From Corynebacterium freiburgense (lineage in GTDB: Bacteria > Actinomycetota > Actinomycetes > Mycobacteriales > Mycobacteriaceae), in the NCBI RefSeq assembly GCF_030408815.1, contig NZ_CP047355.1:2356001-2420000 (forward strand): DNA of 64,000 nt, written 5' to 3'. The notes beneath the pieces were generated by a model, which did not search any database, was not told the DNA's origin, and saw only the letters and a program-made list of their open reading frames with translations. Numbering within the stretch: position 1 is the stretch's first letter; every line of letters starts with the position of its first letter. The translations under genes and the position numbers were made by a program. This document shows positions 1-64,000 of the stretch, piece by piece.

Positions 1-1930
1 TGGAGAGAACTGCCTTCACTGCCTCAATGAAAGTCCTCTACAAAAGTAGAGGAAACATCTGCTGAGGAATCCGCTCATACAGGGCGTTTTTCGTGCCTCA
101 ATGAAAGTCCTCTACAAAAGTAGAGGAAACTCCGACCCGGCTATGAGGCTACCCACACCAAGCGGGGCCTCAATGAAAGTCCTCTACAAAAGTAGAGGAA
201 ACACAAATCCCCACGCGTGGTGCATCTGGGATTCGACTCGCCTCAATGAAAGTCCTCTACAAAAGTAGAGGAAACCTCAATAGAATCGAGCAATTCACCT
301 GTCGCTACCGAGCCTCAATGAAAGTCCTCTACAAAAGTAGAGGAAACGAACAAGATTCGCGGTTACGGCAAGCCAATTATCGGGCCTCAATGAAAGTCCT
401 CTACAAAAGTAGAGGAAACAGGTTGTTGGCGGCGGTTCGGGTGGCCATTTCCGCGCCTCAATGAAAGTCCTCTACAAAAGTAGAGGAAACGTGTTTTCTT
501 ATTCTTCGTCCACACCTTCTGGCATAGGCCTCAATGAAAGTCCTCTACAAAAGTAGAGGAAACTGCACCTCAAGGCTAGTGATGAACAGATTGTAGATGC
601 CTCAATGAAAGTCCTCTACAAAAGTAGAGGAAACCAAACTCATATCACGCGTGGACCCTGCAAGATCGAGCCTCAATGAAAGTCCTCTACAAAAGTAGAG
701 GAAACTCCAACTCCACACCAACCCGCACAGTTTGCTTACGGGCCTCAATGAAAGTCCTCTACAAAAGTAGAGGAAACACCGCACTTCCACAAACTGTGGC
801 TGTGCCTGATACGCCTCAATGAAAGTCCTCTACAAAAGTAGAGGAAACTTTTGTCTGAATGCTGGTTCGTAAGGGGTCGTGCTGGCCTCAATGAAAGTCC
901 TCTACAAAAGTAGAGGAAACAGGCGATTATCTGCTTCATGGTCCCTTGCTCACCCAAGCCTCAATGAAAGTCCTCTACAAAAGTAGAGGAAACGTGAACT
1001 ATGGGGCCCTACCACCGCACAAGCCGGGCCTCAATGAAAGTCCTCTACAAAAGTAGAGGAAACTCTGATCTTCCATAACTCGCCCTTCGACATTCCTCCG
1101 CTGCCTCAATGAAAGTCCTCTACAAAAGTAGAGGAAACCTCACAAACCGTAATGCGGAATCAGTTGCAGTCAGCGGGCCTCAATGAAAGTCCTCTACAAA
1201 AGTAGAGGAAACACGCACATGATTCTGAGAAAGTGTTCCAACGGTTCACGCCTCAATGAAAGTCCTCTACAAAAGTAGAGGAAACATGCGGCTATTGAGC
1301 ACCGCTGGAAATTGTCCGATGCCTCAATGAAAGTCCTCTACAAAAGTAGAGGAAACGCGCGCATCAAAAACGTTGAGGGCGCAGCATCCGGTGCCTCAAT
1401 GAAAGTCCTCTACAAAAGTAGAGGAAACTTCTATGCTGTCCGCCTCTTCCCTATTGCAACGCCAGCCTCAATGAAAGTCCTCTACAAAAGTAGAGGAAAC
1501 AGGTCCACCCACGGCTCAAAAGTGTCCGGGTCCTCGGCCTCAATGAAAGTCCTCTACAAAAGTAGAGGAAACCTCACTCGCAGGTAGCAAATCAATAACA
1601 ACAGCGGGCCTCAATGAAAGTCCTCTACAAAAGTAGAGGAAACGCAGTGGCTGGCTATGGCTACCGCGTACCAAGCCAAGCCTCAATGAAAGTCCTCTAC
1701 AAAAGTAGAGGAAACTCCCCTGTAAGACATTCGTCCCGAATGATTAGACGAGCCTCAATGAAAGTCCTCTACAAAAGTAGAGGAAACTAGGTCAACGAAT
1801 CTTTGGCCGTCTTTTTCTTTGTGCCTCAATGAAAGTCCTCTACAAAAGTAGAGGAAACGCCAGAGTGTCGGAATCAATGAATTGCTCAGGCGAAGCCTCA
1901 ATGAAAGTCCTCTACAAAAGTAGAGGAAAC
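1..1930 (-). CRISPR. Type I-G CRISPR array, 27 repeats, truncated by the window edge
   Basis: Twenty-seven copies of a 36-nt repeat begin at 21, 95, 167, 240, 312, 384, 455 and so on to 1895-1930. They enclose 26 complete spacers of 34-39 nt; bases 1-20 are probably the end of a further spacer. Every repeat I compared is identical. The repeat contains an 8-bp stem (TCCTCTAC / GTAGAGGA) with an AAAA loop. I place transcription on the minus strand: in that sense each repeat ends CTTTCATTGAGGC, and ATTGAGGC resembles the ATTGAAAC-type 5' handle of type I crRNAs. The cas operon also reads toward the array. Because the terminal repeats are not degenerate, orientation rests on handle and context only. 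The newest spacer would be the one at 1859-1894. Confidence 0.97.
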
Positions 1931-2122
1931 TGCCCTGATTTTATACTATGCCTGACCTTTGGGAAAACTGACAGCCCGCGAGCAACCTTCTTAACTTTGG
2001 AGAGCCGCGCCTTCGAGAACGTTAGTCAAATCGAACCGATGACGTTGAGCTGGCAAAAGCTCCTGCGAGCCAGCCCCAGAGATTCACGTGGAGCTACTGG
2101 CACTCGCAGGTCACTTTTCGGT
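1931..2122 (-). promoter_or_regulatory. Probable CRISPR leader between cas2 and the array
   Basis: This 192-bp non-coding stretch lies between the cas2 stop and the repeat at 1895-1930. Read on the minus strand it ends in an AT-rich segment, TATAAAAT at 1945-1938, seven bases before the first repeat. That could be the -10 region of the array promoter. No repeat-like sequence or ORF is present. Position and strand fit the usual cas2-leader-array order. The exact promoter is inferred. Confidence 0.6.
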
Positions 2123-2425
2123 TTAAATGATAATGGCTTCATTATCCGTTACTGGTCGTGTTACTCCGATGTAGCTGAAACGAGACTCTCCAATATCAGG
2201 AAGTAATCCGAGATCACAAAGCAGAACAGAGTCTTCTGTGTTGTCGATTATCTCCCGGATATCGTCTTTCAGTCGAATAACTTTTGCAGGAATGGCATCT
2301 ACAACGAAAACACTGTATTGAATTCGGTCACCATATGATAGGAGCTTTTTCGCCAATCGCGTTCGCCGCCGGTCATCTGGGACGTCGTAAGCGATTAGTG
2401 TCCTCCTCACATCATTCCGTCTCAT
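2123..2425 (-). CDS. cas2: CRISPR-associated endoribonuclease/adaptation protein Cas2
   Basis: Cas2 forms the central dimer of the Cas1-Cas2 spacer integrase. The 100-residue length is normal for the family. The N-terminal strand carries YDVPDD, containing the conserved aspartate after the first beta strand, followed by RRRTRLAKKLLSYGDRIQYSVF, the ferredoxin-like helix and second strand typical of Cas2. Its ATG lies within the last codons of the upstream cas4-cas1 gene (4-nt overlap), so it is translationally coupled as the last gene of the operon, adjacent to the leader. Nothing appears truncated. Confidence 0.95.
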   Translation of the reverse strand: MRRNDVRRTLIAYDVPDDRRRTRLAKKLLSYGDRIQYSVFVVDAIPAKVIRLKDDIREIIDNTEDSVLLCDLGLLPDIGESRFSYIGVTRPVTDNEAIII

Positions 2426-4047
2426 CGTATTTTCACACCTCGATAAACCTTCTGAGTACCATCAATGACGCCAAGCACTAAACGTGCTTGAACTTCTATT
2501 GCTCTTCGCCACGTGACGGAGTATTCGAAGACAGGGTGTCGGAATTCCGTGTTGATACGTTTCTCAAATGCAGAAATAACAGCCTTTCGCCCGTCTTCTG
2601 ATAGACGCAGAACATTACCTATCCGAGAAAAGGAACGCTTACTTAACTGGTGTCGGTTGATTAGTGTGATGACCACAGAATCTGCTATAGGCGCACGAAA
2701 TTCTTCCATCAAATCTAGTGCCAACGCAGGCTTATTTCGATTACTGCTATGGAGAAAACCAGCATGCGGGTCTAAACCACAACTCAAGATCGCACGGATG
2801 CACTCAGAGACAAGCAACGCGTATGTGTAGTTCAGAAGAATATTGATGTGGTCATTTGCACCACGACCATGTCTCCCGATCCACTGCCAATCGAGCTCTT
2901 GTAACGATTTTTCTCGGAGCATTGAAGAAAAGGAACTGAAGTACAAACTTGCAGCTTCACCTTCGAGTCCAAAAAGCTCTTGTTGCGAGGCAATTTCTAA
3001 CACATCCTTTTGAAGTTTCCGAAGCGTTTCTACAGTTTCAGAATCATGTCCATTGCGCCGCAAAAGTGTGGCTTGATTAGCAATTTTGCACGAAATCATT
3101 TCCGACGCAATCAACAAGTTGCCACGGTCAGACATCACATGCTGCTTAAGGCGCGCTAGACCATTCGGACCGTACGCTGGCTTTGACCAACCGTAGACTC
3201 TACCGCTGCTAGAACACCATACAACTGTGGAATTCCGCCATAACAACTCTCGGATAAGGGCACTCGACAAATCAATGTTCCCATGCACAACCACGCCTTG
3301 AATACGTTCCATTGGAACATCGCCTATCACTTCGTCACCTTTGACAACTCGCAATCGCCCGCGCTGAACTGAAGCTCGAGCGCCTTGAGTAGTGATATGC
3401 GCAATCTGACTGTCAGGATTAGAAGCAAGAACTCTTCGTTCGAGCACTTTTCCATGGTGCTCGTCCGGCAAGCAAACCGAAATATGCGAGCACAAGTTAC
3501 ATAGAGGCGAATCGATAAGGGGCGGAGGAGCTACGGAAGATTCAACGATTTTTCTTGTTCGCCGAAGAAACTCAAGCGCTCTCTGACGATCATCGTCATC
3601 AATGTCAACAGATACAGTTTTATGGTGATCAGTGAAGTGAACTGCATATTCAGTCACTTTCCTGCCTTCTTCTGTCAAGCAAATCCCTTGCAAAACCAAT
3701 TGCATTCTGTTGGCTTCAGTGACTTTTGGGGTCCGTTTAATTGGCGTCGCTTTGTATTCAACAACACGCAGCTCCCCATTTGACATTTCTTCAATAGCAT
3801 CGCATCTGCCGACTAATCCCAGTGAGGGCGAGCTCACCGGAACTGAACGCTGTTGGTGCTTCCGCGACGTCGATACACGATCAACATTTTTATGAGCGGA
3901 ATGTCCATGCTGCATCTGTGCAGTATCAGTTTGCTCACCGTTGGTTTCAAGCCACGCTCGCCGTGGGCAAAACACAGTGTGCACAACCAGTGATATCGGA
4001 ATGACGTCCGTGTCCCGAACCTGGCTCTGTGCGCTCACAGCTGCCAC
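2422..4047 (-). CDS. cas4-cas1: Cas4-Cas1 fusion protein
   Basis: This single 541-residue protein joins a Cas4 nuclease (about 1-200) to Cas1 (about 205-541), an arrangement characteristic of type I-G. The Cas4 part has the four cysteines of an Fe-S cluster (C27 in FCPRR, then C183, C186 and C192) and RecB-family residues D83, E97 and K99. The Cas1 part keeps its metal-binding motifs: the helix ending in VSE, the histidine in GLDPHAGFLH and the aspartate in ALDLMEEFRAP. Cas4 selects and trims PAM-proximal ends of prespacers, and Cas1 with Cas2 integrates them. The start overlaps the end of csb3 by 13 nt. The protein appears intact, so adaptation should be possible. Confidence 0.96.
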   Translation of the reverse strand: MAAVSAQSQVRDTDVIPISLVVHTVFCPRRAWLETNGEQTDTAQMQHGHSAHKNVDRVSTSRKHQQRSVPVSSPSLGLVGRCDAIEEMSNGELRVVEYKATPIKRTPKVTEANRMQLVLQGICLTEEGRKVTEYAVHFTDHHKTVSVDIDDDDRQRALEFLRRTRKIVESSVAPPPLIDSPLCNLCSHISVCLPDEHHGKVLERRVLASNPDSQIAHITTQGARASVQRGRLRVVKGDEVIGDVPMERIQGVVVHGNIDLSSALIRELLWRNSTVVWCSSSGRVYGWSKPAYGPNGLARLKQHVMSDRGNLLIASEMISCKIANQATLLRRNGHDSETVETLRKLQKDVLEIASQQELFGLEGEAASLYFSSFSSMLREKSLQELDWQWIGRHGRGANDHINILLNYTYALLVSECIRAILSCGLDPHAGFLHSSNRNKPALALDLMEEFRAPIADSVVITLINRHQLSKRSFSRIGNVLRLSEDGRKAVISAFEKRINTEFRHPVFEYSVTWRRAIEVQARLVLGVIDGTQKVYRGVKIR

Positions 4048-5096
4048 AATTCACCTCTTTGAACTTGGCGTTCAGGTGCTGTGCTACTCCCTGTTTTAAG
4101 AATCGGAAACACGGTTATTACCGTCACTCCACGTAATCGAAGCCACTGCATTGCTGCTTTTACTTCAAGAGAGTTTTGTGCAGTATTTGAAGTCCCTTCC
4201 AGGATCGAGCCAATATTGTCTGTAACTAGCGCTAACTCACCCGACATGAGGATGGATCGCAATCGTGCCAAACTCATTGGCTCAGTTGGTACCGGAAGAA
4301 TCATCCGACTTGGGTGGAGTCTTGTTCGGTGCCAGGCACCAGGAGTTACAGAAATTCCGCCCGAATTGTGTACCAACGGAAACGCAGCAATGCCTAGCAA
4401 ACCCGCAAAAGCTAACGCCACATCCGTCGGTGCTGGCGACGTCAATCCTGTGGAGGTACGTGAATCAACTTTCTGCTTTCCGATCGTATCGTCAACACTT
4501 CGCCCTGTAATCCCAGCAAAAATCCTGCTTACATCCCATTGGCTGAGCTCTTTAACCATAGGACTCAACCGATCTTTGACGAACTCTTCACCACGATTGC
4601 GCGTTTTCATTTCCCAACGAGACGCACCTTCATCTGGTCGATTGCTTTTGCCATCACAACGCCAATATGCGGCTTCTCCTAGGGCAGCAATCCATTGCAA
4701 CGAAGCATAATCCGCGGACTCGAAGCACACATCGATCGCACGGTGCCGAAGCTTCTGATGCTCCCGCCAATCGCCGCTATCTGCGATTGGATCCATTGCC
4801 CGTATTCGAGGCGACATTGGCGATAATTCAACAGCTTTCTTTTTCGCTCCATATGTATGACGCACTTGCGGCCAAGCATCGGGAGCTGCAAGGTGTGTTG
4901 CATACTCAAGAAGCAGTTCAGCGATCGCTTCTTCAGTTACATCCGGAACGGATAGTTCTCCCAGAGGTTTTTCTTCGTTTGTCCACCGCATTCTGGCCTT
5001 ACCGGGCCATTTCTCTTCACAAAGCAGCGCGAGCCCGTACATTGCAAAGTGAGACAACGCAGACTGGATACCGTCACCGATCATAAGCGTAGCCAT
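4035..5096 (-). CDS. csb3: Csb3, type I-G effector-module protein (353 aa)
   Basis: The position between cas3 and cas4-cas1 and the size match Csb3, which replaces Csx17 (the Cas8-like large subunit) in one branch of type I-G, as in Bifidobacterium. I see no classical catalytic motif. The protein opens with a small-residue-rich segment (MIGDGIQSALSHFAMYGLALL) and has a central arginine-rich stretch. A role as a divergent large subunit in PAM recognition is inference from the locus, not from a motif. The ATG overlaps the cas3 stop by one base (TAATG), so translation is coupled. Confidence 0.8.
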   Translation of the reverse strand: MATLMIGDGIQSALSHFAMYGLALLCEEKWPGKARMRWTNEEKPLGELSVPDVTEEAIAELLLEYATHLAAPDAWPQVRHTYGAKKKAVELSPMSPRIRAMDPIADSGDWREHQKLRHRAIDVCFESADYASLQWIAALGEAAYWRCDGKSNRPDEGASRWEMKTRNRGEEFVKDRLSPMVKELSQWDVSRIFAGITGRSVDDTIGKQKVDSRTSTGLTSPAPTDVALAFAGLLGIAAFPLVHNSGGISVTPGAWHRTRLHPSRMILPVPTEPMSLARLRSILMSGELALVTDNIGSILEGTSNTAQNSLEVKAAMQWLRLRGVTVITVFPILKTGSSTAPERQVQRGELWQL

Positions 5097-7831
5097 TACC
5101 GCCCCTCCTTTGAAACCTGAGCGTCAGCTGCACGCTCAATGTACTCAAGGTAGGCCATCTGGTACGGCCCGAATTCTTTATCGGTATGCCAGATCATCGA
5201 ATCCCACTCGCCTTCCACAAACAGCCGCCTTGCTTCTTCCCGTAATGCAGGCTCGGTTTCTGGTAGTAGAAAATTCTCGTACGCATGAGGGAAACCGGAA
5301 CGTCCACACCCATGGCTGCAGCCGATGATTCGCAATGCCACATCCGAACAATCCATATCCTCAATGTGCTGTCGACGATCTGTAGACACCAGTAGCGCCG
5401 ACATTTGTTCATGTCGCCAACCCTGTGGAAGACCGCTTCGATGCCGCGCAATTGCCGCCTGTTGCTGGGTTCTGTCTACACTTTTAGCTAATTCTGGATC
5501 CTTTAACTGGCGTCCAAGCATGGTTTGGAATCGCTTATCCGCCTTGCCATCATCATGATGCGCAGCGGCAAAAACCACGTCCTGAGCAAACACCTCTGCT
5601 AAACCAATTTTTTGACACAAAGATTCAGCCCGCTGCTTCACATTAGATTGATGACTTTCCAGCGAAACTATTTCTTTCGAAGAAGTCCACACTTGCTGGT
5701 TTTCTTCGTCGGTTTCAATCGAGCGTTTCCGCACCGCATACCACTCGACTACCTGCCCTATACCAGGGTATTCAATAACCGCTGAGGGGATAAGAATCTC
5801 ACTATCATTGTTCCCGGCTTCTCGCCAGAGTTCAGTCGCTTCATCAGGGCTTAATCCAGCGAACTTCCGGAACCATGAGCTAGCATTCTGTCCTTCGCTT
5901 TTCCCCCAGAAAAACACCTCACATTCAGGGTCTTCAACTGGATTTGGAGACTGCTTATCTTGCGGTTTAAGGTCGGCCACCCATTCGGTAGTAAACTTCA
6001 GCCCCGCATCGATAATAATTACGTCCCCAGGCTGGAGCTCCATCCCGGGCAGACAAAGAGCAACTTTTTCTTCCCGGTATAGGAATGCGCGTCTACGCAA
6101 TTCCGGCTGTTTCAACTCGGCTTTGAAACGTTCATGTTCTGGCATCACCAGGTCATCAAGAACCGACCTGACTACTTTTAGCGATGCTGGAAATACTTCC
6201 GAATCTTTCGGCGGTATGGCCGCCAATAGATCAAGGCACGCAGCGTCACTATCAGGCAAAGGCGACCTCACAATGATTCCAGCGCCAATAGTGTCTGTCT
6301 CAAGTGAATCCCGCAACCACAAACCAAGATCTTGTTCAGCAAATAGCTCATCGCTTGTACGTGCGTAGTTCATTAATTCAATAAACTCTAGACGCTGGAA
6401 CAACAGCCTATTTGTCGATGCCGCTGGTGGTGGGTACTTCTGCACAGTTCCAGGATTCACATGGCCAACATCCAACATTTTCTGCACCCAAACCAGTGCC
6501 GTTTTTAGATCATCACCTCGATAAGGTGGATGCGCATCCTTAATCAACTTTTCGCCGGTCGGTCCGACAACAGAGATTTCAGTTTCATCGCGTTTGCCTA
6601 GACGATTTACCCGACCAAAGCGCTGAGCCAATGCCGAACCCGGCGCCAGTTCGGTAACCATCCCGGCAAAATCCATATCAACGCCAACTTCTATGGTTTG
6701 TGTCGCCACAACCACATCTACATTTGGATCGCCAGCCGGTGTAAACAGACCCACTCGGCGTCGTTTCAGTGCTTCCACATCTGCTGGGCGCATTCTTCCG
6801 ACAAGGATTTCCACTGCCAACCCTGCTTTACGCAACATTGCTGTAATTCTTGTTGCTGTATCCACATGGTTTACAATGCACCCGATTGTGCCGGAACATC
6901 CAATGCTCTCCCGCAGACGCTGTATTTCCTCCACAATTGCACTGACCACAGGGGAGTTCGCGGGCTTTCCATTCCACTTATCGACGCCCATATAGTTCAG
7001 CTTTTTATGCGCAGTCATTCGCCGTTTCAACTCAGCATCACGCTCAGAATTCACTTGGCTTGAGTCGACGCCGATGGTGCTAAAGGTTTCAGAATGCTCT
7101 GGCGTAGCCGTAGTCTCAACAACCTGTAATTTGGGAATGCCTAGTTCAGCACCATACTCCTGAAGTTCCCGTACTCTACGTGCGGTATGGAGAAGCTGAT
7201 TATTCAGGTGCGCTTCATCCAGCACCAGCACGGAATCCATAGCAACCATGGCAGTTTCGCGAGGACGTGACCGCTTCCCACTTCCATATCCACGGAACAA
7301 TAACCGCGATCCCCACATATCTGGAGTTGCTGCTATCACTGCAGCGCTACTCGGATCATCAACAGGAATTGTTCTACTGCTCAGAGCACCACGCAAATGC
7401 CCCACAACAAAGGGGTCAACAACGTCATCTTCTACAGAACGCAATGATTGCAGTGCCAAAGCAACATCTAGCAACAATGTTTCATCTTCATTATTGCCAC
7501 CATGACATAGCACTCGGCGCATTGTTTCCAAAATGCTTTGCGCACGCATGTACTGGTTATCCACAAGTGCACGACGATTCACAACTACAGAAAGCCGACG
7601 CGGCACGCGTGCCCCGCCTCCGACAGCAGAAAGCGCATTAGCAAACAGGTGAATATCTACTACCGACGACTTCCCGGCTCCCGTTGGCGCAGCGATCCGA
7701 TCAGGCCATTTCCCCGTTTCTGCCAACATACGCAGCAATTCACACTGCCACGAAAACGGTGCATGGCCACCATTGAGTGCTGCAAAAAACTGGTCAAAAT
7801 GATTGATGGAAAGTGACTTAGTTTGCTGCAT
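5096..7831 (-). CDS. cas3: CRISPR-associated helicase-nuclease Cas3 (C-terminal HD)
   Basis: Cas3 is the DNA-degrading motor of type I interference. The start chosen is the ATG at 7831, preceded by AGGAG at good spacing and overlapping csb2 by 14 nt; the frame stays open to 8206 but that extension lies entirely inside csb2. The 911-residue product has Walker A (PTGAGKS, 49-55), a DEAH box in LVLDEAHLNNQLL, and superfamily 2 motif VI in the QRFGRVNRLGKR stretch. The HD nuclease motif (AAHHDDGKADKRFQ) lies in the C-terminal part, so the order is helicase then HD, the reverse of I-E Cas3. All recognisable catalytic motifs are present. Confidence 0.94.
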   Translation of the reverse strand: MQQTKSLSINHFDQFFAALNGGHAPFSWQCELLRMLAETGKWPDRIAAPTGAGKSSVVDIHLFANALSAVGGGARVPRRLSVVVNRRALVDNQYMRAQSILETMRRVLCHGGNNEDETLLLDVALALQSLRSVEDDVVDPFVVGHLRGALSSRTIPVDDPSSAAVIAATPDMWGSRLLFRGYGSGKRSRPRETAMVAMDSVLVLDEAHLNNQLLHTARRVRELQEYGAELGIPKLQVVETTATPEHSETFSTIGVDSSQVNSERDAELKRRMTAHKKLNYMGVDKWNGKPANSPVVSAIVEEIQRLRESIGCSGTIGCIVNHVDTATRITAMLRKAGLAVEILVGRMRPADVEALKRRRVGLFTPAGDPNVDVVVATQTIEVGVDMDFAGMVTELAPGSALAQRFGRVNRLGKRDETEISVVGPTGEKLIKDAHPPYRGDDLKTALVWVQKMLDVGHVNPGTVQKYPPPAASTNRLLFQRLEFIELMNYARTSDELFAEQDLGLWLRDSLETDTIGAGIIVRSPLPDSDAACLDLLAAIPPKDSEVFPASLKVVRSVLDDLVMPEHERFKAELKQPELRRRAFLYREEKVALCLPGMELQPGDVIIIDAGLKFTTEWVADLKPQDKQSPNPVEDPECEVFFWGKSEGQNASSWFRKFAGLSPDEATELWREAGNNDSEILIPSAVIEYPGIGQVVEWYAVRKRSIETDEENQQVWTSSKEIVSLESHQSNVKQRAESLCQKIGLAEVFAQDVVFAAAHHDDGKADKRFQTMLGRQLKDPELAKSVDRTQQQAAIARHRSGLPQGWRHEQMSALLVSTDRRQHIEDMDCSDVALRIIGCSHGCGRSGFPHAYENFLLPETEPALREEARRLFVEGEWDSMIWHTDKEFGPYQMAYLEYIERAADAQVSKEGR

Positions 7832-9389
7832 CTTCAGACTCCTCATGAAGCGCAATAATTGCTCGTGCAAAATCTTCAGGAATATCACGCGGTACCAACA
7901 GCCCTCCGCCCAGGTGACGTGATTGTCCAACCGCGACGATGGTCGAAGGGCCCATGAGGTCACCAAGATAAAACAATCCAGTCCACGCCTGCACCGTGAC
8001 ACTCTTTTGGGATCGGTGCACGTACTTTGCAGCAGGGACTGCCAACGTGTGGGCGTCATGAACAAACGCTCCTCGGCACGTAACCTGATCCCGCAACGAA
8101 CGATATAACTCTTGCCCTTTACCCAAGGCTTCAAATTCGTCGCGCCATACAAATCCGAGTGACAGCAAACCAGAATCCGCGAGTTTCCAACGCTTGGACG
8201 AATCACTCGACTTCACCGGTCGAGTTTCCGGAATCACTGCACTCGCGGGAGACCAGAAGCGAACCTTGCCAGGCTTTGGCTCCGGCCAAAACTCATCCGC
8301 CGCCACTGATACTCCGCCAAAATACAAACGCCGACGGCCAATATCGCGACCCCAAATTTCCCGAACAGCCGCCAATCCGGTGACCAACTGTTGCAACTCT
8401 TCATCACTCGCGCCACGAGGCAACATCAACGCTATCGCGTGGCTTTTCAGACCAAACCGTGCAACATGATCAGCTTCGAGATACTGAATTGCCAAGCGAT
8501 TTGCTGGCTGGAATTCACTAGCCTGGCCGTACTTTCCGGTGACCATACTAGACGCTCCGAAGCCAAGTGCGGCAACAATCGCACGGTGCATAGCAACACA
8601 CACCGCCACATGCTCCGTACTCGACAGCGGCTTCCCAGAAAGTTCGAATAATAAAACCTGATCCCAAGGGGTCTCTACCAGGCGTTCATCCGGATCTTTA
8701 TAGCGAACTTCACGCAAACACTCGTGCGTTCCCCGGGGTGGGCGCGGTAATTCACTATCACTCTTTTTGTCTGCACTGACTGACGGAAATTTTTTTGGAT
8801 GTGCAAGATTGTATTCCGAAATCAAATGCTGCGTTCTTCCTGGCGCAGGTACCCGAACCGACGTGCCACCCCGTGTAAACGGCGTTGCTGCAGAGTCGAG
8901 AAACAACGTTGGGGAAACCTCACCGGGTTCCACAATCGCCACGCTATGCGACTCGCCAAGGCAGGAAATGTCCTCGGCCAATGCCTCCACCGTACGCGCA
9001 ACGTCATCCGGAACATCTTCCCAACGCCAACCGATCGGACCAGCAAGCGCAACACCATCCGATACCGGACGATTTTCAGTCAAATGCTTCTTATTAATGC
9101 TGCTCACCTTACGGTACGCGAACCTACCACTACGATTAGATAACCACCGTGCAACTGGAACCTGAATACCTGTTGGAGGATGTTCTTCCAACCAAGTCAA
9201 CGCCTCGAGAGCCGCAGCACTAGGCTCCAAGCGGTTATTCTTCTCTACCGCATGACTACCCTGCGCTGCCGAATTCAAAAGCGCTCCGTGAAGACGCGCC
9301 GGATCCGGCAACCAGTCAGGTCGCTTATCACGACGATGGCCGTTGTACACCCCCAATGGAAACCTCGCGACAAGACTTAACGTGCGCAC
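7818..9389 (-). CDS. csb2: Csb2 (GSU0054 family), Cas5-Cas6 fusion of type I-G
   Basis: Csb2 of type I-G combines a Cas5-like subunit that caps the 5' handle with a C-terminal Cas6-like crRNA endonuclease. The 523-residue length is typical. The N terminus (LSLVARFPLGVYNGHRR) and the segment LPDPARLHGALLNSA are family features, and no separate cas6 gene is present, so this protein should process the repeat hairpin. The start is GTG at 9389 with GGGAG seven bases upstream. It lies 11 bp after csb1 and overlaps cas3. In an operon regulated by a crRNA-like RNA, it would also be the enzyme that matures that RNA. Confidence 0.93.
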   Translation of the reverse strand: MRTLSLVARFPLGVYNGHRRDKRPDWLPDPARLHGALLNSAAQGSHAVEKNNRLEPSAAALEALTWLEEHPPTGIQVPVARWLSNRSGRFAYRKVSSINKKHLTENRPVSDGVALAGPIGWRWEDVPDDVARTVEALAEDISCLGESHSVAIVEPGEVSPTLFLDSAATPFTRGGTSVRVPAPGRTQHLISEYNLAHPKKFPSVSADKKSDSELPRPPRGTHECLREVRYKDPDERLVETPWDQVLLFELSGKPLSSTEHVAVCVAMHRAIVAALGFGASSMVTGKYGQASEFQPANRLAIQYLEADHVARFGLKSHAIALMLPRGASDEELQQLVTGLAAVREIWGRDIGRRRLYFGGVSVAADEFWPEPKPGKVRFWSPASAVIPETRPVKSSDSSKRWKLADSGLLSLGFVWRDEFEALGKGQELYRSLRDQVTCRGAFVHDAHTLAVPAAKYVHRSQKSVTVQAWTGLFYLGDLMGPSTIVAVGQSRHLGGGLLVPRDIPEDFARAIIALHEESEDAAN

Positions 9390-9400
9390 AACTAGTCTCC

Positions 9401-10606
9401 CTACTGACCGTTCTCGGTGGAATTATCCGCACCACTTAGAATCGCAGGATTACCAACAACTTCGAGCACCTGGCCGTTCCAATCCGCCACACCCAATTCA
9501 CGCGCATACTCAATTGCGTGCTCAAGCAAAGCGTCGGCGGCTTCCACCGTGATTGGTTCGAGCGAACGCTTTTCCCCAAAACGCTGATCAAGCATCACCT
9601 TCGGCGCCGACGTTTCCACAAGGTCGCAATTCGCTCGGAGATATAATTCCCGTTCAGCGCGAGCCATTAACGACAATGCCAACGCGGCAAGCAGGGCACG
9701 CCCCGCGATATCACCTTGCAAGTTTTGCCCGAAACGCAACTGTCGGAGCGTTGCGAAGCTCAATACCCAAGATCGAATGATCTTACTGCAGGAAACTCCA
9801 CCCAATGCCTCTAACTGCGGCGGAATACCTCCGAGCCCAAGACCTGATGCGGAAATCTTTGTGTCTTTTTTCGCCTTCTTGATTTCTTCAGAAATTTTTT
9901 CTACAAAACCTGGACTCAATTCCGACTTTTGATCATCCACAATTTTTTGCAGAACACTAGGTTCTAGGCGCACACTCATTGCGATGCTATCTACCCGGGC
10001 ACCACCGCGCTTTGATTGCTGATCTTCTGGAGATGCCTCTTGATCTGCGAGAACGCCGATGATCTCACCAACTAACGCACTCCGGAGGCGGACCTGACCG
10101 TGCGGACGAGATGAATCCCAGGCACCAAGCAATGCGGCGGCAGGAGCTGTATTTAGCAATGGTTGGTAGTTCGCAGCAGTGCAGTTACGAACTGCACGGT
10201 ATTTTTCATGAGCCGTCGCAGGCTCGCCATCAATCTTACCGGCACGAATATGACCGTCAGCGAAACGATGTGGCAATTCCATATCAGAAAGAACAGGCCC
10301 ACCTTTGTACTCTACTTCGATCCGCGGCACCTTTGTTGCAAGCGGATGACCCGCTCGAACGTCCTGCATAAATGCGTCTTCGCAACGGTTGAGCTGCGAT
10401 TGCTTTGAGTCAAGAAGTGCCACTTTTTTCGGTTCCCCGTCAACAAAACGAGTTTCAAATGCGAACACCGAATTACTCCGGTCAACAAACTTAGCGGGCG
10501 CCACGGATGCGTGTGGACCTGCAGCAGCCTCCAACTCAGTCACCGATGTGAGCACTGAAGCTCCACCCGGGGTGCAAGCATCAATCAGATCTTGGAATGT
10601 AAGCAT
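9401..10606 (-). CDS. csb1: Csb1 (GSU0053 family), Cas7 backbone subunit
   Basis: Csb1 is the Cas7 protein that polymerises along crRNA to build the type I-G Cascade. The 401-residue product starts LTFQDLIDACTPGGASVL and contains the family segment LNRCEDAF, with a lysine-rich, low-complexity stretch near residues 240-265. It is the first gene of the operon. The ATG at 10606 is preceded by GAAAGGTGAAG, and a good sigma-A-type promoter lies about 100 bp upstream (10704-10733). As the most upstream gene, it sets the level of the whole effector complex. Confidence 0.93.
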   Translation of the reverse strand: MLTFQDLIDACTPGGASVLTSVTELEAAAGPHASVAPAKFVDRSNSVFAFETRFVDGEPKKVALLDSKQSQLNRCEDAFMQDVRAGHPLATKVPRIEVEYKGGPVLSDMELPHRFADGHIRAGKIDGEPATAHEKYRAVRNCTAANYQPLLNTAPAAALLGAWDSSRPHGQVRLRSALVGEIIGVLADQEASPEDQQSKRGGARVDSIAMSVRLEPSVLQKIVDDQKSELSPGFVEKISEEIKKAKKDTKISASGLGLGGIPPQLEALGGVSCSKIIRSWVLSFATLRQLRFGQNLQGDIAGRALLAALALSLMARAERELYLRANCDLVETSAPKVMLDQRFGEKRSLEPITVEAADALLEHAIEYARELGVADWNGQVLEVVGNPAILSGADNSTENGQ

Positions 10607-10703
10607 TCTTCACCTTTCGATCATTCGAACATGAGTTCTTTTTTGTGAGCGGTTGTTGGGTTGGGCTTCTAGACTGGAAGTACCACCTGCAACCACAAAA
10701 CGC

Positions 10704-10733
10704 ATTATATTCACATCACTTACAAGGTTTCAA
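10704..10733 (-). promoter_or_regulatory. Promoter of the cas operon
   Basis: On the minus strand TTGAAA (10733-10728) and a perfect TATAAT (10709-10704) are separated by 18 bases. Transcription would begin near 10697 and give an untranslated leader of about 90 nt before csb1. No other promoter of this quality lies between the mini-CRISPR and csb1. It sits 18 bp downstream of the pseudo-spacer target at 10751-10773. Confidence 0.75.
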
Positions 10734-10750
10734 CTAAACCAAATTTTTCG

Positions 10751-10773
10751 GCCCATTTATCTATACTTACCCA
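10751..10773 (-). promoter_or_regulatory. Partial target site of the mini-CRISPR spacer, upstream of the cas promoter
   Basis: Read on the minus strand from 10773, the sequence TGGGTAAGTATAGATAAATG continues to GGC at 10751. It matches the first 23 bases of the pseudo-spacer (from 10869) at 17 positions. Mismatches fall at positions 6, 10, 12, 14, 15 and 18; positions 6, 12 and 18 are those flipped out of the crRNA-DNA hybrid in type I Cascades. A full Cascade footprint from 10773 would reach the -35 box at 10733. The three bases 5' of the site are TAC; the PAM of this system is unknown. Confidence 0.6.
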
Positions 10774-10819
10774 GTACCTTGTTTTAAAATATGCAGCTCA
10801 CCGCCTTGTGTGCCAGAAC

Positions 10820-10894
10820 GAGTGGCGTGGCAAGCGTCGAGCCGAAGCCCAGTTTACGAGACTCACCCAACCTCAATGAAAGGCCACGCCACTC
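10820..10894 (-). ncRNA. CreR/CreA-like crRNA-resembling RNA (degenerate mini-CRISPR)
   Basis: In the minus sense, 10894-10883 is GAGTGGCGTGGC and is followed by CTTTCATTGAGG (10882-10871). The latter is 12 bases identical to the 3' part of the array repeat, including the predicted crRNA handle. A 34-38-nt pseudo-spacer follows (from 10869), then GCCACGCCACTC (10831-10820), the perfect complement of the first segment. This equals a half repeat, a spacer and a half repeat, in which the two stem arms are retained but differ in sequence from the array stem. Lengths match real spacers (34-39 nt). A poor -10 candidate, TATTCT at 10907-10902, would start transcription almost exactly at the first arm. 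It is co-oriented with, and upstream of, csb1. CreR and CreA RNAs in other systems have this plan; the assignment here is by structure only. Confidence 0.7.
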
Positions 10895-11438
10895 AACACC
10901 GAGAATATCCGAAAACCAACCTCTCCTAGCACTTCTGAAACATTTAAGATGCCAAAGCCCTACACGACATCAAATCACATACAGACATGAACCATCCAAG
11001 AAAACCAACCCAGTTTTAATTTCGAAAAATACAAATTGTCAATTCGGCAATTCTTTTTACCTATTTCTACTCTTTTGATTTACAGAATTCGCCAACGTTA
11101 TTTTGCCAAGGTTTCAATAACTAACGACATCCGATTTTGAACTTGACTCTATACGGCACAAATGCCAAAAATACTCTGCACTTCCCCAGGAGTGCCAGTA
11201 GATTTCGATTTTATTTTCACCGTAAAGTTTATAAACTTCCGACTTATACTGACCCGACAGGAGATTTACCTAGGACACTCGACACAAAGTAGTGTGATTC
11301 AACTCATACATTAGATGCATTGGCCTCACCATTGCCCCGCCTGATAAGGTCTCTTTACATTTACTTTCGGAAAACCTTTAATGCTTAATTCCGCTTATCT
11401 TTCTAGATTAGGTCTCCAGCGACACCTACGCTGGTTCT
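10895..11438. other. AT-rich intergenic region between the mini-CRISPR and the peptide transporter
   Basis: I find no convincing gene; the 95-codon frame at 10791-11078 runs through the mini-CRISPR and has no ribosome site. The region should hold the mini-CRISPR promoter (minus strand) and the transporter promoter (plus strand). The clearest element is the 14-bp perfect palindrome AAGTTTATAAACTT at 11225-11238, followed by TTATACT (11243-11249), which could be an operator and -10 element. Confidence 0.5.
11225..11238. promoter_or_regulatory. Perfect 14-bp palindrome, candidate operator
   Basis: AAGTTTATAAACTT is a perfect inverted repeat about 200 bp upstream of the peptide-transporter ATG. 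A -10-like TTATACT follows five bases downstream, so a bound dimeric regulator would overlap a promoter. No regulator gene is adjacent. Function is inferred from symmetry and position only. Confidence 0.3.
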
Positions 11439-12947
11439 ATGACCACTGATTATGCTATCGATTCGAATCAACCAAAAGATCCTCCTTCTCCCGGCAAGCA
11501 AAATGAGAAAACGTTTTTCGGCCACCCTTGGGGCTTAGCCAATCTGTTCGGCGTTGAACTGTGGGAGCGTTTTAGCTTCTATGGCATGCAGGGAATCTTG
11601 GTGTTTTACCTCTATTATTCTGTGCAGAAAGGGGGCATGGGCCTTGACGAGGGCGTCGCAACGGCAATCGTAGGCGCTTATGGTGGCATGGTTTATCTTG
11701 CCTGCATTGGTGGAGGTTGGCTGGCTGACCGGGTACTTGGTTCGGAACGGACGCTGTTTTACTCCGCGATTCTAATTATGATTGGCCATATTTCTTTGGC
11801 CCTTTTGCCTGGGTTTGCAGGCCTAGTGATCGGCCTTATTTCAATCGCATTGGGTTCAGGCGGTCTGAAAACATCGGCGTCCACCGTTCTTGGTGATCTT
11901 TATGCTAAAGATGACCCTCGCCGTGATGGTGGATTTTCTATTTTCTATATGGGCATAAATATCGGTGCGCTATTTGGACCGCTGCTTACAGGCTGGATGT
12001 GGGGCCAGTATGGTTTCCATTTTGGTTTCGGGTTAGCCGCGATTGGTATGGCAATTGGTTTGACTCAATACGCGTTAATGCGAAAGCAAACCATTGGTGA
12101 TACTGGGCACACAGTTTCTAACCCACTGCCAGCTAAGCTATATCTGCCGTACACCATTATCGCAGTACTCGTGGCATTGATTGTATTTGTGGTTGTGAAA
12201 TCTGGTTTGATTGCGCCCGGTAATCTCTCAAACGCAGTTTCAATTATTGCATTTATTGCGGCAGTAATTATGTTCTGGCAGATGTTGGCTTCAAAAGAAA
12301 CTACCCAGGCGGAAAAACGTCGGCTTATCGGTTTTATCCCAATGTTTTTGGCGTCCGTTGCGTTCTTTTCTATTTTCCAACAGCAATTTACGGTATTGGC
12401 CGTCTATTCTGACCAGCGGCTAGACCGTACTTTCGGCTCATTTGAGATTACGCCTACATGGGTAAATGCTATTAACCCGATCTTTATTATTATCTTCGCG
12501 GGCGCATTTGCCACATTGTGGCTAAAACTCGGGAATCGGCAGCCTTCAACACCAATTAAATACGCCTTGGCACTGATTGTTGTTGGTATTGCGCCGTTCT
12601 TCTTTATTCCTTTTGCCGGTGGTGGACCAAACTCCACACCATTTTTGGTTATTGTGTGGATTTTATTTATCTTCACCATTGCCGAACTGCTAATTTCACC
12701 GGTGGGATTGTCCCTGGCCACAAAAGTTGCGCCTCATGCATTCCCTACTCGGATGATGAGTTTGCATATGCTATCGCTCGCAATTGGTACGGCACTATCT
12801 GGCTCATTTGCTGGTTTCTACCACCCAGACGATGGAGCTGCTGAACAAACATACTTTGTGGTGTTAGGTGGCAGTGCAATCGCACTTGGTGTTGTGTTGT
12901 GGCTTTTAAATAAGCCGATCCTTCGTGCTTTCGGCGACGTAAAATAA
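11439..12947 (+). CDS. Proton-dependent oligopeptide transporter (POT/PTR2 family)
   Basis: This is a cytoplasmic-membrane symporter for di- and tripeptides. The 502-residue length is usual for bacterial POT proteins. The signature ELWERFSFYGMQGILVFYL (about 38-56) carries the ExxERFxYYG motif of helix 1 that binds protons and peptide, and a further family motif appears as FSIFYMGINIGALFGPLL. Twelve to fourteen hydrophobic segments can be counted. The first ATG of the frame is used, giving a hydrophilic N-terminal tail of about 35 residues. It is a single gene, separated from the convergent lipoprotein gene by a strong hairpin at 12961-13000. DtpT of Gram-positive bacteria is the closest named relative I can suggest. 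Confidence 0.93.
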   Translation: MTTDYAIDSNQPKDPPSPGKQNEKTFFGHPWGLANLFGVELWERFSFYGMQGILVFYLYYSVQKGGMGLDEGVATAIVGAYGGMVYLACIGGGWLADRVLGSERTLFYSAILIMIGHISLALLPGFAGLVIGLISIALGSGGLKTSASTVLGDLYAKDDPRRDGGFSIFYMGINIGALFGPLLTGWMWGQYGFHFGFGLAAIGMAIGLTQYALMRKQTIGDTGHTVSNPLPAKLYLPYTIIAVLVALIVFVVVKSGLIAPGNLSNAVSIIAFIAAVIMFWQMLASKETTQAEKRRLIGFIPMFLASVAFFSIFQQQFTVLAVYSDQRLDRTFGSFEITPTWVNAINPIFIIIFAGAFATLWLKLGNRQPSTPIKYALALIVVGIAPFFFIPFAGGGPNSTPFLVIVWILFIFTIAELLISPVGLSLATKVAPHAFPTRMMSLHMLSLAIGTALSGSFAGFYHPDDGAAEQTYFVVLGGSAIALGVVLWLLNKPILRAFGDVK

Positions 12948-12960
12948 CCTCAAATTAAAC

Positions 12961-13000
12961 CTTGGCCCCCAAGATGTACTTTCGTATTTTGGGGGCCAAG
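12961..13000. terminator. Bidirectional hairpin terminator
   Basis: CTTGGCCCCCAA (12961-12972) pairs perfectly with TTGGGGGCCAAG (12989-13000) across a 16-nt loop. It lies between the convergent transporter and lipoprotein genes. The U-tract is weak in both directions. Confidence 0.8.
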
Positions 13001-13016
13001 TCTATTTCAAATGGCG

Positions 13017-13604
13017 TTAAGGCCGGTAATATTCGAAGTAGTACAGGCCATCTTGGGAAAGATTACATAGTCGGGTTTGCCCGCCATATGTTTTTCGCTC
13101 TGCTTCGCAGATTTCACCGGATTCAAATGGGCCAACTACATGGTAGTTCTCGTAGTGAGGGGTATTAGGAATTTGGATATCGTGGCCGAGAGTATTCATA
13201 AATGCAAGCGGTGTATCAAAGTGTTGCACCATTTCAGAATTACTCACTATTCCATCGTGATTGGTATCCGCATTCTGCATACCCATGCGTTCAATCGCAG
13301 CACTCATCTCCTTAATGCACTTAAATTCTATATCCGTAGCATTTTCAGCATTTTCTACCACAAGATCGTGACAGTATGAGTGGTCGAAAGAAATGTAATC
13401 AGCTTCGGTGTAGCCTCCGGTTTGTTCAGCAGTAGACGATTGTCCAGTTTCGCTACTGGTTTGTTCGGCTTTTTGGATGGTCGTAGGTGAAGAAATAGTT
13501 ACAGGTGTAGAGCTTGTACTAGGCGCGGGCGTCGATTCGTTACTACATGCAGCTACACCAATAATTGATATCGCGAAAGCTGCGCAGATGTAAGCGATAC
13601 GCAC
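13017..13604 (-). CDS. Secreted lipoprotein with an EF-hand-like loop
   Basis: The 195-residue product begins at GTG 13604 behind AAAGGAA. It has a signal peptide ending in the lipobox GVAAC, so it should be lipidated at about residue 20, followed by a Ser/Thr/Pro-rich linker to about residue 65. A central DTNHDGIVSNSE has acidic or polar residues at positions 1, 3, 5 and 12 like a calcium-binding EF-hand loop. The rest is unassigned. It lies directly downstream of the L,D-transpeptidase gene on the same strand (32 bp gap), so the two may be co-transcribed and act in the envelope. Its function is not recognised. Confidence 0.75.
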   Translation of the reverse strand: MRIAYICAAFAISIIGVAACSNESTPAPSTSSTPVTISSPTTIQKAEQTSSETGQSSTAEQTGGYTEADYISFDHSYCHDLVVENAENATDIEFKCIKEMSAAIERMGMQNADTNHDGIVSNSEMVQHFDTPLAFMNTLGHDIQIPNTPHYENYHVVGPFESGEICEAERKTYGGQTRLCNLSQDGLYYFEYYRP

Positions 13605-13636
13605 GGCAGTTCCTTTCCGCAGCGTCGAAACATTAC

Positions 13637-14827
13637 CTACCCGTTAACATTGCCTGCTTTCCAGGTGTCCCACGGGATATTCCAGTCTCCAAGGCCATCA
13701 TAACCAGAAAGCTCTCCACCAATAGTGTTTTTAACAATCACAACATCGCCGCGTTTTACATTGTCTTGGAACCACTGCGCATTTGATGTAGAAACATTAA
13801 TGCACCCGTGAGATACATTTTGGCTACCCTGTGCCCATACCGACCAAGGTGCAGCATGCACATAAATACCGGACCAAGAAAGCTGAGTGGCAAATTGTAC
13901 ATCGGTACGGTAGCCATCTGCAGAATTAACATCCAGGCCATAGGTGGAGGAATCCATGACCATTTGGGGATTACGGTCACCAACAACATACGTACCATTT
14001 GGGGTGGGGAACTTTGCGGACCCCATTGAAATTGGCATGGAGTTCACTTGTTCGCCACCACGTGAAATCGTAAGCGTCTTCGTGGCGTCGTCAGCTACCG
14101 CAATAACACTATCGCCAACAGTAAAGCTTGATTGATTATCCAAACCTCCGTAAACACCCTCGCCTAGGTCCACACCATACAATTTGGCATCCACGGTGAC
14201 TTTTGTACCAGGTTCCCAGAATTCCTCCGGGCGCCAGCGCAGTACGGTATCACTAATCCAATAAAATGCGCCCTCAACCTTAGGCTCCGTGGTAATGGTA
14301 ATAGCATCTTGAACTGCCTTCCGATCCGGAATGGCTACACCAAATTGGAAGGACACCGTTTGGCCAATACCCACCACAGATTCTGGAATTGGGGAAAGAG
14401 CCACATTAGCTTCCGCAGTTGGCTGAATCGTAGAAAACTTCGTATCAATTTCTACGCCTTCACTGGTTTTACCCACAATAGAATACTGGCGATTAAACCC
14501 AAGGTCTTCTGTGGTTTGCCAAGATTTTCCATCAGACGCCAGCTCTGCTTGGACGACTTTGCCGTCCTGATTGGTCATTGTGACCTCTTGCAAGCGCGCT
14601 TTATTTACTTTGATAGTGACCGGTTCCGCTGGATTAACCTTCTCAGCACCATCTTTCACGCTAATTTCTGGCTTTTCAGGAGCTTCCTTCGTAGTAGTGG
14701 TTGAGGTTTCAGCAGCCCCCTCACCACCAATAGTGCATCCGGCAAGCAACGCCGTTACTGCAGTCAAGGCAAGAATTGCCGATCCAAAACGACTCATTCT
14801 GGAACGGACTACGCCAGAAACACTCAT
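13637..14827 (-). CDS. Lipid-anchored L,D-transpeptidase (YkuD domain)
   Basis: It cross-links peptidoglycan 3-3 on the outside of the membrane. The 396-residue product has a signal peptide with lipobox LLAGC (cysteine about residue 31), Ig-like domains of the LdtMt2 type across roughly 50-250, and a C-terminal YkuD domain. The catalytic motif SHGCINVS and the upstream histidine in YVHAAPW are intact. Actinobacterial Ldts normally show this architecture. The first ATG (14827) has AAGG too close to it; ATG 14797, just before the hydrophobic stretch, is an alternative. Transcription continues toward the EF-hand-like lipoprotein. Confidence 0.93.
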   Translation of the reverse strand: MSVSGVVRSRMSRFGSAILALTAVTALLAGCTIGGEGAAETSTTTTKEAPEKPEISVKDGAEKVNPAEPVTIKVNKARLQEVTMTNQDGKVVQAELASDGKSWQTTEDLGFNRQYSIVGKTSEGVEIDTKFSTIQPTAEANVALSPIPESVVGIGQTVSFQFGVAIPDRKAVQDAITITTEPKVEGAFYWISDTVLRWRPEEFWEPGTKVTVDAKLYGVDLGEGVYGGLDNQSSFTVGDSVIAVADDATKTLTISRGGEQVNSMPISMGSAKFPTPNGTYVVGDRNPQMVMDSSTYGLDVNSADGYRTDVQFATQLSWSGIYVHAAPWSVWAQGSQNVSHGCINVSTSNAQWFQDNVKRGDVVIVKNTIGGELSGYDGLGDWNIPWDTWKAGNVNG

Positions 14828-15272
14828 CCTTAGCTATCTTTCTGCTACGAATCTCAAAGGGACCACGCGAACCATGTGCGCGCCACCCGAGAATACACCG
14901 CAACAGAAACTGAAATATGACGGTTTTCGAAGCGAAGGAAAAACGTTGCCGAACTGTTGCAAAACCACAAGATTAGCTGGCGCACCACCTATAAGCAGGG
15001 GCTTTACAAACACACAATTATCACAGCGGAATAACATAAGCGCCCCAACAAGCCCACAAATAGAACAGAACAAACGGTCCAAACATGCACGGAAATCCTG
15101 GCTAATCATTTGCATGCATCCAATAAAGCGCTACACAACCTAAAACCAAACCAATGATCCCCAACACCACTATGAGCGCCCCCTACTAACCCCGAAAGTG
15201 CATTATGAGCTGCCGATTTGCACCATTAGCCGAAGTCGAGTTATATTTTATCCCGTTCCAAACAAGGAATAC
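14828..15272. other. Intergenic region between the L,D-transpeptidase gene and tRNA-Lys
   Basis: About 445 bp without a credible gene. A 93-codon frame on the minus strand (14834-15115) is cysteine-rich, has no ribosome site and looks accidental. The region must contain the transpeptidase promoter and the tRNA promoter, but I see no distinctive box. Confidence 0.5.
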
Positions 15273-15616
<344 letters not shown>

Positions 15617-15716
15617 ATGACAATCTTAGACGCTTGACAAGTAATTAGGCAATAGCCCTTTTTAGGGGCAAATTGAAGTTTTTTTATCTACTGCACAAGA
15701 AAGCTAGAAAATTTTT

Positions 15717-15728
15717 AGTCATCTGACT
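15717..15728. promoter_or_regulatory. Operator-like palindrome over the early rightward promoter
   Basis: AGTCATCTGACT directly abuts the -10 candidate TATATT (15728-15733), seven bases before the first early ATG (15741). The early mRNA would therefore be leaderless. It has the same core as the palindrome at the repressor start, so repressor bound here would block the early promoter. Confidence 0.6.
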
Positions 15729-15740
15729 ATATTTTGTCTT

Positions 15741-15920
15741 ATGAGACGAAAATTGCTCACAACATCTGAAGTTGCCAAAAAGCTAAAAATTAGTCGGCAA
15801 GCAGTACTTTTTAGAGTTAAATCAGGGAAGTTGATCCCAGTCGGCCAACTTCCACATCATGGCCCTTATCTTTTTGATGCTGAAGAGATAGAAAATTTAG
15901 CCGCCGAGGTTGCTGCGTGA
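15741..15920 (+). CDS. Small HTH protein, excisionase/Cro-like
   Basis: A 59-residue protein divergent from the repressor and first in the rightward transcript. It begins RRKLLTTSEVAKKLKISRQA, a MerR/excisionase-type winged helix that continues to GPYLFDAEEIENLAAE. Proteins of this form are Xis (recombination directionality) or Cro-like regulators, and the position next to the operators suits either. The ATG is seven bases after a TATATT -10 box, implying leaderless translation. Its stop overlaps the next start (TGATG). Confidence 0.75.
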   Translation: MRRKLLTTSEVAKKLKISRQAVLFRVKSGKLIPVGQLPHHGPYLFDAEEIENLAAEVAA

Positions 15921-16264
15921 TGTCTGTGTTTGCTTTTTTGGTTGGTCTTGCCGGTATCGCCGTGATGGTTATATGTATCTTTTTATCAGGCAATGGTGGG
16001 GGGAAATCGGATGGTGTGGTGGCTTCTCGGCCTGCGCCTGTGCCGGTGTGGATTGATGATTTGATTGGGGTGGTTGATGAGATTTATGGGGAGGAGTCGG
16101 CCCCGTATGGGTATGTTGCTGCTGAGGCGTTGCAGACTGCGGAGGCGTGGGTGCGGACGTATGGGCCGATTGGGGGGCATCTTCCGCCTGAGTTGGTGAC
16201 TCGGATCCGGCAGAATGTCGTGTCGCATGGGGGGTGTGGTGATGAACCTGACTGTGTCTGCTGA
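15920..16264 (+). CDS. Small phage membrane protein, unknown function
   Basis: A protein of 114 residues from the ATG that overlaps the preceding stop; a GTG one codon upstream is possible. An N-terminal transmembrane helix (SVFAFLVGLAGIAVMVICIFL, about 2-22) is followed by a glycine-rich turn and a soluble acidic domain ending in a cysteine pair (CGDEPDCVC). It would sit in the membrane with the C-terminal domain on one side. I do not recognise the family. Early phage membrane proteins sometimes act in superinfection exclusion, but nothing here shows it. Confidence 0.6.
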   Translation: MSVFAFLVGLAGIAVMVICIFLSGNGGGKSDGVVASRPAPVPVWIDDLIGVVDEIYGEESAPYGYVAAEALQTAEAWVRTYGPIGGHLPPELVTRIRQNVVSHGGCGDEPDCVC

Positions 16265-16430
16265 GTGGCGTCCTGCGCGTCGGTCGAAAACCCGGTGTGG
16301 AGTTTGTGGTGTGCATTTTGCCGAAGGGTGTGTACCGCCGCGGATGGTGTCGGGTCCGTGGGCGGGGGAGCATGTGTGTGCCCGGTGTCGGGAGGAGTTA
16401 GCAGTGTGGTTGCCTGAGCCGTTGTTTTAG
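16242..16430 (+). CDS. Small zinc-ribbon-like phage protein
   Basis: A 62-residue product that starts inside the end of the preceding gene (23-nt overlap). Two CxxC pairs, CGVC (near residue 19) and CARC (near residue 46), separated by about 24 residues suggest a zinc ribbon or treble-clef fold. It is arginine-rich at the start. Function is unknown; nucleic-acid binding is plausible from the fold alone. An upstream in-frame start (16215) would overlap more and has no better ribosome site. Confidence 0.55.
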   Translation: MNLTVSAEWRPARRSKTRCGVCGVHFAEGCVPPRMVSGPWAGEHVCARCREELAVWLPEPLF

Positions 16431-16463
16431 TTGCTGGTTGTGACTGCCTGGGTGCGGGTGGGT

Positions 16464-16508
16464 CACGAGGACACATCAACGTTGCCGTTCTGTTGGTGTT
16501 TCCTCGTG
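16464..16508. other. Long imperfect hairpin in the prophage early region
   Basis: CACGAGGACACATCAAC (16464-16480) pairs with GTTGGTGTTTCCTCGTG (16492-16508) with 15 Watson-Crick pairs and one possible G-U. The loop is 11 nt. There is no U-tract on either strand. It lies in the 190-bp gap after the zinc-ribbon gene and could be a small RNA, an antiterminator element or a processing site. Confidence 0.5.
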
Positions 16509-16647
16509 GTGCACCGCGTATGCGGAGGCATCAAGAACTAACTAAATAGTCATTAACCAACTTCGACCCGATCTGTCGTTTGTCCCGCAAGTTCGACACT
16601 AACCAACTGCGGCCGAGTATGTGCCTCCAATACATAAACCAAAGCGT

Positions 16648-16851
16648 ATGACGGCTCGGCGTTATACCGCCATCTCACATCTGATCAGTGTGGGCGTGGC
16701 GTATAGCTGGAAGCCGGTGGGCAAAATCGCCCATCGGCTACTGGTCGTGGGTGTGACGACGGGAGGCGGAAAAACTGGGAAGCGCGACTGGGAGGTCACA
16801 GCAAAGGGGGCCCTTTGGGCCTTCGAACTCTTTGGCCTGGAGTGGCTGTGA
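16648..16851 (+). CDS. Small basic phage protein, unknown
   Basis: A 67-residue product if started at ATG 16648 (MTARRYTAISHL); an in-frame GTG at 16621 would add nine residues. The protein is basic with a glycine-threonine-rich central loop (GVTTGGGKTGKRDWEV) and ends in a hydrophobic WAFELFGLEWL helix. The pattern of helix, glycine-rich wing and helix resembles a winged-helix fold, but this is weak. No ribosome site is clear. It may be a phage regulator, and could equally be a non-coding stretch. Confidence 0.45.
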   Translation: MTARRYTAISHLISVGVAYSWKPVGKIAHRLLVVGVTTGGGKTGKRDWEVTAKGALWAFELFGLEWL

Positions 16852-16894
16852 TCTATAGGCCTTGTGTATTGATTGATCTGTGAGGGCATGACTT

Positions 16895-17380
16895 ATGACC
16901 ATCTTTCCTGGGGTGCCGACGCCGTGTACGGCTCCTGATGCTGATCCCACGTGGTGGGACTACCCTACTTCGTTTCCGTCTGAGCAGTCTCTTGCTGAGC
17001 GCACTCGCCTGTTGCACGAGCGTGCTGCGCAGTTGTGTGGCGGCTGTCCGTTGCTGCGTGCGTGTGCTACCTATGCCTTGTCGTTGCCTGCGCCGCCGAT
17101 TGGTGGGGTGATTGTTGCTGGTATTCCGATTCCGCCGCATGGCGTGTCTGTGCGTTATCGTGTGGCGATCGCTGCGGTGAGTGGGGTGGCTAGTGGGTTG
17201 TCGCTGCGCGCGATGCATGCAGCGCAGCTGGACGCAGCTGTCACGGAGCAAACGGCTCGGGCTGCTCGGGCTGCTCGGGCGCGTCGGCGGAGGGGGACCC
17301 ACCCCGCCCCTGCCCATCCTGCACCCCGCCGGGATAGGGGGCGGGTATCGCGCGCGCAGGCTGAGTGTGAGGTGCTGTGA
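16895..17380 (+). CDS. Phage-encoded WhiB-like iron-sulfur protein
   Basis: WhiB proteins are actinobacterial Fe-S regulators that bind the primary sigma factor. This 161-residue protein has four cysteines in WhiB spacing (C11, then CGGCPLLRAC at about 48-57), the DPTWWDYP segment after the first cysteine and a GGVIVAGIP turn that lacks the usual tryptophan of G(V/I)WGG. A long Ala/Arg tail (about 110-155) follows, unlike chromosomal WhiBs. The ATG has GAGGG nine bases upstream. Mycobacteriophage TM4 encodes a WhiB that represses host whiB2 and causes superinfection exclusion; an equivalent role here is inference. Confidence 0.82.
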   Translation: MTIFPGVPTPCTAPDADPTWWDYPTSFPSEQSLAERTRLLHERAAQLCGGCPLLRACATYALSLPAPPIGGVIVAGIPIPPHGVSVRYRVAIAAVSGVASGLSLRAMHAAQLDAAVTEQTARAARAARARRRRGTHPAPAHPAPRRDRGRVSRAQAECEVL

Positions 17381-17649
17381 TGGCTGGTTGGGGTGGGCGA
17401 TCTGCGTCGCGGCTGCGGGTGTTGACGTTGGCGACGTACGGCACGATCTGCCATTTGTGCTTGCGTGATGGTGCTGACACAGCCGATCATGTGGTGCCTC
17501 GTTCGGCTGGTGGTGATGATTCGATCGAGAATCTTCGTCCGGCGCACGCCAGTTGCAATTCAGCCCGCCGTGATATGCCGCTTGATATGTGGTTCGCGAA
17601 ATACCCAGTGCGACCTGGGAAAACTCTGCCGCCGAGTCGCCGATGGTGA
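17380..17649 (+). CDS. HNH endonuclease, terminase-adjacent
   Basis: An 89-residue HNH nuclease. It shows a zinc-binding pair CHLC, the catalytic DH in ADHVVPRSAGG, and NLRPAHASCNSARRD, the canonical N and H with a final cysteine. In HK97-like phages a free-standing HNH protein next to the terminase is needed for cohesive-end cutting and packaging, and this one lies directly before terS. Its start overlaps the whiB-like stop (TGATG). Length and motifs are complete. Confidence 0.92.
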   Translation: MAGWGGRSASRLRVLTLATYGTICHLCLRDGADTADHVVPRSAGGDDSIENLRPAHASCNSARRDMPLDMWFAKYPVRPGKTLPPSRRW

Positions 17650-17711
17650 GTTTTTATAAAAGCCGAGGTCGGGGAAGCCCCGCGCCAGCCGGAAAATCTC
17701 TCCCCGTTGTG

Positions 17712-17745
17712 CCCCGGGGGGCGTCCCCCCTCCCCCCTCCCCCCT
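17712..17745. other. C/G-run tract before terS (possible cos region)
   Basis: A G6 run, then three runs of six C (GGGGGGCGTCCCCCC, then TCCCCCC twice), sit in the 136-bp gap between the HNH and small-terminase genes. The minus strand could form a G-quadruplex and the plus strand can fold as G6/C6. Cohesive-end sites of actinophages often lie in GC-rich DNA just before the terminase, so this is a candidate packaging site. Confidence 0.35.
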
Positions 17746-17785
17746 TGTTTTCACTCATAACCCCCGAAACGGAAAAAGTTTTGCC

Positions 17786-18127
17786 ATGAACCAACCCGCG
17801 CTGTTTACCCCGGCTGATGTGCCGACCGGTGACCGACACGCCCAAATGCTTGAGACTGCGATCGCCCAAGCTCGCCGCGATGGTTACCTCGAAACCCTCG
17901 ACGAGGCGGCAGTATCGCTGGCTCGGGCGAATGCCCGCGCTTTGGACCAAGCCGAAGCTGATCGGAAGTACTATGCGATTGCCCAATTATCTGGGCCGTA
18001 TATGGAATTGCTTCGGGAAATGAAATTGATCCCTTCTGCTCGAAATACTGACGCCGATGATGCCATTACCCAAGCCCTTGCAGCGCTCAGCACCCCCACG
18101 ATTCGCCACGCCTCGGCCGACGATTAA
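17786..18127 (+). CDS. Phage terminase small subunit
   Basis: A 113-residue protein immediately upstream of the large terminase. It is helical, with RHAQMLETAIAQARRDGYLETLDEAAVSLARANARALDQAEADRKYYAIAQL, matching the actinophage small-terminase pattern in which a long central helical region precedes an acidic C terminus. It would recognise the packaging site and regulate TerL. Function is assigned mainly from position, length and composition. It overlaps the start of the large subunit by about 70 bases. Confidence 0.75.
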   Translation: MNQPALFTPADVPTGDRHAQMLETAIAQARRDGYLETLDEAAVSLARANARALDQAEADRKYYAIAQLSGPYMELLREMKLIPSARNTDADDAITQALAALSTPTIRHASADD

Positions 18128-19502
18128 CCCTACGTTTGGCCCTGCCATTTGCCAGATTATGGAGTGGTCTGGCACGCCGGCGATGCCATGGCAGGAGTGG
18201 GCTGCGGATGTTATTGGTGAGGTTGATCGTGCCACGGGGTTGCGCCGGTGGCCACTGGTGATTATTTCGGTACCGCGCCAGTCGGGAAAAACCCGGCTTA
18301 TTGGTGCCGCATGTATCCAGCGCGCACTGCAAGCTCCGAAGTCATATGTGTGGTCCACCGCCCAAACCGGCGGGCACGCCCGGCGGAATTGGATGAAGTT
18401 CACCAATGATTTACTTGATCCAACGTTTCCGTTATCAAAGCTGTTTGACCGGAAGAAATCTCGTGGTGATGAGCATTTTCTGATCCCTCGAAATGGTTCT
18501 GACTGGGCGCCGCATCCCCCGACAGAGGAGTCGCTACACGGTGAGCAAGGCGACTTCAACGTGATTGATGAGGCATGGGTGTTCGACCAAGCTGAAGGTG
18601 AAGCGCTGATGCAGGCAATTACCCCGACCCAGTCCACTCGCCCTGGTGCGCAAGTCATTTTGGTCTCGACTCGTGGGACGGCGGCGAGTACATGGTTTCA
18701 CGATCAGGTTGAGGCGGCCCGTGTGGGGAAGGAAGGTGTGGCGCTGCTGGATTGGGGCATTGCTGATGATGACGATGCCAGCGATATTGCTGTTGTCGCT
18801 GCGGCGCATCCTGCGGTTGGGTTCACCCAGTCGGTGGAGTCGTTGCAGGCTGCGTGGAAGAAAATGGGTGGTAAGGTTAATGAGTTTGCTAGGGCTTACG
18901 GTAATCGTGAAACACATACCCGAGATCGATTGATCCCCATTGAAGCATGGGAGATGGCATCCAGTGACGACCCGATTCCAGCTGATGCGCCAGTGGCGTT
19001 CGGCGTAGCTGTCGCCGCTGATCGTAATACCGCCATTATTGTTACTGCTTCCATCGTGGCCTCGCAACCAATGGTTGAAGTTGTTGATGCACGCCCCGGA
19101 TATCGGTGGGCGGTGGAACGAATTAATGAACTGTGTGAAGCCCACGGCGCACAGGTATGGATTGACCCGATCGGCCCGGCAGATGCTCTTGCTGCTGAAC
19201 TGGACCGCAAAGGCATTCATGTGAATAAAATCACGTTTCGGGCGCTGGCGGCGGGGTGTGGTGATTTTTTGACCCGCTTGATGCACATTGATGATGATGG
19301 CATGTTTGCCCCGGAGATCAAGATACGCCCCGATCCGGCATTGGACGCCGCCGCTGATATCGCCGCTCGTCGTCGGGTTGGTGATTCCTGGGTGTGGGAT
19401 CGGCGTGCAGCGGTCGGGTCGATTGCTCCGTTGGAGGCAGCGACACTGGCGATGATTGGTGCCCAGAATTACCGCGAAGACATCGAACCAGAAATTTACT
19501 AA
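18057..19502 (+). CDS. Phage terminase large subunit
   Basis: TerL is the ATP-driven packaging motor and nuclease. The 481-residue protein has Walker A in SVPRQSGKT (about 71-79) and Walker B in FNVIDEAW (about 168-175), with the C-terminal RNase H-like nuclease region carrying DPIGPADALA. The frame starts at ATG 18057 (an adjacent ATG at 18060), so it overlaps terS by 71 bp. Retaining the segment RPTINPTFGPAICQIMEW supports an upstream start, since related terminases have it. A later ATG at 18159 would lose it. Confidence 0.92.
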   Translation: MMPLPKPLQRSAPPRFATPRPTINPTFGPAICQIMEWSGTPAMPWQEWAADVIGEVDRATGLRRWPLVIISVPRQSGKTRLIGAACIQRALQAPKSYVWSTAQTGGHARRNWMKFTNDLLDPTFPLSKLFDRKKSRGDEHFLIPRNGSDWAPHPPTEESLHGEQGDFNVIDEAWVFDQAEGEALMQAITPTQSTRPGAQVILVSTRGTAASTWFHDQVEAARVGKEGVALLDWGIADDDDASDIAVVAAAHPAVGFTQSVESLQAAWKKMGGKVNEFARAYGNRETHTRDRLIPIEAWEMASSDDPIPADAPVAFGVAVAADRNTAIIVTASIVASQPMVEVVDARPGYRWAVERINELCEAHGAQVWIDPIGPADALAAELDRKGIHVNKITFRALAAGCGDFLTRLMHIDDDGMFAPEIKIRPDPALDAAADIAARRRVGDSWVWDRRAAVGSIAPLEAATLAMIGAQNYREDIEPEIY

Positions 19503-19543
19503 AACCCCAGCGTGTTCTATAGATTCAGCGGAAAACCATCAGT

Positions 19544-20629
19544 GTGGTCAATGATGCATCCATGGGCATGATGGATGCATTTCGGGCGCTGCGCGCGATG
19601 ACCGCGCCCACTTCGTCTTTGTCTGAGCACCCCAGGTTGGAGTCCCTGAGTTTCATTGGTGACGATCTCGATGACGTGTCATTGCATGGTATTACCCGTG
19701 ACGCGGCCCTCACGATTCCTGCACTGCTGCGCGCCCGCAACCTTATTTGCACTACCTGCGCTCGGCTCCCGATCGTAGCGGTGCGAAACGGCACAGACCT
19801 GGATGCCCAACCCGCATGGATTTCCCGCACTGATGGGCTGCTCAGCCCGTATCACCGGATGTTGTGGACCATCGACGATCTGCTGTTTTACGGCTGGTCA
19901 CTGTGGCGGGTCACCCGCGACTACTCAGGTCATGTGCTCACCGCTGACCGGGTCCCATACGATGCCTGGGCATTTGATGCCGAGGATCGTGTCCTAGTCG
20001 ATGGGGCGCCGGTTGCGGCCGCAACCCATATCCTGATCCCTGGGATTCATGAGGGCATTCTTGCACTGGGGAAAACCACCATCCCGGAAGCACTCGCGCT
20101 TGCTCGTGGGGTGCGGCGCGCAGTAGAAACCCCAGCCCACACCACCGAGTTGCATCAAACCAGTGATAAGCCGTTGACACCGGAAAAAGTCGCCGAGCTG
20201 AAACAAAGCTGGATTCGTGCCCGGAAAGGCCGCGATGGTGGGGTCGCATTCACTTCAGCAGGCATTGAAGTGAAAGAACACGGCAGCATCAAAGAACACC
20301 TGTTGGTTGAGGGCCGCAACGCGGTTGCGGTTGACTTGGCGCGACTGTGCTCGATCCCGGCCGCGATGATCGATGCCACCCTCTCCGGCACCTCCTTGTC
20401 GTATTCCAATACTCAAGCCAGGATGGCCGAGCTGATCACCTTTGGCATCGCCCCGATGATTTCAGCGGTCACCGCCCGACTGGGGATGGACGACATTGTG
20501 CCCCGTGGTGTGTCACTCAGGGTCGATACCAGCGAGGCCACCGCCGATATCGCTGCACTCACTGTGCCTGATGATCGTTCCCTACCCGCGCCTAACCCAC
20601 ATGTTGAAATTGAAAGTGAGAACCAATGA
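19544..20629 (+). CDS. Phage portal protein
   Basis: The portal forms the dodecameric ring for DNA passage at one capsid vertex. The 361-residue protein starts at GTG 19544. It shows the HK97-type pattern: TRDAALTIPALLRARNLICTTCARLP near the start, a wing region with WTIDDLLFYGWSLWRV, and the stem/crown helices LARLCSIPAAMIDATL and YSNTQARMAELITFGIAPMISAVTARLG. It lies directly after TerL, is somewhat short for the family, and overlaps the endolysin start (ATGA). Confidence 0.9.
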   Translation: MVNDASMGMMDAFRALRAMTAPTSSLSEHPRLESLSFIGDDLDDVSLHGITRDAALTIPALLRARNLICTTCARLPIVAVRNGTDLDAQPAWISRTDGLLSPYHRMLWTIDDLLFYGWSLWRVTRDYSGHVLTADRVPYDAWAFDAEDRVLVDGAPVAAATHILIPGIHEGILALGKTTIPEALALARGVRRAVETPAHTTELHQTSDKPLTPEKVAELKQSWIRARKGRDGGVAFTSAGIEVKEHGSIKEHLLVEGRNAVAVDLARLCSIPAAMIDATLSGTSLSYSNTQARMAELITFGIAPMISAVTARLGMDDIVPRGVSLRVDTSEATADIAALTVPDDRSLPAPNPHVEIESENQ

Positions 20630-21483
20630 CTATTTTTGGCGTTGATGTCTCTGAGTGGCAAAACGGTCTCAGCCTCGTCGAGGCCGCCCGCGAGTCGGAC
20701 CTGGATTTCGCCATCATTCGTACTACTGATGGCATCCACCGTGACCGGGTCTACCAGTCGCATCTGGCAGACGCCGAGGCAGCTGGCCTGATTACGTCGG
20801 CATACCACTATTTGCGTAACCCTCGTGAAGGATCGAGTATTGCGGCCCAGGTACAAGCCTCCCTTGAGGTTATGGGAAACCAGCAACGCCCAATGTGGAT
20901 TGATGTGGAAACCCCCGCAGGCATCCACGTCGATCACATCCGCGAATGTAAGCGACTGTTCGAGCAAGCTGGTGTTCGTGTCATCGGGTGTTATTCATAT
21001 GTTCCCTATTGGGAGCATAAAATTTCACCAAATGAGCCAGATAGCCATGAGTTCGGTGCATTTTGGGTCGCCGCTTATGGAACCAATACCCCGGGCCCGC
21101 CAAAAAATATTTATCCAGGAAATAGCCACAGGCAGTGGAATTACCCATTGGGCAACCAACAGCCAGCGTTGTGGCAATTTAGCTCAGAAGCGCGATTTGG
21201 AAGCTGGCGCGGCGGAAATTCAGGTGTTGATATCAATGCTTTTCGTGGCACCAGAGAACAACTACATGCCCTGTTCTATGGCACCACCTCACCGATGGAA
21301 GAAAGTGAACCTATGCGCACAGATATTGATTCATTGATCCTTGACCAGTTGGCCGGGCCGGGCCGCGATGCCCATGGCCACACATTCGCCGGCTGGCCGC
21401 AGCTCGGCGGGCGCACCGTCGTCGATGCCTTGGCCGCCATTGGTGAAGCCCTTGAAGTGCAAGGGTTTTCTGCAAAACCATGA
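20626..21483 (+). CDS. Endolysin, GH25-type muramidase
   Basis: It hydrolyses peptidoglycan at lysis. The 285-residue protein begins FGVDVSEWQNG, the GH25 (Chalaropsis-type lysozyme) beta-1 aspartate motif, and has the catalytic DxE in MWIDVETPAG (about 89-98). The catalytic domain runs to about residue 210 and ends GVDINAFRGT. The C-terminal 70 residues (RTDIDSLILDQLAGPGRD to the end) form a separate domain, probably for wall binding. No signal peptide is visible, so export needs the holin. Unusually, it lies between portal and capsid rather than after the tail genes. Confidence 0.92.
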   Translation: MTIFGVDVSEWQNGLSLVEAARESDLDFAIIRTTDGIHRDRVYQSHLADAEAAGLITSAYHYLRNPREGSSIAAQVQASLEVMGNQQRPMWIDVETPAGIHVDHIRECKRLFEQAGVRVIGCYSYVPYWEHKISPNEPDSHEFGAFWVAAYGTNTPGPPKNIYPGNSHRQWNYPLGNQQPALWQFSSEARFGSWRGGNSGVDINAFRGTREQLHALFYGTTSPMEESEPMRTDIDSLILDQLAGPGRDAHGHTFAGWPQLGGRTVVDALAAIGEALEVQGFSAKP

Positions 21484-21590
21484 CCGTCATCGAACTTGTT
21501 GCCTTAACCATCACCGCTGTGGTGAATACCTTTGCCGTCCGGCAACTGCTTACGGTTGTTGCCCCTGATCCTGCTCCCGTACAACCATGA
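21480..21590 (+). CDS. Small membrane protein of the lysis cassette
   Basis: A 36-residue peptide (TVIELVALTITAVVNTFAV then RQLL and a proline-rich tail). It has one transmembrane helix. Its ATG overlaps the endolysin stop (ATGA) and its own stop overlaps the holin start. Tight coupling on both sides argues that it is real. A second holin, a holin antagonist or a spanin-like helper are all possible; which one cannot be told from sequence. Confidence 0.6.
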   Translation: MTVIELVALTITAVVNTFAVRQLLTVVAPDPAPVQP

Positions 21591-21856
21591 CACCAACACA
21601 AGTGAAACATCCAAACCGCGCCACGATCCGCACCCTGGTCGCCGCTGTCATTGGCATCGGCCCGATTTTGCCAATCATTGCCAAAGAACTTGGCATTGAA
21701 TCCATTCCATGGGTGGCGGCAACCCTCGCCACGATCGCTACGATCACCCGTATTCTTGCTCACCCTGCTACGGAGGCATGGATGAAAACCTACATGCCGT
21801 GGTTGGCTGCTGAACCACGAGAAAAAAAGGGGCGCCACCGTGATTCTGCAGACTAA
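21587..21856 (+). CDS. Phage holin
   Basis: An 89-residue protein with two hydrophobic helices (TLVAAVIGIGPILPIIAKELG and WVAATLATIATITRILA) joined by a short turn, and a highly charged C-terminal tail (AEPREKKGRHRD). This is the class II holin pattern. It follows the endolysin and the 36-residue membrane peptide with overlapping start and stop codons. It would form membrane lesions that release the signal-less endolysin. The last five codons overlap the start of the capsid gene. Confidence 0.8.
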   Translation: MTPTQVKHPNRATIRTLVAAVIGIGPILPIIAKELGIESIPWVAATLATIATITRILAHPATEAWMKTYMPWLAAEPREKKGRHRDSAD

Positions 21857-23297
21857 CGCACTGTTGACTGCCACCACCTGCACTGACGCCGACGCTGCCC
21901 CACGCATCGTTGAAGGGCTTATCCTGCCGTGGAATCAGCATGGCATGACCAGCGCCGGAGACTATCAGGTCGCGCGTGGGGCGATCACCATCCCCGATGA
22001 TCTTCGCCATATTAAATTGTTGAGAAACCACTCAACTCAAGCAGATTGGCAACCGGTCGGCTACGCCCTGGAACTTACCGACACCGATGCTGGTTTGTAC
22101 GCAAAATTTCATCTTGCCCGAACCCCGGATGGCGATCTTGCCAGCGCAGACATCCGCGAAGGAGTGCGCGATGCGCTATCGGTCGAACTGCTCGAACCCC
22201 AATTTGACGGTGACACAATTACTGCGGCGACACTGATGTCAGTCGCGTTGGTGGCGATCCCAGCGTTCTCCAGCGCCCGTGTCACCAGTATCACCGCCTC
22301 CCATACCACACCCGACCCAACCGAGACCACCACGATGAATAATGACACCCCCACCGCCGAGACTGTCACCGCCAGCGCAGGCCCGGCCGCAGCCCCCGGC
22401 GGCATCCACGCCACACCGCGCCCAGTCGAACTCAGCTGCTCTGCGATCTACGATGCGCTTGCCCGCCTGGATGATCCCACCGCCGAGCCGACTATGCTCA
22501 CCGCGGCACTGCAATCATTGCAGGTCGCGAAATCCCCACTTGGGCTCGCGCCGAACTGGGTCGGTGAGCTTTGGGAAGGCGTCACCTACCAGCGGAAATT
22601 TATCCCGGCCATGCGGCAAGACACTCTCACGGGGTTGAAAATGCAAGGCGTGCGCTGGAAAACCAAACCTGAGGTCGCCGACTACGCTGGGCATCCCGCT
22701 GAAGTCTCGTCAACTAAAGCTGAATTCGAACTCGTCGAAGTTGAGGCCACCCGATTGGCGGGCGCGAACCAGCTGCCGATCGAGCACATCCATTTCCACC
22801 AAGTCGATGTCATCGCCAAATACTTCGCAGCCATGGCGGAATCCTATGCGCAAAAGTCCGACGAAAAAGCCCTGGCTGATGCGCTTGCGGGTGCCGGTGC
22901 CGAGGATGATCAATCTGCAAAGCAATGGTCGCTGTTTAAAGCCTGCGGCTGGGCGCGGCACACGATCCATGCTGCGACCAATATCGACCCGGATGTGTAT
23001 GTCGTCAATGACATGGATTGGTTTAATTTGATCGATGTCAAAGAAAAAGAATTACCAGCGTTTTTGGAAATGCTTGGCATTACCCCGGCCCAGATGAAAC
23101 CAACTCCATTGATCGGCAAAGGGAAAGTCCTGGCGTGGTGTAAACCAGCCATCCGCCACGGGGAGTTAGCAGGCAGCCCGATCCGCGTCGATGCACTCAA
23201 CGTCGCTAAAGGTGCCACCGATGAAGGCGTGTTCGGCTATCGCGCCACACTGGTTGAGCAACCCAAGGGCCTAAAGTTGGTGAAGTTTACCGCATGA
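21840..23297 (+). CDS. Prohead protease-major capsid fusion protein
   Basis: One 485-residue frame carries an N-terminal S78-type prohead protease (about 1-155) and an HK97-fold major capsid protein (about 190-485). The protease has its catalytic histidine in LLRNHS and serine in DALSVEL. A Thr/Ala/Pro-rich linker follows, probably the scaffold/delta segment that is cut during maturation. The capsid part includes WEGVTYQRKFIPAM and ends RATLVEQPKGLKLVKF. The start is GTG 21840, 17 bp inside the holin gene. Fusions of this kind occur in very small actinophages and save coding space. Confidence 0.9.
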   Translation: MILQTNALLTATTCTDADAAPRIVEGLILPWNQHGMTSAGDYQVARGAITIPDDLRHIKLLRNHSTQADWQPVGYALELTDTDAGLYAKFHLARTPDGDLASADIREGVRDALSVELLEPQFDGDTITAATLMSVALVAIPAFSSARVTSITASHTTPDPTETTTMNNDTPTAETVTASAGPAAAPGGIHATPRPVELSCSAIYDALARLDDPTAEPTMLTAALQSLQVAKSPLGLAPNWVGELWEGVTYQRKFIPAMRQDTLTGLKMQGVRWKTKPEVADYAGHPAEVSSTKAEFELVEVEATRLAGANQLPIEHIHFHQVDVIAKYFAAMAESYAQKSDEKALADALAGAGAEDDQSAKQWSLFKACGWARHTIHAATNIDPDVYVVNDMDWFNLIDVKEKELPAFLEMLGITPAQMKPTPLIGKGKVLAWCKPAIRHGELAGSPIRVDALNVAKGATDEGVFGYRATLVEQPKGLKLVKFTA

Positions 23298-23617
23298 CCA
23301 ACCGACCAGTAGGCATCATCAATGCCGAAAAGCTTGCCGCCCAACTCAAACTCAGCGGCGACTATCACGCTGACCTCGCCGACGTCATCGACGCAGTCGT
23401 AGACCTGGTCGCTGACTGGGTCCCGGCGTCCCAATGGGACAGTGCGAAAACCCGCCGTGGCGCGCACATGCTCGCCGCCCGATTATGGCGACGCCGCGCC
23501 AGCCCCTCCGGGGTGGAAACTATCGGTGAACTGGGTCCCAGCTATGTCGCGAAATACGATCCCGATATCGAGGCATTGCTGAACCTTGGGCGCCACCGAG
23601 ACATCATCGTCGCCTAG
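23294..23617 (+). CDS. Head-tail connector protein
   Basis: A 107-residue helical protein directly after the capsid (ATGA overlap). The pattern ADVIDAVVDLVADWVP followed by AKTRRGAHMLAARLWRRRASPSGVE is typical of gp6/gp15-like adaptor proteins that bind beneath the portal ring; YVAKYDPDIEALLNLG completes the fold. Assignment is by position, length and the R-rich helix. Confidence 0.8.
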   Translation: MTNRPVGIINAEKLAAQLKLSGDYHADLADVIDAVVDLVADWVPASQWDSAKTRRGAHMLAARLWRRRASPSGVETIGELGPSYVAKYDPDIEALLNLGRHRDIIVA

Positions 23618-23631
23618 CTACCGTTACTGCA

Positions 23632-23973
23632 ATGATTACCGACAGCCTCACTGACATTACGACCGCACTCCAAAATGCGGGCATCCCGGCCGATATCGAC
23701 CCGCTATGTCTGCATCCACCGTGTGCGTGGGTGCATGCTACCCGCTGGCTCGGCCGCCGTCTCGACGGCACAAACATTATTGAGATAGGGATTCATCTTA
23801 TTAGCCCAGAAACAGATATCCCGGCGGCCATCGGCGTGCTAGAAAAGATGCTCACCACAGCACTGGACGTGCTGAGCGGCAACGTCGTTGACACCGACCT
23901 GGGGACCACCGTCACCCTCCCCGGCGGGGAGGTCTGCCCTGCATTCTCTCTCACCATCCGACCCCCACACTAG
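23632..23973 (+). CDS. Probable tail terminator / minor tail protein
   Basis: A 113-residue protein between the connector and the major tail protein. The N terminus (ITDSLTDITTALQNAGIPADIDP), a mid-protein beta strand (NIIEIGIHLI) and the final beta strands (TVTLPGGEVCPAFSLTI) match the mixed alpha/beta layout of tail terminators, which cap the tail tube at the neck. I see no diagnostic motif; head-closure function is the alternative. Confidence 0.6.
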   Translation: MITDSLTDITTALQNAGIPADIDPLCLHPPCAWVHATRWLGRRLDGTNIIEIGIHLISPETDIPAAIGVLEKMLTTALDVLSGNVVDTDLGTTVTLPGGEVCPAFSLTIRPPH

Positions 23974-23982
23974 GAGCTATCC

Positions 23983-24423
23983 ATGCCAGTCAACACTAAA
24001 ATTGCTACCACTGGGCCCGGCAAAATTGTGCTTGGCCAATCCACCGCCGGATTGAACTTTTCCGCCGAGGTGTCCGCCGCAACCATCGCACCATCGGTGA
24101 AAGCCGGCTCGGAAATCCAACTCCTATCAGGTGATGTCGCCGCCGAGGCAACTACCTATAGTTATAAGTTGAAACTCACATGTGTGCAAAACCTCACCGT
24201 TAAAGGCATCGTTGGGTATTTGTGGTCGAAAAAAGGCACCACTGAGAAAATCGAGTTCATTCCCAACACCACCGATGGTGGCAAATTCGAAGGCACGGTT
24301 CGCCTTGACCCGCCAGAAGTCGGGGGCAAGGTCGGGGAAGCTGGAACTACCAACATCGAGCTGGATTTCATCGGTGAACCCACATTCACCCCAGCCACGA
24401 AAGTCAACGGGATCACGCCATGA
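23983..24423 (+). CDS. Major tail tube protein
   Basis: A 146-residue, beta-rich protein with a good ribosome site (AGGAG). Segments FSAEVSAATIAPSVKAGSEIQLLSG, YSYKLKLTCVQNL and FEGTVRLDPPEVGG suit the tube-protein fold of siphophages, in which hexamers stack into the tail. It lies upstream of the tail-assembly chaperone and tape measure, as expected. Its stop overlaps the gp10-like gene. Confidence 0.78.
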   Translation: MPVNTKIATTGPGKIVLGQSTAGLNFSAEVSAATIAPSVKAGSEIQLLSGDVAAEATTYSYKLKLTCVQNLTVKGIVGYLWSKKGTTEKIEFIPNTTDGGKFEGTVRLDPPEVGGKVGEAGTTNIELDFIGEPTFTPATKVNGITP

Positions 24424-24833
24424 GCTACGCCGGAGCACCCGGCCATGTAGAAATCGAAGGTGCCCGGCAACTGCGCGCATCACTCCGCCGCGCTGGCATC
24501 GACATGAAACAACTCAAAGCGGTCAACAAATCAGCCGGTGAAATCGTCAAAACCGCATCTGTGGCTGTCGCACCAGTAGGCTCGCGCACAAAACGCGCGC
24601 GCGTTCGCAGACTCAAAGACACGCTCACAGTGTTCTCCACCCAGACCGGGGCACGTATCCGCCTTGGCGCGAAAAGCGTGCCCTACGCCGGGCCGATCCA
24701 CTGGGGCTGGTTTGCCCGGAACATCACACCAAACCCGTTTGTTGCAGAGCAAGCCCAAAAAACTGAACCCACATGGCTTCGCCTCTACGAAGAGCACGTC
24801 AAGAACATTCTCAACACCATCGAAGGAGCTTAA
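24420..24833 (+). CDS. HK97 gp10-like tail-completion protein
   Basis: A 137-residue protein. The segment VPYAGPIHWGWFARNITPNPFVAEQAQ has the YAxxxHxG and PxPF features of the HK97 gp10 family, which acts at the head-tail joint. The N terminus (VEIEGARQLRASLRRAGIDMKQLKAVNKSAGEIV) is also typical. It lies after the major tail protein, whereas gp10 homologues usually precede it. Confidence 0.85.
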   Translation: MSYAGAPGHVEIEGARQLRASLRRAGIDMKQLKAVNKSAGEIVKTASVAVAPVGSRTKRARVRRLKDTLTVFSTQTGARIRLGAKSVPYAGPIHWGWFARNITPNPFVAEQAQKTEPTWLRLYEEHVKNILNTIEGA

Positions 24834-24839
24834 CCACCA

Positions 24840-25127
24840 ATGAAAAAAATCACAGTGACGTATTCCGACGGTACGACCGAAACCGCGAAGGTCATGACCC
24901 CCGACCAAGTGCGGTTTGATATGCATCGTGCCCGGATGGGCTGGCCCTCATTTCAGGACGCACCGTTTCTCGGGATGTCGTACTGGACGTGGGCCGCACT
25001 CAACCGCACCCACGCCACCACCCTGGACTTTGACACATGGATCGAAACCGTCGCCGACCTGGTCGCCGATGATGCTCCGGAGGTGATGCCGGACCCTACG
25101 ACCGGGGCACCACCATCCGGGAATTAA
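24840..25127 (+). CDS. Tail assembly chaperone, short form (G-like)
   Basis: A 95-residue product just upstream of the tape measure gene. It has the length and acidic composition of the G protein of tail-assembly chaperones, with GMSYWTWAALNRTH and DFDTWIETVADLVADD. The reading frame for the following 35-residue ORF is open upstream of its ATG across the end of this gene. A -1 ribosomal shift near 25090-25108 (a GGGG run is present) would therefore make a G-T fusion, as in most siphophages. Confidence 0.78.
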   Translation: MKKITVTYSDGTTETAKVMTPDQVRFDMHRARMGWPSFQDAPFLGMSYWTWAALNRTHATTLDFDTWIETVADLVADDAPEVMPDPTTGAPPSGN

Positions 25128-25234
25128 TGCGCCTGGCCTATGCGTGGGGTGTCGCCCCTGACTATTTTTTCACCTGCGATGATGTGATGATCGCGACTGC
25201 GGTCGCCGTGGTAGAGGAAATCAACAATGGGTAA
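25127..25234 (+). CDS. Tail assembly chaperone, frameshift extension (T-like)
   Basis: The open frame holds RGTTIRELMRLAYAWGVAPDYFF and continues to the tape-measure start, ending NNG* at 25234. Its own ATG (25127) overlaps the preceding stop, so separate translation is possible, but a -1 frameshift product from the upstream gene is the more usual arrangement. The LMxLAYAWGVxPD pattern is common in T segments of actinophage chaperones, which bind the tape measure protein. Confidence 0.65.
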   Translation: MRLAYAWGVAPDYFFTCDDVMIATAVAVVEEINNG

Positions 25235-27254
25235 AACAGCACTGCTCTCTGTCAAAATTTTGGCAGATGCAAAAGGCGCGAACAAAGGATTCGATGAAGC
25301 CGAAACCCGGATCGATAAACTGCAATCACGCGCCACCTCCGCAGCCCAAGCCATGAGCGTGGCCTCCGGCGCAGTCATCGCCTTCGGCGTGCAAGCATTC
25401 GAATCCGCGAGCAGCCTGCAACAATCCACCGGCGCGGTAGAAAGCATTTACAAACACCAAGCCGAAGCAATTAAAACCCTCGCCGCAGAAGCATCCAGCG
25501 CCGTCGGTTTGAGCAAAAACGAATACCAAGAGTTAGCCTCGGTGATGGGGGCGCAGCTGAAAAACATGGGCGTCTCCCAAGGGGAGCTGGTCGGCCAAAC
25601 TGATGAACTCATTCAAAAAGGCGCTGACCTCGCCGCCACGTTTGGTGGTACCACCGCCGACGCAGTCGCTGCACTGTCATCCCTCATGAAAGGCGAGGCC
25701 GACCCGATCGAGCGCTACGGCGTGTCCATCAAAGAATCCACCATCCAAGCCGAACTGGCCGCGCAAGGACTCGATAAACTCGAAGGCGAAGCCGCGAAAA
25801 CCGCCCGCACCCAAGCCATCCTGACGCTGCTGAACCAACAAACCGCCGACACAGTTGGCGCATTCAGCCGAGAAGCCGATACCGCCGCCGGCCAACAACA
25901 ACGCGCTAACGCCGCCTGGGAAAACGCCAAAGCCTCCCTCGGTGAAGCCCTCCTACCATACGTGGCACAAGCTGCAGAAAAAGTCGCGGAGCTTGCCAAA
26001 TGGGTCGGCGAAAACCCAGAAAAATTCCAAGCCATGGCCGGCGCCGTCATCGGGATCACCGCCGCACTCTGGGGTGTGGTCGCTGTCGTGAAAGCCTGGC
26101 AAACCGCCACCGCTGCGATGCAGATCGCCCAAACCGCGCTCAACGTCGTCATGAGCGCCAACCCATTGGGGCTCATCGTTCTGGCGATCGCTGCGGTCAT
26201 CGCGGCGCTGGTGTGGTTTTTCACTGAAACAGAAACCGGTAAACAACTCTGGCAGCAATTTACCACCGCACTCAGCGACAGCGCAGCATGGCTCGGTGAC
26301 CAACTCACCGCCGCCTGGAACTGGTGCACCCAAGAATGGGAAAAGTTCACCGGTGCTGTCGACGACGGCGCGACCTGGGTGACCGACTCCTGGAACTCAA
26401 TGTGGCACTCAGCCGAAGACACCTGGAATAACGCCACCGGATGGCTCGACGACAAAGCGACCTGGGTGACCGACACCATCACTGGCCTACGCTCCCTCAT
26501 CTTCGACGGCGACTACACCGGCACCCTCGGCCAAGCCCTCGGCATCGAAGAAGACAACACCACCATCGGCTTCGTCCTCAATGTCCGAGACTCCCTCACA
26601 AACCTAAAAACCTCATGGTCAGAAGTCTGGACCGCGTTCCACGGCGGTGATGACGGCTACGGTGCCCTGTCATCCCTCATCGGTGCGAGTGCCGCAGAAT
26701 ACGTCATCACCAAAGTCGCCGATGTTGGCGACGGGATGCGCACCATGGCTGAAACCAGCCGCACAGCACTGGACTGGTGCATCGACAAATGGCACGACAC
26801 CAGCACTATCGTCAGCGAGTTTATCGACCTCGCCGCCCGCCCCGGCGACGCCATCAGCGGGGCCATGGACCTCGCCGTCACCGCACACAATCGCCTCATC
26901 CAGGCCGTACGCGACACCATCGACTGGATTGACGCACTCCTCGATCGCCTCGCGAATGTCAGCCTCGGCGACCTCGCCACCTACGCGGGTGAGATTTTCG
27001 CCACCCACACCCCACCAGATCTAACCGGCACGATCCCACCAGCCCACATCCTCACCGCCGCGCCACTGGCCGCAGCCATCCTCACCGCCGCCGCCACACC
27101 CCGCCGACCACTGCGCCTCGGACGACTCTCTTACCACACCCGACCCGAAATACACAACCACTTCACCATCACTGGGGCCCTTGACCCCGATGCTGTCGCC
27201 GATCAAATCCGGCGGCTGCTCGATCGCGACCGTGAACGGCAAACAACATGGTAA
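25227..27254 (+). CDS. Tail tape measure protein
   Basis: A 675-residue protein that sets tail length; at the usual ~0.15 nm per residue this implies a tail of roughly 100 nm. It has a coiled-coil N terminus (KGFDEAETRIDKLQSRATSAAQAM), a TP901-type segment with FGGTTADAVAALSSLMKGEADPIERYG, hydrophobic helices around 280-330 (LIVLAIAAVIAALVWFF) and tryptophan-rich repeats (AAWLGDQLTAAWNWC, WVTDSWNSMWHSAEDTW). It overlaps both neighbours by a few bases. It is the largest prophage gene, as expected. Confidence 0.93.
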   Translation: MGKTALLSVKILADAKGANKGFDEAETRIDKLQSRATSAAQAMSVASGAVIAFGVQAFESASSLQQSTGAVESIYKHQAEAIKTLAAEASSAVGLSKNEYQELASVMGAQLKNMGVSQGELVGQTDELIQKGADLAATFGGTTADAVAALSSLMKGEADPIERYGVSIKESTIQAELAAQGLDKLEGEAAKTARTQAILTLLNQQTADTVGAFSREADTAAGQQQRANAAWENAKASLGEALLPYVAQAAEKVAELAKWVGENPEKFQAMAGAVIGITAALWGVVAVVKAWQTATAAMQIAQTALNVVMSANPLGLIVLAIAAVIAALVWFFTETETGKQLWQQFTTALSDSAAWLGDQLTAAWNWCTQEWEKFTGAVDDGATWVTDSWNSMWHSAEDTWNNATGWLDDKATWVTDTITGLRSLIFDGDYTGTLGQALGIEEDNTTIGFVLNVRDSLTNLKTSWSEVWTAFHGGDDGYGALSSLIGASAAEYVITKVADVGDGMRTMAETSRTALDWCIDKWHDTSTIVSEFIDLAARPGDAISGAMDLAVTAHNRLIQAVRDTIDWIDALLDRLANVSLGDLATYAGEIFATHTPPDLTGTIPPAHILTAAPLAAAILTAAATPRRPLRLGRLSYHTRPEIHNHFTITGALDPDAVADQIRRLLDRDRERQTTW

Positions 27255-28396
27255 AACAACGATCACCGCTGGCGCGGGGTTTGCGCGTGTCAATTGCGGG
27301 GACGCGCATCCCACTTTATGAGATTGCCGGGTTTTCCACGACGTGGGGGCGTCAAGAACTCAACGAGCCACCACGCTCGCGCACCGCCACACTCAAGCTT
27401 TACTACCCAGATTCTGCTGATGATCTGCGTGCGGCCGTAGAGTTTATGCGCAAAAAAATAGTGGTTGACCTGAATATTCCCACGCCGACTACTCAAACGA
27501 AAGAACCCAAAACTGTCCCGGTATTCCGGGGGTACGTCGATGAGGTGGAAATCACCCCAAACCACCCGCCAGAGGACGGCGGCCGCGTGCTGATCCGCGC
27601 AATCGAAGCTACTGATTATGAGGATATTTTCCGGCTCACCCCTGATGTTTTTCCGAGGGATCGGAAAGCTCATAATGCTAAAACCATGATTAACGAGTGG
27701 TTGATTAAAAAGGGTCGGCCGCGCCTGGGCATCAGCGCGTACACCGTCAGTGGCAACCCGGAGTTGTATCCCGCATCCCACAAGCAAGAAAAACGCACCA
27801 TCCGCCAATGGCTCGAGGCATCGATTTGCCGTCCCATGGGCAGCTATCCGTGCTGGTCACCGGACTATCAAACGTTGCGTGTATCCACGTGCGCCGCCCG
27901 CGGCCTGACCTGGGGTGGGCTGACAGAACTCCCCGCCACCAACGTCATCTCCACCGCCGCCGCCCGTGTCGGACCCCAGCACCGAACAAAATTAATCTGG
28001 GTAGAAAACTCCGGCGCAGTCATCGGGCCCAAACGACATATCATCATCGACATCGACCGCGCCGACCGACACGGTCCTGTGATGAAAATCATTTCAGACT
28101 ACGGTGTATACACCACAGACTACAAGGAGGATATGACCGCACTCTGGAAGCTGCAGGTCACGGGCTCAAGAAAATTCACATTCTCCGATCGACTTATTGC
28201 GCCATCGTGGTGGGAAAACAGGTACTGCTGGCTGCCATGGGAAGACCTCCACACCGGCATCAGCATCGCCGGCGACCCCATCGCCACCATCATGGGCGCA
28301 CCCCCCTGCTTCACCGTCATCGGCGGCACCCTCACCGTCACCACCACCGAAACCACCCACACCGTCAACGCCATCTGGCGCACCCCACCAACCTAA
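27248..28396 (+). CDS. Tail tip protein (distal tail / tail-hub like)
   Basis: A 382-residue protein following the tape measure. The N terminus is beta-rich with the phrase FSTTWGRQELNEPPRSRTATLKLYYPD, which resembles tail-hub proteins of actinophages. The middle contains DYEDIFRLTPDVFPRDRKAHNAKTMINEWL, and the end is a threonine-rich beta segment. It is the last structural gene; its end overlaps the convergent integrase by four bases. No fibre, collagen-like or receptor-binding protein follows, so host recognition probably resides in this protein. Confidence 0.7.
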   Translation: MVKQRSPLARGLRVSIAGTRIPLYEIAGFSTTWGRQELNEPPRSRTATLKLYYPDSADDLRAAVEFMRKKIVVDLNIPTPTTQTKEPKTVPVFRGYVDEVEITPNHPPEDGGRVLIRAIEATDYEDIFRLTPDVFPRDRKAHNAKTMINEWLIKKGRPRLGISAYTVSGNPELYPASHKQEKRTIRQWLEASICRPMGSYPCWSPDYQTLRVSTCAARGLTWGGLTELPATNVISTAAARVGPQHRTKLIWVENSGAVIGPKRHIIIDIDRADRHGPVMKIISDYGVYTTDYKEDMTALWKLQVTGSRKFTFSDRLIAPSWWENRYCWLPWEDLHTGISIAGDPIATIMGAPPCFTVIGGTLTVTTTETTHTVNAIWRTPPT

Positions 28397-29217
28397 CCAC
28401 CCTCAATCCGCCACGCCGCCCGAGCTGCGACACCCAACGCACTCGGTGAAACTCCTATATAAACGCGTGTGGTTTCAATCTTGGCATGGCCAAGAAGTTC
28501 TTGAACGGCACGAATGTCGTGTGTTGCCCGATACGCAGCGGTTGCAAATCTATGACGCAATTTATGGCCAGTCCAATCTTCGGGCAACGCACGAGAAACC
28601 AGCTTCCCCACATGGGCAGCAGAAATATGCCCTTCACATTGACCTGGAAATAGCCAACCACCGACTGCACTAATTTGTCTTCCTAAGTGCGGAGGACAAG
28701 GTACTACGCGAACGTGCCCACCCTTGCCTTCAACCCTCAGTAACCATACGCCCTCTGATCGGGTAATATCAGCCGCGCGCACTTTAGCAACTTCTCCCCT
28801 TCTCAGCCCACATAGCGCCATCAACTCAAGCATAATTCGCACACGATCGTCAGCGGCACGAATCGCCGCCAACACTATGGGATCAGGAACCGGCAATGGC
28901 ACTGCCCTAGGAAGTAAGACTGTAGGTAATTTATTCGTTGGATCAACGGAAATAACACCGTTTTCGAACATCCACCTCCCCAGCATCCTAATAGATGCAC
29001 GTGCACTTGCCCGCGTCGCTGGCGCCCACTGCTGACCAGCCATCCACGTGATGATCTCACCACGGGTAAACCGCTGAATATCTCCATTTATATGCTCTAT
29101 GAAGCGTTTCGCGTGACTCATTCTCAGTGCCACAGTCCCCGGCCGTCGTCCTGTGGCAACCATTTCATCTCCCCACCCCCGAAGAACTGCATCTAAGCCG
29201 CACGAAATAGATTTCAT
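28393..29217 (-). CDS. int: Prophage tyrosine integrase
   Basis: A site-specific recombinase acting between attP and the tRNA-Lys attB. The 274-residue protein has an N-terminal SAM-like arm-binding domain and the catalytic set: arginine in LCGLRRGEVAKVRA, HKLRHRFAT (H-x-x-R), LLGHAKIETT and the tyrosine in RVYIG. It lies 53 bp from attR. In the circle it follows the repressor on the same strand across attP, so repressor and int would share a transcript. No ribosome site precedes the ATG at 29217. Confidence 0.95.
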   Translation of the reverse strand: MKSISCGLDAVLRGWGDEMVATGRRPGTVALRMSHAKRFIEHINGDIQRFTRGEIITWMAGQQWAPATRASARASIRMLGRWMFENGVISVDPTNKLPTVLLPRAVPLPVPDPIVLAAIRAADDRVRIMLELMALCGLRRGEVAKVRAADITRSEGVWLLRVEGKGGHVRVVPCPPHLGRQISAVGGWLFPGQCEGHISAAHVGKLVSRALPEDWTGHKLRHRFATAAYRATHDIRAVQELLGHAKIETTRVYIGVSPSALGVAARAAWRIEGG

Positions 29218-29270
29218 GCAACTTAACGTAATCTAAATCATGGCAGGTCAGGCAGGAATAGCCATTAACC

Positions 29271-29306
29271 AGCGGGTTCGGGGTTCGAGTCCCTGATGGC
29301 CCACAA
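29271..29306 (+). repeat. attR core (36 bp)
   Basis: An exact copy of 15312-15347, from CAGCGGGTTCGG to GATGGCCCACA. It is a tRNA-Lys 3' fragment without the 5' half, and marks the right end of the prophage. The bases to its left (29249-29270) would extend the repressor frame by seven codons in the excised circle. Confidence 0.95.
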
Positions 29307-29311
29307 TTTTA

Positions 29312-29347
29312 AACCAGGATAGAGGTAAACCCTCTGTTCTGGTTTTT
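29312..29347 (+). terminator. Original terminator of tRNA-Lys, displaced by the prophage
   Basis: AAACCAGGATAGAGG pairs with CCTCTGTTCTGGTTT with two mismatches, followed by TTTTT. It begins six bases after attR, where the tRNA gene would have ended before integration. Confidence 0.75.
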
Positions 29348-29419
29348 TGCATAATACACAAAACCCGCCTCAACCTGCACTAATATTGGTGCGGTGAGGC
29401 GGGGGTGCGTCGATACGCG

Positions 29420-29707
29420 TTAGCGTTGTGCGAGGAGGAGCTGAAGCTCTCGAAGGTCGCGATGGTACTTACGGTTTCGACGTACGCTGAGCCCAATACC
29501 CAAGACCACTACTGCGGCCACTCCCCCAAGGATCATTTGGACGCGTGGATCCTTAAGCCGTTCCATAACACCTTTAGATGCGTCTTGGACAAGGTTTTGG
29601 GGTCGGCTGCGTTCTGCAATCTGGTCGAGGGTGCCTGCTAATTGGCGGCGGGTACGTTCGATGTCACGTTGGATGGCGTCAATATTGCGGGCCACTTCGT
29701 TCTCCAC
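29420..29707 (-). CDS. DUF3618 membrane-anchored protein
   Basis: A 95-residue protein with the actinobacterial DUF3618 pattern: an N-terminal helix IDAIQRDIERTRRQLAGTLDQIAERSRPQNLVQDA that forms a coiled coil, then a single transmembrane helix (MILGGVAAVVVLGIGLSV, about 60-77) and a basic end. The family is common near bcp in corynebacteria and mycobacteria, as here, where bcp is divergently transcribed. Its function is not known. Confidence 0.85.
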   Translation of the reverse strand: MENEVARNIDAIQRDIERTRRQLAGTLDQIAERSRPQNLVQDASKGVMERLKDPRVQMILGGVAAVVVLGIGLSVRRNRKYHRDLRELQLLLAQR

Positions 29708-29930
29708 AACTAGGTCGATGTTTATAGCGAGTTATTGTTAACGGTAGTTCATCATGGTTGTGTGTGCACGCTCACGCCCCAATGTTTGCTTTTCCATGCC
29801 CCACCCAACACTGTATGTATTGTATGCGCAGCTCATATTTGAAGGGGTGCTACCTGGGAAAAATCCTGGTGTTTTTTACTCTAACTTGGGGGTACCCACC
29901 AATATTGGGGCGCAAGGTATTGTTAACTTC

Positions 29931-30401
29931 ATGACTGATTCGACACGCCTTGCGGTTGGTGACACTGCCCCTGCTTTTACGCTCCAAGACCATACTGGCA
30001 AGATGGTTTCCCTTGCTGATTATTCTGGCAAGCGTGTGCTTGTGTATTTCTATCCGCGGGCAAATACCCCGGGATGCACTAAAGAAGCCTGTGATTTTCG
30101 GGATAGTCTGGCTGATTTCCGGGGCCTAGATATTGATGTTATTGGGATTTCCCCTGATTCACCGGAGAAACTTACGGTATTTCGTAGCGATCATGATTTA
30201 AATTTCACTTTGCTTTCGGACCCAGACAAGGAAGTTATGAAAGCTTGGGGTGCGTTTGGGGAAAAGAAAAACTACGGCAAGATTGTGCAGGGTGTTATTC
30301 GATCAACTTTTCTTATTGGGGCCGATGGCACAATCGAACAAGCAATGTATAACGTTCGCGCTACGGGGCACGTTGCCCGCGTGCTTAGGGAAGTAGAATA
30401 G
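29931..30401 (+). CDS. bcp: Thiol peroxidase Bcp/PrxQ (thioredoxin-dependent peroxiredoxin)
   Basis: It reduces hydrogen and alkyl peroxides using thioredoxin. The 156-residue length from ATG 29931 is typical; the open frame upstream to 29754 has no family similarity. Motifs: VGDTAPAFTLQDHTGKMVSLADYSGKRVLVYFYPRANTPGCTKEACDF, with peroxidatic cysteine in PGCT and resolving cysteine five residues later (PrxQ type). Later IGISPDSPEKL and RSTFLIGADG are normal. It is cytoplasmic and followed after 30 bp by a TetR gene. Confidence 0.95.
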   Translation: MTDSTRLAVGDTAPAFTLQDHTGKMVSLADYSGKRVLVYFYPRANTPGCTKEACDFRDSLADFRGLDIDVIGISPDSPEKLTVFRSDHDLNFTLLSDPDKEVMKAWGAFGEKKNYGKIVQGVIRSTFLIGADGTIEQAMYNVRATGHVARVLREVE

Positions 30402-30431
30402 CCCGATCGAATTCTAGGTGGCTATGAGGTA

Positions 30432-31076
30432 ATGGCAGAGCAAGTATCGGATTCTGAAATCCTTGTTCCTCGGAAACGTCCAGCGCAGCAGCGAAGCCGT
30501 GAAAAGTATTCACGGATATTGGCGGCGGCTCGGGGCGTTTTAGTGGATGTTGGTTTTGAGTCCTTTACATTCGATGAGGTTGCCCGCCGCGCAGGTGTTC
30601 CAATCGGGACGCTATATCAGTACTTTGCCAATAAGTATGTAATGATTTGCGAGCTAGACCGGCAGGATACCGCGGGCATTGTTTCTGAGCTGTCCAAGTT
30701 TTCGACTCGCGTACCGGCGCTCCAATGGCCGGATTTCTTGGATGAGTTTATTGATCACCTTGCGTCCCTTTGGCACGATGATCCTTCGCGCCGTGCGGTA
30801 TGGCACGCTGTCCAGTCCACTCCGGCGACTCGTGCCACCGCTGCGGCGACCGAACGGGAGATGCTGGAGATCATAGCAAAAGTGATGCGCCCACTTGCGA
30901 CAACGATCACAGATTCGGACCGCTTAGCATTGGCCGGGATTTTGGTACATACGGTATCTTCCCTGCTCAACTATGCTGTTCGGGATCAAAAATTAGATGA
31001 ACCACGCTTCCAAACCACGGTTGCGGAAATCAAACGTATGATCCTGGCATATTTGTTTGCTGTGGCGACAATGTAG
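30432..31076 (+). CDS. TetR-family transcriptional regulator
   Basis: A 214-residue dimeric repressor. The N-terminal HTH is clear: SREKYSRILAAARGVLVDVGFESFTFDEVARRAGVPIGTLYQYFANKYVMI (about 23-73). The C-terminal ligand domain is divergent, so the effector is unknown. It lies 30 bp after bcp on the same strand, which suggests co-transcription and perhaps control by a reactive or lipophilic compound, but no operator is evident in the gap. Confidence 0.9.
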   Translation: MAEQVSDSEILVPRKRPAQQRSREKYSRILAAARGVLVDVGFESFTFDEVARRAGVPIGTLYQYFANKYVMICELDRQDTAGIVSELSKFSTRVPALQWPDFLDEFIDHLASLWHDDPSRRAVWHAVQSTPATRATAAATEREMLEIIAKVMRPLATTITDSDRLALAGILVHTVSSLLNYAVRDQKLDEPRFQTTVAEIKRMILAYLFAVATM

Positions 31077-31101
31077 GGTTGCTGTGGGTTTCCAGCAACC
31101 C
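31076..31101 (+). terminator. Hairpin after the TetR gene
   Basis: GGGTTGCTG (31076-31084) pairs with CAGCAACCC (31093-31101), loop of 8. There is no strong U-run, so this may be a weak or Rho-assisted terminator separating tetR from pncA. Confidence 0.5.
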
Positions 31102-31136
31102 TGTTGTGCGCTATTTAATTGGGTTATATTGTGCCC

Positions 31137-31706
31137 ATGAAGGCACTCGTGATTGTCGATGTTCAAAACGATTTCTGCCCGGGTGGTACCCTCGCCACCA
31201 TCAACGGATCAAGAGTTGCGGCTGGCATCACTGAACATGTCCGCGCAGCTGGAAACTACTATTCGCACATTGTTGCCACGAAAGACTGGCATATTTCACC
31301 CGCCACTCACTTTTCCACACACCCCGACTTCATTGACACTTGGCCCGCCCACTGCGTCGCAGACACCCCCGGCGCAGAGTTCCATAAAAATCTAGACGCA
31401 AGCTTGATCGAAGCGGTCTTCCATAAGGGAGAATATTCCGCAGCCTACTCGGGCTTCGAAGGCCACCTTGCCAACGATGACACAAGCCTTGCAGACTGGC
31501 TCCGGGAACGAAACATCACCCATATCACTATCGTGGGAATCGCCACCGACTTCTGCGTCAAAGCCACCGCACTCGACGCCCTTCAAGAAGGCTTTGAAGT
31601 CGAGGTCCTTGCCGACCTCACCGCCGCCGTAGGCGACCAGGATGCCGCACTAGATCAGCTCCGCGCGATCGGGGCGTCGATAAGCAAAACACTGGCCGCC
31701 GCATAA
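31137..31706 (+). CDS. pncA: Nicotinamidase
   Basis: It deamidates nicotinamide to nicotinic acid for NAD salvage, in the cytoplasm. The 189-residue product begins ALVIVDVQNDFCPGG with the catalytic aspartate, then carries the lysine and metal ligands in ATKDWHISPATHF and the nucleophilic cysteine in GIATDFCVKATALDA. The first frame codon at 31119 has no support; the ATG at 31137 immediately precedes the family N terminus. The 3' 52 bp overlap the end of acpS on the other strand. Confidence 0.94.
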   Translation: MKALVIVDVQNDFCPGGTLATINGSRVAAGITEHVRAAGNYYSHIVATKDWHISPATHFSTHPDFIDTWPAHCVADTPGAEFHKNLDASLIEAVFHKGEYSAAYSGFEGHLANDDTSLADWLRERNITHITIVGIATDFCVKATALDALQEGFEVEVLADLTAAVGDQDAALDQLRAIGASISKTLAAA

Positions 31707-32101
31707 TCACCATCGTGGGTGATGCTAAGGCTTGTGCGCACATCACCCACACTCTTTTCGACGGCCGCCCCTACCGCACCCCTGAGCGCCAACTCAACGC
31801 GGTGATACGCATCGGCCCGCACTTCTATCTCAGACCAATCCAATGCCTCCGGAGCAATCACCGGAGGCCTCCCAAAAAGCGCTTGTGACCAGGCCTTAAT
31901 AAACGCCTCCTTAGCCGCCCACCGACCTGCAAGATGCTCCACCTCCCGCACGCCGGTATATTTCCGCGCCCGCCGCAATTCATAAGCGCTAAACACACCC
32001 GAAAACCGGCTACCCGGTTGCTCCAATTGCTCCCGAAAACCAGAAATCTGCACGATATCAATCCCCGTAGCGGGAAGAAACACCCCATTGCTTGCGACCA
32101 T
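31655..32101 (-). CDS. acpS: Holo-[acyl-carrier-protein] synthase
   Basis: It transfers 4'-phosphopantetheine from CoA to carrier serines. It is needed here because the large type I fatty acid synthase lacks its own transferase domain. The 148-residue protein has TGIDIVQI (magnesium aspartate) and HLAGRWAAKEAFIKAW (catalytic glutamate and lysine), both family hallmarks. It is slightly longer than usual at both ends. It runs convergent to and overlaps pncA. Confidence 0.94.
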   Translation of the reverse strand: MVASNGVFLPATGIDIVQISGFREQLEQPGSRFSGVFSAYELRRARKYTGVREVEHLAGRWAAKEAFIKAWSQALFGRPPVIAPEALDWSEIEVRADAYHRVELALRGAVGAAVEKSVGDVRTSLSITHDGDYAAASVLLIDAPIARS

Positions 32102-32748
32102 ACTGAGATTCTAGAGGAAGCTCCCCAGCCAGCCACAGCAAAGCGTAATACCCCAAACCTGAGAAAACGGGGTTACTTAACGGGGGATACTTTCTCAACC
32201 TTGTGGATCATTCACATTTTTGATGTCTATAAAGAAGCCCTGACTCCATGCCCCCTATATTAGGGCCCATAAACGGAGGCTATTGTGGACGCTTTACGCT
32301 TTCCGATTGATTTATTTAATACAGAATATTTGACCCCAAGAGTGCTACCAAGCAGGCGGTTTAATCGCAATATTCGATAAATACATGACAAATATTGTGG
32401 CGTTACTGTCTTACAATTAGCATTACAGGCCGATTTTCCAAAGATAAAAATCCTGAGTTTTTACTGTGCATCTACAATGCGGCTGAACTGGCTTTTAGCC
32501 TTCAATCCTGAGTTAGCTGTAGATTTTATAATTTTTATCCTGAATTGTTATATGAGCGAGCACAGGTGTATAGCCCAAGTTTTTCATTACCGACTCAGAT
32601 TGTGGTTGATTAATTTTCTTTCATTTTAAACAACGAGGGATTACCACGATTACGTCACTGTGCTAACGTTTTTCTCGCAATTTCCTAATAGTATTGTCAA
32701 AGAAAATGAAGTAGAGTGCGTGTAGCACCTGAGATAGAGGAGCTTGGG
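32102..32748. other. AT-rich control region upstream of the glycan operon
   Basis: About 650 bp without a credible gene. It contains three direct repeats ATCCTGAGTT, ATCCTGAGTT and ATCCTGAATT at 32450-32459, 32505-32514 and 32537-32546, and an inverted pair ATCTACA / TGTAGAT around 32470-32524. These could bind a regulator of the following operon. No consensus promoter stands out. Base composition is markedly more AT-rich than the flanks. Confidence 0.5.
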
Positions 32749-32826
32749 ATGAAGCTAGCTATCAAGGTTGTGCCGCACGTGCTCGTGCCCATTTCACCCC
32801 GCCCTTTAGCCCTTGAAGGTACCTAA
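32749..32826 (+). CDS. Putative 25-codon leader peptide of the glycan operon
   Basis: ATG 32749 is preceded by AGAGGAG at suitable spacing and encodes MKLAIKVVPHVLVPISPRPL then ALEGT. It stops three bases before the next ATG. It has a good ribosome site while the following gene has little of its own, so translation may be coupled through this ORF. The peptide is not recognised. Confidence 0.4.
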   Translation: MKLAIKVVPHVLVPISPRPLALEGT

Positions 32827-32828
32827 AA

Positions 32829-33737
32829 ATGTACGCTCACACCCTTGGCGCTATCGCAGCATTAGCCTTAACCATTTACCTGTTCCAACCTCAGCAAAAA
32901 TTGTGGTTCCTCCGCAATTTCCAAAACGGCAAAAAACTGCATTGGATGTATCTTGGCATTGCATTGCTAGTTTTCTTTTCCCAGCTTGCAATGTTGTTTA
33001 TCCCCGACCGCCCGGCCATGAATCAAGTAACAAATGGCATTATTTATACCGGGTTGGTAATTCTTATCTTTCTTACTGCACGGCAGAAAATACATTGCCC
33101 AGTATCCCAATCATCTCTAAGAATCCTCGCAATTGGCGCACACCCAGATGACCTCGAAATAGCTTGTGGTGGCACCCTTGCAAAATTAACTGATGCGGGC
33201 CATATTATTCATGCAATAGTCATGTGCGATGGACAAGTTGGAGGCAATGCAGCGATTCGGCCAAATGAAGCCCGAAACGGTGCAAGATTTATGGGTATTT
33301 CTAAAATAGACGTACACAAATTCACGGATACAGAATTGGCAAAGCACGAAGTTGAGCTCGTGCAAACCATTGAAAATAAAATCAATGAATTTCAGCCGGA
33401 TGTGATTTTTACCCATTCAAAAAACGATCAGCATCAAGACCACCAAGCGGTGCATTATGCAACACTTCGTGCGGCTCGACGTCACCCTTCCGTGCTGTGC
33501 TACGAAAGCCCATCCTCCACCCGCGAATTTGACCCATCATTCTTTGTGGATCTCTCCGAGTACGTGAATGTAAAAGTCCATGCCGTTGAGCAGCACAAAG
33601 ACCAACTAAACAAACCATATATGGGCCCAGATCACGTGCGTGGAATCGCAGCATTCCGCGGATCACAGGCCAAAATGCGCTTTGCTGAAGGGTTTGAAAT
33701 AGTGCGTCTTGTTGATTCATCACTGGAAGGAATCTAA
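32829..33737 (+). CDS. Membrane-anchored PIG-L family deacetylase
   Basis: Two or three N-terminal hydrophobic segments (about 4-20, 40-58, 70-84) precede a PIG-L/LmbE deacetylase domain (about 96-302). The zinc motif AHPDDLE (104-110) and the downstream HQDHQA are intact, so an N-acetyl group on an amino sugar is the likely substrate. Family members include GlcNAc-PI de-N-acetylase and MshB. The stop overlaps the ATG of the next gene. With a neighbouring PgaC-like synthase, it probably deacetylates a GlcNAc-containing polymer or lipid precursor; that link is inference. Confidence 0.88.
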   Translation: MYAHTLGAIAALALTIYLFQPQQKLWFLRNFQNGKKLHWMYLGIALLVFFSQLAMLFIPDRPAMNQVTNGIIYTGLVILIFLTARQKIHCPVSQSSLRILAIGAHPDDLEIACGGTLAKLTDAGHIIHAIVMCDGQVGGNAAIRPNEARNGARFMGISKIDVHKFTDTELAKHEVELVQTIENKINEFQPDVIFTHSKNDQHQDHQAVHYATLRAARRHPSVLCYESPSSTREFDPSFFVDLSEYVNVKVHAVEQHKDQLNKPYMGPDHVRGIAAFRGSQAKMRFAEGFEIVRLVDSSLEGI

Positions 33738-34582
33738 TGCGTTTTCTGGTCACTGGAATCGGAGGACCAGCTGGAAAAGCTTTAACCACCCAACTAGTCG
33801 CCCGCGGGCACGCCGTATACGGAGTTGATTTGACCGAGGTCTCCGACCCTCGACTCGCCGCTTTTGCGACGGTACCCGCAGCCACCGACCCAGAAATGCT
33901 GCCGCACCTTCGGTCTCTAGCCGTCGCCCACAACGTAGATTTCATTATTCCGACGGTGGCAGAAGAACTCACAATTATTGCTCATAATCGCGAGTTTTTC
34001 GCACCCATCCCAGTGGTTATTGGCGCACCCGACGCTGTCGCCTGCGCCCACGACAAATACCTCACAATGCAACGCCTGCAACAAGCCGGCGTGGCAACTC
34101 CAGAATTCGCACTGCCGAGTGAGTTCCCCAATATTGAAGCGGCACTTCAGCATTTTGGCAATGTTTTCGCTCTTAAACCCAGAATTGGCCGCGGGGGCCG
34201 GGGATTCCAGGTAATAAGACAACCTAGTGACCTCAATTGGGCGCAGATTGATGATTCCGTAATCCTCCAAGCCTTCGCCCCCGGAGCCGAATATGCCCCA
34301 ATGGTATTCGTTCCCCAAAGCAGAAAAACATCAACAGTGGCGGTAGTCCAAAAAGAACAAGATGCGACAGTTCGTATACCGAATGAATCCGTGCCCGCCA
34401 TAGCGACTCTCGCACAAAGCACAGCCAAAGCAATGGGCCTCGTAGGACCCATCGATATTGATGTTCGAATCAATGCATCCGGAGCGCCAGTTGTACTAGA
34501 AGTCAATGCAAGGTTTGGCGCAAATAGTGAACTAGCCCCAGAAATTCTGGGTGGTTTATTTGAAGATCTCAAGGTGAAGTAA
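33737..34582 (+). CDS. ATP-grasp ligase
   Basis: A 281-residue protein with a Rossmann-like N-terminal pre-ATP-grasp domain (MRFLVTGIGGPAGKALTTQL) and an ATP-grasp fold: ATP-binding loop FALKPRIGRGGRGFQVI, and metal/phosphate ligands in IDIDVRINASGAPVVLEVNARFG. It resembles carbamoyl-phosphate-synthase-like and amino-acid ligases. Such enzymes form C-N bonds between a carboxylate and an amine. Next to a deacetylase that exposes amines on sugars, it may acylate them with an amino or other organic acid, but the substrate cannot be read from sequence. It starts on the last base of the deacetylase gene. Confidence 0.85.
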   Translation: MRFLVTGIGGPAGKALTTQLVARGHAVYGVDLTEVSDPRLAAFATVPAATDPEMLPHLRSLAVAHNVDFIIPTVAEELTIIAHNREFFAPIPVVIGAPDAVACAHDKYLTMQRLQQAGVATPEFALPSEFPNIEAALQHFGNVFALKPRIGRGGRGFQVIRQPSDLNWAQIDDSVILQAFAPGAEYAPMVFVPQSRKTSTVAVVQKEQDATVRIPNESVPAIATLAQSTAKAMGLVGPIDIDVRINASGAPVVLEVNARFGANSELAPEILGGLFEDLKVK

Positions 34583-34590
34583 AGACAATC

Positions 34591-35985
34591 ATGACAACCG
34601 TATTATCAACAGTGGTTTTAACCTTCGGTCTGATTATCCTTGTCTGCGGGCTAATCAAACTAACATTCGTGCCTTTGTCTTTGGTGTTTGAGATCCGTAA
34701 CGCCTACTGGCGCAAAACAAAGCACTGGTCCATGATCGAACTCGAACCGCTGGTCAGCGTTATTGTGCCGGGATTTAATGAACAAAATGTTCTGGAAAAC
34801 TGCGTTGTTTCAATTGTGAACAGCAATTACCACAATTTGGAAGTAGTACTTATTGATGATGGCTCCACAGACCAAACTCCACAAATTATGGCGGAATTGG
34901 AGCAACGTTTTCATAATGTGCGGTTTTTCCGGCAAGAAAACCAAGGAAAAGGTGCCGCGCTGAACTATGGGATAACCAAAGCTCGTGGTGACATTCTATT
35001 ATTCGTTGACTCCGATGGACTATTTTCACCCGATACCGTCACCCATATGCTGCTCGGTTTTAATTCCCGAAATGTAGGAGCGGTGTGTGGCGATGACCGA
35101 CCAGTAAATATTGACCGAACATTGACGCGTCTCCTTGCAATTATTAGCCATGTGGGAACAGGCATGGTTCGACGCGCACTTACAATGCTGCATTGCATGC
35201 CAATTGTTTCCGGAAATGTTGGCGCATTCCGACGAGACGTTTTAGAAAAAACCGGGTTCTTTAACACCGATACGGTGGGCGAAGATCTGGAACTTACGTG
35301 GCGAATTCATAAACATGGATATTCGGTGAATTTCGCCCCGAAAGCGCTTGTCTATGCGGAATCCCCCTCCACAATTCGAGGGCTCTGGAAACAACGCGTA
35401 CGCTGGGCTAGAGGTCTACTTCAAACAACATGGATGCACCGCCATATGGTTGGCAATTTCCGGTATGGCATGTTTGGTTTTTATCTTTTATTTAATACCA
35501 TCACCATGATCGTGGTTCCGATATTGCAGGTAATTGTTCCTTTTATGATCTTGCCTCTGGTATTTACCTCAGAAAGCCCGCTCCCCAATGGTGTGTGGGA
35601 AACACTTGCTTGGCTGGGATTATTTGTGTCCGTCATGCTTGTTATTTACGCAATTATGCTTAATAAGGCATACCAGGATTTACGCTTTGCATGGACACTA
35701 ATATTGTGGCCAGCATATTCGACCTTTGTTGGTTTAACAATGATCCAAGCACTTATATTGGAATTGCGCCGTGCGCCTAACCGTTGGAATAAACTCGAGC
35801 GAACTGGCGTAGTGACGATTAAAAATCTTTCTCCCGCTTCATCAGCGAAGGAACTCACTACAAGCACATCGGCACCGATCGACCAGGGCATTCCAACCAC
35901 TCACCCAGTGAATGCTCCACAACCAAAACTAAGCACGCATTCAACTGTGAAATCAGCACGCAAACAAGAACTCACAGGAGTCTAA
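34591..35985 (+). CDS. Processive family 2 glycosyltransferase (PgaC/IcaA/HasA-like)
   Basis: This inner-membrane polysaccharide synthase of 464 residues has one or two N-terminal helices, a GT-A domain with VSVIVPGFNEQNVLENC, LIDDGSTD, VDSDG, the GEDLELTWRI acceptor/TED motif and the KQRVRWARGLLQTTW motif (Q(R/Q)xRW) diagnostic of processive enzymes. Three or four transmembrane helices and a Ser/Thr-rich cytoplasmic tail follow. The closest named types make poly-N-acetylglucosamine, hyaluronan or chitin. It should polymerise the sugar handled by the neighbouring deacetylase and ligase. Confidence 0.92.
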   Translation: MTTVLSTVVLTFGLIILVCGLIKLTFVPLSLVFEIRNAYWRKTKHWSMIELEPLVSVIVPGFNEQNVLENCVVSIVNSNYHNLEVVLIDDGSTDQTPQIMAELEQRFHNVRFFRQENQGKGAALNYGITKARGDILLFVDSDGLFSPDTVTHMLLGFNSRNVGAVCGDDRPVNIDRTLTRLLAIISHVGTGMVRRALTMLHCMPIVSGNVGAFRRDVLEKTGFFNTDTVGEDLELTWRIHKHGYSVNFAPKALVYAESPSTIRGLWKQRVRWARGLLQTTWMHRHMVGNFRYGMFGFYLLFNTITMIVVPILQVIVPFMILPLVFTSESPLPNGVWETLAWLGLFVSVMLVIYAIMLNKAYQDLRFAWTLILWPAYSTFVGLTMIQALILELRRAPNRWNKLERTGVVTIKNLSPASSAKELTTSTSAPIDQGIPTTHPVNAPQPKLSTHSTVKSARKQELTGV

Positions 35986-37088
35986 TGCTTAATCGGCGAC
36001 AATTTCTATTTGCTACAACAACTGCAACGGCCGCTGCGATTCTAGGTGGATGTTCTATGCGAACCCCAATTCCTCATGAACGCTCAATCAATTTCGGGTT
36101 CGAGGACGTGGTCACTTCCAATACCAAGTGGCGTAAACACGGTGAGCAACTCCAAAAAGCTCACGTAAATGCAGTGAGTTTAGCAATTGGTCGCCCCGAT
36201 TGGCTCGCATTCGAATGGGATGAAAACCCAGACATTAGCGCGAGCCTTGTCCAAGAAACCGGCGAAGACTATATCGAAAAAGCACTCAAAGAGCTTAAGC
36301 CATTCCTCCCAGACGACCATAAAATCACACTGACGCTCGACACACTGCTACCTGGATGGATCCAAGAAAATCCGAAACTAGCAGGAAAAACCACTGCCGG
36401 AAAGCGCTCCAGCGAGTTTGCCAGCGTGGCGGCCTTAACGGACGGGGACGTCGCAAAGCGAATAGCTCGGCTTGTAAAAGACCTTGCCGCCCGTTACGAA
36501 CCCCACAGCATTGCCCTTACCGAACTGATGTTTGATGACGCCACCTTTGGCGACGACGACCTAAAACACTACAAACGCACCATGGACGCCGACGACTGGC
36601 CCCGCCGCAGCAACGGCAATATCGACGAACGCCACGACTCCATAGGAGAATGGCGATCCAAATCACTAGCACACCTGGTAAGCACACTCCACAAAGAACT
36701 CAACGACAGCAACACCAATATCGACATCGACGTCCGCGCCCCCTGGGAAGACCCCACAGGCGACCGCTCCGAATCCGGCCACAACTACGAACTACTCCTA
36801 CAAAAAGCAGACCGAATAGTCATCTGGAACTACTTCGGAATCAATGAAAAATCCCCAAAGTACGGGCGGAAAATCGCAGCCGCACTCCATAACAACTACG
36901 GCGACCGATTCGTTATGTCCACCGGACTGTGGGGCACAAAAAACAATCAAACCATTACACCAGACGACCTCCGCGCAAGCCTCCAAGCAGCAGCCCAAGG
37001 CGGAGCAAACGCAGTATCCGTCTCCCCCGCCAAACTTATGACCCCCGAGCACTGGAAAGTACTCGAAGAAATCTGGCGGCCGGACTGA
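35985..37088 (+). CDS. Tat-type lipoprotein, PgaB-like hydrolase domain
   Basis: The N terminus NRRQFLFATTTATAAAILGGC has a twin-arginine motif and lipobox, so a folded 367-residue lipoprotein is exported to the outer face of the membrane. The remainder looks like a TIM-barrel glycoside hydrolase (ISLTLDTLLPGW..., SIALTELMFDD..., IDIDVRAPW..., GANAVSVSPAKLM). Aspartates in TELMFDDATFGDDD could be catalytic. The C-terminal hydrolase domain of PgaB, which trims poly-glucosamine, is the nearest comparison. ATG overlaps the synthase stop, so this closes a four-gene unit. Confidence 0.8.
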   Translation: MLNRRQFLFATTTATAAAILGGCSMRTPIPHERSINFGFEDVVTSNTKWRKHGEQLQKAHVNAVSLAIGRPDWLAFEWDENPDISASLVQETGEDYIEKALKELKPFLPDDHKITLTLDTLLPGWIQENPKLAGKTTAGKRSSEFASVAALTDGDVAKRIARLVKDLAARYEPHSIALTELMFDDATFGDDDLKHYKRTMDADDWPRRSNGNIDERHDSIGEWRSKSLAHLVSTLHKELNDSNTNIDIDVRAPWEDPTGDRSESGHNYELLLQKADRIVIWNYFGINEKSPKYGRKIAAALHNNYGDRFVMSTGLWGTKNNQTITPDDLRASLQAAAQGGANAVSVSPAKLMTPEHWKVLEEIWRPD

Positions 37089-37228
37089 GAGGAATGGGTT
37101 GGGGTGCGGGTTGGGGGCGGTGAATTGGAGGGAATATGGTGGCAGCTCATGACGGCCCTCACCGCAACACAAAATGCGAGATGGAGCTGTTCATTTTCAC
37201 TGTTCATTTTCACCCATCCGGGGCTGAG

Positions 37229-37303
37229 TTGTCGCCAAACACACCAATTGCACACAAGATGGTGTATTAAACGACAATCCCCAGGTAACCAGCATTGCGC
37301 AAC
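37229..37303. repeat. Dispersed palindromic repeat, family B copy 1
   Basis: ACACCAATTGCACACAAGAT plus GGTGT (37241-37265) is an imperfect palindrome flanked by TTGTCG (37229-37234) and CGACAA (37272-37277). It is followed by CCCCAGGTAACCAGCATTGC. Copies occur at 52222-52270 (inverted) and 52305-52366. It lies in the 324-bp gap between the convergent glycan operon and fas; the rest of that gap shows no gene. Confidence 0.7.
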
Positions 37304-37412
37304 TAATCTGCGCGAGGCCCAAGCCGGCCCAGCCCAAACCGACCCAAGCCCAAACCCCCCAGCGCAGTGCAAGTAAAACTGGCACACACCGGGGGTTTTG
37401 GCTTGCCAGAGA

Positions 37413-40400
37413 CTACTTATCTATTTTGATTTCGTCGCTGGTGCGGAGCACACCGTCGATAAGGCGGGCACCTGCATCGAGGAGGATTGCTGCTTCGCGT
37501 TCTTTGGCTTTATTGCCGCTACCGCCAAGGTTGCGGTCTACTGGCCGTTCGAATAGTTCTCCGTTTCCGTGCATTGCATTGAGGATCCGGCGCAACCCAT
37601 TGGTTTCGCGTTGTTCTGCGGTGTTTTGCCAATTGGCTACTGCAGTTTCACCTCGTTCTTGGCGGAGCGCTTGGGCGAATGCCCCTGGGTGTACTACGCC
37701 GATTATGGCTGATACGTGTCCGAATCCCAGGGAGGTGACCAAACCGGCTTTTGCGGTAAAGGATAGTGGCTTATGCAGCCAGACAAGCCGTTGGTGTTGC
37801 GCCAATACTGGATCTACGCAGTCCAATGAACGGTTTGGCGGGATAATGCCGGAGCGTAGGACCTGGGTAAGTCCAATGATTTGGAATGCTGCGGCGCCGC
37901 CCTTTGCATGACCAGTCAGAGTCTTTTGAGAGACAACAAACAGTGGGTTGCCAGCATCACGCCCCATTGCGGTTGCCATGCGTTCGTGCAGGTCAGACTC
38001 GTTCGGATCATTAGCGGTAGTGGAAGTATCGTGCTTGGAAATAACACTGATTTCATCTACTGCTACGCCGTGGGCTTTCATGGCTTGTGCAAGCCGCGAG
38101 TCTGGTCCGCCTTGGGCTGCGCCAAGGGCGCCGAGTCCTGGTGCCGGGATGGAGGTGTGGGCACCATCTGCAAATGATTCGGCAAAGCCGACTACACCAA
38201 GAACTGGGAGTCCGAGGTCTGCGGCAAGCGACCCACGGGCGAGGAGGATTGTGCCGCCACCGGCGGATTCAATAAAGCCTCCGCGGCGTCGATCGTTGGC
38301 GCGAGAGAAGTAGCGGTCTTCGATTCCTTTGGCCGCAAGTTCAGCTGATGGTGCGGTTGCCGCCATATCACCGAAACCGGTAATACCTTCGATGGAAAGA
38401 TCGTCGAGGCCACCAGCGACAACAAAGTCTGCCTTACCAAGGCGGATTTTATCCATGCCTTCTTCGACGGAAACCGCTGCGGTTGCACAGGCTGCAACAG
38501 GGTGGATCATTTGCCCGTAGCCGCCCACATAGGATTGCATAACGTGTGCCGCCATTACGTTCGGGAGTGCTTCTTGCAAAATATCGTTTTGGCGTGGTTC
38601 TGCAAGAAGACCATCAACGTAGAGGGCACGCATGGATTCCATACCACCCATACCGGTTCCCTGTGTTGAGGAAACCCGTGTTGGGTGGATAGCCCGCATA
38701 AGTTCCGCAGGTGAGAATCCAGAAGCTAGGAAGGCGTCAATGGTGCAGACAATATTCCATAGGGCTACGCGATCGAGGTTATCGATCATATCTGCGGGAA
38801 TTCCATAGACGGCAGGATCGAAACCTTCCGGAATTTGACCACCGACAAATCGGCTCATGGCCATACGGCGAGGCACGCGAATTGCGGACCCGGCGCGCCG
38901 CACTACAGTCCACTCGCCTGTTTCTTCATCGAACCAGGCGGAGGTGCTTTCTGGTTCAGATTCTACGAATGTGCGTGCGGTTGTCTGGTCGGCGACGCTA
39001 AAGTGCAGATCACGGTCAAGGTAAATGGTAGTGAGCTCTGGGGCAAGATTATCCACCATGCCAAAGTCATTATGGTAGCGACGTACACCCACGCGCGCCA
39101 TGACTTCATCGTGGAAGCGATCGTAAATATCGCATTCGGCCACTTCCGCGCCATCACCATCAATCCAGGAGCCGTCTTCCCATTGGATAAGCCCCATAGT
39201 CCATGCAAGTTCAACAACACCGGCCGCAGTAAGATCGCCGGTGAGTTCGGCATCAAAACGGGTGCGTGAGGACCCCAGTGGCCCTAGTTCACCTGCACCA
39301 ACAATGACCACCATATCGTCCAGCTTTTGAGTAACTCCGCTGGTGAACGAAGGTTCGGTCTGCACAATGCGGCGGTACGGGGTCGGCAGCGCACGTAAAG
39401 AACGCGGTTCCTCTCTTCCAGTGCTTGTCGACGCCCCGGCAGCAGCGTTTCGGGCAAGCTCAGCAAGGTTCAAGTCAGCATCGCCAAGGCCACCGGTGAA
39501 ATCCACAACCACCGGAGCGGTCGCGGCGTCGATACGCACCGATGGGGCGATTTGTGCGACTAGCTTTTCGGCAATCTCATCGGTGGAGAACGTGGTTACA
39601 CCAGCCGCCTCAACAGCTTCGACCAGCGGATCATTTCCGCCCATTAAGCCTGTGCCCCGCACCCAACCAATAAGCGCATGTACGAGCGAAGTGCGATCGC
39701 CCCACACCGGTTCCGCATGCCAACGGGTCACCAAGGCATCGAGCGCAGCCTTGGATTCACCATAGGCGCCGTCGCCACCAAAGCGGCCGCGGTTCGGGGA
39801 ACCTGGGAGGACAACATGGAGTCGGCGACCAACCTGCGTATCCACACCGATTTCAGACAAACCTGCGATTAATCGCTCAACTGCCCAAAGGAGCAGGCGC
39901 ATTTCATTTTCTGCCCGAGGCCCCGCATCCGCCAATGAGCCAGTAACTCGAGGAGCAGCAAATGGGAATAGCACAGTGGGTACCAAAGCTGGCTTGAGTA
40001 CCTTCTTTTCGCCATTAATTGTGGCGGTTTGTTCGCTACCAATCCATTCGATTACAGAATCGAGATCGGTATAGGAATTTAGGTTTGCCGGAGCCACCCA
40101 CAATGCTGCCTTACCGCGTGCGTATGCGCGGTAAAGATCCTTGTAGAACGTCAAGCGCTTATGGTTCAGCGATGATGTGGTAACTACAACAGTCGCCCCA
40201 CCATGTAATAGTTGCGCCGTAATTGCAGCCGCAATGGAATTTGGCGAAGCACCCGTGATAACGGCTACTTCCTGGGCGAATTCAAGCCCCTCTATAGAGC
40301 GTGCTTGCGCGGCTAGGTCTTTCAGACCCCAGAATTCCGCTTGACGAGCGACTGCTTCACCGGCACCCGTGACATCTATTGAAATATCTTCACCAAGGGC

Positions 40401-43400
40401 AACTCGAGCGAGGTCTTCACGGGCAGAAGCCCAACGGTCATCAAGCAATACAGCCTTATTGGCGTCGAAGCTTTGTGAAACCATACGAGGCCAATCGGAC
40501 CCCAATTCGCGAGAAACCAACTCGAACAAAGCAGCGTCTGCTTCTTCCCCGGTCATATCGGCGGTCTTTGGCGTGTGATCCAAACCTAATTGCGCCAAAA
40601 TAGTGCGTGCAGTTGCGGCCAACACACCCGCTTTACCAGTGACTTGTTCGGCGAACTCGCCAAGAGCAGCGGAATCTACCACTCCACCGCCACCAGAGCC
40701 ACCAGCTGATGGAAGAGCCACCGCTACACCATGATCAGCAGCCACCTGGGCAACTGCGGCATCAATAAGTGTGTCCAGGTCCGCTGCGGAACTTGGTGAT
40801 ACTGGCGACAATGTAGCTAGTTCGCCACCACGCAGCGATGCGCCCTCACGGGCACCCATTACAACGGCCGCCGTCACATGGCTGGCCCAGCCCGAACCCA
40901 ATTGCCAAATACCGGTCACACGTTCGGAGATATACCCAGCTTTTTTACCGGTAGGTCCGGTAATACGACGCAAGGAATCAGCTACCGCATCAGACAATAC
41001 TGGTCCGAATGGGGTGTAGCCCTTTGCCATTCGAGTCACTGTGGCATAAAGATCATTGAGTTCGGCATCGGCAGCACCATCAATAGCACCCAAACCGAAT
41101 TCCACGCCAAGATCCAAAAGCAACTGATTACGCCGTGAACTTACGCCCTCAACCAAAGTTTCGATTGAATCTGAAGCGCCCATTTGATCCGGGCGGACTT
41201 TAGTCCACAATGAAATCAGCATTGCGGTTGCGTGCGCAGGTGTGAATTCAATATCATCCGGGCGTGCGCCACCAGCCGCAGGGGCTGGTGCGGTAGCAAA
41301 GGTGGCTTCCGTGTTTTGCGTTGCCTGGTTTTCTTCGATCGAAACTGGTTCTGATGCCTCGGCAGCTTCGGCTTCTGCAGCCGGAACCTCACGGACGATC
41401 GCATCAGAGGCGAATACAATCGCGCGTTCCCGCTCTACATTGAGCACTTCGATATCAATGTCGCGGTATGCGGGCAACCGCAAAGTTTGCGCCATCATAT
41501 TCGCAATGGTTGGTGAAGAACCAACACCTACCTCTACGAATCGCTCAACACCCAGCTTGGTCAGTGCCAAGTCTTGCGTTTCAATCCACCGCACCGGGGA
41601 AGCAAATTGCCAAGCCAAAAGCTCAATAAGAAGCGTTCGGGCGAGGGTTTGCTCGTCGGCTGCCGCGGCGTCGAAATCCGCAAGAATGTCATTGATATAT
41701 GGCGAATCAACAACCTCAGCAATGGATTGCGTAAAGTCCTCGGTGAGCTCGAATGGGCGCGCCACAAGGTTTGGAATATACCGACCGACCAAAACATCAA
41801 GGTCTACGGTGTGTGGCAGAAGCGCATCTAAGTGTGTACGGAAATCATTAACGCCATCTTGTAGCACCGATGAGTGGAATGGAACGTCAATGCCCGGAAT
41901 CATAATAAGGCCACGCTGTCCTGGTGCCGCTGCTTCTGCAGCTTTACCGAGGGCAGCCAAGCCAGCTACTGTTCCCGCAACTGCATACTGCAACCCGGCA
42001 AGATTGTAATTCACAATCTCAAGGAATTCTCCGGAATCTTCCGAAATACGTGCCACATAATCAAACACTTCATCGGCACCGACACCGATTTTATGCGGAC
42101 GCAATGCGGCCAGCGCGTAATTCGAATTACCATTTGCGTCACGATCAACCAAGCGGTGCATAGTCAATCCACGGCGGTAGACAATTTCGACCACAGATTC
42201 AAGAGATAAAACACCTGAATATGCGGCGAGTGCATTGTATTCACCAACCGAGTGACCAGCAAAAAATGCCCGCTGATTCAATGCGGAGGCTTCCCGCATC
42301 TCGGCCACCTGTGCAACGCCCAATGTAGCCATAGCTACCTGGGTAAATTGCGTAAGGAATAGTACACCTTGTGGATGGAAGAAACGCTCACCATGCACCA
42401 CAACTTCTTCTGGATTATTGCGCACAATTTCGAGAATGGAGAAGCCGAGTTTTGCACGGGTGTGGCGGTCTGCCCGCTCCCAAACATCACGAGCTGCGGC
42501 AGACGATGCCATCGCATCCATGCCCATTCCCTGCGATTGAATACCTTGGCCTGGGAAGGCATAGAAGGTTCGTGGTGCTGCCATCACTGCAGTAGCAGTA
42601 AGCACCGGGGAGCCATCAACGGTGGCGGTTACTTCCCGGACTTCGCCACAACCCGGGCGATTATCTACACCGGAACGTTCAACCATAAATTCGACTTTCG
42701 CACCGGGCATAACCGGAGAAAGCATTGTGGCCGTATATTCCACAACTTTTTTAGCTTTTGTGGTGGTGTTTTCATCTGCAAACGCCCCGGTGGCCACAAG
42801 CTCACCCATTGCAGAAGTCCACATGCCGTGCACGATTACCCCAGGCAAACCGGCAAGTGCGGCGGCATTATCGGCAACGTGGATTGGGTTTCGGTCCCCA
42901 GTCACCACGGCAAATGGATGCAGATTAATTGGGGCAGTCAATTCCGCAAATGCCCGGAATGAGCGTGGGGTATCCACAACGGATGGCAAGACCGATGTAT
43001 TGGTCCGCGCAGTCGATTTGCCGGTACGTCCGCGCACAGCGAAGCGTTCGGTCAGAGTTGCGAGCGGCACCTTATCGCAGGAAATTTTGCATCGAACCAC
43101 GATAATGCGGCCAATATCGGTATCGTCAATTTCATCAGTGGTGGCGGTAATATCGAGCACATTATCGGTGAATTCTGGCAATTCACGCAGCAATGTAATG
43201 TGGTGCTCCAAATGCACCAAACTCAACATGCCTTCTACTACGCGGTGATCTTTTGTTCCAGGAATAACCGCATTGTGGACGGCAGCAAATACCGCTGGCC
43301 AAGCGCGTCCAACAAGTACATCTGGGGCAATTCCTGATGCCGTAATAGTGTTCGGAAGGTAGCCTGCGGTGACATTTGCGTAATCGGCGACGTGGGAGGC

Positions 43401-46400
43401 ATCTATACGTGTAGACCAGGTGGCCACGCCATCGGATACTGCTGCTAATGTGCCACCAGCAGCAATGCGGGTAAGCTCGCTCATTGCCGCCTCAGCATCT
43501 TCTCGAGTGACCTGCGGAACAGCACTCGGCAATTCTGGAACGGTGATTCGAATCTTAAGGTCTGCGATCGTGCCGAATGCGGTGGAACCAGCAAGTGGCA
43601 CCACAAGCTCTGCGTGGTGTTCGTCAAGTTGACGCAGTGTAGCACCGGTTGGCGCATGAGAAGCTGTCACGCCTTCGACAACCCATGCGGATTGGTCACC
43701 CAGGCGAGCAATAAGTGAAGTGGTATTGCGACCAGCCCACCAGGTTCCCGGAGCATTGAGCACACGTTCGATAATGCTTTGCGACTTCGGAGCTTCAGGG
43801 GTTAGCAAATCAATCGTTGCCTGATTAAAACGTGCAAGTAGATCCGCAATTGGCTCATCCACGCGAGTAATGCCTGCAACAGCTGCAGGTCCAGGAATTA
43901 CGCACACTTCATCGGCCGAGTAGCGAGGATCATGGGCTTGCCACAAGGAATCAGAACGCCACCAACGCCGAACATCGCGATCGATTACAGGAACGAAGTT
44001 CACTGGCTTGCCTGGTGTGCGGGCGAGCGCCAGGAACCACGTGACATCTGCAGGGTGCAGGGCGTCGGTAGCCGCGTTTGGATAGGCCGCAATAAGCGTA
44101 TCGACGACCGCGGTCGGCTCGCCCTTTACCTCAACTTGCGGGGTGAATAACCCGTGGTCAATATCGGTGAGTCGGGCTTCGGCGCGCTCAATCATCTCTG
44201 TAAAGCGGCGCTCCCACGAAGCGTCGATCCACTCTCCATCGATCGGACCGGAAAGCTCAAGGTAGCGGCGCAACCACTGCTCATAGGTCATTTCGGCCAA
44301 ATCACCGAAGTATGGCTTACAAGTCTGGCCAATAGCCGCAATGATTTCTTCACGGCGTTCTGCTACCGCAGCGTCATCACCAGCAACCTCATCGAGCAAC
44401 CGCCCAGCACGAGCGAATGAGTTATCGATCTCATGGAGATCTGCACCCAATTGTGAGCGCCCAGAGGCCATGCCATTTTGCGCTTGGCCAGCACCCACCC
44501 AAGCATCAATACCTTGAGTATCCACAAGCAATTGTTTGACCGCAGGCGACGTCTTCGCTTCCTTTGCCGCCATAGCGGCAGTACCAACCAAAATGCCGTC
44601 CACCGGCATTGCGGGCAGACCATAGTGCTCCGCCCATGAACCCGTAAGATATTCGGAAGCACGTTCGGGAGTGCCAATGCCACCGCCCACACAAAGCACC
44701 ACATTATGGTGTGCACGAATCTTCGAATAAGTAGCGATCAGCAACTCATCCAGGTCTTCCCAAGAGTGGTGCCCACCGGCCTTGCCGCCTTCAACCTGCA
44801 TAATAACGGGCACATCCGGGACGTCGGCAGCAATTGCCAAAACCTTATTAATGTGCGAAACAGCACCCGGCTTAAAACAGACCCACGGGAAACCTTCGGC
44901 GCGAAGTTCGCGAATCAATTCCACTGCCTCGTCATGGTCTGGCATACCTGCCGTAATCACAATGCCGTCAATTGGGGCACCATTGGCGCGCGCGCGACGC
45001 ACTAGCCGCTTCCCGCCAATCTGCATCTTCCACAAGTAAGGATCTAAGAACATTGAATTGAACTGGGCATTAATGCCAGGCTCAAGCAGCTGATCGAGCT
45101 TTTGGATATTTGCATCCAGGATTTCAGGGGTCACCTGACCGCCGCCAGCAAGCTCCGCCCAGTGGCCCGCATTCGCCGCGGCGGCCACGATTTCAGGATC
45201 AACTGTAGTTGGCGTCATACCAGCAAGCAGCATTGGGGAACGTCCCGTAAGCCGTGTAAACGCAGTTTCGATTCGCGGTGTAGTGCCTGCAATGACACGC
45301 GGCGCAAACTCAGCAAAATCAAGTGGTTCTGCAGGCGCACGCCCAATATCAAACAATGCGGCTTGCCCCTCCGCGTTCGATATATCCAGCACCCCAACAC
45401 CACGCCCGACAACGATCTCTTCTGTTAAGGCTGCAACACCCCCGGCGGGTCCCACTTCAAGGATCCACTTCGCGCCTAGGTCAACCGCCTCCTCAACTGC
45501 GGCAACCCAGTCCACCGGATCAATCAAAATCTCTTGAGTCAAGGCGCGAGCTACCTCAGTATCCAGCCCACAAACTTCAGCCCATTCAGCAACCAGTTCG
45601 ACCGAAGGAGCGAGAGCTGGATGGTGGAAACCAACCTCCACATCTAATGGGACAAAAGTTGGAGAAAACGGCCGGCCCCCTCGAACCTTTGCTTCAATCT
45701 GCTGAACATCCTTATCGCTCAAAGCCTGCAGCGTATCACACACACGTTTTACCGCAGCGGGGCGGCCTGAAAGGACAAAAGCATCCCGACTATTGCGCAA
45801 TCCAATGCTCGGGCACTCCGCAATGTCTGTGGTCTCGGCGGGGAACAGGGCGTCGATAGTCTGCACAAGCTGCTGATCCGTAATCCCCTGAACCATCACC
45901 ATGGCATGCCCATCCCCCTGCGACACCAACCCCGTGGTCAATGCAGTGCGCGTAGCAGCAGCACCAATAAGCTCCGCGTACGCCAGAGCCTCCGCAGCTC
46001 GGGCAGGGTCATTCAATAAAAAGCGGCCCAGTACACCTTGCGAATGCCCAATAACTGCAACCGTATCCTCGGCATTAAGGCCTTGCGCCTCCAACGCCAT
46101 CAAGGTTGCAATCTGAGATAGAAAAATACCCGGAACGCTGATAGCTGCACGAGAATAATCCGTAGCAGGCTCCGCAAGATCAGCCCACTCCAATGGCAAA
46201 AAACCCTGGGGGCGGGAACCAACAATCTCATCAATTACGGGAGCAACAATTTCCGACGCCGCGTCAACAATCTGGCGAACATCCTCGCGCACACCGGTAT
46301 CAAGCGAATCCCGAAGCGTACCGATCCAATCGAAACCCTGTCCAGAGAAGCTCAAAGCGAAAGGCTCGCTGGATAAGCGGCCAAGAAGGCTCTCTGACTT

Positions 46401-46436
46401 GGAGTCAGTACCGAAATAGCGCTGGTGATCAGTCAC
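37413..46436 (-). CDS. fas: Type I fatty acid synthase (multidomain)
   Basis: This synthase makes C16-C18 acyl chains for membrane lipids and mycolate synthesis. The start chosen is GTG 46436 (VTDHQRYFG...) behind AAGGGAG; the frame extends 16 codons to another GTG (46484) without a ribosome site. About 3007 residues: acyltransferase (GHSQG near 130), enoyl reductase (MLLAGMTPTTVDP near 404), MaoC-like dehydratase (DRNPIHVADN near 1180), malonyl/palmitoyl transferase (AFPGQG near 1294, GHSVGEYNAL near 1395), acyl carrier (GVSSRRNQLLLDLG near 1764), ketoreductase (VAVITGASPNS near 2057) and ketosynthase (ACATAAVS near 2650, TGHAKGG near 2843). No phosphopantetheinyl-transferase domain is present, consistent with separate acpS. 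Confidence 0.97.
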   Translation of the reverse strand: MTDHQRYFGTDSKSESLLGRLSSEPFALSFSGQGFDWIGTLRDSLDTGVREDVRQIVDAASEIVAPVIDEIVGSRPQGFLPLEWADLAEPATDYSRAAISVPGIFLSQIATLMALEAQGLNAEDTVAVIGHSQGVLGRFLLNDPARAAEALAYAELIGAAATRTALTTGLVSQGDGHAMVMVQGITDQQLVQTIDALFPAETTDIAECPSIGLRNSRDAFVLSGRPAAVKRVCDTLQALSDKDVQQIEAKVRGGRPFSPTFVPLDVEVGFHHPALAPSVELVAEWAEVCGLDTEVARALTQEILIDPVDWVAAVEEAVDLGAKWILEVGPAGGVAALTEEIVVGRGVGVLDISNAEGQAALFDIGRAPAEPLDFAEFAPRVIAGTTPRIETAFTRLTGRSPMLLAGMTPTTVDPEIVAAAANAGHWAELAGGGQVTPEILDANIQKLDQLLEPGINAQFNSMFLDPYLWKMQIGGKRLVRRARANGAPIDGIVITAGMPDHDEAVELIRELRAEGFPWVCFKPGAVSHINKVLAIAADVPDVPVIMQVEGGKAGGHHSWEDLDELLIATYSKIRAHHNVVLCVGGGIGTPERASEYLTGSWAEHYGLPAMPVDGILVGTAAMAAKEAKTSPAVKQLLVDTQGIDAWVGAGQAQNGMASGRSQLGADLHEIDNSFARAGRLLDEVAGDDAAVAERREEIIAAIGQTCKPYFGDLAEMTYEQWLRRYLELSGPIDGEWIDASWERRFTEMIERAEARLTDIDHGLFTPQVEVKGEPTAVVDTLIAAYPNAATDALHPADVTWFLALARTPGKPVNFVPVIDRDVRRWWRSDSLWQAHDPRYSADEVCVIPGPAAVAGITRVDEPIADLLARFNQATIDLLTPEAPKSQSIIERVLNAPGTWWAGRNTTSLIARLGDQSAWVVEGVTASHAPTGATLRQLDEHHAELVVPLAGSTAFGTIADLKIRITVPELPSAVPQVTREDAEAAMSELTRIAAGGTLAAVSDGVATWSTRIDASHVADYANVTAGYLPNTITASGIAPDVLVGRAWPAVFAAVHNAVIPGTKDHRVVEGMLSLVHLEHHITLLRELPEFTDNVLDITATTDEIDDTDIGRIIVVRCKISCDKVPLATLTERFAVRGRTGKSTARTNTSVLPSVVDTPRSFRAFAELTAPINLHPFAVVTGDRNPIHVADNAAALAGLPGVIVHGMWTSAMGELVATGAFADENTTTKAKKVVEYTATMLSPVMPGAKVEFMVERSGVDNRPGCGEVREVTATVDGSPVLTATAVMAAPRTFYAFPGQGIQSQGMGMDAMASSAAARDVWERADRHTRAKLGFSILEIVRNNPEEVVVHGERFFHPQGVLFLTQFTQVAMATLGVAQVAEMREASALNQRAFFAGHSVGEYNALAAYSGVLSLESVVEIVYRRGLTMHRLVDRDANGNSNYALAALRPHKIGVGADEVFDYVARISEDSGEFLEIVNYNLAGLQYAVAGTVAGLAALGKAAEAAAPGQRGLIMIPGIDVPFHSSVLQDGVNDFRTHLDALLPHTVDLDVLVGRYIPNLVARPFELTEDFTQSIAEVVDSPYINDILADFDAAAADEQTLARTLLIELLAWQFASPVRWIETQDLALTKLGVERFVEVGVGSSPTIANMMAQTLRLPAYRDIDIEVLNVERERAIVFASDAIVREVPAAEAEAAEASEPVSIEENQATQNTEATFATAPAPAAGGARPDDIEFTPAHATAMLISLWTKVRPDQMGASDSIETLVEGVSSRRNQLLLDLGVEFGLGAIDGAADAELNDLYATVTRMAKGYTPFGPVLSDAVADSLRRITGPTGKKAGYISERVTGIWQLGSGWASHVTAAVVMGAREGASLRGGELATLSPVSPSSAADLDTLIDAAVAQVAADHGVAVALPSAGGSGGGGVVDSAALGEFAEQVTGKAGVLAATARTILAQLGLDHTPKTADMTGEEADAALFELVSRELGSDWPRMVSQSFDANKAVLLDDRWASAREDLARVALGEDISIDVTGAGEAVARQAEFWGLKDLAAQARSIEGLEFAQEVAVITGASPNSIAAAITAQLLHGGATVVVTTSSLNHKRLTFYKDLYRAYARGKAALWVAPANLNSYTDLDSVIEWIGSEQTATINGEKKVLKPALVPTVLFPFAAPRVTGSLADAGPRAENEMRLLLWAVERLIAGLSEIGVDTQVGRRLHVVLPGSPNRGRFGGDGAYGESKAALDALVTRWHAEPVWGDRTSLVHALIGWVRGTGLMGGNDPLVEAVEAAGVTTFSTDEIAEKLVAQIAPSVRIDAATAPVVVDFTGGLGDADLNLAELARNAAAGASTSTGREEPRSLRALPTPYRRIVQTEPSFTSGVTQKLDDMVVIVGAGELGPLGSSRTRFDAELTGDLTAAGVVELAWTMGLIQWEDGSWIDGDGAEVAECDIYDRFHDEVMARVGVRRYHNDFGMVDNLAPELTTIYLDRDLHFSVADQTTARTFVESEPESTSAWFDEETGEWTVVRRAGSAIRVPRRMAMSRFVGGQIPEGFDPAVYGIPADMIDNLDRVALWNIVCTIDAFLASGFSPAELMRAIHPTRVSSTQGTGMGGMESMRALYVDGLLAEPRQNDILQEALPNVMAAHVMQSYVGGYGQMIHPVAACATAAVSVEEGMDKIRLGKADFVVAGGLDDLSIEGITGFGDMAATAPSAELAAKGIEDRYFSRANDRRRGGFIESAGGGTILLARGSLAADLGLPVLGVVGFAESFADGAHTSIPAPGLGALGAAQGGPDSRLAQAMKAHGVAVDEISVISKHDTSTTANDPNESDLHERMATAMGRDAGNPLFVVSQKTLTGHAKGGAAAFQIIGLTQVLRSGIIPPNRSLDCVDPVLAQHQRLVWLHKPLSFTAKAGLVTSLGFGHVSAIIGVVHPGAFAQALRQERGETAVANWQNTAEQRETNGLRRILNAMHGNGELFERPVDRNLGGSGNKAKEREAAILLDAGARLIDGVLRTSDEIKIDK

Positions 46437-46604
46437 GATAAAACTCGCTCCCTTGGTTGAATTTTGGGCACACCAAAGTGCCACTTTGTTAGATAAACAA
46501 ATATGCCACAGAACATGAGGAAGTTGTCATATTCTTCCGAGAATAGTTCGGCGCCTCCCTCAGGTTGAACACAAAAGAAAAGGTCAATGCACCCCCATAA
46601 CGGG

Positions 46605-46787
46605 TTAGCCAAGCAAATCCTGCACAGCATTACGTGTCGCATCTAAACGGGACTGTGAAGTTCCATCTACAACCCTAACGCCTTCCGCATCTTCGAACAC
46701 TTGGCAAGAACATTCAGGAATAACCTCAGCCACAGGAACAATGCCACGCTGGGCAATATAAGAATCAAAATGCCGAGAAATACTCAT
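46605..46787 (-). CDS. Small conserved-looking protein upstream of fas
   Basis: A 60-residue product (SISRHFDSYIAQRGIVPVAE...) with GGAAGG just before the ATG at 46787; a TTG at 46796 would add three residues. It is mildly acidic, with a CSC pair in the middle and a helical end (SRLDATRNAVQDLLG). It precedes fas by about 170 bp on the same strand. The codon pattern looks natural, but I do not recognise the family. Low length leaves doubt. Confidence 0.5.
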   Translation of the reverse strand: MSISRHFDSYIAQRGIVPVAEVIPECSCQVFEDAEGVRVVDGTSQSRLDATRNAVQDLLG

Positions 46788-46950
46788 ACCTTCCAACCCA
46801 ACCGCACATTCACACAGGATTCAAGCACCCCAGACCGTAAATTTATTGCGGCTTCCGCAAATAGCTGTGGCGGAGCTATAAACTTAAAAGCCCAACTTGC
46901 CTGCGAAAGTTGGGCTAGCGTTTTGTTTATGGTGTTTTGGGGTGGGTGGC

Positions 46951-46994
46951 TTTGGGTAGGGTTTGGGTAGGGTTTGGGTAGGGTTTGGGTAGGT
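46951..46994 (+). repeat. Tandem 11-bp repeat TTTGGGTAGGG (4 units)
   Basis: Units begin at 46951, 46962, 46973 and 46984. Each carries two GGG runs, so the G-rich plus strand could form a G-quadruplex. The sequence looks telomere-like but lies inside the chromosome. Confidence 0.9.
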
Positions 46995-47218
46995 GCGGAA
47001 AAGGCCGGGCAAGCAGATTTGTGTTGTGGGCTCTTGGTTCGGGGGTGTGAGCTGGGGAAATGCGGTGGTGGGTTGTGGGTGATGTGAAATCTGCCTTTGT
47101 TGGGTGGTGGGGTGCGTTAGATCTGCCTGATTTTCAGGTTGGTGGGGCTGAAAAACCAGGGTTTCCCGGGGGTTTGAGTTGGTTTCCTGGGTGAGTTGGT
47201 TGGTTTCCCGAGCCTTCG

Positions 47219-47470
47219 AGCCGCTTTCCGGGGTGTTTGATAGGCGCACCCTATTGAACTAGTGATGTTTTCATGCCTACTGTCGCAGATTCCATAAAAT
47301 CGGCTGAAAAAATGGAATTTGTGACAGCAACCAATCTTGCGCACAACTGTTGACCTGGGGTTTGTCGCAGATTCCATAAAAACAACGAAAAAAATGGAAT
47401 CTGTGACAGGTTCCCTACCTATCGTGTCGCAGATTCCATAAAATCGGCCGAAAAAATGGAATCTGTGACA
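47219..47470 (+). repeat. Palindromic repeat array A, left copy
   Basis: Three 46-bp units (47281-47326, 47363-47408, 47425-47470), each TGTCGCAGATTCCATAAAA...TGGAATYTGTGACA, an inverted repeat of about 16 bp arms. They are preceded by CCTATTGAACTAGTGATGTT. The whole block recurs in opposite orientation at 56265-56515. Confidence 0.9.
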
Positions 47471-47741
47471 ACACGCCCAACCAGCACCCAACCAGCGCCC
47501 AAAAGAACACGCAGCTTCCAAGCAGGCCCCAACTAGACCCATATGCAGCCCTAACCAAATCCCAGGTCCCCGGACGCGCCCAACCAAATTCCAGCTCATC
47601 ACAAGCACACAACCAAACCACCGGCCAAAACCAGGCCAAAAACCAAACCACAACCCCTACCGGCCACCCCACAAAAACCACCCCACGAAACCAGCCCCAA
47701 GGTTTCCAACAAACGGGGAGCAGTCCAAGACACAATAGATA

Positions 47742-47776
47742 CAGCAAATAGCCCCACCTATTGCAGCGGGGCTATT
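47742..47776 (-). terminator. Terminator of the small membrane-peptide gene
   Basis: AATAGCCCC and GGGGCTATT arms (47743-47751 and 47763-47771 approximately) enclose an 11-nt loop. It lies 40-70 bp after the stop of the 25-residue ORF on the minus strand. It could act in both directions. Confidence 0.6.
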
Positions 47777-47815
47777 CAATCACATTTCCAACAAAAGCTA
47801 CGCCCAAAGCCATCC

Positions 47816-47893
47816 TTACTTACTGCGACGCAATAACATGAGCGACACAATTACCGAGTATATAAACAAGAATAGCGTCACAAGTAATTGCAT
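47816..47893 (-). CDS. 25-residue single-helix membrane peptide
   Basis: MQLLVTLFLFIYSVIVSLML then LRRSK. ATG 47893 is preceded by AAAGGAG with eight bases spacing, and a terminator hairpin follows downstream. AT-rich DNA upstream can supply a promoter (TAATAT near 47950). One transmembrane helix with a basic C terminus is typical of type I toxin peptides and of small regulatory membrane proteins. Neither role can be shown here, and no antisense RNA is apparent by eye. Confidence 0.55.
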   Translation of the reverse strand: MQLLVTLFLFIYSVIVSLMLLRRSK

Positions 47894-48317
47894 TTCATCT
47901 ACTCCTTTCGGAAAATTTCCAGCAACATAAGTAAACGTAACCAAAGTTATATTACTTTTACCATTAGTTACATTTTAGCATTCGAATCACACCAGCAACA
48001 GATTTTAGATCTAGGCCCACAATGTGTCAGCGACTTCTTTGCCACATGCAAACACGACAACCACCATGAAATGCGAAAAAATTTTCTACCAGAGTTAATA
48101 GATTCAGCGACTACATAATCATGGCAATTCAATAGCGCTATTAGCCCAGTTCTGCGTAATAATTTTCCAGGCGAACTATGCTCCACTTTGCACAAGGCAA
48201 GACAAGGCAAGACAAACAAACCCTACAAACTGGTTTACGCAGTTCTGACAGTAACTGCATCTTTTGCCGAGCCAATAAAGCCACGTTTAGACACGGGGCG
48301 TCGATAAGCAAAACAAA
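47894..48317. other. AT-rich intergenic region before tRNA-Leu terminator
   Basis: No gene found. It contains the probable promoter of the small peptide gene, a tandem AGGCAAGACA pair near 48196-48214, and 22 bp (48294-48315) identical to 31670-31691 in the overlapping ends of pncA and acpS. Confidence 0.45.
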
Positions 48318-48341
48318 AAGCACCACCCGAAGGTGGTGCTT
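48318..48341 (-). terminator. Terminator of tRNA-Leu
   Basis: On the minus strand AAGCACCACC pairs perfectly with GGTGGTGCTT around a TTCG tetraloop and is followed by TTTG. It starts about 14 bp after the tRNA 3' end. Confidence 0.9.
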
Positions 48342-48354
48342 GTACATATGTTTG

Positions 48355-48439
<85 letters not shown>

Positions 48440-48512
48440 CTGAGGGAAATAATACAGTGAATGAGTGATGCGTCAAAGCTGGCATCCTTGAGGCCTGATA
48501 CGCTGTGTAAAT

Positions 48513-48896
48513 GTGAGAGTCGCAAAACGGAGGCGGATACTGCCACTCATCTTTTTGACCATTATGGTTTTGGCAACTTTCGGCCTGGCCTACTGGCAGT
48601 GGACGCGGTTCCAATCGGGTAGCGGCAGTTTCCAAAACCTTGGCTACGCCCTGCAATGGCCCGCTTTCGGTGCGTTTTTTGTGTATGCGTACAGGAAAAT
48701 CCTTCAATATGAGGCAGAGGTCACCGAAACTGGCATTTCACCGGTAGAGCGGGAGCAAAATGAAGCCCGGCAGCAAGGTATAATCACCGAAATCGATGAG
48801 TCTATACTTCCGCAGCGCCCGAAAATGGACGTGGAAACATTTAATCGACTAAATACGCCGCAACGACGACGCAAACATCACACCAACGAACAATAG
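48513..48896 (+). CDS. Two-helix membrane protein, unknown function
   Basis: A 127-residue product starting at GTG 48513. Two transmembrane helices (PLIFLTIMVLATFGLAYW, about 11-28; YALQWPAFGAFFVYAY, about 44-60) are followed by a charged cytoplasmic tail (KILQYEAEVTETG...). Similar small proteins precede DUF3817 genes in corynebacteria, and here the DUF3817 gene follows after 12 bp, so the two are likely co-transcribed. Function is not known. Confidence 0.8.
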   Translation: MRVAKRRRILPLIFLTIMVLATFGLAYWQWTRFQSGSGSFQNLGYALQWPAFGAFFVYAYRKILQYEAEVTETGISPVEREQNEARQQGIITEIDESILPQRPKMDVETFNRLNTPQRRRKHHTNEQ

Positions 48897-48908
48897 GAAC
48901 AAAAAACC

Positions 48909-49247
48909 GTGACTATCAATCCGGACCGTGCACGACGAGTCTCCCAAGCACTCAAACTATTTTCCGCCTCTGCTTGGATTACCGGCATCTGGCTTCTTAT
49001 TCTTTGCGCACGCATGTTCCTGCACTACATTCTGCATATTGAAATGCCCACATGGACAAATATTATCGGCCAACTCCATGGTTTGTTCTATATGGTCTAC
49101 CTGGTGGCAACCCTCAATCTTGGAACAAAAGCGCGGTGGGAGCCAATGAAGTGGGTCACCACCGCGCTTGCGGGAACAGTGCCGTTTTTATCATTCGTGG
49201 TGGAGGCACGGCGCCGTAAAGAAGTAGCGGCAGCCTACGACCTTTAA
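48909..49247 (+). CDS. DUF3817 integral membrane protein
   Basis: A 112-residue, three-helix protein of the DUF3817 family: ALKLFSASAWITGIWLLILCARM, an amphipathic HxxxH-like segment in IGQLHGLFYMVYLVATLNLG, and WVTTALAGTVPFLSFVVEARRR. It has a basic C terminus. The family is widespread in actinobacteria without known activity; conserved histidines may bind metal or haem, which is speculation. It is second in a two-gene unit with the protein upstream. Confidence 0.85.
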   Translation: MTINPDRARRVSQALKLFSASAWITGIWLLILCARMFLHYILHIEMPTWTNIIGQLHGLFYMVYLVATLNLGTKARWEPMKWVTTALAGTVPFLSFVVEARRRKEVAAAYDL

Positions 49248-49356
49248 TTGCGTATCGACGGCGCGAACTTGCTGCCCGCCACGTCGGCTGAAGGTTTCCA
49301 ACACCGCTGTGAAGCTTGGCTTTGCAGCGGTTTTTACTGGGCTTGCGCCATATCGC

Positions 49357-49406
49357 TTTTCGATATAGAGTATTGAATATCGATACATCGAAAAACGATA
49401 CCCTTC
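49357..49406 (+). promoter_or_regulatory. Inverted repeats upstream of the DUF2975/XRE pair
   Basis: TCGATAT (49359-49365) and ATATCGA (about 49377-49383) form an inverted repeat, with a second pair TATCG / CGATA nearby. They lie within 60 bp of the DUF2975 start. The partner XRE protein could bind here to regulate its own operon. Confidence 0.4.
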
Positions 49407-49419
49407 AAGGAGAGGTGCC

Positions 49420-49992
49420 ATGAACACCCAGAAAAGCGATGCCCTTCGCGGCGTCGCAAAAGAACGCCGCGAGCTTGCTGCCAGCATTTTCGGCTTTGTT
49501 TTCTATATCGGACTCATTATTGTGAAACCGCTATCATCGCTATTCAACCAGACGATCCAACATCCCGTTGCGGGCTTTATTGGCGACGCAGCAATCAACG
49601 GCAGTATCCCCGTTGAATCCCTAAATACCGCCACGATAATCATGTTTATTTTGGCAAGTGTGATCACTACCGGCACACTTATTTTCGTAGCTGGTGCACT
49701 GCTGCTCGTAGCGAACAAAGCGCTTAAAGGTGAACTATTTGTCCCGCGAAATGTCACGCTTCTGAGCTCCGCTAGTATCGCAATGATTATCTATTTCATT
49801 GGTGTATTTATTGAACGGATGGCAGCCAATGCCACCGCAAGCCAGTTCGGCGGCACCAGCTGGTTCGACCAAGATCCGTGGCTAGATAGCTCATTATTCC
49901 CCACATTGATTCTAGTCACCGCCATCACCCTGTTCGCCATTGTTGTGCGCCGCGGCGTAAAACTCCAAGAAGACCAAGAGGGCTTGATCTAA
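49420..49992 (+). CDS. DUF2975-type membrane protein
   Basis: A 190-residue protein with about four transmembrane helices (FGFVFYIGLIIVKPLSSLF; IIMFILASVITTGTLIFVAGALLLV; SASIAMIIYFIGVFIERMA; TLILVTAITLFAIVV). ATG 49420 has AAGGAG in front. It is followed directly by a small XRE regulator. In Bacillus and relatives DUF2975 genes are commonly paired with such YozG-like regulators. Its role is unknown. Confidence 0.85.
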   Translation: MNTQKSDALRGVAKERRELAASIFGFVFYIGLIIVKPLSSLFNQTIQHPVAGFIGDAAINGSIPVESLNTATIIMFILASVITTGTLIFVAGALLLVANKALKGELFVPRNVTLLSSASIAMIIYFIGVFIERMAANATASQFGGTSWFDQDPWLDSSLFPTLILVTAITLFAIVVRRGVKLQEDQEGLI

Positions 49993-50196
49993 ATGAGCGA
50001 AGTACACTGCCACCTGGACAAACTGCTTGAAGAACAGAACCTCACCCTCGCAGCCCTTGCCGAAAAAGTGGGTGTCACGGTGGTCAACCTTTCAATCCTC
50101 AAAAACAACCGTGCGAAAGCAGTGAGATTCTCCACGCTCGTAGCATTGTGCGAGGCTCTTAACTGCCAACCGGGCGACCTATTCACCGTCAAGTAA
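49993..50196 (+). CDS. Small XRE-family regulator (YozG-like)
   Basis: A 67-residue protein consisting of one helix-turn-helix (LDKLLEEQNLTLAALAEKVGVTVVNLSILKNNRAKAVRFSTLVALCEALNCQPGDLF). It starts one base after the DUF2975 stop. The pair is a recognised arrangement, in which the regulator probably controls its own operon through the inverted repeats upstream of 49420. Confidence 0.9.
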   Translation: MSEVHCHLDKLLEEQNLTLAALAEKVGVTVVNLSILKNNRAKAVRFSTLVALCEALNCQPGDLFTVK

Positions 50197-50253
50197 TACC
50201 TTTGATACAACTTTTAGCTTTTACCCTAGCGCCATCTTTGGTGTGTGATCATA

Positions 50254-51231
50254 ATGACCAAGCGAACAACCATACGAGTAATAACTACTATTTCAGCCAT
50301 ATTCCTTACAGCAATCCTGGTGATCGTGTGGCTTTATGGGCCAATCGTCGGCGCACTTCTTTTTGCGCGTCCAGTATTTATAGTGACCACGCCACACCGC
50401 TACGCCACACTAGCTTTCGATTACGCAGAAAGTCAGGGCATTTACTCCGATACACCCGAGTTCAAACAAGTACGCGAAAAAGCTGAAGCAGAATTAGCTC
50501 ACGTACATTCAATCGAAGAAACCCATCCATTGATTGAATCGGTTCTGAAAGCCGCAGGCGGCAAGCATTCTGGACTCATCTCCCCGGAAGATAACGTCGC
50601 CGCCACCACAGAAAACTCCGAAATGCCTAGTGTAACCAGCCAAGGAGACATTGTAACTGTGCGTCTTCCGTCCGTGGGCCGTGGCCCTGTCACGCAAGAA
50701 TACGCCGACACTGCGGCTGAAGGACTGGCCAAAACCATGCCAAATGCGTGCGGTGCAATTGTGGATCTTCGTGGCAATGATGGCGGCGACATGGGGCCCA
50801 TGATTGCTGGGATAAGTTCACTGCTTCCTGACGGAGTGATCCTTACATTCAAAGGCAAATTCACCTCTGACGTTACGGTTTCAGGTTCCAGCGTGGCGGG
50901 AGGTGGCTCCCCGATCACCGCGAGATCCGATAGAAAGTTCAATAAGCCGGTTGCGATCCTCACAGACAACGAGACTGCGAGCTCTGCCGAGGCTACTCTC
51001 CTTGCCTTCCGCGGCTTAGAGAACACAAAAAGTTTCGGAAAACCAACTGCGGGTTATGCCAGTGCAAACGTAGTGTTGGATATGCCTGATGGTGCAGCTC
51101 TACGGCTTACTATTTCAAAAGACGTAGCACGCACCGGTGAGGAATTCGCAGAAGACCCTATTGTCCCTGACATCGAAACAGATGAACCAGAAATTGCCGC
51201 AGCAGAATGGCTGCAGCAACAATGTGGCTAG
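50254..51231 (+). CDS. Membrane-anchored S41-family serine peptidase
   Basis: The 325-residue product from ATG 50254 (a GTG three codons upstream is possible) has one N-terminal transmembrane helix (VITTISAIFLTAILVIVWLYG) and an extracellular C-terminal-processing-peptidase-like core. The substrate-strand segment VDLRGNDGGDMGPM and the nucleophile region NETASSAEATLLAF are intact; the FGKPTAGY segment follows. No PDZ domain is visible. A shorter paralogue follows immediately with altered catalytic residues. Substrate unknown; envelope protein turnover is likely. Confidence 0.85.
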   Translation: MTKRTTIRVITTISAIFLTAILVIVWLYGPIVGALLFARPVFIVTTPHRYATLAFDYAESQGIYSDTPEFKQVREKAEAELAHVHSIEETHPLIESVLKAAGGKHSGLISPEDNVAATTENSEMPSVTSQGDIVTVRLPSVGRGPVTQEYADTAAEGLAKTMPNACGAIVDLRGNDGGDMGPMIAGISSLLPDGVILTFKGKFTSDVTVSGSSVAGGGSPITARSDRKFNKPVAILTDNETASSAEATLLAFRGLENTKSFGKPTAGYASANVVLDMPDGAALRLTISKDVARTGEEFAEDPIVPDIETDEPEIAAAEWLQQQCG

Positions 51232-51240
51232 CATGGATAT

Positions 51241-52170
51241 ATGAAACTCCCACTTTTGTTGCTTGCTGGGCTTGGGGCAACGCACTTCTACGGCCCCACG
51301 CTCGGCGCACGCCTGTTCAATCATCCCCTGTTTGTAGTCCCTCCAAGCCCTCGTCGATATTGCGAACTGGCAATCTATTTAGGCCAACACTTTGGAATTC
51401 ATTCGAATTCACAGGCGGCACTAAAAGCCACGATTGTGGCGAAAGCGAAGATGCAACAAGTATCCACATTTAAAGAAGCACATGCGATTTCCGACGCCGC
51501 GCTCAAAGCTTACGGTGGCTTGCGCTCAGGAGTAATTAAAACCAATGTCGAATCCAGTATTGAGAATACCGCTCATGTAACACGCAACGATGACACCGTG
51601 GTAGTAGAGCTTGCTGGCTTCGGCCCTCTCGGCCAAGCGAATTTAGTTTCTAAAGCAATTGTGCGTGAGCTTTCTGAAGGAGCACGATCCGTAATCCTCG
51701 ACTTACGCAACACCCACGGTGGTGACCTAACCAATATGCTTGCGGCGGTGAGCCCCCTCCTCCCAGATGGCGTTACGTTTTCTTACCGGAATCGTGAAAA
51801 TCACCTGTTTCCCGTATCCATTGTGGATGGCATCATTAGAGACACTGAAGGCAGCGCCAGCATCGATGTAAAACAAAAATTCAACGTACCGGTAGCGATA
51901 CTTATCTGCGAAAATACTTGCGATACTGGCGAAGCAATCGCGTTAGCCTTCCACGGTCAACCCAACGTACGGATGTTTGGCTCTCCTACCTCAGGCCAGA
52001 CTTGCGCGAATCTTGATTTCCCGATGCCAGACAACACCAGCCTTAAGATCACCATCAACGCCATAATTACCCGCAATGGCGTGGAGTTCTGTGGCGAACC
52101 AATCGAACCCGATGAGGATTTCGATAACCCGCTTGACGCAGCACTTACTTGGGTGAACAGCATGCAGTAG
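51241..52170 (+). CDS. S41-family paralogue, probably catalytically inactive
   Basis: A 309-residue paralogue nine bases after the previous gene. It keeps the fold (LDLRNTHGGDLTNMLAAVSPLLPDG and FGSPTSG) but the nucleophile segment NETASSAEA is replaced by ENTCDTGEA, so the serine becomes threonine, and lysine in FGKPT becomes serine. Two new cysteines (ICENTC) could form a disulfide. N-terminal helix LLLLAGLGATHFYG should anchor or export it. A pseudoenzyme that modulates the active partner is plausible but unproven. Confidence 0.8.
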   Translation: MKLPLLLLAGLGATHFYGPTLGARLFNHPLFVVPPSPRRYCELAIYLGQHFGIHSNSQAALKATIVAKAKMQQVSTFKEAHAISDAALKAYGGLRSGVIKTNVESSIENTAHVTRNDDTVVVELAGFGPLGQANLVSKAIVRELSEGARSVILDLRNTHGGDLTNMLAAVSPLLPDGVTFSYRNRENHLFPVSIVDGIIRDTEGSASIDVKQKFNVPVAILICENTCDTGEAIALAFHGQPNVRMFGSPTSGQTCANLDFPMPDNTSLKITINAIITRNGVEFCGEPIEPDEDFDNPLDAALTWVNSMQ

Positions 52171-52221
52171 CACTCAATGAGCTGAACTTAGAACGCGATT
52201 TATACATACTTGCATAACCAG

Positions 52222-52366
52222 CGTCGTTTTTTACACCATGTTGTGTACAATTGGTGTTTTTAGCGACAAAATTATGCTCCCAAAGGGCTGTACAGACGCT
52301 TTTTACACCAATTGCACACAAAATGGTGTATTTGGCGACAACCCCCAGGTAACCAACAGTGCGCAA
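52222..52366. repeat. Dispersed palindromic repeat, family B copies 2 and 3
   Basis: Copy 2 at 52233-52257 (ACACCATGTTGTGTACAATT then GGTGT) and copy 3 at 52305-52329 (ACACCAATTGCACACAAAAT then GGTGT) are in opposite orientation. Copy 3 and 37241-37303 share a further downstream block, CCCCAGGTAACCARCA. CGAC flanks lie on both sides. Confidence 0.75.
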
Positions 52367-52375
52367 TTCAAAGCT

Positions 52376-52420
52376 CAGCGCCACAGCCCTCAGCGCCACA
52401 GCCCTCAGCGCCACAGCCCT
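52376..52420 (+). repeat. Three perfect 15-bp tandem repeats
   Basis: CAGCGCCACAGCCCT repeated exactly three times, in the intergenic region downstream of rdgB. No coding frame with support crosses it. Confidence 0.9.
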
Positions 52421-52454
52421 CCGAACCCCTCGCTACCCAGGACTAAAGCCTCGC

Positions 52455-52481
52455 GAAAAAGTAACCCCTCAGGAGGTTACT
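52455..52481 (-). terminator. Terminator of the rph-rdgB operon
   Basis: On the minus strand AGTAACC pairs with GGTTACT around an 8-nt loop and is followed by TTTTTC. It lies 11 bp after the rdgB stop. Confidence 0.85.
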
Positions 52482-52491
52482 ATTCGGGATG

Positions 52492-53184
52492 CTATTCCAC
52501 CGACAGAGCTCCATTGTGTTCAGGCCCTACGCCTTCACCACGTGCCTCGGCTTCAGCTGCTAGGCGTTCCAGCACGGGAACAAGTAACCCGAGAGCTTTT
52601 CCACGGTGCGAGAGCGCGTCTTTTTCTTCGGCTGTAAGTTCGGCTGATGTGCGAGGGCGTTCTTCCGTTCCGGAGACTCGTTGGTCTTCTTCGGCGGGGA
52701 TAAAAAGGGGATCGTAGCCGAACCCATTGGTGCCTACTGGGGTGCGCACAAGGCGACCGTTCCAGACGCCTTTTTCTATGAATTCTTGGCCGTCAGGCGT
52801 GACTATTGCACATACGGATACGAATGCTGCATTGCGGCGCCCATGTGGAACGGATTGCATTTGCCCTAGTAGAAGCGTATTATTGGCTTCATCATCACCG
52901 TGGCTGCCAGACCAGCGTGCAGATAGGACGCCGGGCATACCGTTGAGTTCTTCGACTGTGAGTCCGGAGTCGTCAGCAATGGTGGTCACTCCGGTTTCTT
53001 TTGCCCCGGCGCGCGCTTTTATGAGGGCATTATCGGCGAACGTGCGTCCGTTTTCTTCTGGTTCTGGATAGCCGAGCAGGTCACCAGAAGACACCAGTTC
53101 GATGCCTTTGACACCTGCGGCATCGAGTACACGGCGGAGTTCTTTGAGTTTTTTCGGGTTATGAGACGCTACATGAAGCAACAT
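52492..53184 (-). CDS. rdgB: XTP/dITP pyrophosphatase
   Basis: A Ham1/RdgB house-cleaning enzyme that removes inosine and xanthosine triphosphates. The 230-residue protein begins LLHVASHNPKKLKELRRVL (substrate SHNxxK motif), with YPEPEENGRTFADNALIKAR, TTIADDSGLTVEEL (metal aspartates) and the base-specificity block GTNGFGYDPLFIP. The C-terminal tail is somewhat long. It follows rph with three bases between, the same order as in mycobacteria, and ends at a clear hairpin. Confidence 0.96.
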   Translation of the reverse strand: MLLHVASHNPKKLKELRRVLDAAGVKGIELVSSGDLLGYPEPEENGRTFADNALIKARAGAKETGVTTIADDSGLTVEELNGMPGVLSARWSGSHGDDEANNTLLLGQMQSVPHGRRNAAFVSVCAIVTPDGQEFIEKGVWNGRLVRTPVGTNGFGYDPLFIPAEEDQRVSGTEERPRTSAELTAEEKDALSHRGKALGLLVPVLERLAAEAEARGEGVGPEHNGALSVE

Positions 53185-53187
53185 GTG

Positions 53188-53916
53188 TTAGTTCTCCAGT
53201 GCTGCTTTTTGGGCGTTGATGAGTTCGCGGCAGCCTTTTTCCGCGGCGTCGAGAAGCGCGTTGAGTTGGGCGCGACTGAAGGTGTCGTGTTCGCCGGTGC
53301 CCTGGACCTCTACAAAGTCGCCGGAATCGGTCATAATTACGTTCATATCAACCTCAGCGCGGGAATCTTCCTCGTACGGCAAGTCGAGGCAAACATGTCC
53401 ATCAATAATGCCGACCGAAACTGCGGCAACCGGCGGCAATAGGGGGTTTCCAGTGACGACGCCCCTGCGCTTCAGCTCCGCCACCGCGTCGGCGAGCGCC
53501 ACATACGCGCCGGTAATGGCGGCAGTTCGAGTACCACCGTCAGCCTGCAAAACATCGCAGTCAATCGCAATTGTGTTCTCGCCGAGCTGGGAAAGGTCGA
53601 TGGCCGCCCGCAGGGACCGACCAATCAGCCGGGAAATTTCATGAGTGCGTCCCTTTACCTTCCCTTTCATAGATTCCCGCGGCATACGCTCGTGCGTCGC
53701 AGCAGGCAACATCGAATACTCTGCCGTGAGCCACCCCTCGCCAGAGCCTACTTTAAAACGCGGAATTCGCTCCTCAACACTTGCCGTACACATCACACGT
53801 GTGTTCCCAAATTCCACGAGGACACTACCCGCAGGGTTTGTTGTAAAACCACGGGTAATCTTTACCGGGCGCATTTCGTCGAGGGCGCGGCCATCTGCAC
53901 GAGTAAAAAGAGTCAT
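53188..53916 (-). CDS. rph: Ribonuclease PH
   Basis: A phosphorolytic 3'-5' exoribonuclease that trims tRNA 3' ends. From ATG 53916 the protein has 242 residues, opens [23 protein letters not shown], and contains [17 protein letters not shown], the [13 protein letters not shown] phosphate-binding arginines and [22 protein letters not shown], all canonical. A GTG two codons upstream is possible. It is co-transcribed with rdgB. Confidence 0.96.
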
Positions 53917-53973
53917 GCACACACACTACTATCCCCACACGTAGTATCCGCCATGCCATAAACCTTAAGACGC

Positions 53974-54453
53974 TTAGTACATTCCAGCCATAAGGAATAC
54001 AGCAGCAGAAAAAAGCACAAATCCAAACAACTGCAGTGTGGCGCGCACTCCCTGAAATACCTCCCAAATGGTGCGTTGCCGCTCCCAGTTTTCTGGAGGC
54101 TGTTCACTATCCCATTTCACTACAGAATAATTCCTCGGAACATTAAATATTACTGTAAAAATAATAGCTAGCGTAAAACAAATAGCGGCGGCGATTGCCA
54201 GCGAACTTACCAATCTTTGTTCGTACAAAACCTGAATAGCAAACATTATCGATACCGCCATACTTGCTGTCATAGCAAAAGGCATAAAACTACCGAAAGT
54301 TTTTACCAAACCTTGCTCGACTTCAATGCGATACTTTGGAGGCAATTTTTTAATTACCGGATGCACGAATGCAAAAGATCCAAATTCCGCACATGCCGTA
54401 AACCCCGTTAACCAGATACAAAATAAATACCATAGATACATGAGAATGCTCAT
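53974..54453 (-). CDS. DUF1772-type membrane protein
   Basis: A 159-residue, four-helix protein (LMYLWYLFCIWLTGFTACAEFG at the start, later FGSFMPFAMTASMAVSIMF, AIAAAICFTLAIIFTVIFNVP and VRATLQLFGFVLFSAAVF). NVPRN...VVKWD...W resembles the NVPxN-x-W pattern of DUF1772/anthrone-oxygenase-like proteins. It stands alone between rph and a divergent exporter operon. Its physiological role is unknown. Confidence 0.7.
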   Translation of the reverse strand: MSILMYLWYLFCIWLTGFTACAEFGSFAFVHPVIKKLPPKYRIEVEQGLVKTFGSFMPFAMTASMAVSIMFAIQVLYEQRLVSSLAIAAAICFTLAIIFTVIFNVPRNYSVVKWDSEQPPENWERQRTIWEVFQGVRATLQLFGFVLFSAAVFLMAGMY

Positions 54454-54530
54454 TCCTTAATATAGGTTTGACGGCCTGCATTACCCAGTATTTTTATACA
54501 ATCATATTCGCATGCTTTTGCGGCGGATTT

Positions 54531-55229
54531 ATGGCCACCTGGAGTGACTTTCCTGCCCCTACTCCTGCGAACACCAAAGCTAATATCCAAACGGTAGTAT
54601 GCAAAAGTATGCTGCAGGTCGATGCTGTCGCCCGCGAAGGACTTCTCGCGCCGATCACCCTTACCGTGTCCGCAGGAGATCGCCTTGTGGTTTCCGGCCC
54701 CTCTGGCTCTGGCAAAACACTGCTATTGCGCAGTATTGCCGAGCTCGACCCCCACTCCGGTTCCCTGCTTCTTGACGACCGCCCCTCCCGCACGTATGGC
54801 ATTCCAGCTTGGCGAGCACAAGTAATGTACATCCCTCAACGGCTAGCCTTTCCGCCGGGTAACGTTCGGGAAGCACTTCAATGCTCATTCAAACTGACAG
54901 CGCACCAAACACAAACATATTCGGAACAGCAAGCTTTGGATCTACTTCAGATACTTGGTCGAACTTCTGAATTATTGAACCGAAAAACCAACCACCTCTC
55001 CGGTGGCGAAGCCCAAAGCGTTGCATTGGTACGGGCACTACTACTATCCCCTCGAATCATCCTTGCAGACGAAATCACCTCCGCCCTCGATCCAGAATTA
55101 GCACACCTTGTAGAGCGATTCCTTATTGGCTGGACAGCCCAGCCCAACCACGCTCTTATTTGGGTTGGGCATAATTCCGAAGAAAACCAGCACATTGCCA
55201 CATCAACACTGACTCTGGGGACTCGATGA
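54531..55229 (+). CDS. fetA: ABC transporter ATPase (FetA/YbbL-like)
   Basis: The ATPase half of a two-gene exporter resembling E. coli FetAB, implicated in iron export and peroxide resistance. It has Walker A GPSGSGKT, signature LSGGEAQSVALVRALLL, Walker B RIILADE and H-loop WVGH. Start is uncertain: TTG 54468 is more likely the -35 of the promoter (TTGACG), so ATG 54531 is used; ATG 54609 would give the usual short N terminus. It overlaps the permease by four bases. Confidence 0.85.
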   Translation: MATWSDFPAPTPANTKANIQTVVCKSMLQVDAVAREGLLAPITLTVSAGDRLVVSGPSGSGKTLLLRSIAELDPHSGSLLLDDRPSRTYGIPAWRAQVMYIPQRLAFPPGNVREALQCSFKLTAHQTQTYSEQQALDLLQILGRTSELLNRKTNHLSGGEAQSVALVRALLLSPRIILADEITSALDPELAHLVERFLIGWTAQPNHALIWVGHNSEENQHIATSTLTLGTR

Positions 55230-56005
55230 GCCTGACACAACTCGCACTTGGCGCACTCCTCATGCTAATTTCCCTAGGATTTTCCGCTGTTTTACGCCTG
55301 GGGCTAGGCCGCCAAATTTTCATAGCCACTATAAGAATGACCGCGCAGCTCCTCCTAGTAGGACTTATTCTAAGCTGGGTTTTTTCACTTTCTTCATTAT
55401 GGGCGGTTATTGGCATTGGCCTCCTTATGACGATTCTGGCAGCACACGCTGCAGCGAGCCGCTCTGCTCGAACATACACCCAAATTCTGCTAGATAGCTT
55501 CGTGTCAGTTTTCGGCTCCGCATACCTTCTCACCGGAATTGCACTGGCTGGAATACTCCAGCCCGACCCTTGGTTTAACCCCCAATACTCCATCCCGATC
55601 TTAGGAATGGTGTTGGGAAATGCACTCACCGGAGTATCTTTGGCAATCGATCGTTACACCAGTTCATTAGAATCACAGCGGGACCTGATTGAAAATAACT
55701 TGGCGCTCGGCGCAACCCGTTGGGAAGCAACGCACGCTATGTTTCGCGACGCCATGCGGGCTGGCATGATCCCGACCCTTAACAGTATGACGGTTATGGG
55801 CATTATCTCCCTACCCGGCATGATGACCGGCCAAATCCTTGGAGGCGCAGATCCCTCCACTGCGGTTCGCTACCAAATTCTCATTATGTTTATTATCGCG
55901 GCCAGTACCACCATTGCCAGTGTCTGGATACTCACCTTGGCATTCCTCCGCCTGTTCGACAACGCCCATAGGCTACGTATTGAAAGACTGGAAACCCGAA
56001 AATAA
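55226..56005 (+). CDS. fetB: ABC transporter permease (FetB/UPF0014 family)
   Basis: A 259-residue permease with seven hydrophobic segments. The family motif appears in SIPILGMVLGNALTGVSLAIDRY, and RDLIENNLALGATRWEATHAMFRDAMRAGMIPTLNSMTVMGIISLPGMMTGQILGGADP matches the long UPF0014 signature with the ALGA coupling helix. It is translationally coupled to the ATPase. Metal specificity (iron or another) cannot be read from sequence. Confidence 0.92.
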   Translation: MSLTQLALGALLMLISLGFSAVLRLGLGRQIFIATIRMTAQLLLVGLILSWVFSLSSLWAVIGIGLLMTILAAHAAASRSARTYTQILLDSFVSVFGSAYLLTGIALAGILQPDPWFNPQYSIPILGMVLGNALTGVSLAIDRYTSSLESQRDLIENNLALGATRWEATHAMFRDAMRAGMIPTLNSMTVMGIISLPGMMTGQILGGADPSTAVRYQILIMFIIAASTTIASVWILTLAFLRLFDNAHRLRIERLETRK

Positions 56006-56672
56006 ACCCCGATATGCATTTGCATACGATGAAACAAAATTTGAGCTGCTTACCGTTTACTGGGCTTCTTAATAGACTTATGGTGCTTGTGCGACTATTG
56101 AGGTCAGTGTGATTTTGCTGTCTGAAAATCCATTTTAGGCCTGGTTCTACGGTATTTTTTAACTGGGAAATAGGTTGTGGGCGTCCGGTGAACTGTGATT
56201 TGGTTGGATCTGGTTGGGTCTCATTAAGTGCTGGCTGGCCTTTTGAGAGTCTGGTTGGGCGGATTGTCACAGATTCCATTTTTTCGGCTGTTTTTATGGA
56301 ATTTGTGACACGATAGGTAGGGATCCTGTCACAGATTCCATTTTTTTCGTTGTTTTTATGGAATCTGTGACAAACCGCAGGTCACCGGTTATGTGCAATA
56401 TGGGTTGTTGTCACAAATTCCACTGGAACGGGCTTGTTTTATGGAATCTGTGACATTCGGTATACAAACATCACTAGTTCAATAGGGTGGGCCTATTAAA
56501 CACGCCGGAAACCAGCCCACCCGCCGGCAAAACCAGCTCAAACACCAGGTAAACCAGCTCAAACGCCCCGAAAACCAGCCCACCCGCCAGCAAACCAGCA
56601 CCAACCTTCTCATACTCCAGCCAACGCTGACGTAAAAGGTAAAGCAGGCGCGGACACAATAGCTCCAAACGG
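56006..56672. other. Repeat-containing intergenic region between fetB and the serine hydrolase
   Basis: No credible gene in about 670 bp; small frames give low-complexity tryptophan/leucine products. It carries the right-hand palindromic array (56265-56515), and the remainder to 56672 is A/C-rich and similar in character to 47471-47741. Confidence 0.6.
56265..56515 (-). repeat. Palindromic repeat array A, right copy (inverted)
   Basis: Three units of 46-47 bp (56265-56310, 56327-56372, 56409-56455), TGTCACARATTCCA...TGGAATYTGTGACA, followed by AAACATCACTAGTTCAATAG. It is the reverse complement in layout and flank of 47219-47470. Each unit can fold as a near-perfect hairpin. Confidence 0.9.
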
Positions 56673-57590
56673 CTAGCAGGGTTTCAGTGGTTCCCAATTT
56701 GAGTCGCCTGGTGTTGTTTGGCGGAGAAATTCCTGGAAGTCGCCTGTTAGCGTATCCAGCATTGCTTTCCCGGTTTCGTAGGTACCGTCGTCTGGTTTTG
56801 CGGCAAGGGTGACAGTTATCTCGCCATTTGCCCAGGGCACGATTGCGGCTTGGCGCACTAGGTAGTATCCCTGCTCGTCGGGTCCCCAGCCTCCTTTAAT
56901 GGCGGCTCCTTCGATTTGGCCAAGGCCATAGCGGTGTTCAGGAACAACATTGCGCATTGCTTCAATGACCGTGCTGGCTTCTGGCTCGCAACGCCAGTGG
57001 GCTAGGAATCCGGCTTGGTCGGCTAATCCCCAGCGTGTTTGGCCAAAAGCAGAGTATCCGGGTACTTGGACTTCATTTGGTACTATGATTTTTGTATCAC
57101 CGGTTTTATTAATTACTTCGGAGACTTTTCCGGCGGCTTCTTCGGCAGTGCCTAGCTGATTCCACATTGTTTCGGCAGCAAAGTTGTCTGATTCGGTGAT
57201 TGCTGCTTCTACTAGAGGTTGTGGGTCGACCGTATTGGGGTTTTGTAGCGCGGCGGTGGCTAGTGGGATTTTCACTGTGGACCAGGCTGGTTCTTCTCGC
57301 AAGGATCCGAGTTCTGCAACACCGTGTTCCCCGAATATGGCCACGCCAACGGCGTTTCCATCGCGTTCAAGCCGTTCCACGGTTTTTTGGATTTTTTGCA
57401 TTCCGGCGGCATCGAGCAATGGGGAATTATTAAGAAACGAGTTTCCATTGGGGTCCGCGGCACTGGATCCTGGAGTGGTTGTCACATTCGGAGTTCCAAT
57501 TGTGCAGGCTGAGGAAATGCCGCAGGCGATACAGCAGGCAAAACTCAATGCAATGAGTTTTTGTAGGTTTGCTTTGTTTCCGGTATTCAT
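56673..57590 (-). CDS. Class A beta-lactamase-like lipoprotein
   Basis: A 305-residue product from ATG 57590; the longer frame upstream lies within the MBL gene. A signal peptide with lipobox ISSAC anchors it outside. Penicillin-recognising motifs are present in order: STVK (in PAWSTVKIPLATAAL), SDN (in ITESDNFAAETMW) and KGG (in AAIKGGWGPDEQ, replacing KTG). The fold should thus be a serine beta-lactamase/transpeptidase type, but the altered KTG and missing clear E166 loop leave hydrolytic activity open. It follows the MBL gene with eight bases between. Confidence 0.82.
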   Translation of the reverse strand: MNTGNKANLQKLIALSFACCIACGISSACTIGTPNVTTTPGSSAADPNGNSFLNNSPLLDAAGMQKIQKTVERLERDGNAVGVAIFGEHGVAELGSLREEPAWSTVKIPLATAALQNPNTVDPQPLVEAAITESDNFAAETMWNQLGTAEEAAGKVSEVINKTGDTKIIVPNEVQVPGYSAFGQTRWGLADQAGFLAHWRCEPEASTVIEAMRNVVPEHRYGLGQIEGAAIKGGWGPDEQGYYLVRQAAIVPWANGEITVTLAAKPDDGTYETGKAMLDTLTGDFQEFLRQTTPGDSNWEPLKPC

Positions 57591-57598
57591 GGGTGTTG

Positions 57599-58372
57599 TT
57601 ATCGGAGGAACTCGAATTCCATACCAGGTTGGCCTAACGTTATTTTTCCGTCGAATTCGGCTTGGGCTGCGGCAAGGGCGCCTTGTGGGTCTCCCCATGG
57701 TGGGATGTGAACGAGTACGAGTTCACGGACGCCAGCTGTTTGGGCGATTCGTCCCGCATCAGCTCCAGACATATGGATATTGGCTGGTTTGCCTTCACTT
57801 GTGCGGCCCCAGGTGGCTTCGCAGACAAACAAATCTGCGGCAGCGGCGCATTCGATAAGTTCATCGGTGTACGCGGAGTCCCCGGAGTATGCAAGGACTG
57901 CCCCGGTGTGGGGCTCTACTACTCGCAGTGCATAGGATTCGATGGAGTGGACTGCGGCATATGGGGTGATTCGGAGGCGATCAATAATTTCGGATTGACG
58001 CGGCACCCATTGCGTAAAAGCAAAGGTATCGGACATATCGTCGATTTCACCGGGAGCATCGCCGGATAGTCTGCCCATCCGTTCTGGGGTTTCTACTGGT
58101 CCGATACACAAATGCCGTTGGGTTGCGCCCTGTGTGGGATGGTATCGCCGCCAGACCATAAGCGATGGAAAATCTAGGCAATGGTCTGGATGAAGGTGGC
58201 TAAATACAACGTGGGCGTCAGAAGGGTTTTGGGTTTCTTGGAGTGCTGCAAGCACTCCGGGACCAATGTCCATAATGACTGACGGGGCGTTGTCCACTGA
58301 GATTAGGTATCCAGAGGCTGGGTTACCGGGGGCACTAAGACTGCCGCTACACCCTAAAATGGTCAACTTCAT
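57599..58372 (-). CDS. MBL-fold hydrolase (Rv1339-like, cAMP phosphodiesterase candidate)
   Basis: A 257-residue metallo-beta-lactamase-fold protein with SHLHPDHCLDF (HxHxDH), a later aspartate in AYSGDSAYT and histidine in HIPPWG, as in RNase Z-like and cyclic-nucleotide phosphodiesterases. Position between murI and rph matches Mycobacterium tuberculosis Rv1339, reported as an atypical cAMP phosphodiesterase. Orthology is supported by synteny. It may be co-transcribed with the downstream lipoprotein. Confidence 0.88.
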   Translation of the reverse strand: MKLTILGCSGSLSAPGNPASGYLISVDNAPSVIMDIGPGVLAALQETQNPSDAHVVFSHLHPDHCLDFPSLMVWRRYHPTQGATQRHLCIGPVETPERMGRLSGDAPGEIDDMSDTFAFTQWVPRQSEIIDRLRITPYAAVHSIESYALRVVEPHTGAVLAYSGDSAYTDELIECAAAADLFVCEATWGRTSEGKPANIHMSGADAGRIAQTAGVRELVLVHIPPWGDPQGALAAAQAEFDGKITLGQPGMEFEFLR

Positions 58373-58433
58373 ATAGTTACTCTGCCACGAATATCTGTAA
58401 ACAAGAACCTCAATGGTTGTGAAGCCGTGAAGA

Positions 58434-59231
58434 TTACATCCCTTCCAATAAACTAACCTCCGTCACATGTGGGCCTAGGAAGCGTTCAGCAAGCTGGGCA
58501 AAAAGCTCAGGGTCACCCGTGGATTCAAAGGTTCTAGTGGGTTTATGGTCGGGGTCTGCAAGCATATCTTGTTCGCTCAGTACCCGGAAAACGTCTTTTG
58601 CGGTTTCTTCGGCGCTGGAGACAAGGGTTACTTGGTCGCCCATCGCGAGCTGTATCACCCCCGTAAGGAGGGGGTAGTGTGTACACCCTAAAACAAGCGT
58701 ATCGACGCCCGCGGCCTGCAGGGGCTCCACATAAGCTTGGGCTACCCCAAGGATTTGGCGTCCGGAAGTAATGCCTCGTTCCACAAAATCCACAAAGCTT
58801 GGACAAGCTTGGGCATAAGCTTCCACATATGGCGAGGCGGAGAATAGGTCCTGGTAGGACCCGGAATTAATAGTACCTATCGTACCTATAACCCCGATTT
58901 TTCCATTGCGTGTGGTGGCGATTGCGCGCCGCACAGCGGGGAGGATAACCCCGAGGATCGGGACGTCGTAACGCTCGCGGGCATCATGAAGAAAAGCAGC
59001 GGTGGCGGTATTGCAAGCAATCACAATGAGTTTGCAGCCGCGACGCACTAATTCATCGGCAATGCGGGTGGCGTGGGCACGCACTTCACTAATGGGAAGC
59101 GGGCCGTATGGGGCGTTGGCAGTATCGCCAATATAGACGATTGACTCATTTGGAAGCTGATCGACGATCGAGCGTGCCACCGTTAGCCCGCCAACACCCG
59201 AATCGAAAATACCAATAGGAGCGTTATTCAC
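58434..59231 (-). CDS. murI: Glutamate racemase
   Basis: It supplies D-glutamate for peptidoglycan. The 265-residue protein starts at GTG 59231 and has the two catalytic cysteine blocks [12 protein letters not shown] and [10 protein letters not shown], plus [15 protein letters not shown] and [13 protein letters not shown]. All residues expected for MurI are present. Located as in mycobacteria upstream of the MBL gene. Confidence 0.97.
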
Positions 59232-59249
59232 AGCGACTATTGTAGCGAG

Positions 59250-59969
59250 TTACGCAATATACACATGCGCGCCCTGACCACCGGAACAATGCACATAAGT
59301 TCCCTGGTCTTCGCACTTCATATTGTAGGTTTGAAGCGTCACGGGGCTAGCCACCCGAATTTCATGCACGCTTGTTGGAGGCTGCGCAAACTTGGCCAAA
59401 TAGGCCTGATGCACAGCATTCGCAAATTCATCCGAAGTCGGGCCAGACTTATATAGATTTACTAAAAAGCCCGCCTCGGCCCCATTTCGAGCCGAATCAT
59501 TTACTGGCTGCACACCCGCAGGCAATTCCGCCTTTGCTGGACGCTCCCCCGGAGGAGCACCTTTCTTCGCACGCGTAGTAGTTGTAGACGTGGCAGAGCT
59601 TGAAGTTGGCTTTGAACTAGTCTGCGCAATAGAGCTTTCTGTAGTCGGCGGAGCGCTTGCAGAAGGCTGCGTCGACGGCGTTACCGAACCCATAGTTGTA
59701 TACGCAAAAAGCCCAATCCCACCCAAAAACACCAGAACTAAAAGCGTAACCATTACCAAAACCGGGAGCATTGAACCCTGTTTTTGCACTGGCTGCGCCG
59801 GAGCCTGCTGCTGATAATACTGACCTGGCTGCTGAGGATACATCTGTGTGGCGTCACCACTCCAGTACCCACTCTGAGTATTCGACCCTACGCGCTCAAA
59901 CTGGGTTGTTGGGTTTTCATTGCCCTCACCCCAATTACTATTCGGGGTCGGGTAACCACCATTCGCCAT
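59250..59969 (-). CDS. Single-pass protein with C-terminal novel domain, paralogue 1
   Basis: A 239-residue protein: cytoplasmic Gln/Pro/Tyr-rich N terminus (to about 65), one transmembrane helix (MLPVLVMVTLLVLVFLGGIGLFAY), a Ser/Thr-rich extracellular linker and a C-terminal domain of about 75 residues containing LVNLYKSGPTSDEFANAVHQAY and ending in VHCSGGQGAHVYIA. Two further copies lie upstream, so this is a tandem triplication. Two cysteines near the end (MKCEDQGTYVHC) may be bridged. The role is unknown. Confidence 0.8.
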   Translation of the reverse strand: MANGGYPTPNSNWGEGNENPTTQFERVGSNTQSGYWSGDATQMYPQQPGQYYQQQAPAQPVQKQGSMLPVLVMVTLLVLVFLGGIGLFAYTTMGSVTPSTQPSASAPPTTESSIAQTSSKPTSSSATSTTTTRAKKGAPPGERPAKAELPAGVQPVNDSARNGAEAGFLVNLYKSGPTSDEFANAVHQAYLAKFAQPPTSVHEIRVASPVTLQTYNMKCEDQGTYVHCSGGQGAHVYIA

Positions 59970-60062
59970 GATTGCATCCTTAATCCATCAGCAATGTCCT
60001 GCGTATGACTAGACCCAAAGAATACCTTTTTGGCAAATCCTTTTGCTAAGCCTTACACCCGC

Positions 60063-60833
60063 TTAAGCGATATACACATAGCGATTCCCCGGAGCCACAC
60101 ATTTCACATATGAGGAATAGTCCTGGCAATGCAATTCCACATAATCATCCTGCTGCGAATCAAATACAAGCACAAGGTGGTCTCCCGCTGCAGGCTCGGT
60201 ATACGTAGACACATACTCATACTGAACATCCACGGCGAACTGATCCGAAGTCGAACCAGACTTATACACATTAAAAAGATTGCCGGCAGGTAGATTCTGC
60301 TTTGCCGCCACATTGACGGGTACCGCCTCAGGCGGCAAATTCGGGTCCTTCGGACGATCCAACGCCTGCAACTGGCTGCCAAACTCCTCCGCTGGGTTAT
60401 CAGCGCGACTTTCATCAAGATCATCGGATTCACTGGCCGATTCCGCGGTTGATTGCGCCATTTCTTGCGGACGATGCTGTTGGCTGTAAATATACAAAGC
60501 CGCCCCACCAGAAAACATGGCTAATAAAAACACCATGGTTACCAAAAACACAACAACACCGTTGTTCTGCTTTTTCGGCTCTTGTGCAAGTGGGGCTGCG
60601 GTGTCTATTGCGTCACCTGTATACGCTTGGCTCTGGTTCGGATCAGCCCACTGGTCATAATAACCCTGCACACCGTACTGCTCAGCCGAGTATGCATTTG
60701 GGTATGAGTTGGCATCGTAATATCCACCTTGAGCGGCGTATTGACCTTCATATAGATCAGGCGGTGGGGTGGGCGGGAAATAGGTGGTTGGTTCCTCATC
60801 TCCCTGAGGTTGTTCATATTGCTTTGAAGTCAC
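60063..60833 (-). CDS. Single-pass protein with C-terminal novel domain, paralogue 2
   Basis: A 256-residue paralogue starting at GTG 60833. It has a cytoplasmic Tyr/Pro/Gln-rich segment, transmembrane helix VVVFLVTMVFLLAMFSGGAALYIY, acidic linker (SESDDLDESRADNPAEEF) and the shared domain with LFNVYKSGSTSDQFAVDVQYEY and LHCQDYSSYVKCVAPGNRYVYIA. The common signature with its neighbours is aromatic-K/T-S/A-G-x-(T/A)-S-(D/E)-x-FA. It is in a same-strand series from rhomboid to murI. Confidence 0.8.
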   Translation of the reverse strand: MTSKQYEQPQGDEEPTTYFPPTPPPDLYEGQYAAQGGYYDANSYPNAYSAEQYGVQGYYDQWADPNQSQAYTGDAIDTAAPLAQEPKKQNNGVVVFLVTMVFLLAMFSGGAALYIYSQQHRPQEMAQSTAESASESDDLDESRADNPAEEFGSQLQALDRPKDPNLPPEAVPVNVAAKQNLPAGNLFNVYKSGSTSDQFAVDVQYEYVSTYTEPAAGDHLVLVFDSQQDDYVELHCQDYSSYVKCVAPGNRYVYIA

Positions 60834-60969
60834 AGTATTTGCCCTACAATCCGCACCGATCCAAGGTCACACTCATATATGGCACTTATTGTGCCATGAG
60901 TCTTCGTGTATGACACATCACGAGCGCAGTCTAAAGCATAAGCATGAATACACTACTTTCACACGGCCA

Positions 60970-61791
60970 TTAGACGATATACACCACCGCACCACTATCT
61001 GCAGTACATGTGACATAGCTGCCATTATCATTGCATGTCAATCGGACCTGACCCTGTAGTGAATCATTCACCGTAATGTAATGCTCGCCTTTGGGCGGAT
61101 GGAATCCCGCGAATTTTGTGCGGTATTCCGTATGCACCTGGAGTGCAAAGAGTTCGCTTGCACCACCTGCCGTATAGAGCTTAAATAGTTGCCCGTTTGG
61201 GTGCCCATTTCTAGCAAAAAGGTTTGCTGGTGTTGCGTCCGGTGGAAGTTCAACATGAACTGGCCGTCCGCTTGCTGGATCAACTTCTCCAGTGTTTGAA
61301 CCTTCAGCTGGTGGCGCTTCCGGCTCATCTATTTCCGCTGGGGTTTCACGTTCATCTGGTGCTGGCTCGCTATGTTGCTCACCTTGCAGGTTTGGTGTTT
61401 CAACATTGGTTGTAGAGCTTTGTTTCGCTTGGATTTGTTGGTTTGGGAACCCAGCATAGAGCACAAATCCAGCAATCCCGAGCAGTAAACCGAGGATAAG
61501 CACAAGTGAAAACACCAAAATATAGAGCCCATTTTTGCGCTTTGGCTCGGGTTTTATGTTGTTGGCAGTCTGTGGTGTGGGTGTTGTTTCACCACTGGCG
61601 GAGGCATCATAGCCGCCATAGTAGTTGTATTGCTCAATGTTCTGGGGTGTTTGTTGGGCTGGTGGTGGCCCGTATTCCTGTTGCGGGCCAATGTGCCGGG
61701 GCCCATTCATTAATGGGGCGAAATATTCTGTGGGTGGGTCTATTTGCTCAATTTGGTCAGTGGGTTCTTCAGGGCCACCTGGCTGGGTCAT
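60970..61791 (-). CDS. Single-pass protein with C-terminal novel domain, paralogue 3
   Basis: A 273-residue paralogue 14 bp after the rhomboid gene. It has a cytoplasmic Pro/Gln/Tyr-rich part, transmembrane helix LYILVFSLVLILGLLLGIAGFVLYAG, an acidic Glu/Pro-rich linker, and the shared domain LFKLYTAGGASELFALQVHTEY, ending LTCNDNGSYVTCTADSGAVVYIV. Closest to the rhomboid gene, it is the likeliest candidate for functional linkage with that protease. Confidence 0.8.
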   Translation of the reverse strand: MTQPGGPEEPTDQIEQIDPPTEYFAPLMNGPRHIGPQQEYGPPPAQQTPQNIEQYNYYGGYDASASGETTPTPQTANNIKPEPKRKNGLYILVFSLVLILGLLLGIAGFVLYAGFPNQQIQAKQSSTTNVETPNLQGEQHSEPAPDERETPAEIDEPEAPPAEGSNTGEVDPASGRPVHVELPPDATPANLFARNGHPNGQLFKLYTAGGASELFALQVHTEYRTKFAGFHPPKGEHYITVNDSLQGQVRLTCNDNGSYVTCTADSGAVVYIV

Positions 61792-61805
61792 TATGGGGTC
61801 CGTTT

Positions 61806-62423
61806 CTAGGCCTGTAATTGGGCTTTAGGTTTGGTGTCATCGGAGGTAATAAACCATCCTGCTAGAGCCCCACCGATGCCTCCAAAAAGATGTCCTTGCC
61901 AGCTGATTCCTGGTGTTCCCGGGATTACGCCCCAAATGTAGTAGGAGTATGCGGTTGCCAAGATAATGCCGAGGAGTATTTGCATAAAGTTTCGGTTTGC
62001 TATGCCGCGGATTACTAGGTAGCTAAACCAGCCATAGATAAGCCCAGAGGCACCAATATGGTTTGTGCCTATCCCACCAAGCAGCCAGGTGCCCATGCCG
62101 CCAATAACGGCGGTAATGCTTGTGACTTCCCAAAACACTCGTCTTCCGGAAAGCCCAATAAGAAAGACAAATACAACTCCAGGCATGGTATTGCCCATAA
62201 TATGGGTCAAATTTGCGTGGAGCAGTGGGCTTGTGACGATTCCGGTTAGGGACGTGATATCCAGCGGGTGAATGCCATAGAATTTCATCCAGCCGCCGGT
62301 TGCGGTGTCCAGAAAAAATACGGACCAGATTGCCACAACATAACCAATGGCAAGGCGAAAAGCGACGCCGAATCGCTGTTTCCCTTGGTTGATTGAGGTG
62401 TGGGCTTCTGGAACAGATGTCAC
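61806..62423 (-). CDS. Rhomboid-family intramembrane serine protease
   Basis: A 205-residue, six-helix intramembrane protease. Catalytic serine is in GASGLIYGWFSYL and the histidine in GHLFGGIGGALAG; the L1-loop region contains HANLTHIMGNTMPGVV. Start GTG overlaps the P1 peptidase stop (GTGA). It corresponds by synteny to Rv1337 of M. tuberculosis. Three single-pass proteins directly downstream may be its substrates, which is a contextual guess. Confidence 0.93.
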   Translation of the reverse strand: MTSVPEAHTSINQGKQRFGVAFRLAIGYVVAIWSVFFLDTATGGWMKFYGIHPLDITSLTGIVTSPLLHANLTHIMGNTMPGVVFVFLIGLSGRRVFWEVTSITAVIGGMGTWLLGGIGTNHIGASGLIYGWFSYLVIRGIANRNFMQILLGIILATAYSYYIWGVIPGTPGISWQGHLFGGIGGALAGWFITSDDTKPKAQLQA

Positions 62424-63364
62424 TTGGGTGCCTCCATGGCGATATCTCGGTAGCTCGTTACACCGTAGCCGGATCTGGCAGCGGTCACGGCGTCGATAAT
62501 AGCCATGTGCACAACTTCTGCGGCGGCGGTGGACAGTGCGACCATGTCATCGAGGGTAACGCCGTCAGCAGCGCCAGTGGATAGTGCAAATAAGGTGTCG
62601 CCATCCAGTGGGGAATGCGCTGGGCGAATCGCGCGCGCCAATCCATCATGTCCGACCATTGCCAAACGTTTCGCCTGCTGCTTTGTTATCGGCGCATTCG
62701 TTGCCACCACCCCAATTGTGGTGTTGAGTTTGGTTGCTAGGGGTTGTAGCGCCCGAAACGCCGCAACGTCCACAGGCGCAATGCCCGGCGCGCCCCACAA
62801 TGTTCCATCGCGCGTATCGACGACCGCCCCCACCGGGTTCGCCACAATACCTGCGGCAACCACATACTTACCAACCTGCATACTTGCCTGCCCAAACCCG
62901 CCACGGAGTGCGCCAGCTGTAGCACCACAACCAGCTCCAACGCTTCCCGAAGACATATCTGGCAAACCATCCAATGCCGCACACACTGCTGACTGTCCAT
63001 CGAGGGCGCTCGGACGATGATTCGAATCCCCCACAAGAAGATCGAAAATCACAGCGGCCGGAACAATAGGAACAATAATATCCCCAATAACCGGGAACCC
63101 AATACCGCGAGACTCCAATTCCCGCATTACACCATCGGCTGTTGCAAGCCCATACGCCGAACCACCAGAAAGCACGATTGCATGCACTTGCTGGACCGTA
63201 TTATGCGGCTCAAGCAAATCCGTTTCCCGAGTTCCGGGCCCACCACCTCGAACATCAACCGCGGCAGTCGCACCATCTGGTACGACCACCACCGAAACCC
63301 CAGTATCACCCAAACTTGTATGCCCAAGGTGCAGGCCGGGGACGTCGATAAGAACACCACTCAT
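62420..63364 (-). CDS. P1-family (DmpA/NylC-type) self-processing aminopeptidase
   Basis: A 314-residue N-terminal-nucleophile hydrolase. Family blocks include VPGLHLGHTSL, LSGGSAYGLATADGVM, SVGAGCGATAG and the processing site region KLNTTIGVVATNAPIT, where NylC-type enzymes cut between Asn and Thr to expose the nucleophilic threonine. The protein probably matures to two chains. It matches Rv1333 by order. ATG and stop are tightly coupled to DUF2017 (two bases upstream) and the rhomboid gene. Confidence 0.9.
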   Translation of the reverse strand: MSGVLIDVPGLHLGHTSLGDTGVSVVVVPDGATAAVDVRGGGPGTRETDLLEPHNTVQQVHAIVLSGGSAYGLATADGVMRELESRGIGFPVIGDIIVPIVPAAVIFDLLVGDSNHRPSALDGQSAVCAALDGLPDMSSGSVGAGCGATAGALRGGFGQASMQVGKYVVAAGIVANPVGAVVDTRDGTLWGAPGIAPVDVAAFRALQPLATKLNTTIGVVATNAPITKQQAKRLAMVGHDGLARAIRPAHSPLDGDTLFALSTGAADGVTLDDMVALSTAAAEVVHMAIIDAVTAARSGYGVTSYRDIAMEAPK

Positions 63365-63366
63365 AA

Positions 63367-63909
63367 CTACGGCCCCATCATGGCATTGAGTAACGACTCC
63401 TCATTGTAAGCGAGCCATTCCAAAATATTCTGTCGGTCCTGCTCCACTGCCTCACCACCGCGCAACTCACCGCTGGCAATAAACAATCGAATGTCATTAA
63501 GCCCATACAACCATGCACGAGCCTCTTGCTCATTCGCCTGCACCTGAACCCCACCATCAGGGCCCAAGGCATGCGAAATTACCTGCAGATTCTCTAGCTT
63601 TGCGCGGCAAATATCGTTTTCATGCAGGGAACGTAGGAGAGCATTATCCCCCTCGTATTCCTCATCACCCTCACGTTCGAAATCCGGCAAAAGGCGCGCA
63701 AGTGAAGGATCCCTCGGCGCCTCCCGATGCCCGCTCGGCATCCCTGTTAATTCCGCCAAATCATCCTTAGGAGCGCTCCGACAGCGATCAATCAAAGCCT
63801 CAGCCACAATCGCCGCATACTCGCCAAGGACCTCGCGCTCCATAGGATCAAACGTGGCAATATACTTTGCGGCCCGCATTAGGCCTTTCTTTTTCCGCCA
63901 ATTAGCCAT
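63367..63909 (-). CDS. DUF2017 protein
   Basis: A 180-residue cytoplasmic protein typical of the actinobacterial DUF2017 family: FDPMEREVLGEYAAIVAEALIDR near the start, DPSLARLLPDFEREGDEEY in the middle and ENILEWLAYNEESLL-like helix near the end. It always lies next to clpS in related genomes, as here. Function unknown; association with ClpS hints at the Clp degradation pathway. Confidence 0.9.
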   Translation of the reverse strand: MANWRKKKGLMRAAKYIATFDPMEREVLGEYAAIVAEALIDRCRSAPKDDLAELTGMPSGHREAPRDPSLARLLPDFEREGDEEYEGDNALLRSLHENDICRAKLENLQVISHALGPDGGVQVQANEQEARAWLYGLNDIRLFIASGELRGGEAVEQDRQNILEWLAYNEESLLNAMMGP

Positions 63910-63930
63910 TCTTTACTATCCAGTTCTTTG

Positions 63931-64000
63931 CTATCCGGCCTGTTGCATAGTGGCCCAAAGACCAGCGACCTGCAGCTTTTTTACGTCTGCTTCCACTTTG
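63931..64000 (-). CDS. clpS: ClpS adaptor, C-terminal fragment cut by the window
   Basis: The last 22 residues, KVEADVKKLQVAGLWATMQQ then AG, match the conserved C terminus of actinobacterial ClpS (…VEADVxKLQxAGLWATMQ). ClpS delivers N-degron substrates to ClpA/C-ClpP. The gene continues beyond position 64000. The stop is 22 bp before the DUF2017 start. Confidence 0.88.
   Translation of the reverse strand, partial: KVEADVKKLQVAGLWATMQQAG

Follow-up and report, generated by a model that had tools for sequence, protein, structure and literature searches.

CreRs are crRNA-like RNAs that are encoded in the cas locus and partially match the cas promoter; in the text available of two reviews, they are named for types I-B, I-E, and V-A (a 2026 review, PMC13131331) and attributed to type I and V-A (PMC12737573). 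In CreA of haloarchaeal type I-B systems, as described in the accessible part of PMC8501985, nucleotides 1–5 and 7–11 of the guide pair with a PAM-flanked partial match, nucleotides 6 and 12 are unpaired and freely changeable, and the flanking repeats are degenerate. The haloarchaeal CreTA repeats have no conserved hairpin according to the available text of PMC9458426, which also covers type II scaRNA; there, as with the tracrRNA-derived single guide, the effector is reused and partial pairing represses the system's own or other genes. Racr RNA anti-CRISPRs of phages are repeat-derived RNAs outside the array, described in the available portion of PMC10651486 as solitary repeats of viral origin. 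In the literature that we searched, the reach of which excluded two primary works on CreR, no CreR was found for type I-G.

Here, we analyse a 64,000-nt stretch of the Corynebacterium freiburgense genome (the window), in which a 75-nt unit on the minus strand (10894–10820), upstream of a type I-G cas operon, is in our judgement highly probably a CreR of split-repeat form, that is, a cas-autorepressing guide RNA through which Cascade would limit its own synthesis. It has both properties of the CreRs of types I-B, I-E, and V-A given above but differs from them in its I-G effector, its TAC-type PAM, and its mutually pairing half-repeats in place of whole degenerate repeats. It also resembles the haloarchaeal CreA in pairing pattern and PAM and, in so far as half-repeats compare with degenerate ones, in its flanking repeats, although its target is the cas promoter and not a toxin, and its arms form a covarying stem that the CreTA repeats lack. 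Unlike the type II guides, which are Cas9-based, it involves no Cas9; the six genes of the operon are all I-G cas genes and none encodes that effector. In contrast to the Racrs, the element is chromosomal and has both a guide and a target.

Table 1. Features of the type I-G locus and of the element upstream of it (window coordinates).
Feature	Position	Strand	Remarks
CRISPR array	21..1930	minus	27 repeats; cut by window start or ends near it
cas2	2123..2425	minus	TIGR01573
cas4-cas1 fusion	2422..4047	minus	NF049935 1.2e-140 (under own cut-off); TIGR00287 above cut-off
I-G Cas3-adjacent protein	4035..5096	minus	NF049934 at 1.3e-8, under its curated cut-off; presumably csb3, a name given from position
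cas3g	5096..8206	minus	TIGR02621, above cut-off
csb2 (cas5-cas6 fusion)	7818..9389	minus	TIGR02165, above cut-off
csb1 (cas7g)	9401..10606	minus	TIGR02570, above cut-off
Predicted -10 of csb1 operon promoter (TATAAT)	10704..10709	minus	same promoter prediction as the TTGAAA -35
Predicted -35 of csb1 operon promoter (TTGAAA)	10728..10733	minus	11/12 consensus together with the -10; spacer 18
Target, partial guide match	10751..10773	minus	167 nt ahead of csb1 start
PAM-like TAC beside target	10774..10776	minus	
3' arm (half-repeat) GCCACGCCACTC	10820..10831	minus	pairs with 5' arm; covaries
Distal part of spacer-like stretch	10832..10846	minus	no match to target; weak hairpin only
Guide nt 1–23, TGGGTGAGTCTCGTAAACTGGGC	10847..10869	minus	17/23 to cas promoter site
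Handle region CTTTCATTGAGG	10871..10882	minus	array repeat positions 24–35 of 36
5' arm (half-repeat) GAGTGGCGTGGC	10883..10894	minus	pairs 12/12 with 10820–10831; covaries in relatives
Predicted -10 box of the element's own promoter (TATTCT)	10902..10907	minus	TANNNT 25 nt ahead of handle

The unit reads arm, handle region, 39 nt, and complementary arm, and the guide is thus flanked by two half-repeats that pair with each other and not by whole repeats. Array and operon are read in the same direction, with the array at the far end; in that direction, the 36-nt array repeat is GTTTCCTCTACTTTTGTAGAGGACTTTCATTGAGGC, and the handle region is identical to it over 12 of 12 nt, outside the array and within the cas locus. 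The first-pass annotation had recognized this identity and the layout of half-repeat, spacer, and half-repeat, and both hold, with every sequence element where it had been placed. Its perfectly complementary arms likewise stand, but 39 nt, and not the 38 it gave for the spacer, separate the 12-mer from the second arm; the spacer is 38 nt if the thirteenth base after the arm is counted as the final base of the handle. We took base 10870 as the last of an 8-nt handle and counted the guide from the next base.

An ordinary CRISPR array has at least two whole direct repeats; outside the array, a single 12-nt repeat segment was found here. The RNA of the element folds with z = -3.9 against 200 shuffles, and a search of 10400–11500 with the curated Rfam covariance models gave one sub-threshold 5.8S match (E = 0.64, at 10971–11129).

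When guide nucleotides 1–23 are aligned with 10773–10751, 17 of 23 pair, including all five of the seed, and the mismatches include positions 6, 12, and 18. This is the best match between the element and csb1, and none of 400 shuffles equalled it; allowing up to three mismatches, a genome-wide search found the guide pattern at the element and at the target only. The target sits immediately ahead of the -35 of csb1, and a leader of 145 nt precedes the gene. Guide and cas message are of the same sense, and the predicted promoter of that message begins only downstream of the target, so that pairing between the two is excluded. The idea of a CreA- or CreR-type RNA had been put forward from the element alone; the target, which had been missed, lends it support, and a TAC-flanked partial match beside the -35 of csb1 favours CreR (cas autorepression) over CreA (antitoxin) in the window.

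TTN is the PAM of other I-G systems, and a TTG-flanked site on the plus strand at 10656 (6-nt seed, 16/24) was for that reason our first favourite; it was dropped because the TAC-flanked site on the minus strand recurred in other loci. The PAM could not be read from array spacers, as those of the window and of two relatives (L018 and L021) had no match in phages, nor those of the window in plasmids. The B. lactis I-G Cascade (Csb1, Csb2, and Csb3) has TAT as its PAM, which is close to TAC, according to the available part of PMC12915315.

Conservation was assessed in 242 genomes of the genus, among which 16 csb2-family matches were found, 11 of them full-length with an adjacent csb1 (the window's own included). 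The five left out (L027–L031) are weak matches with neither csb1 nor csb2 by tblastn; four have repeats that we take to be I-E-like, and no array was found on the contig of the fifth. The element is present in all 11 full I-G loci, including those of Corynebacterium gallinarum, C. amycolatum, C. flavescens, and C. pelargi. In each, the handle (two mismatches at most) lies 232–342 nt ahead of csb1, on the opposite strand in L025 and L026, and the 3' arm follows 49–52 nt from the start of the handle. The loss of the handle-like segment or the paired arms from related I-G loci had been named as evidence against such an RNA; within the genus, both are found in 11 of 11.

In a MAFFT alignment of the 11 elements, all 12 stem pairs are changed on both sides and 93.9% of the 132 cells are paired. 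None of 500 shuffles did as well, and sliding the partner by 1–3 columns reduced pairing to 26–57%. The earlier expectation that the half-repeats would follow the local array repeat did not hold, for by inspection the arms covary with each other and not with the stem of the array repeat. A TANNNT box begins 22–27 nt before the handle in all 11 loci (11 in two bins against a background of 0.31 per 4-nt bin); at such a fixed distance, it would suit a -10 box with a transcript start near the 5' arm.

The match between guide and promoter is also retained. A search without any seed requirement found the best match at the locus' own site upstream of csb1 in 10 of 11 loci, with 15–20 of 23 positions and all of the first five bases paired. 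These ungapped targets lie 146–182 nt ahead of csb1 and are flanked by TAC in nine cases and TAA in one (L017), while in L018, TAC and the seed are present at the corresponding position and a one-base gap is needed (18/23 gapped, 11 ungapped). Shuffled regions were never equal or better in 400 trials in seven loci, but were so 2, 11, 12, and 131 times in L025, L026, L020, and L018, respectively. Each guide matches its own region best in 8 of 11 rows; L026 gives a tie, and L018 and L020 do better on the region of another species. That relatives keep the match although both sequences change suggests that the CRISPR complex probably turns down its own production.

One should ask whether a handle by itself would bring such features along. 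Apart from the array and the element, the same genome has a single exact copy of the 12-mer, at 1648382 of contig C1, with a best stem of 7/12 and a best guide match of 10/23. Together with 18 copies from 15 other genomes of the genus, this site makes up 19 control copies of CTTTCATTNARG, the best stems of which reach 6–10 of 12, their TAN-flanked guide matches 9–12 of 23, and their seeds at most 4 of 5. Scored in the same way, the 11 elements have stems of 9–12, guide matches of 15–20 (L018: 11 ungapped), and seeds of 5/5. One control, L228 (stem 8, guide 10), is matched by the covariance model as the element of G017 and is therefore not a pure chance site.

Cascade guides generally have every sixth base flipped out, and the mismatches should be read with this in mind. 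In nine non-redundant Corynebacterium pairs, positions 6, 12, and 18 are mismatched in 18 of 27 cases, against 20 of 90 at positions 7–11 and 13–17 (p = 3e-5); outside the genus, 14 non-redundant actinobacterial pairs give 31 of 42 against 20 of 140 at the neighbouring positions (p about 7e-13). These counts leave out L018 (not ungapped), L026 (a near copy of L025), and L095 (a near copy of L096), whereas other tallies keep the spurious match of L018 or keep L095. Because pairs were picked by total score, and not by which later bases fail, the rhythm is an unforced test; the screen of other genera additionally demanded TAN and the first four guide bases. Locus L117 (14/23), with 11 consecutive matches and no mismatch at position 6, was kept in the screen and the rhythm counts, and its match may be due to chance. 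Mismatches at 6, 12, and 18 are as expected if the guide is bound by Cascade.

Pairing between guide and target ends abruptly at about position 23, though the spacer-like stretch extends to about 38 nt. Positions 24–29 are mismatched in 9 of 10 loci, slightly above chance in a tally that includes the spurious match of L018, and this possibly reflects selection against full pairing and cutting.

The wider search covered 108 further loci of all genera (some genomes appear twice), in 73 of which csb1 immediately precedes csb2. Of the 73, 20 combine a handle-like motif with a TAN-flanked match of 13/23 or better, and 146 cross-locus draws reached 12 at most; no such combination of handle, guide, and target was found in the other 53, where the handle list and the 700-nt limit may miss some. 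Five of the 20 are Corynebacterium loci already counted. The remaining 15 belong to Actinomyces bovis, Propionibacteriaceae (two near copies), Phytohabitans, Dactylosporangium, Flaviflexus (two), Gordonia, Haematomicrobium, Bifidobacterium (four), an actinomycete MAG, and one more genome. With csb1 starts extrapolated from tblastn, the site lies at most 190 nt ahead of csb1 in 9 of 14 non-redundant loci and 398–626 nt ahead in five (one from Propionibacteriaceae and the four from Bifidobacterium).

A wide screen without a PAM had, among the matches listed, TAC or TAT at the best csb1-upstream site in 12 loci, seven of them outside Corynebacterium. The matches listed (92 of 544 candidates) also include many of at least 16 with other PAMs elsewhere, mostly with two-mismatch handles; given the large search space, we read these as background.

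In the four Bifidobacterium loci (L127, L131, L132, and L137), the guide matches a TAC- or TAT-flanked site 398–626 nt before csb1, and the site is followed by an ORF of 17–28 aa with a ribosome-binding motif and a high share of hydrophobic residues; two of the four loci have their site on the other strand. It is possible that these loci are CreTA-like modules with peptide toxins.

These Bifidobacterium loci, with sites that precede a tiny hydrophobic ORF and not csb1, are the reason to consider that the element in the window is itself a CreA antitoxin, which by the same guide logic would repress the toxin gene of a CreTA-like addiction module and not the cas genes. In the window, however, the target borders on the csb1 promoter, csb1 is the first gene predicted after it on that strand, and no linked toxin gene among those predicted has the target at its promoter; the nine further Corynebacterium loci whose target is ungapped likewise have it 146–182 nt before csb1. 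We regard an antitoxin as very improbable here, and the element very likely works like CreR. Observed directly are the sequence of the element, the covariation of its stem, the species-specific match of guide and target, and the mismatch rhythm.

As a CreR, the element would be transcribed from a promoter of its own, with a start close to the 5' arm. By pairing, the arms would then restore the stem by which Csb2 normally recognizes the repeat, with the CTTTC-ATTGAGG junction attached, and the half-repeats before and after the guide would close this stem around it, giving a split repeat. The Csb2 of one other I-G system, reportedly that of Thioalkalivibrio, is a useful guide to the next step. 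It cuts 4 nt past the repeat hairpin, yields an 8-nt handle, and stays on the hairpin, as given in the available part of PMC9638904; in the window's element, an 8-nt handle requires a cut 5 nt past the stem. By analogy with that enzyme, a cut after CTTTC would produce the usual 8-nt handle and is expected to leave ATTGAGGT at the 5' end of the 75-nt RNA. With one Csb2 site there would be one cut, and Cascade would presumably keep the arm duplex at the 3' end.

Loaded with this guide, Cascade could bind the TAC-flanked site through the 5-nt seed and pairing up to about nucleotide 23, and from 10776, a complex spanning about 36 nt would reach the edge of the -35 at 10733. Partial pairing should allow binding without cutting by Cas3, and the complex, once in place, would impede RNA polymerase at the cas promoter and lower the amount of Cascade. 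Abundant array crRNAs, or a blocked Cascade, would be expected to ease repression, as with the CreRs of other subtypes. As the target is upstream of the -35 and not over the start site, the geometry of repression is an assumption.

Proteins bound just upstream of the -35 can also activate, and the position of the site would suit a CreR-guided Cascade that activates the cas promoter or acts as a roadblock to something else (e.g., read-through from the element itself). We know of no activating part of Cascade, which counts against activation. The CreR and CreA of other subtypes repress in the accessible text of PMC12737573 and PMC8501985, and we give this alternative little credence. Least probable of all is a decayed leftover of an array, or a structured RNA that acts as a decoy for Cascade or Csb2 and has no guide function, for although the repeat-derived handle, the strong stem, and the retention of the element with no local target in three csb2-less genomes would fit, it predicts neither the 12 two-sided stem changes nor the species-specific matches nor the 6-nt rhythm.

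If the element is a CreR, cas autoregulation by crRNA-like RNAs extends to type I-G. Type I-G is employed for editing in bifidobacteria (available part of PMC12915315), and crRNAs overexpressed from an editing plasmid should in that case increase cas expression as well. The split repeat points to a minimal Csb2 substrate and a compact single-unit guide for I-G tools, and the covariance model offers a means of searching for such RNAs in genomes and prophages.

Over the 242 congeners, the covariance model of the element gave 17 matches at E ≤0.01. The 11 I-G genomes score 54–74 bits, values that are high by construction for the training copies, and G038, G042, and G232 score 27–30 bits, the match in G042 lying inside its array. 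That array (L216, contig C3, 1241445 onward) consists of 22 or more repeats with CTTTCATTGAGG at their end; 19.5 kb of sequence gave no match to any of the six I-G cas proteins, and by its repeats it is an orphan I-G-type array. The csb2-less genomes G218, G109, and G017 have strong elements of 45–66 bits (L236, 9848–9928 plus; L237, 9651–9731 minus; and L238, 9896–9975 minus, respectively). Their guides are alike, with no convincing local target (best 12/23), and across these genomes, the one shared guide pattern found no convincing target either, with a three-mismatch site in G218.

Another element of the same kind (L239, 55.7 bits) lies at 9633–9713 on the minus strand of contig C37 of a C. 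flavescens genome (G052), near phage endolysin and holin genes, and an identical one is present on an IMG/VR contig (L245, 248–328 minus). The first 8 nt of its guide are common to the guide of the host's own CreR; at the host cas target, positions 1–5, 7, and 8 pair beside TAC, and the total of 12/23 is that of a chance site and equals the null maximum. It is possibly a phage-borne mimic of CreR. A broader and doubtful proposal is that the I-G split-repeat guide has diversified in actinobacteria, into the cas autorepressor of the window, guides that serve as antitoxins at genes for tiny hydrophobic peptides in bifidobacteria, and a prophage mimic that copies the host CreR seed, by which the host Cascade would shut the cas promoter.

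Two Corynebacterium loci have a second copy of the element. In L021, an identical copy with its target is found 872 nt further upstream (handle at -1104, about 1.1 kb before csb1), and by eye it is followed by transposase-like fragments and by an ORF of 49 aa that has a ribosome-binding motif. In L017, the second copy is diverged (handle at -1289, about 1.3 kb before csb1) and has its own nearby site of 20/23, with mismatches at 6, 9, and 10; by eye, the next ORF resembles csb1 at its start and may thus be a partial duplication of the start of the operon.

That the distal guide half forms a conserved hairpin was also considered and is not claimed: the 11 elements differ from 223 array spacers at p = 0.045, and 32% of the array spacers reach the median of the elements.
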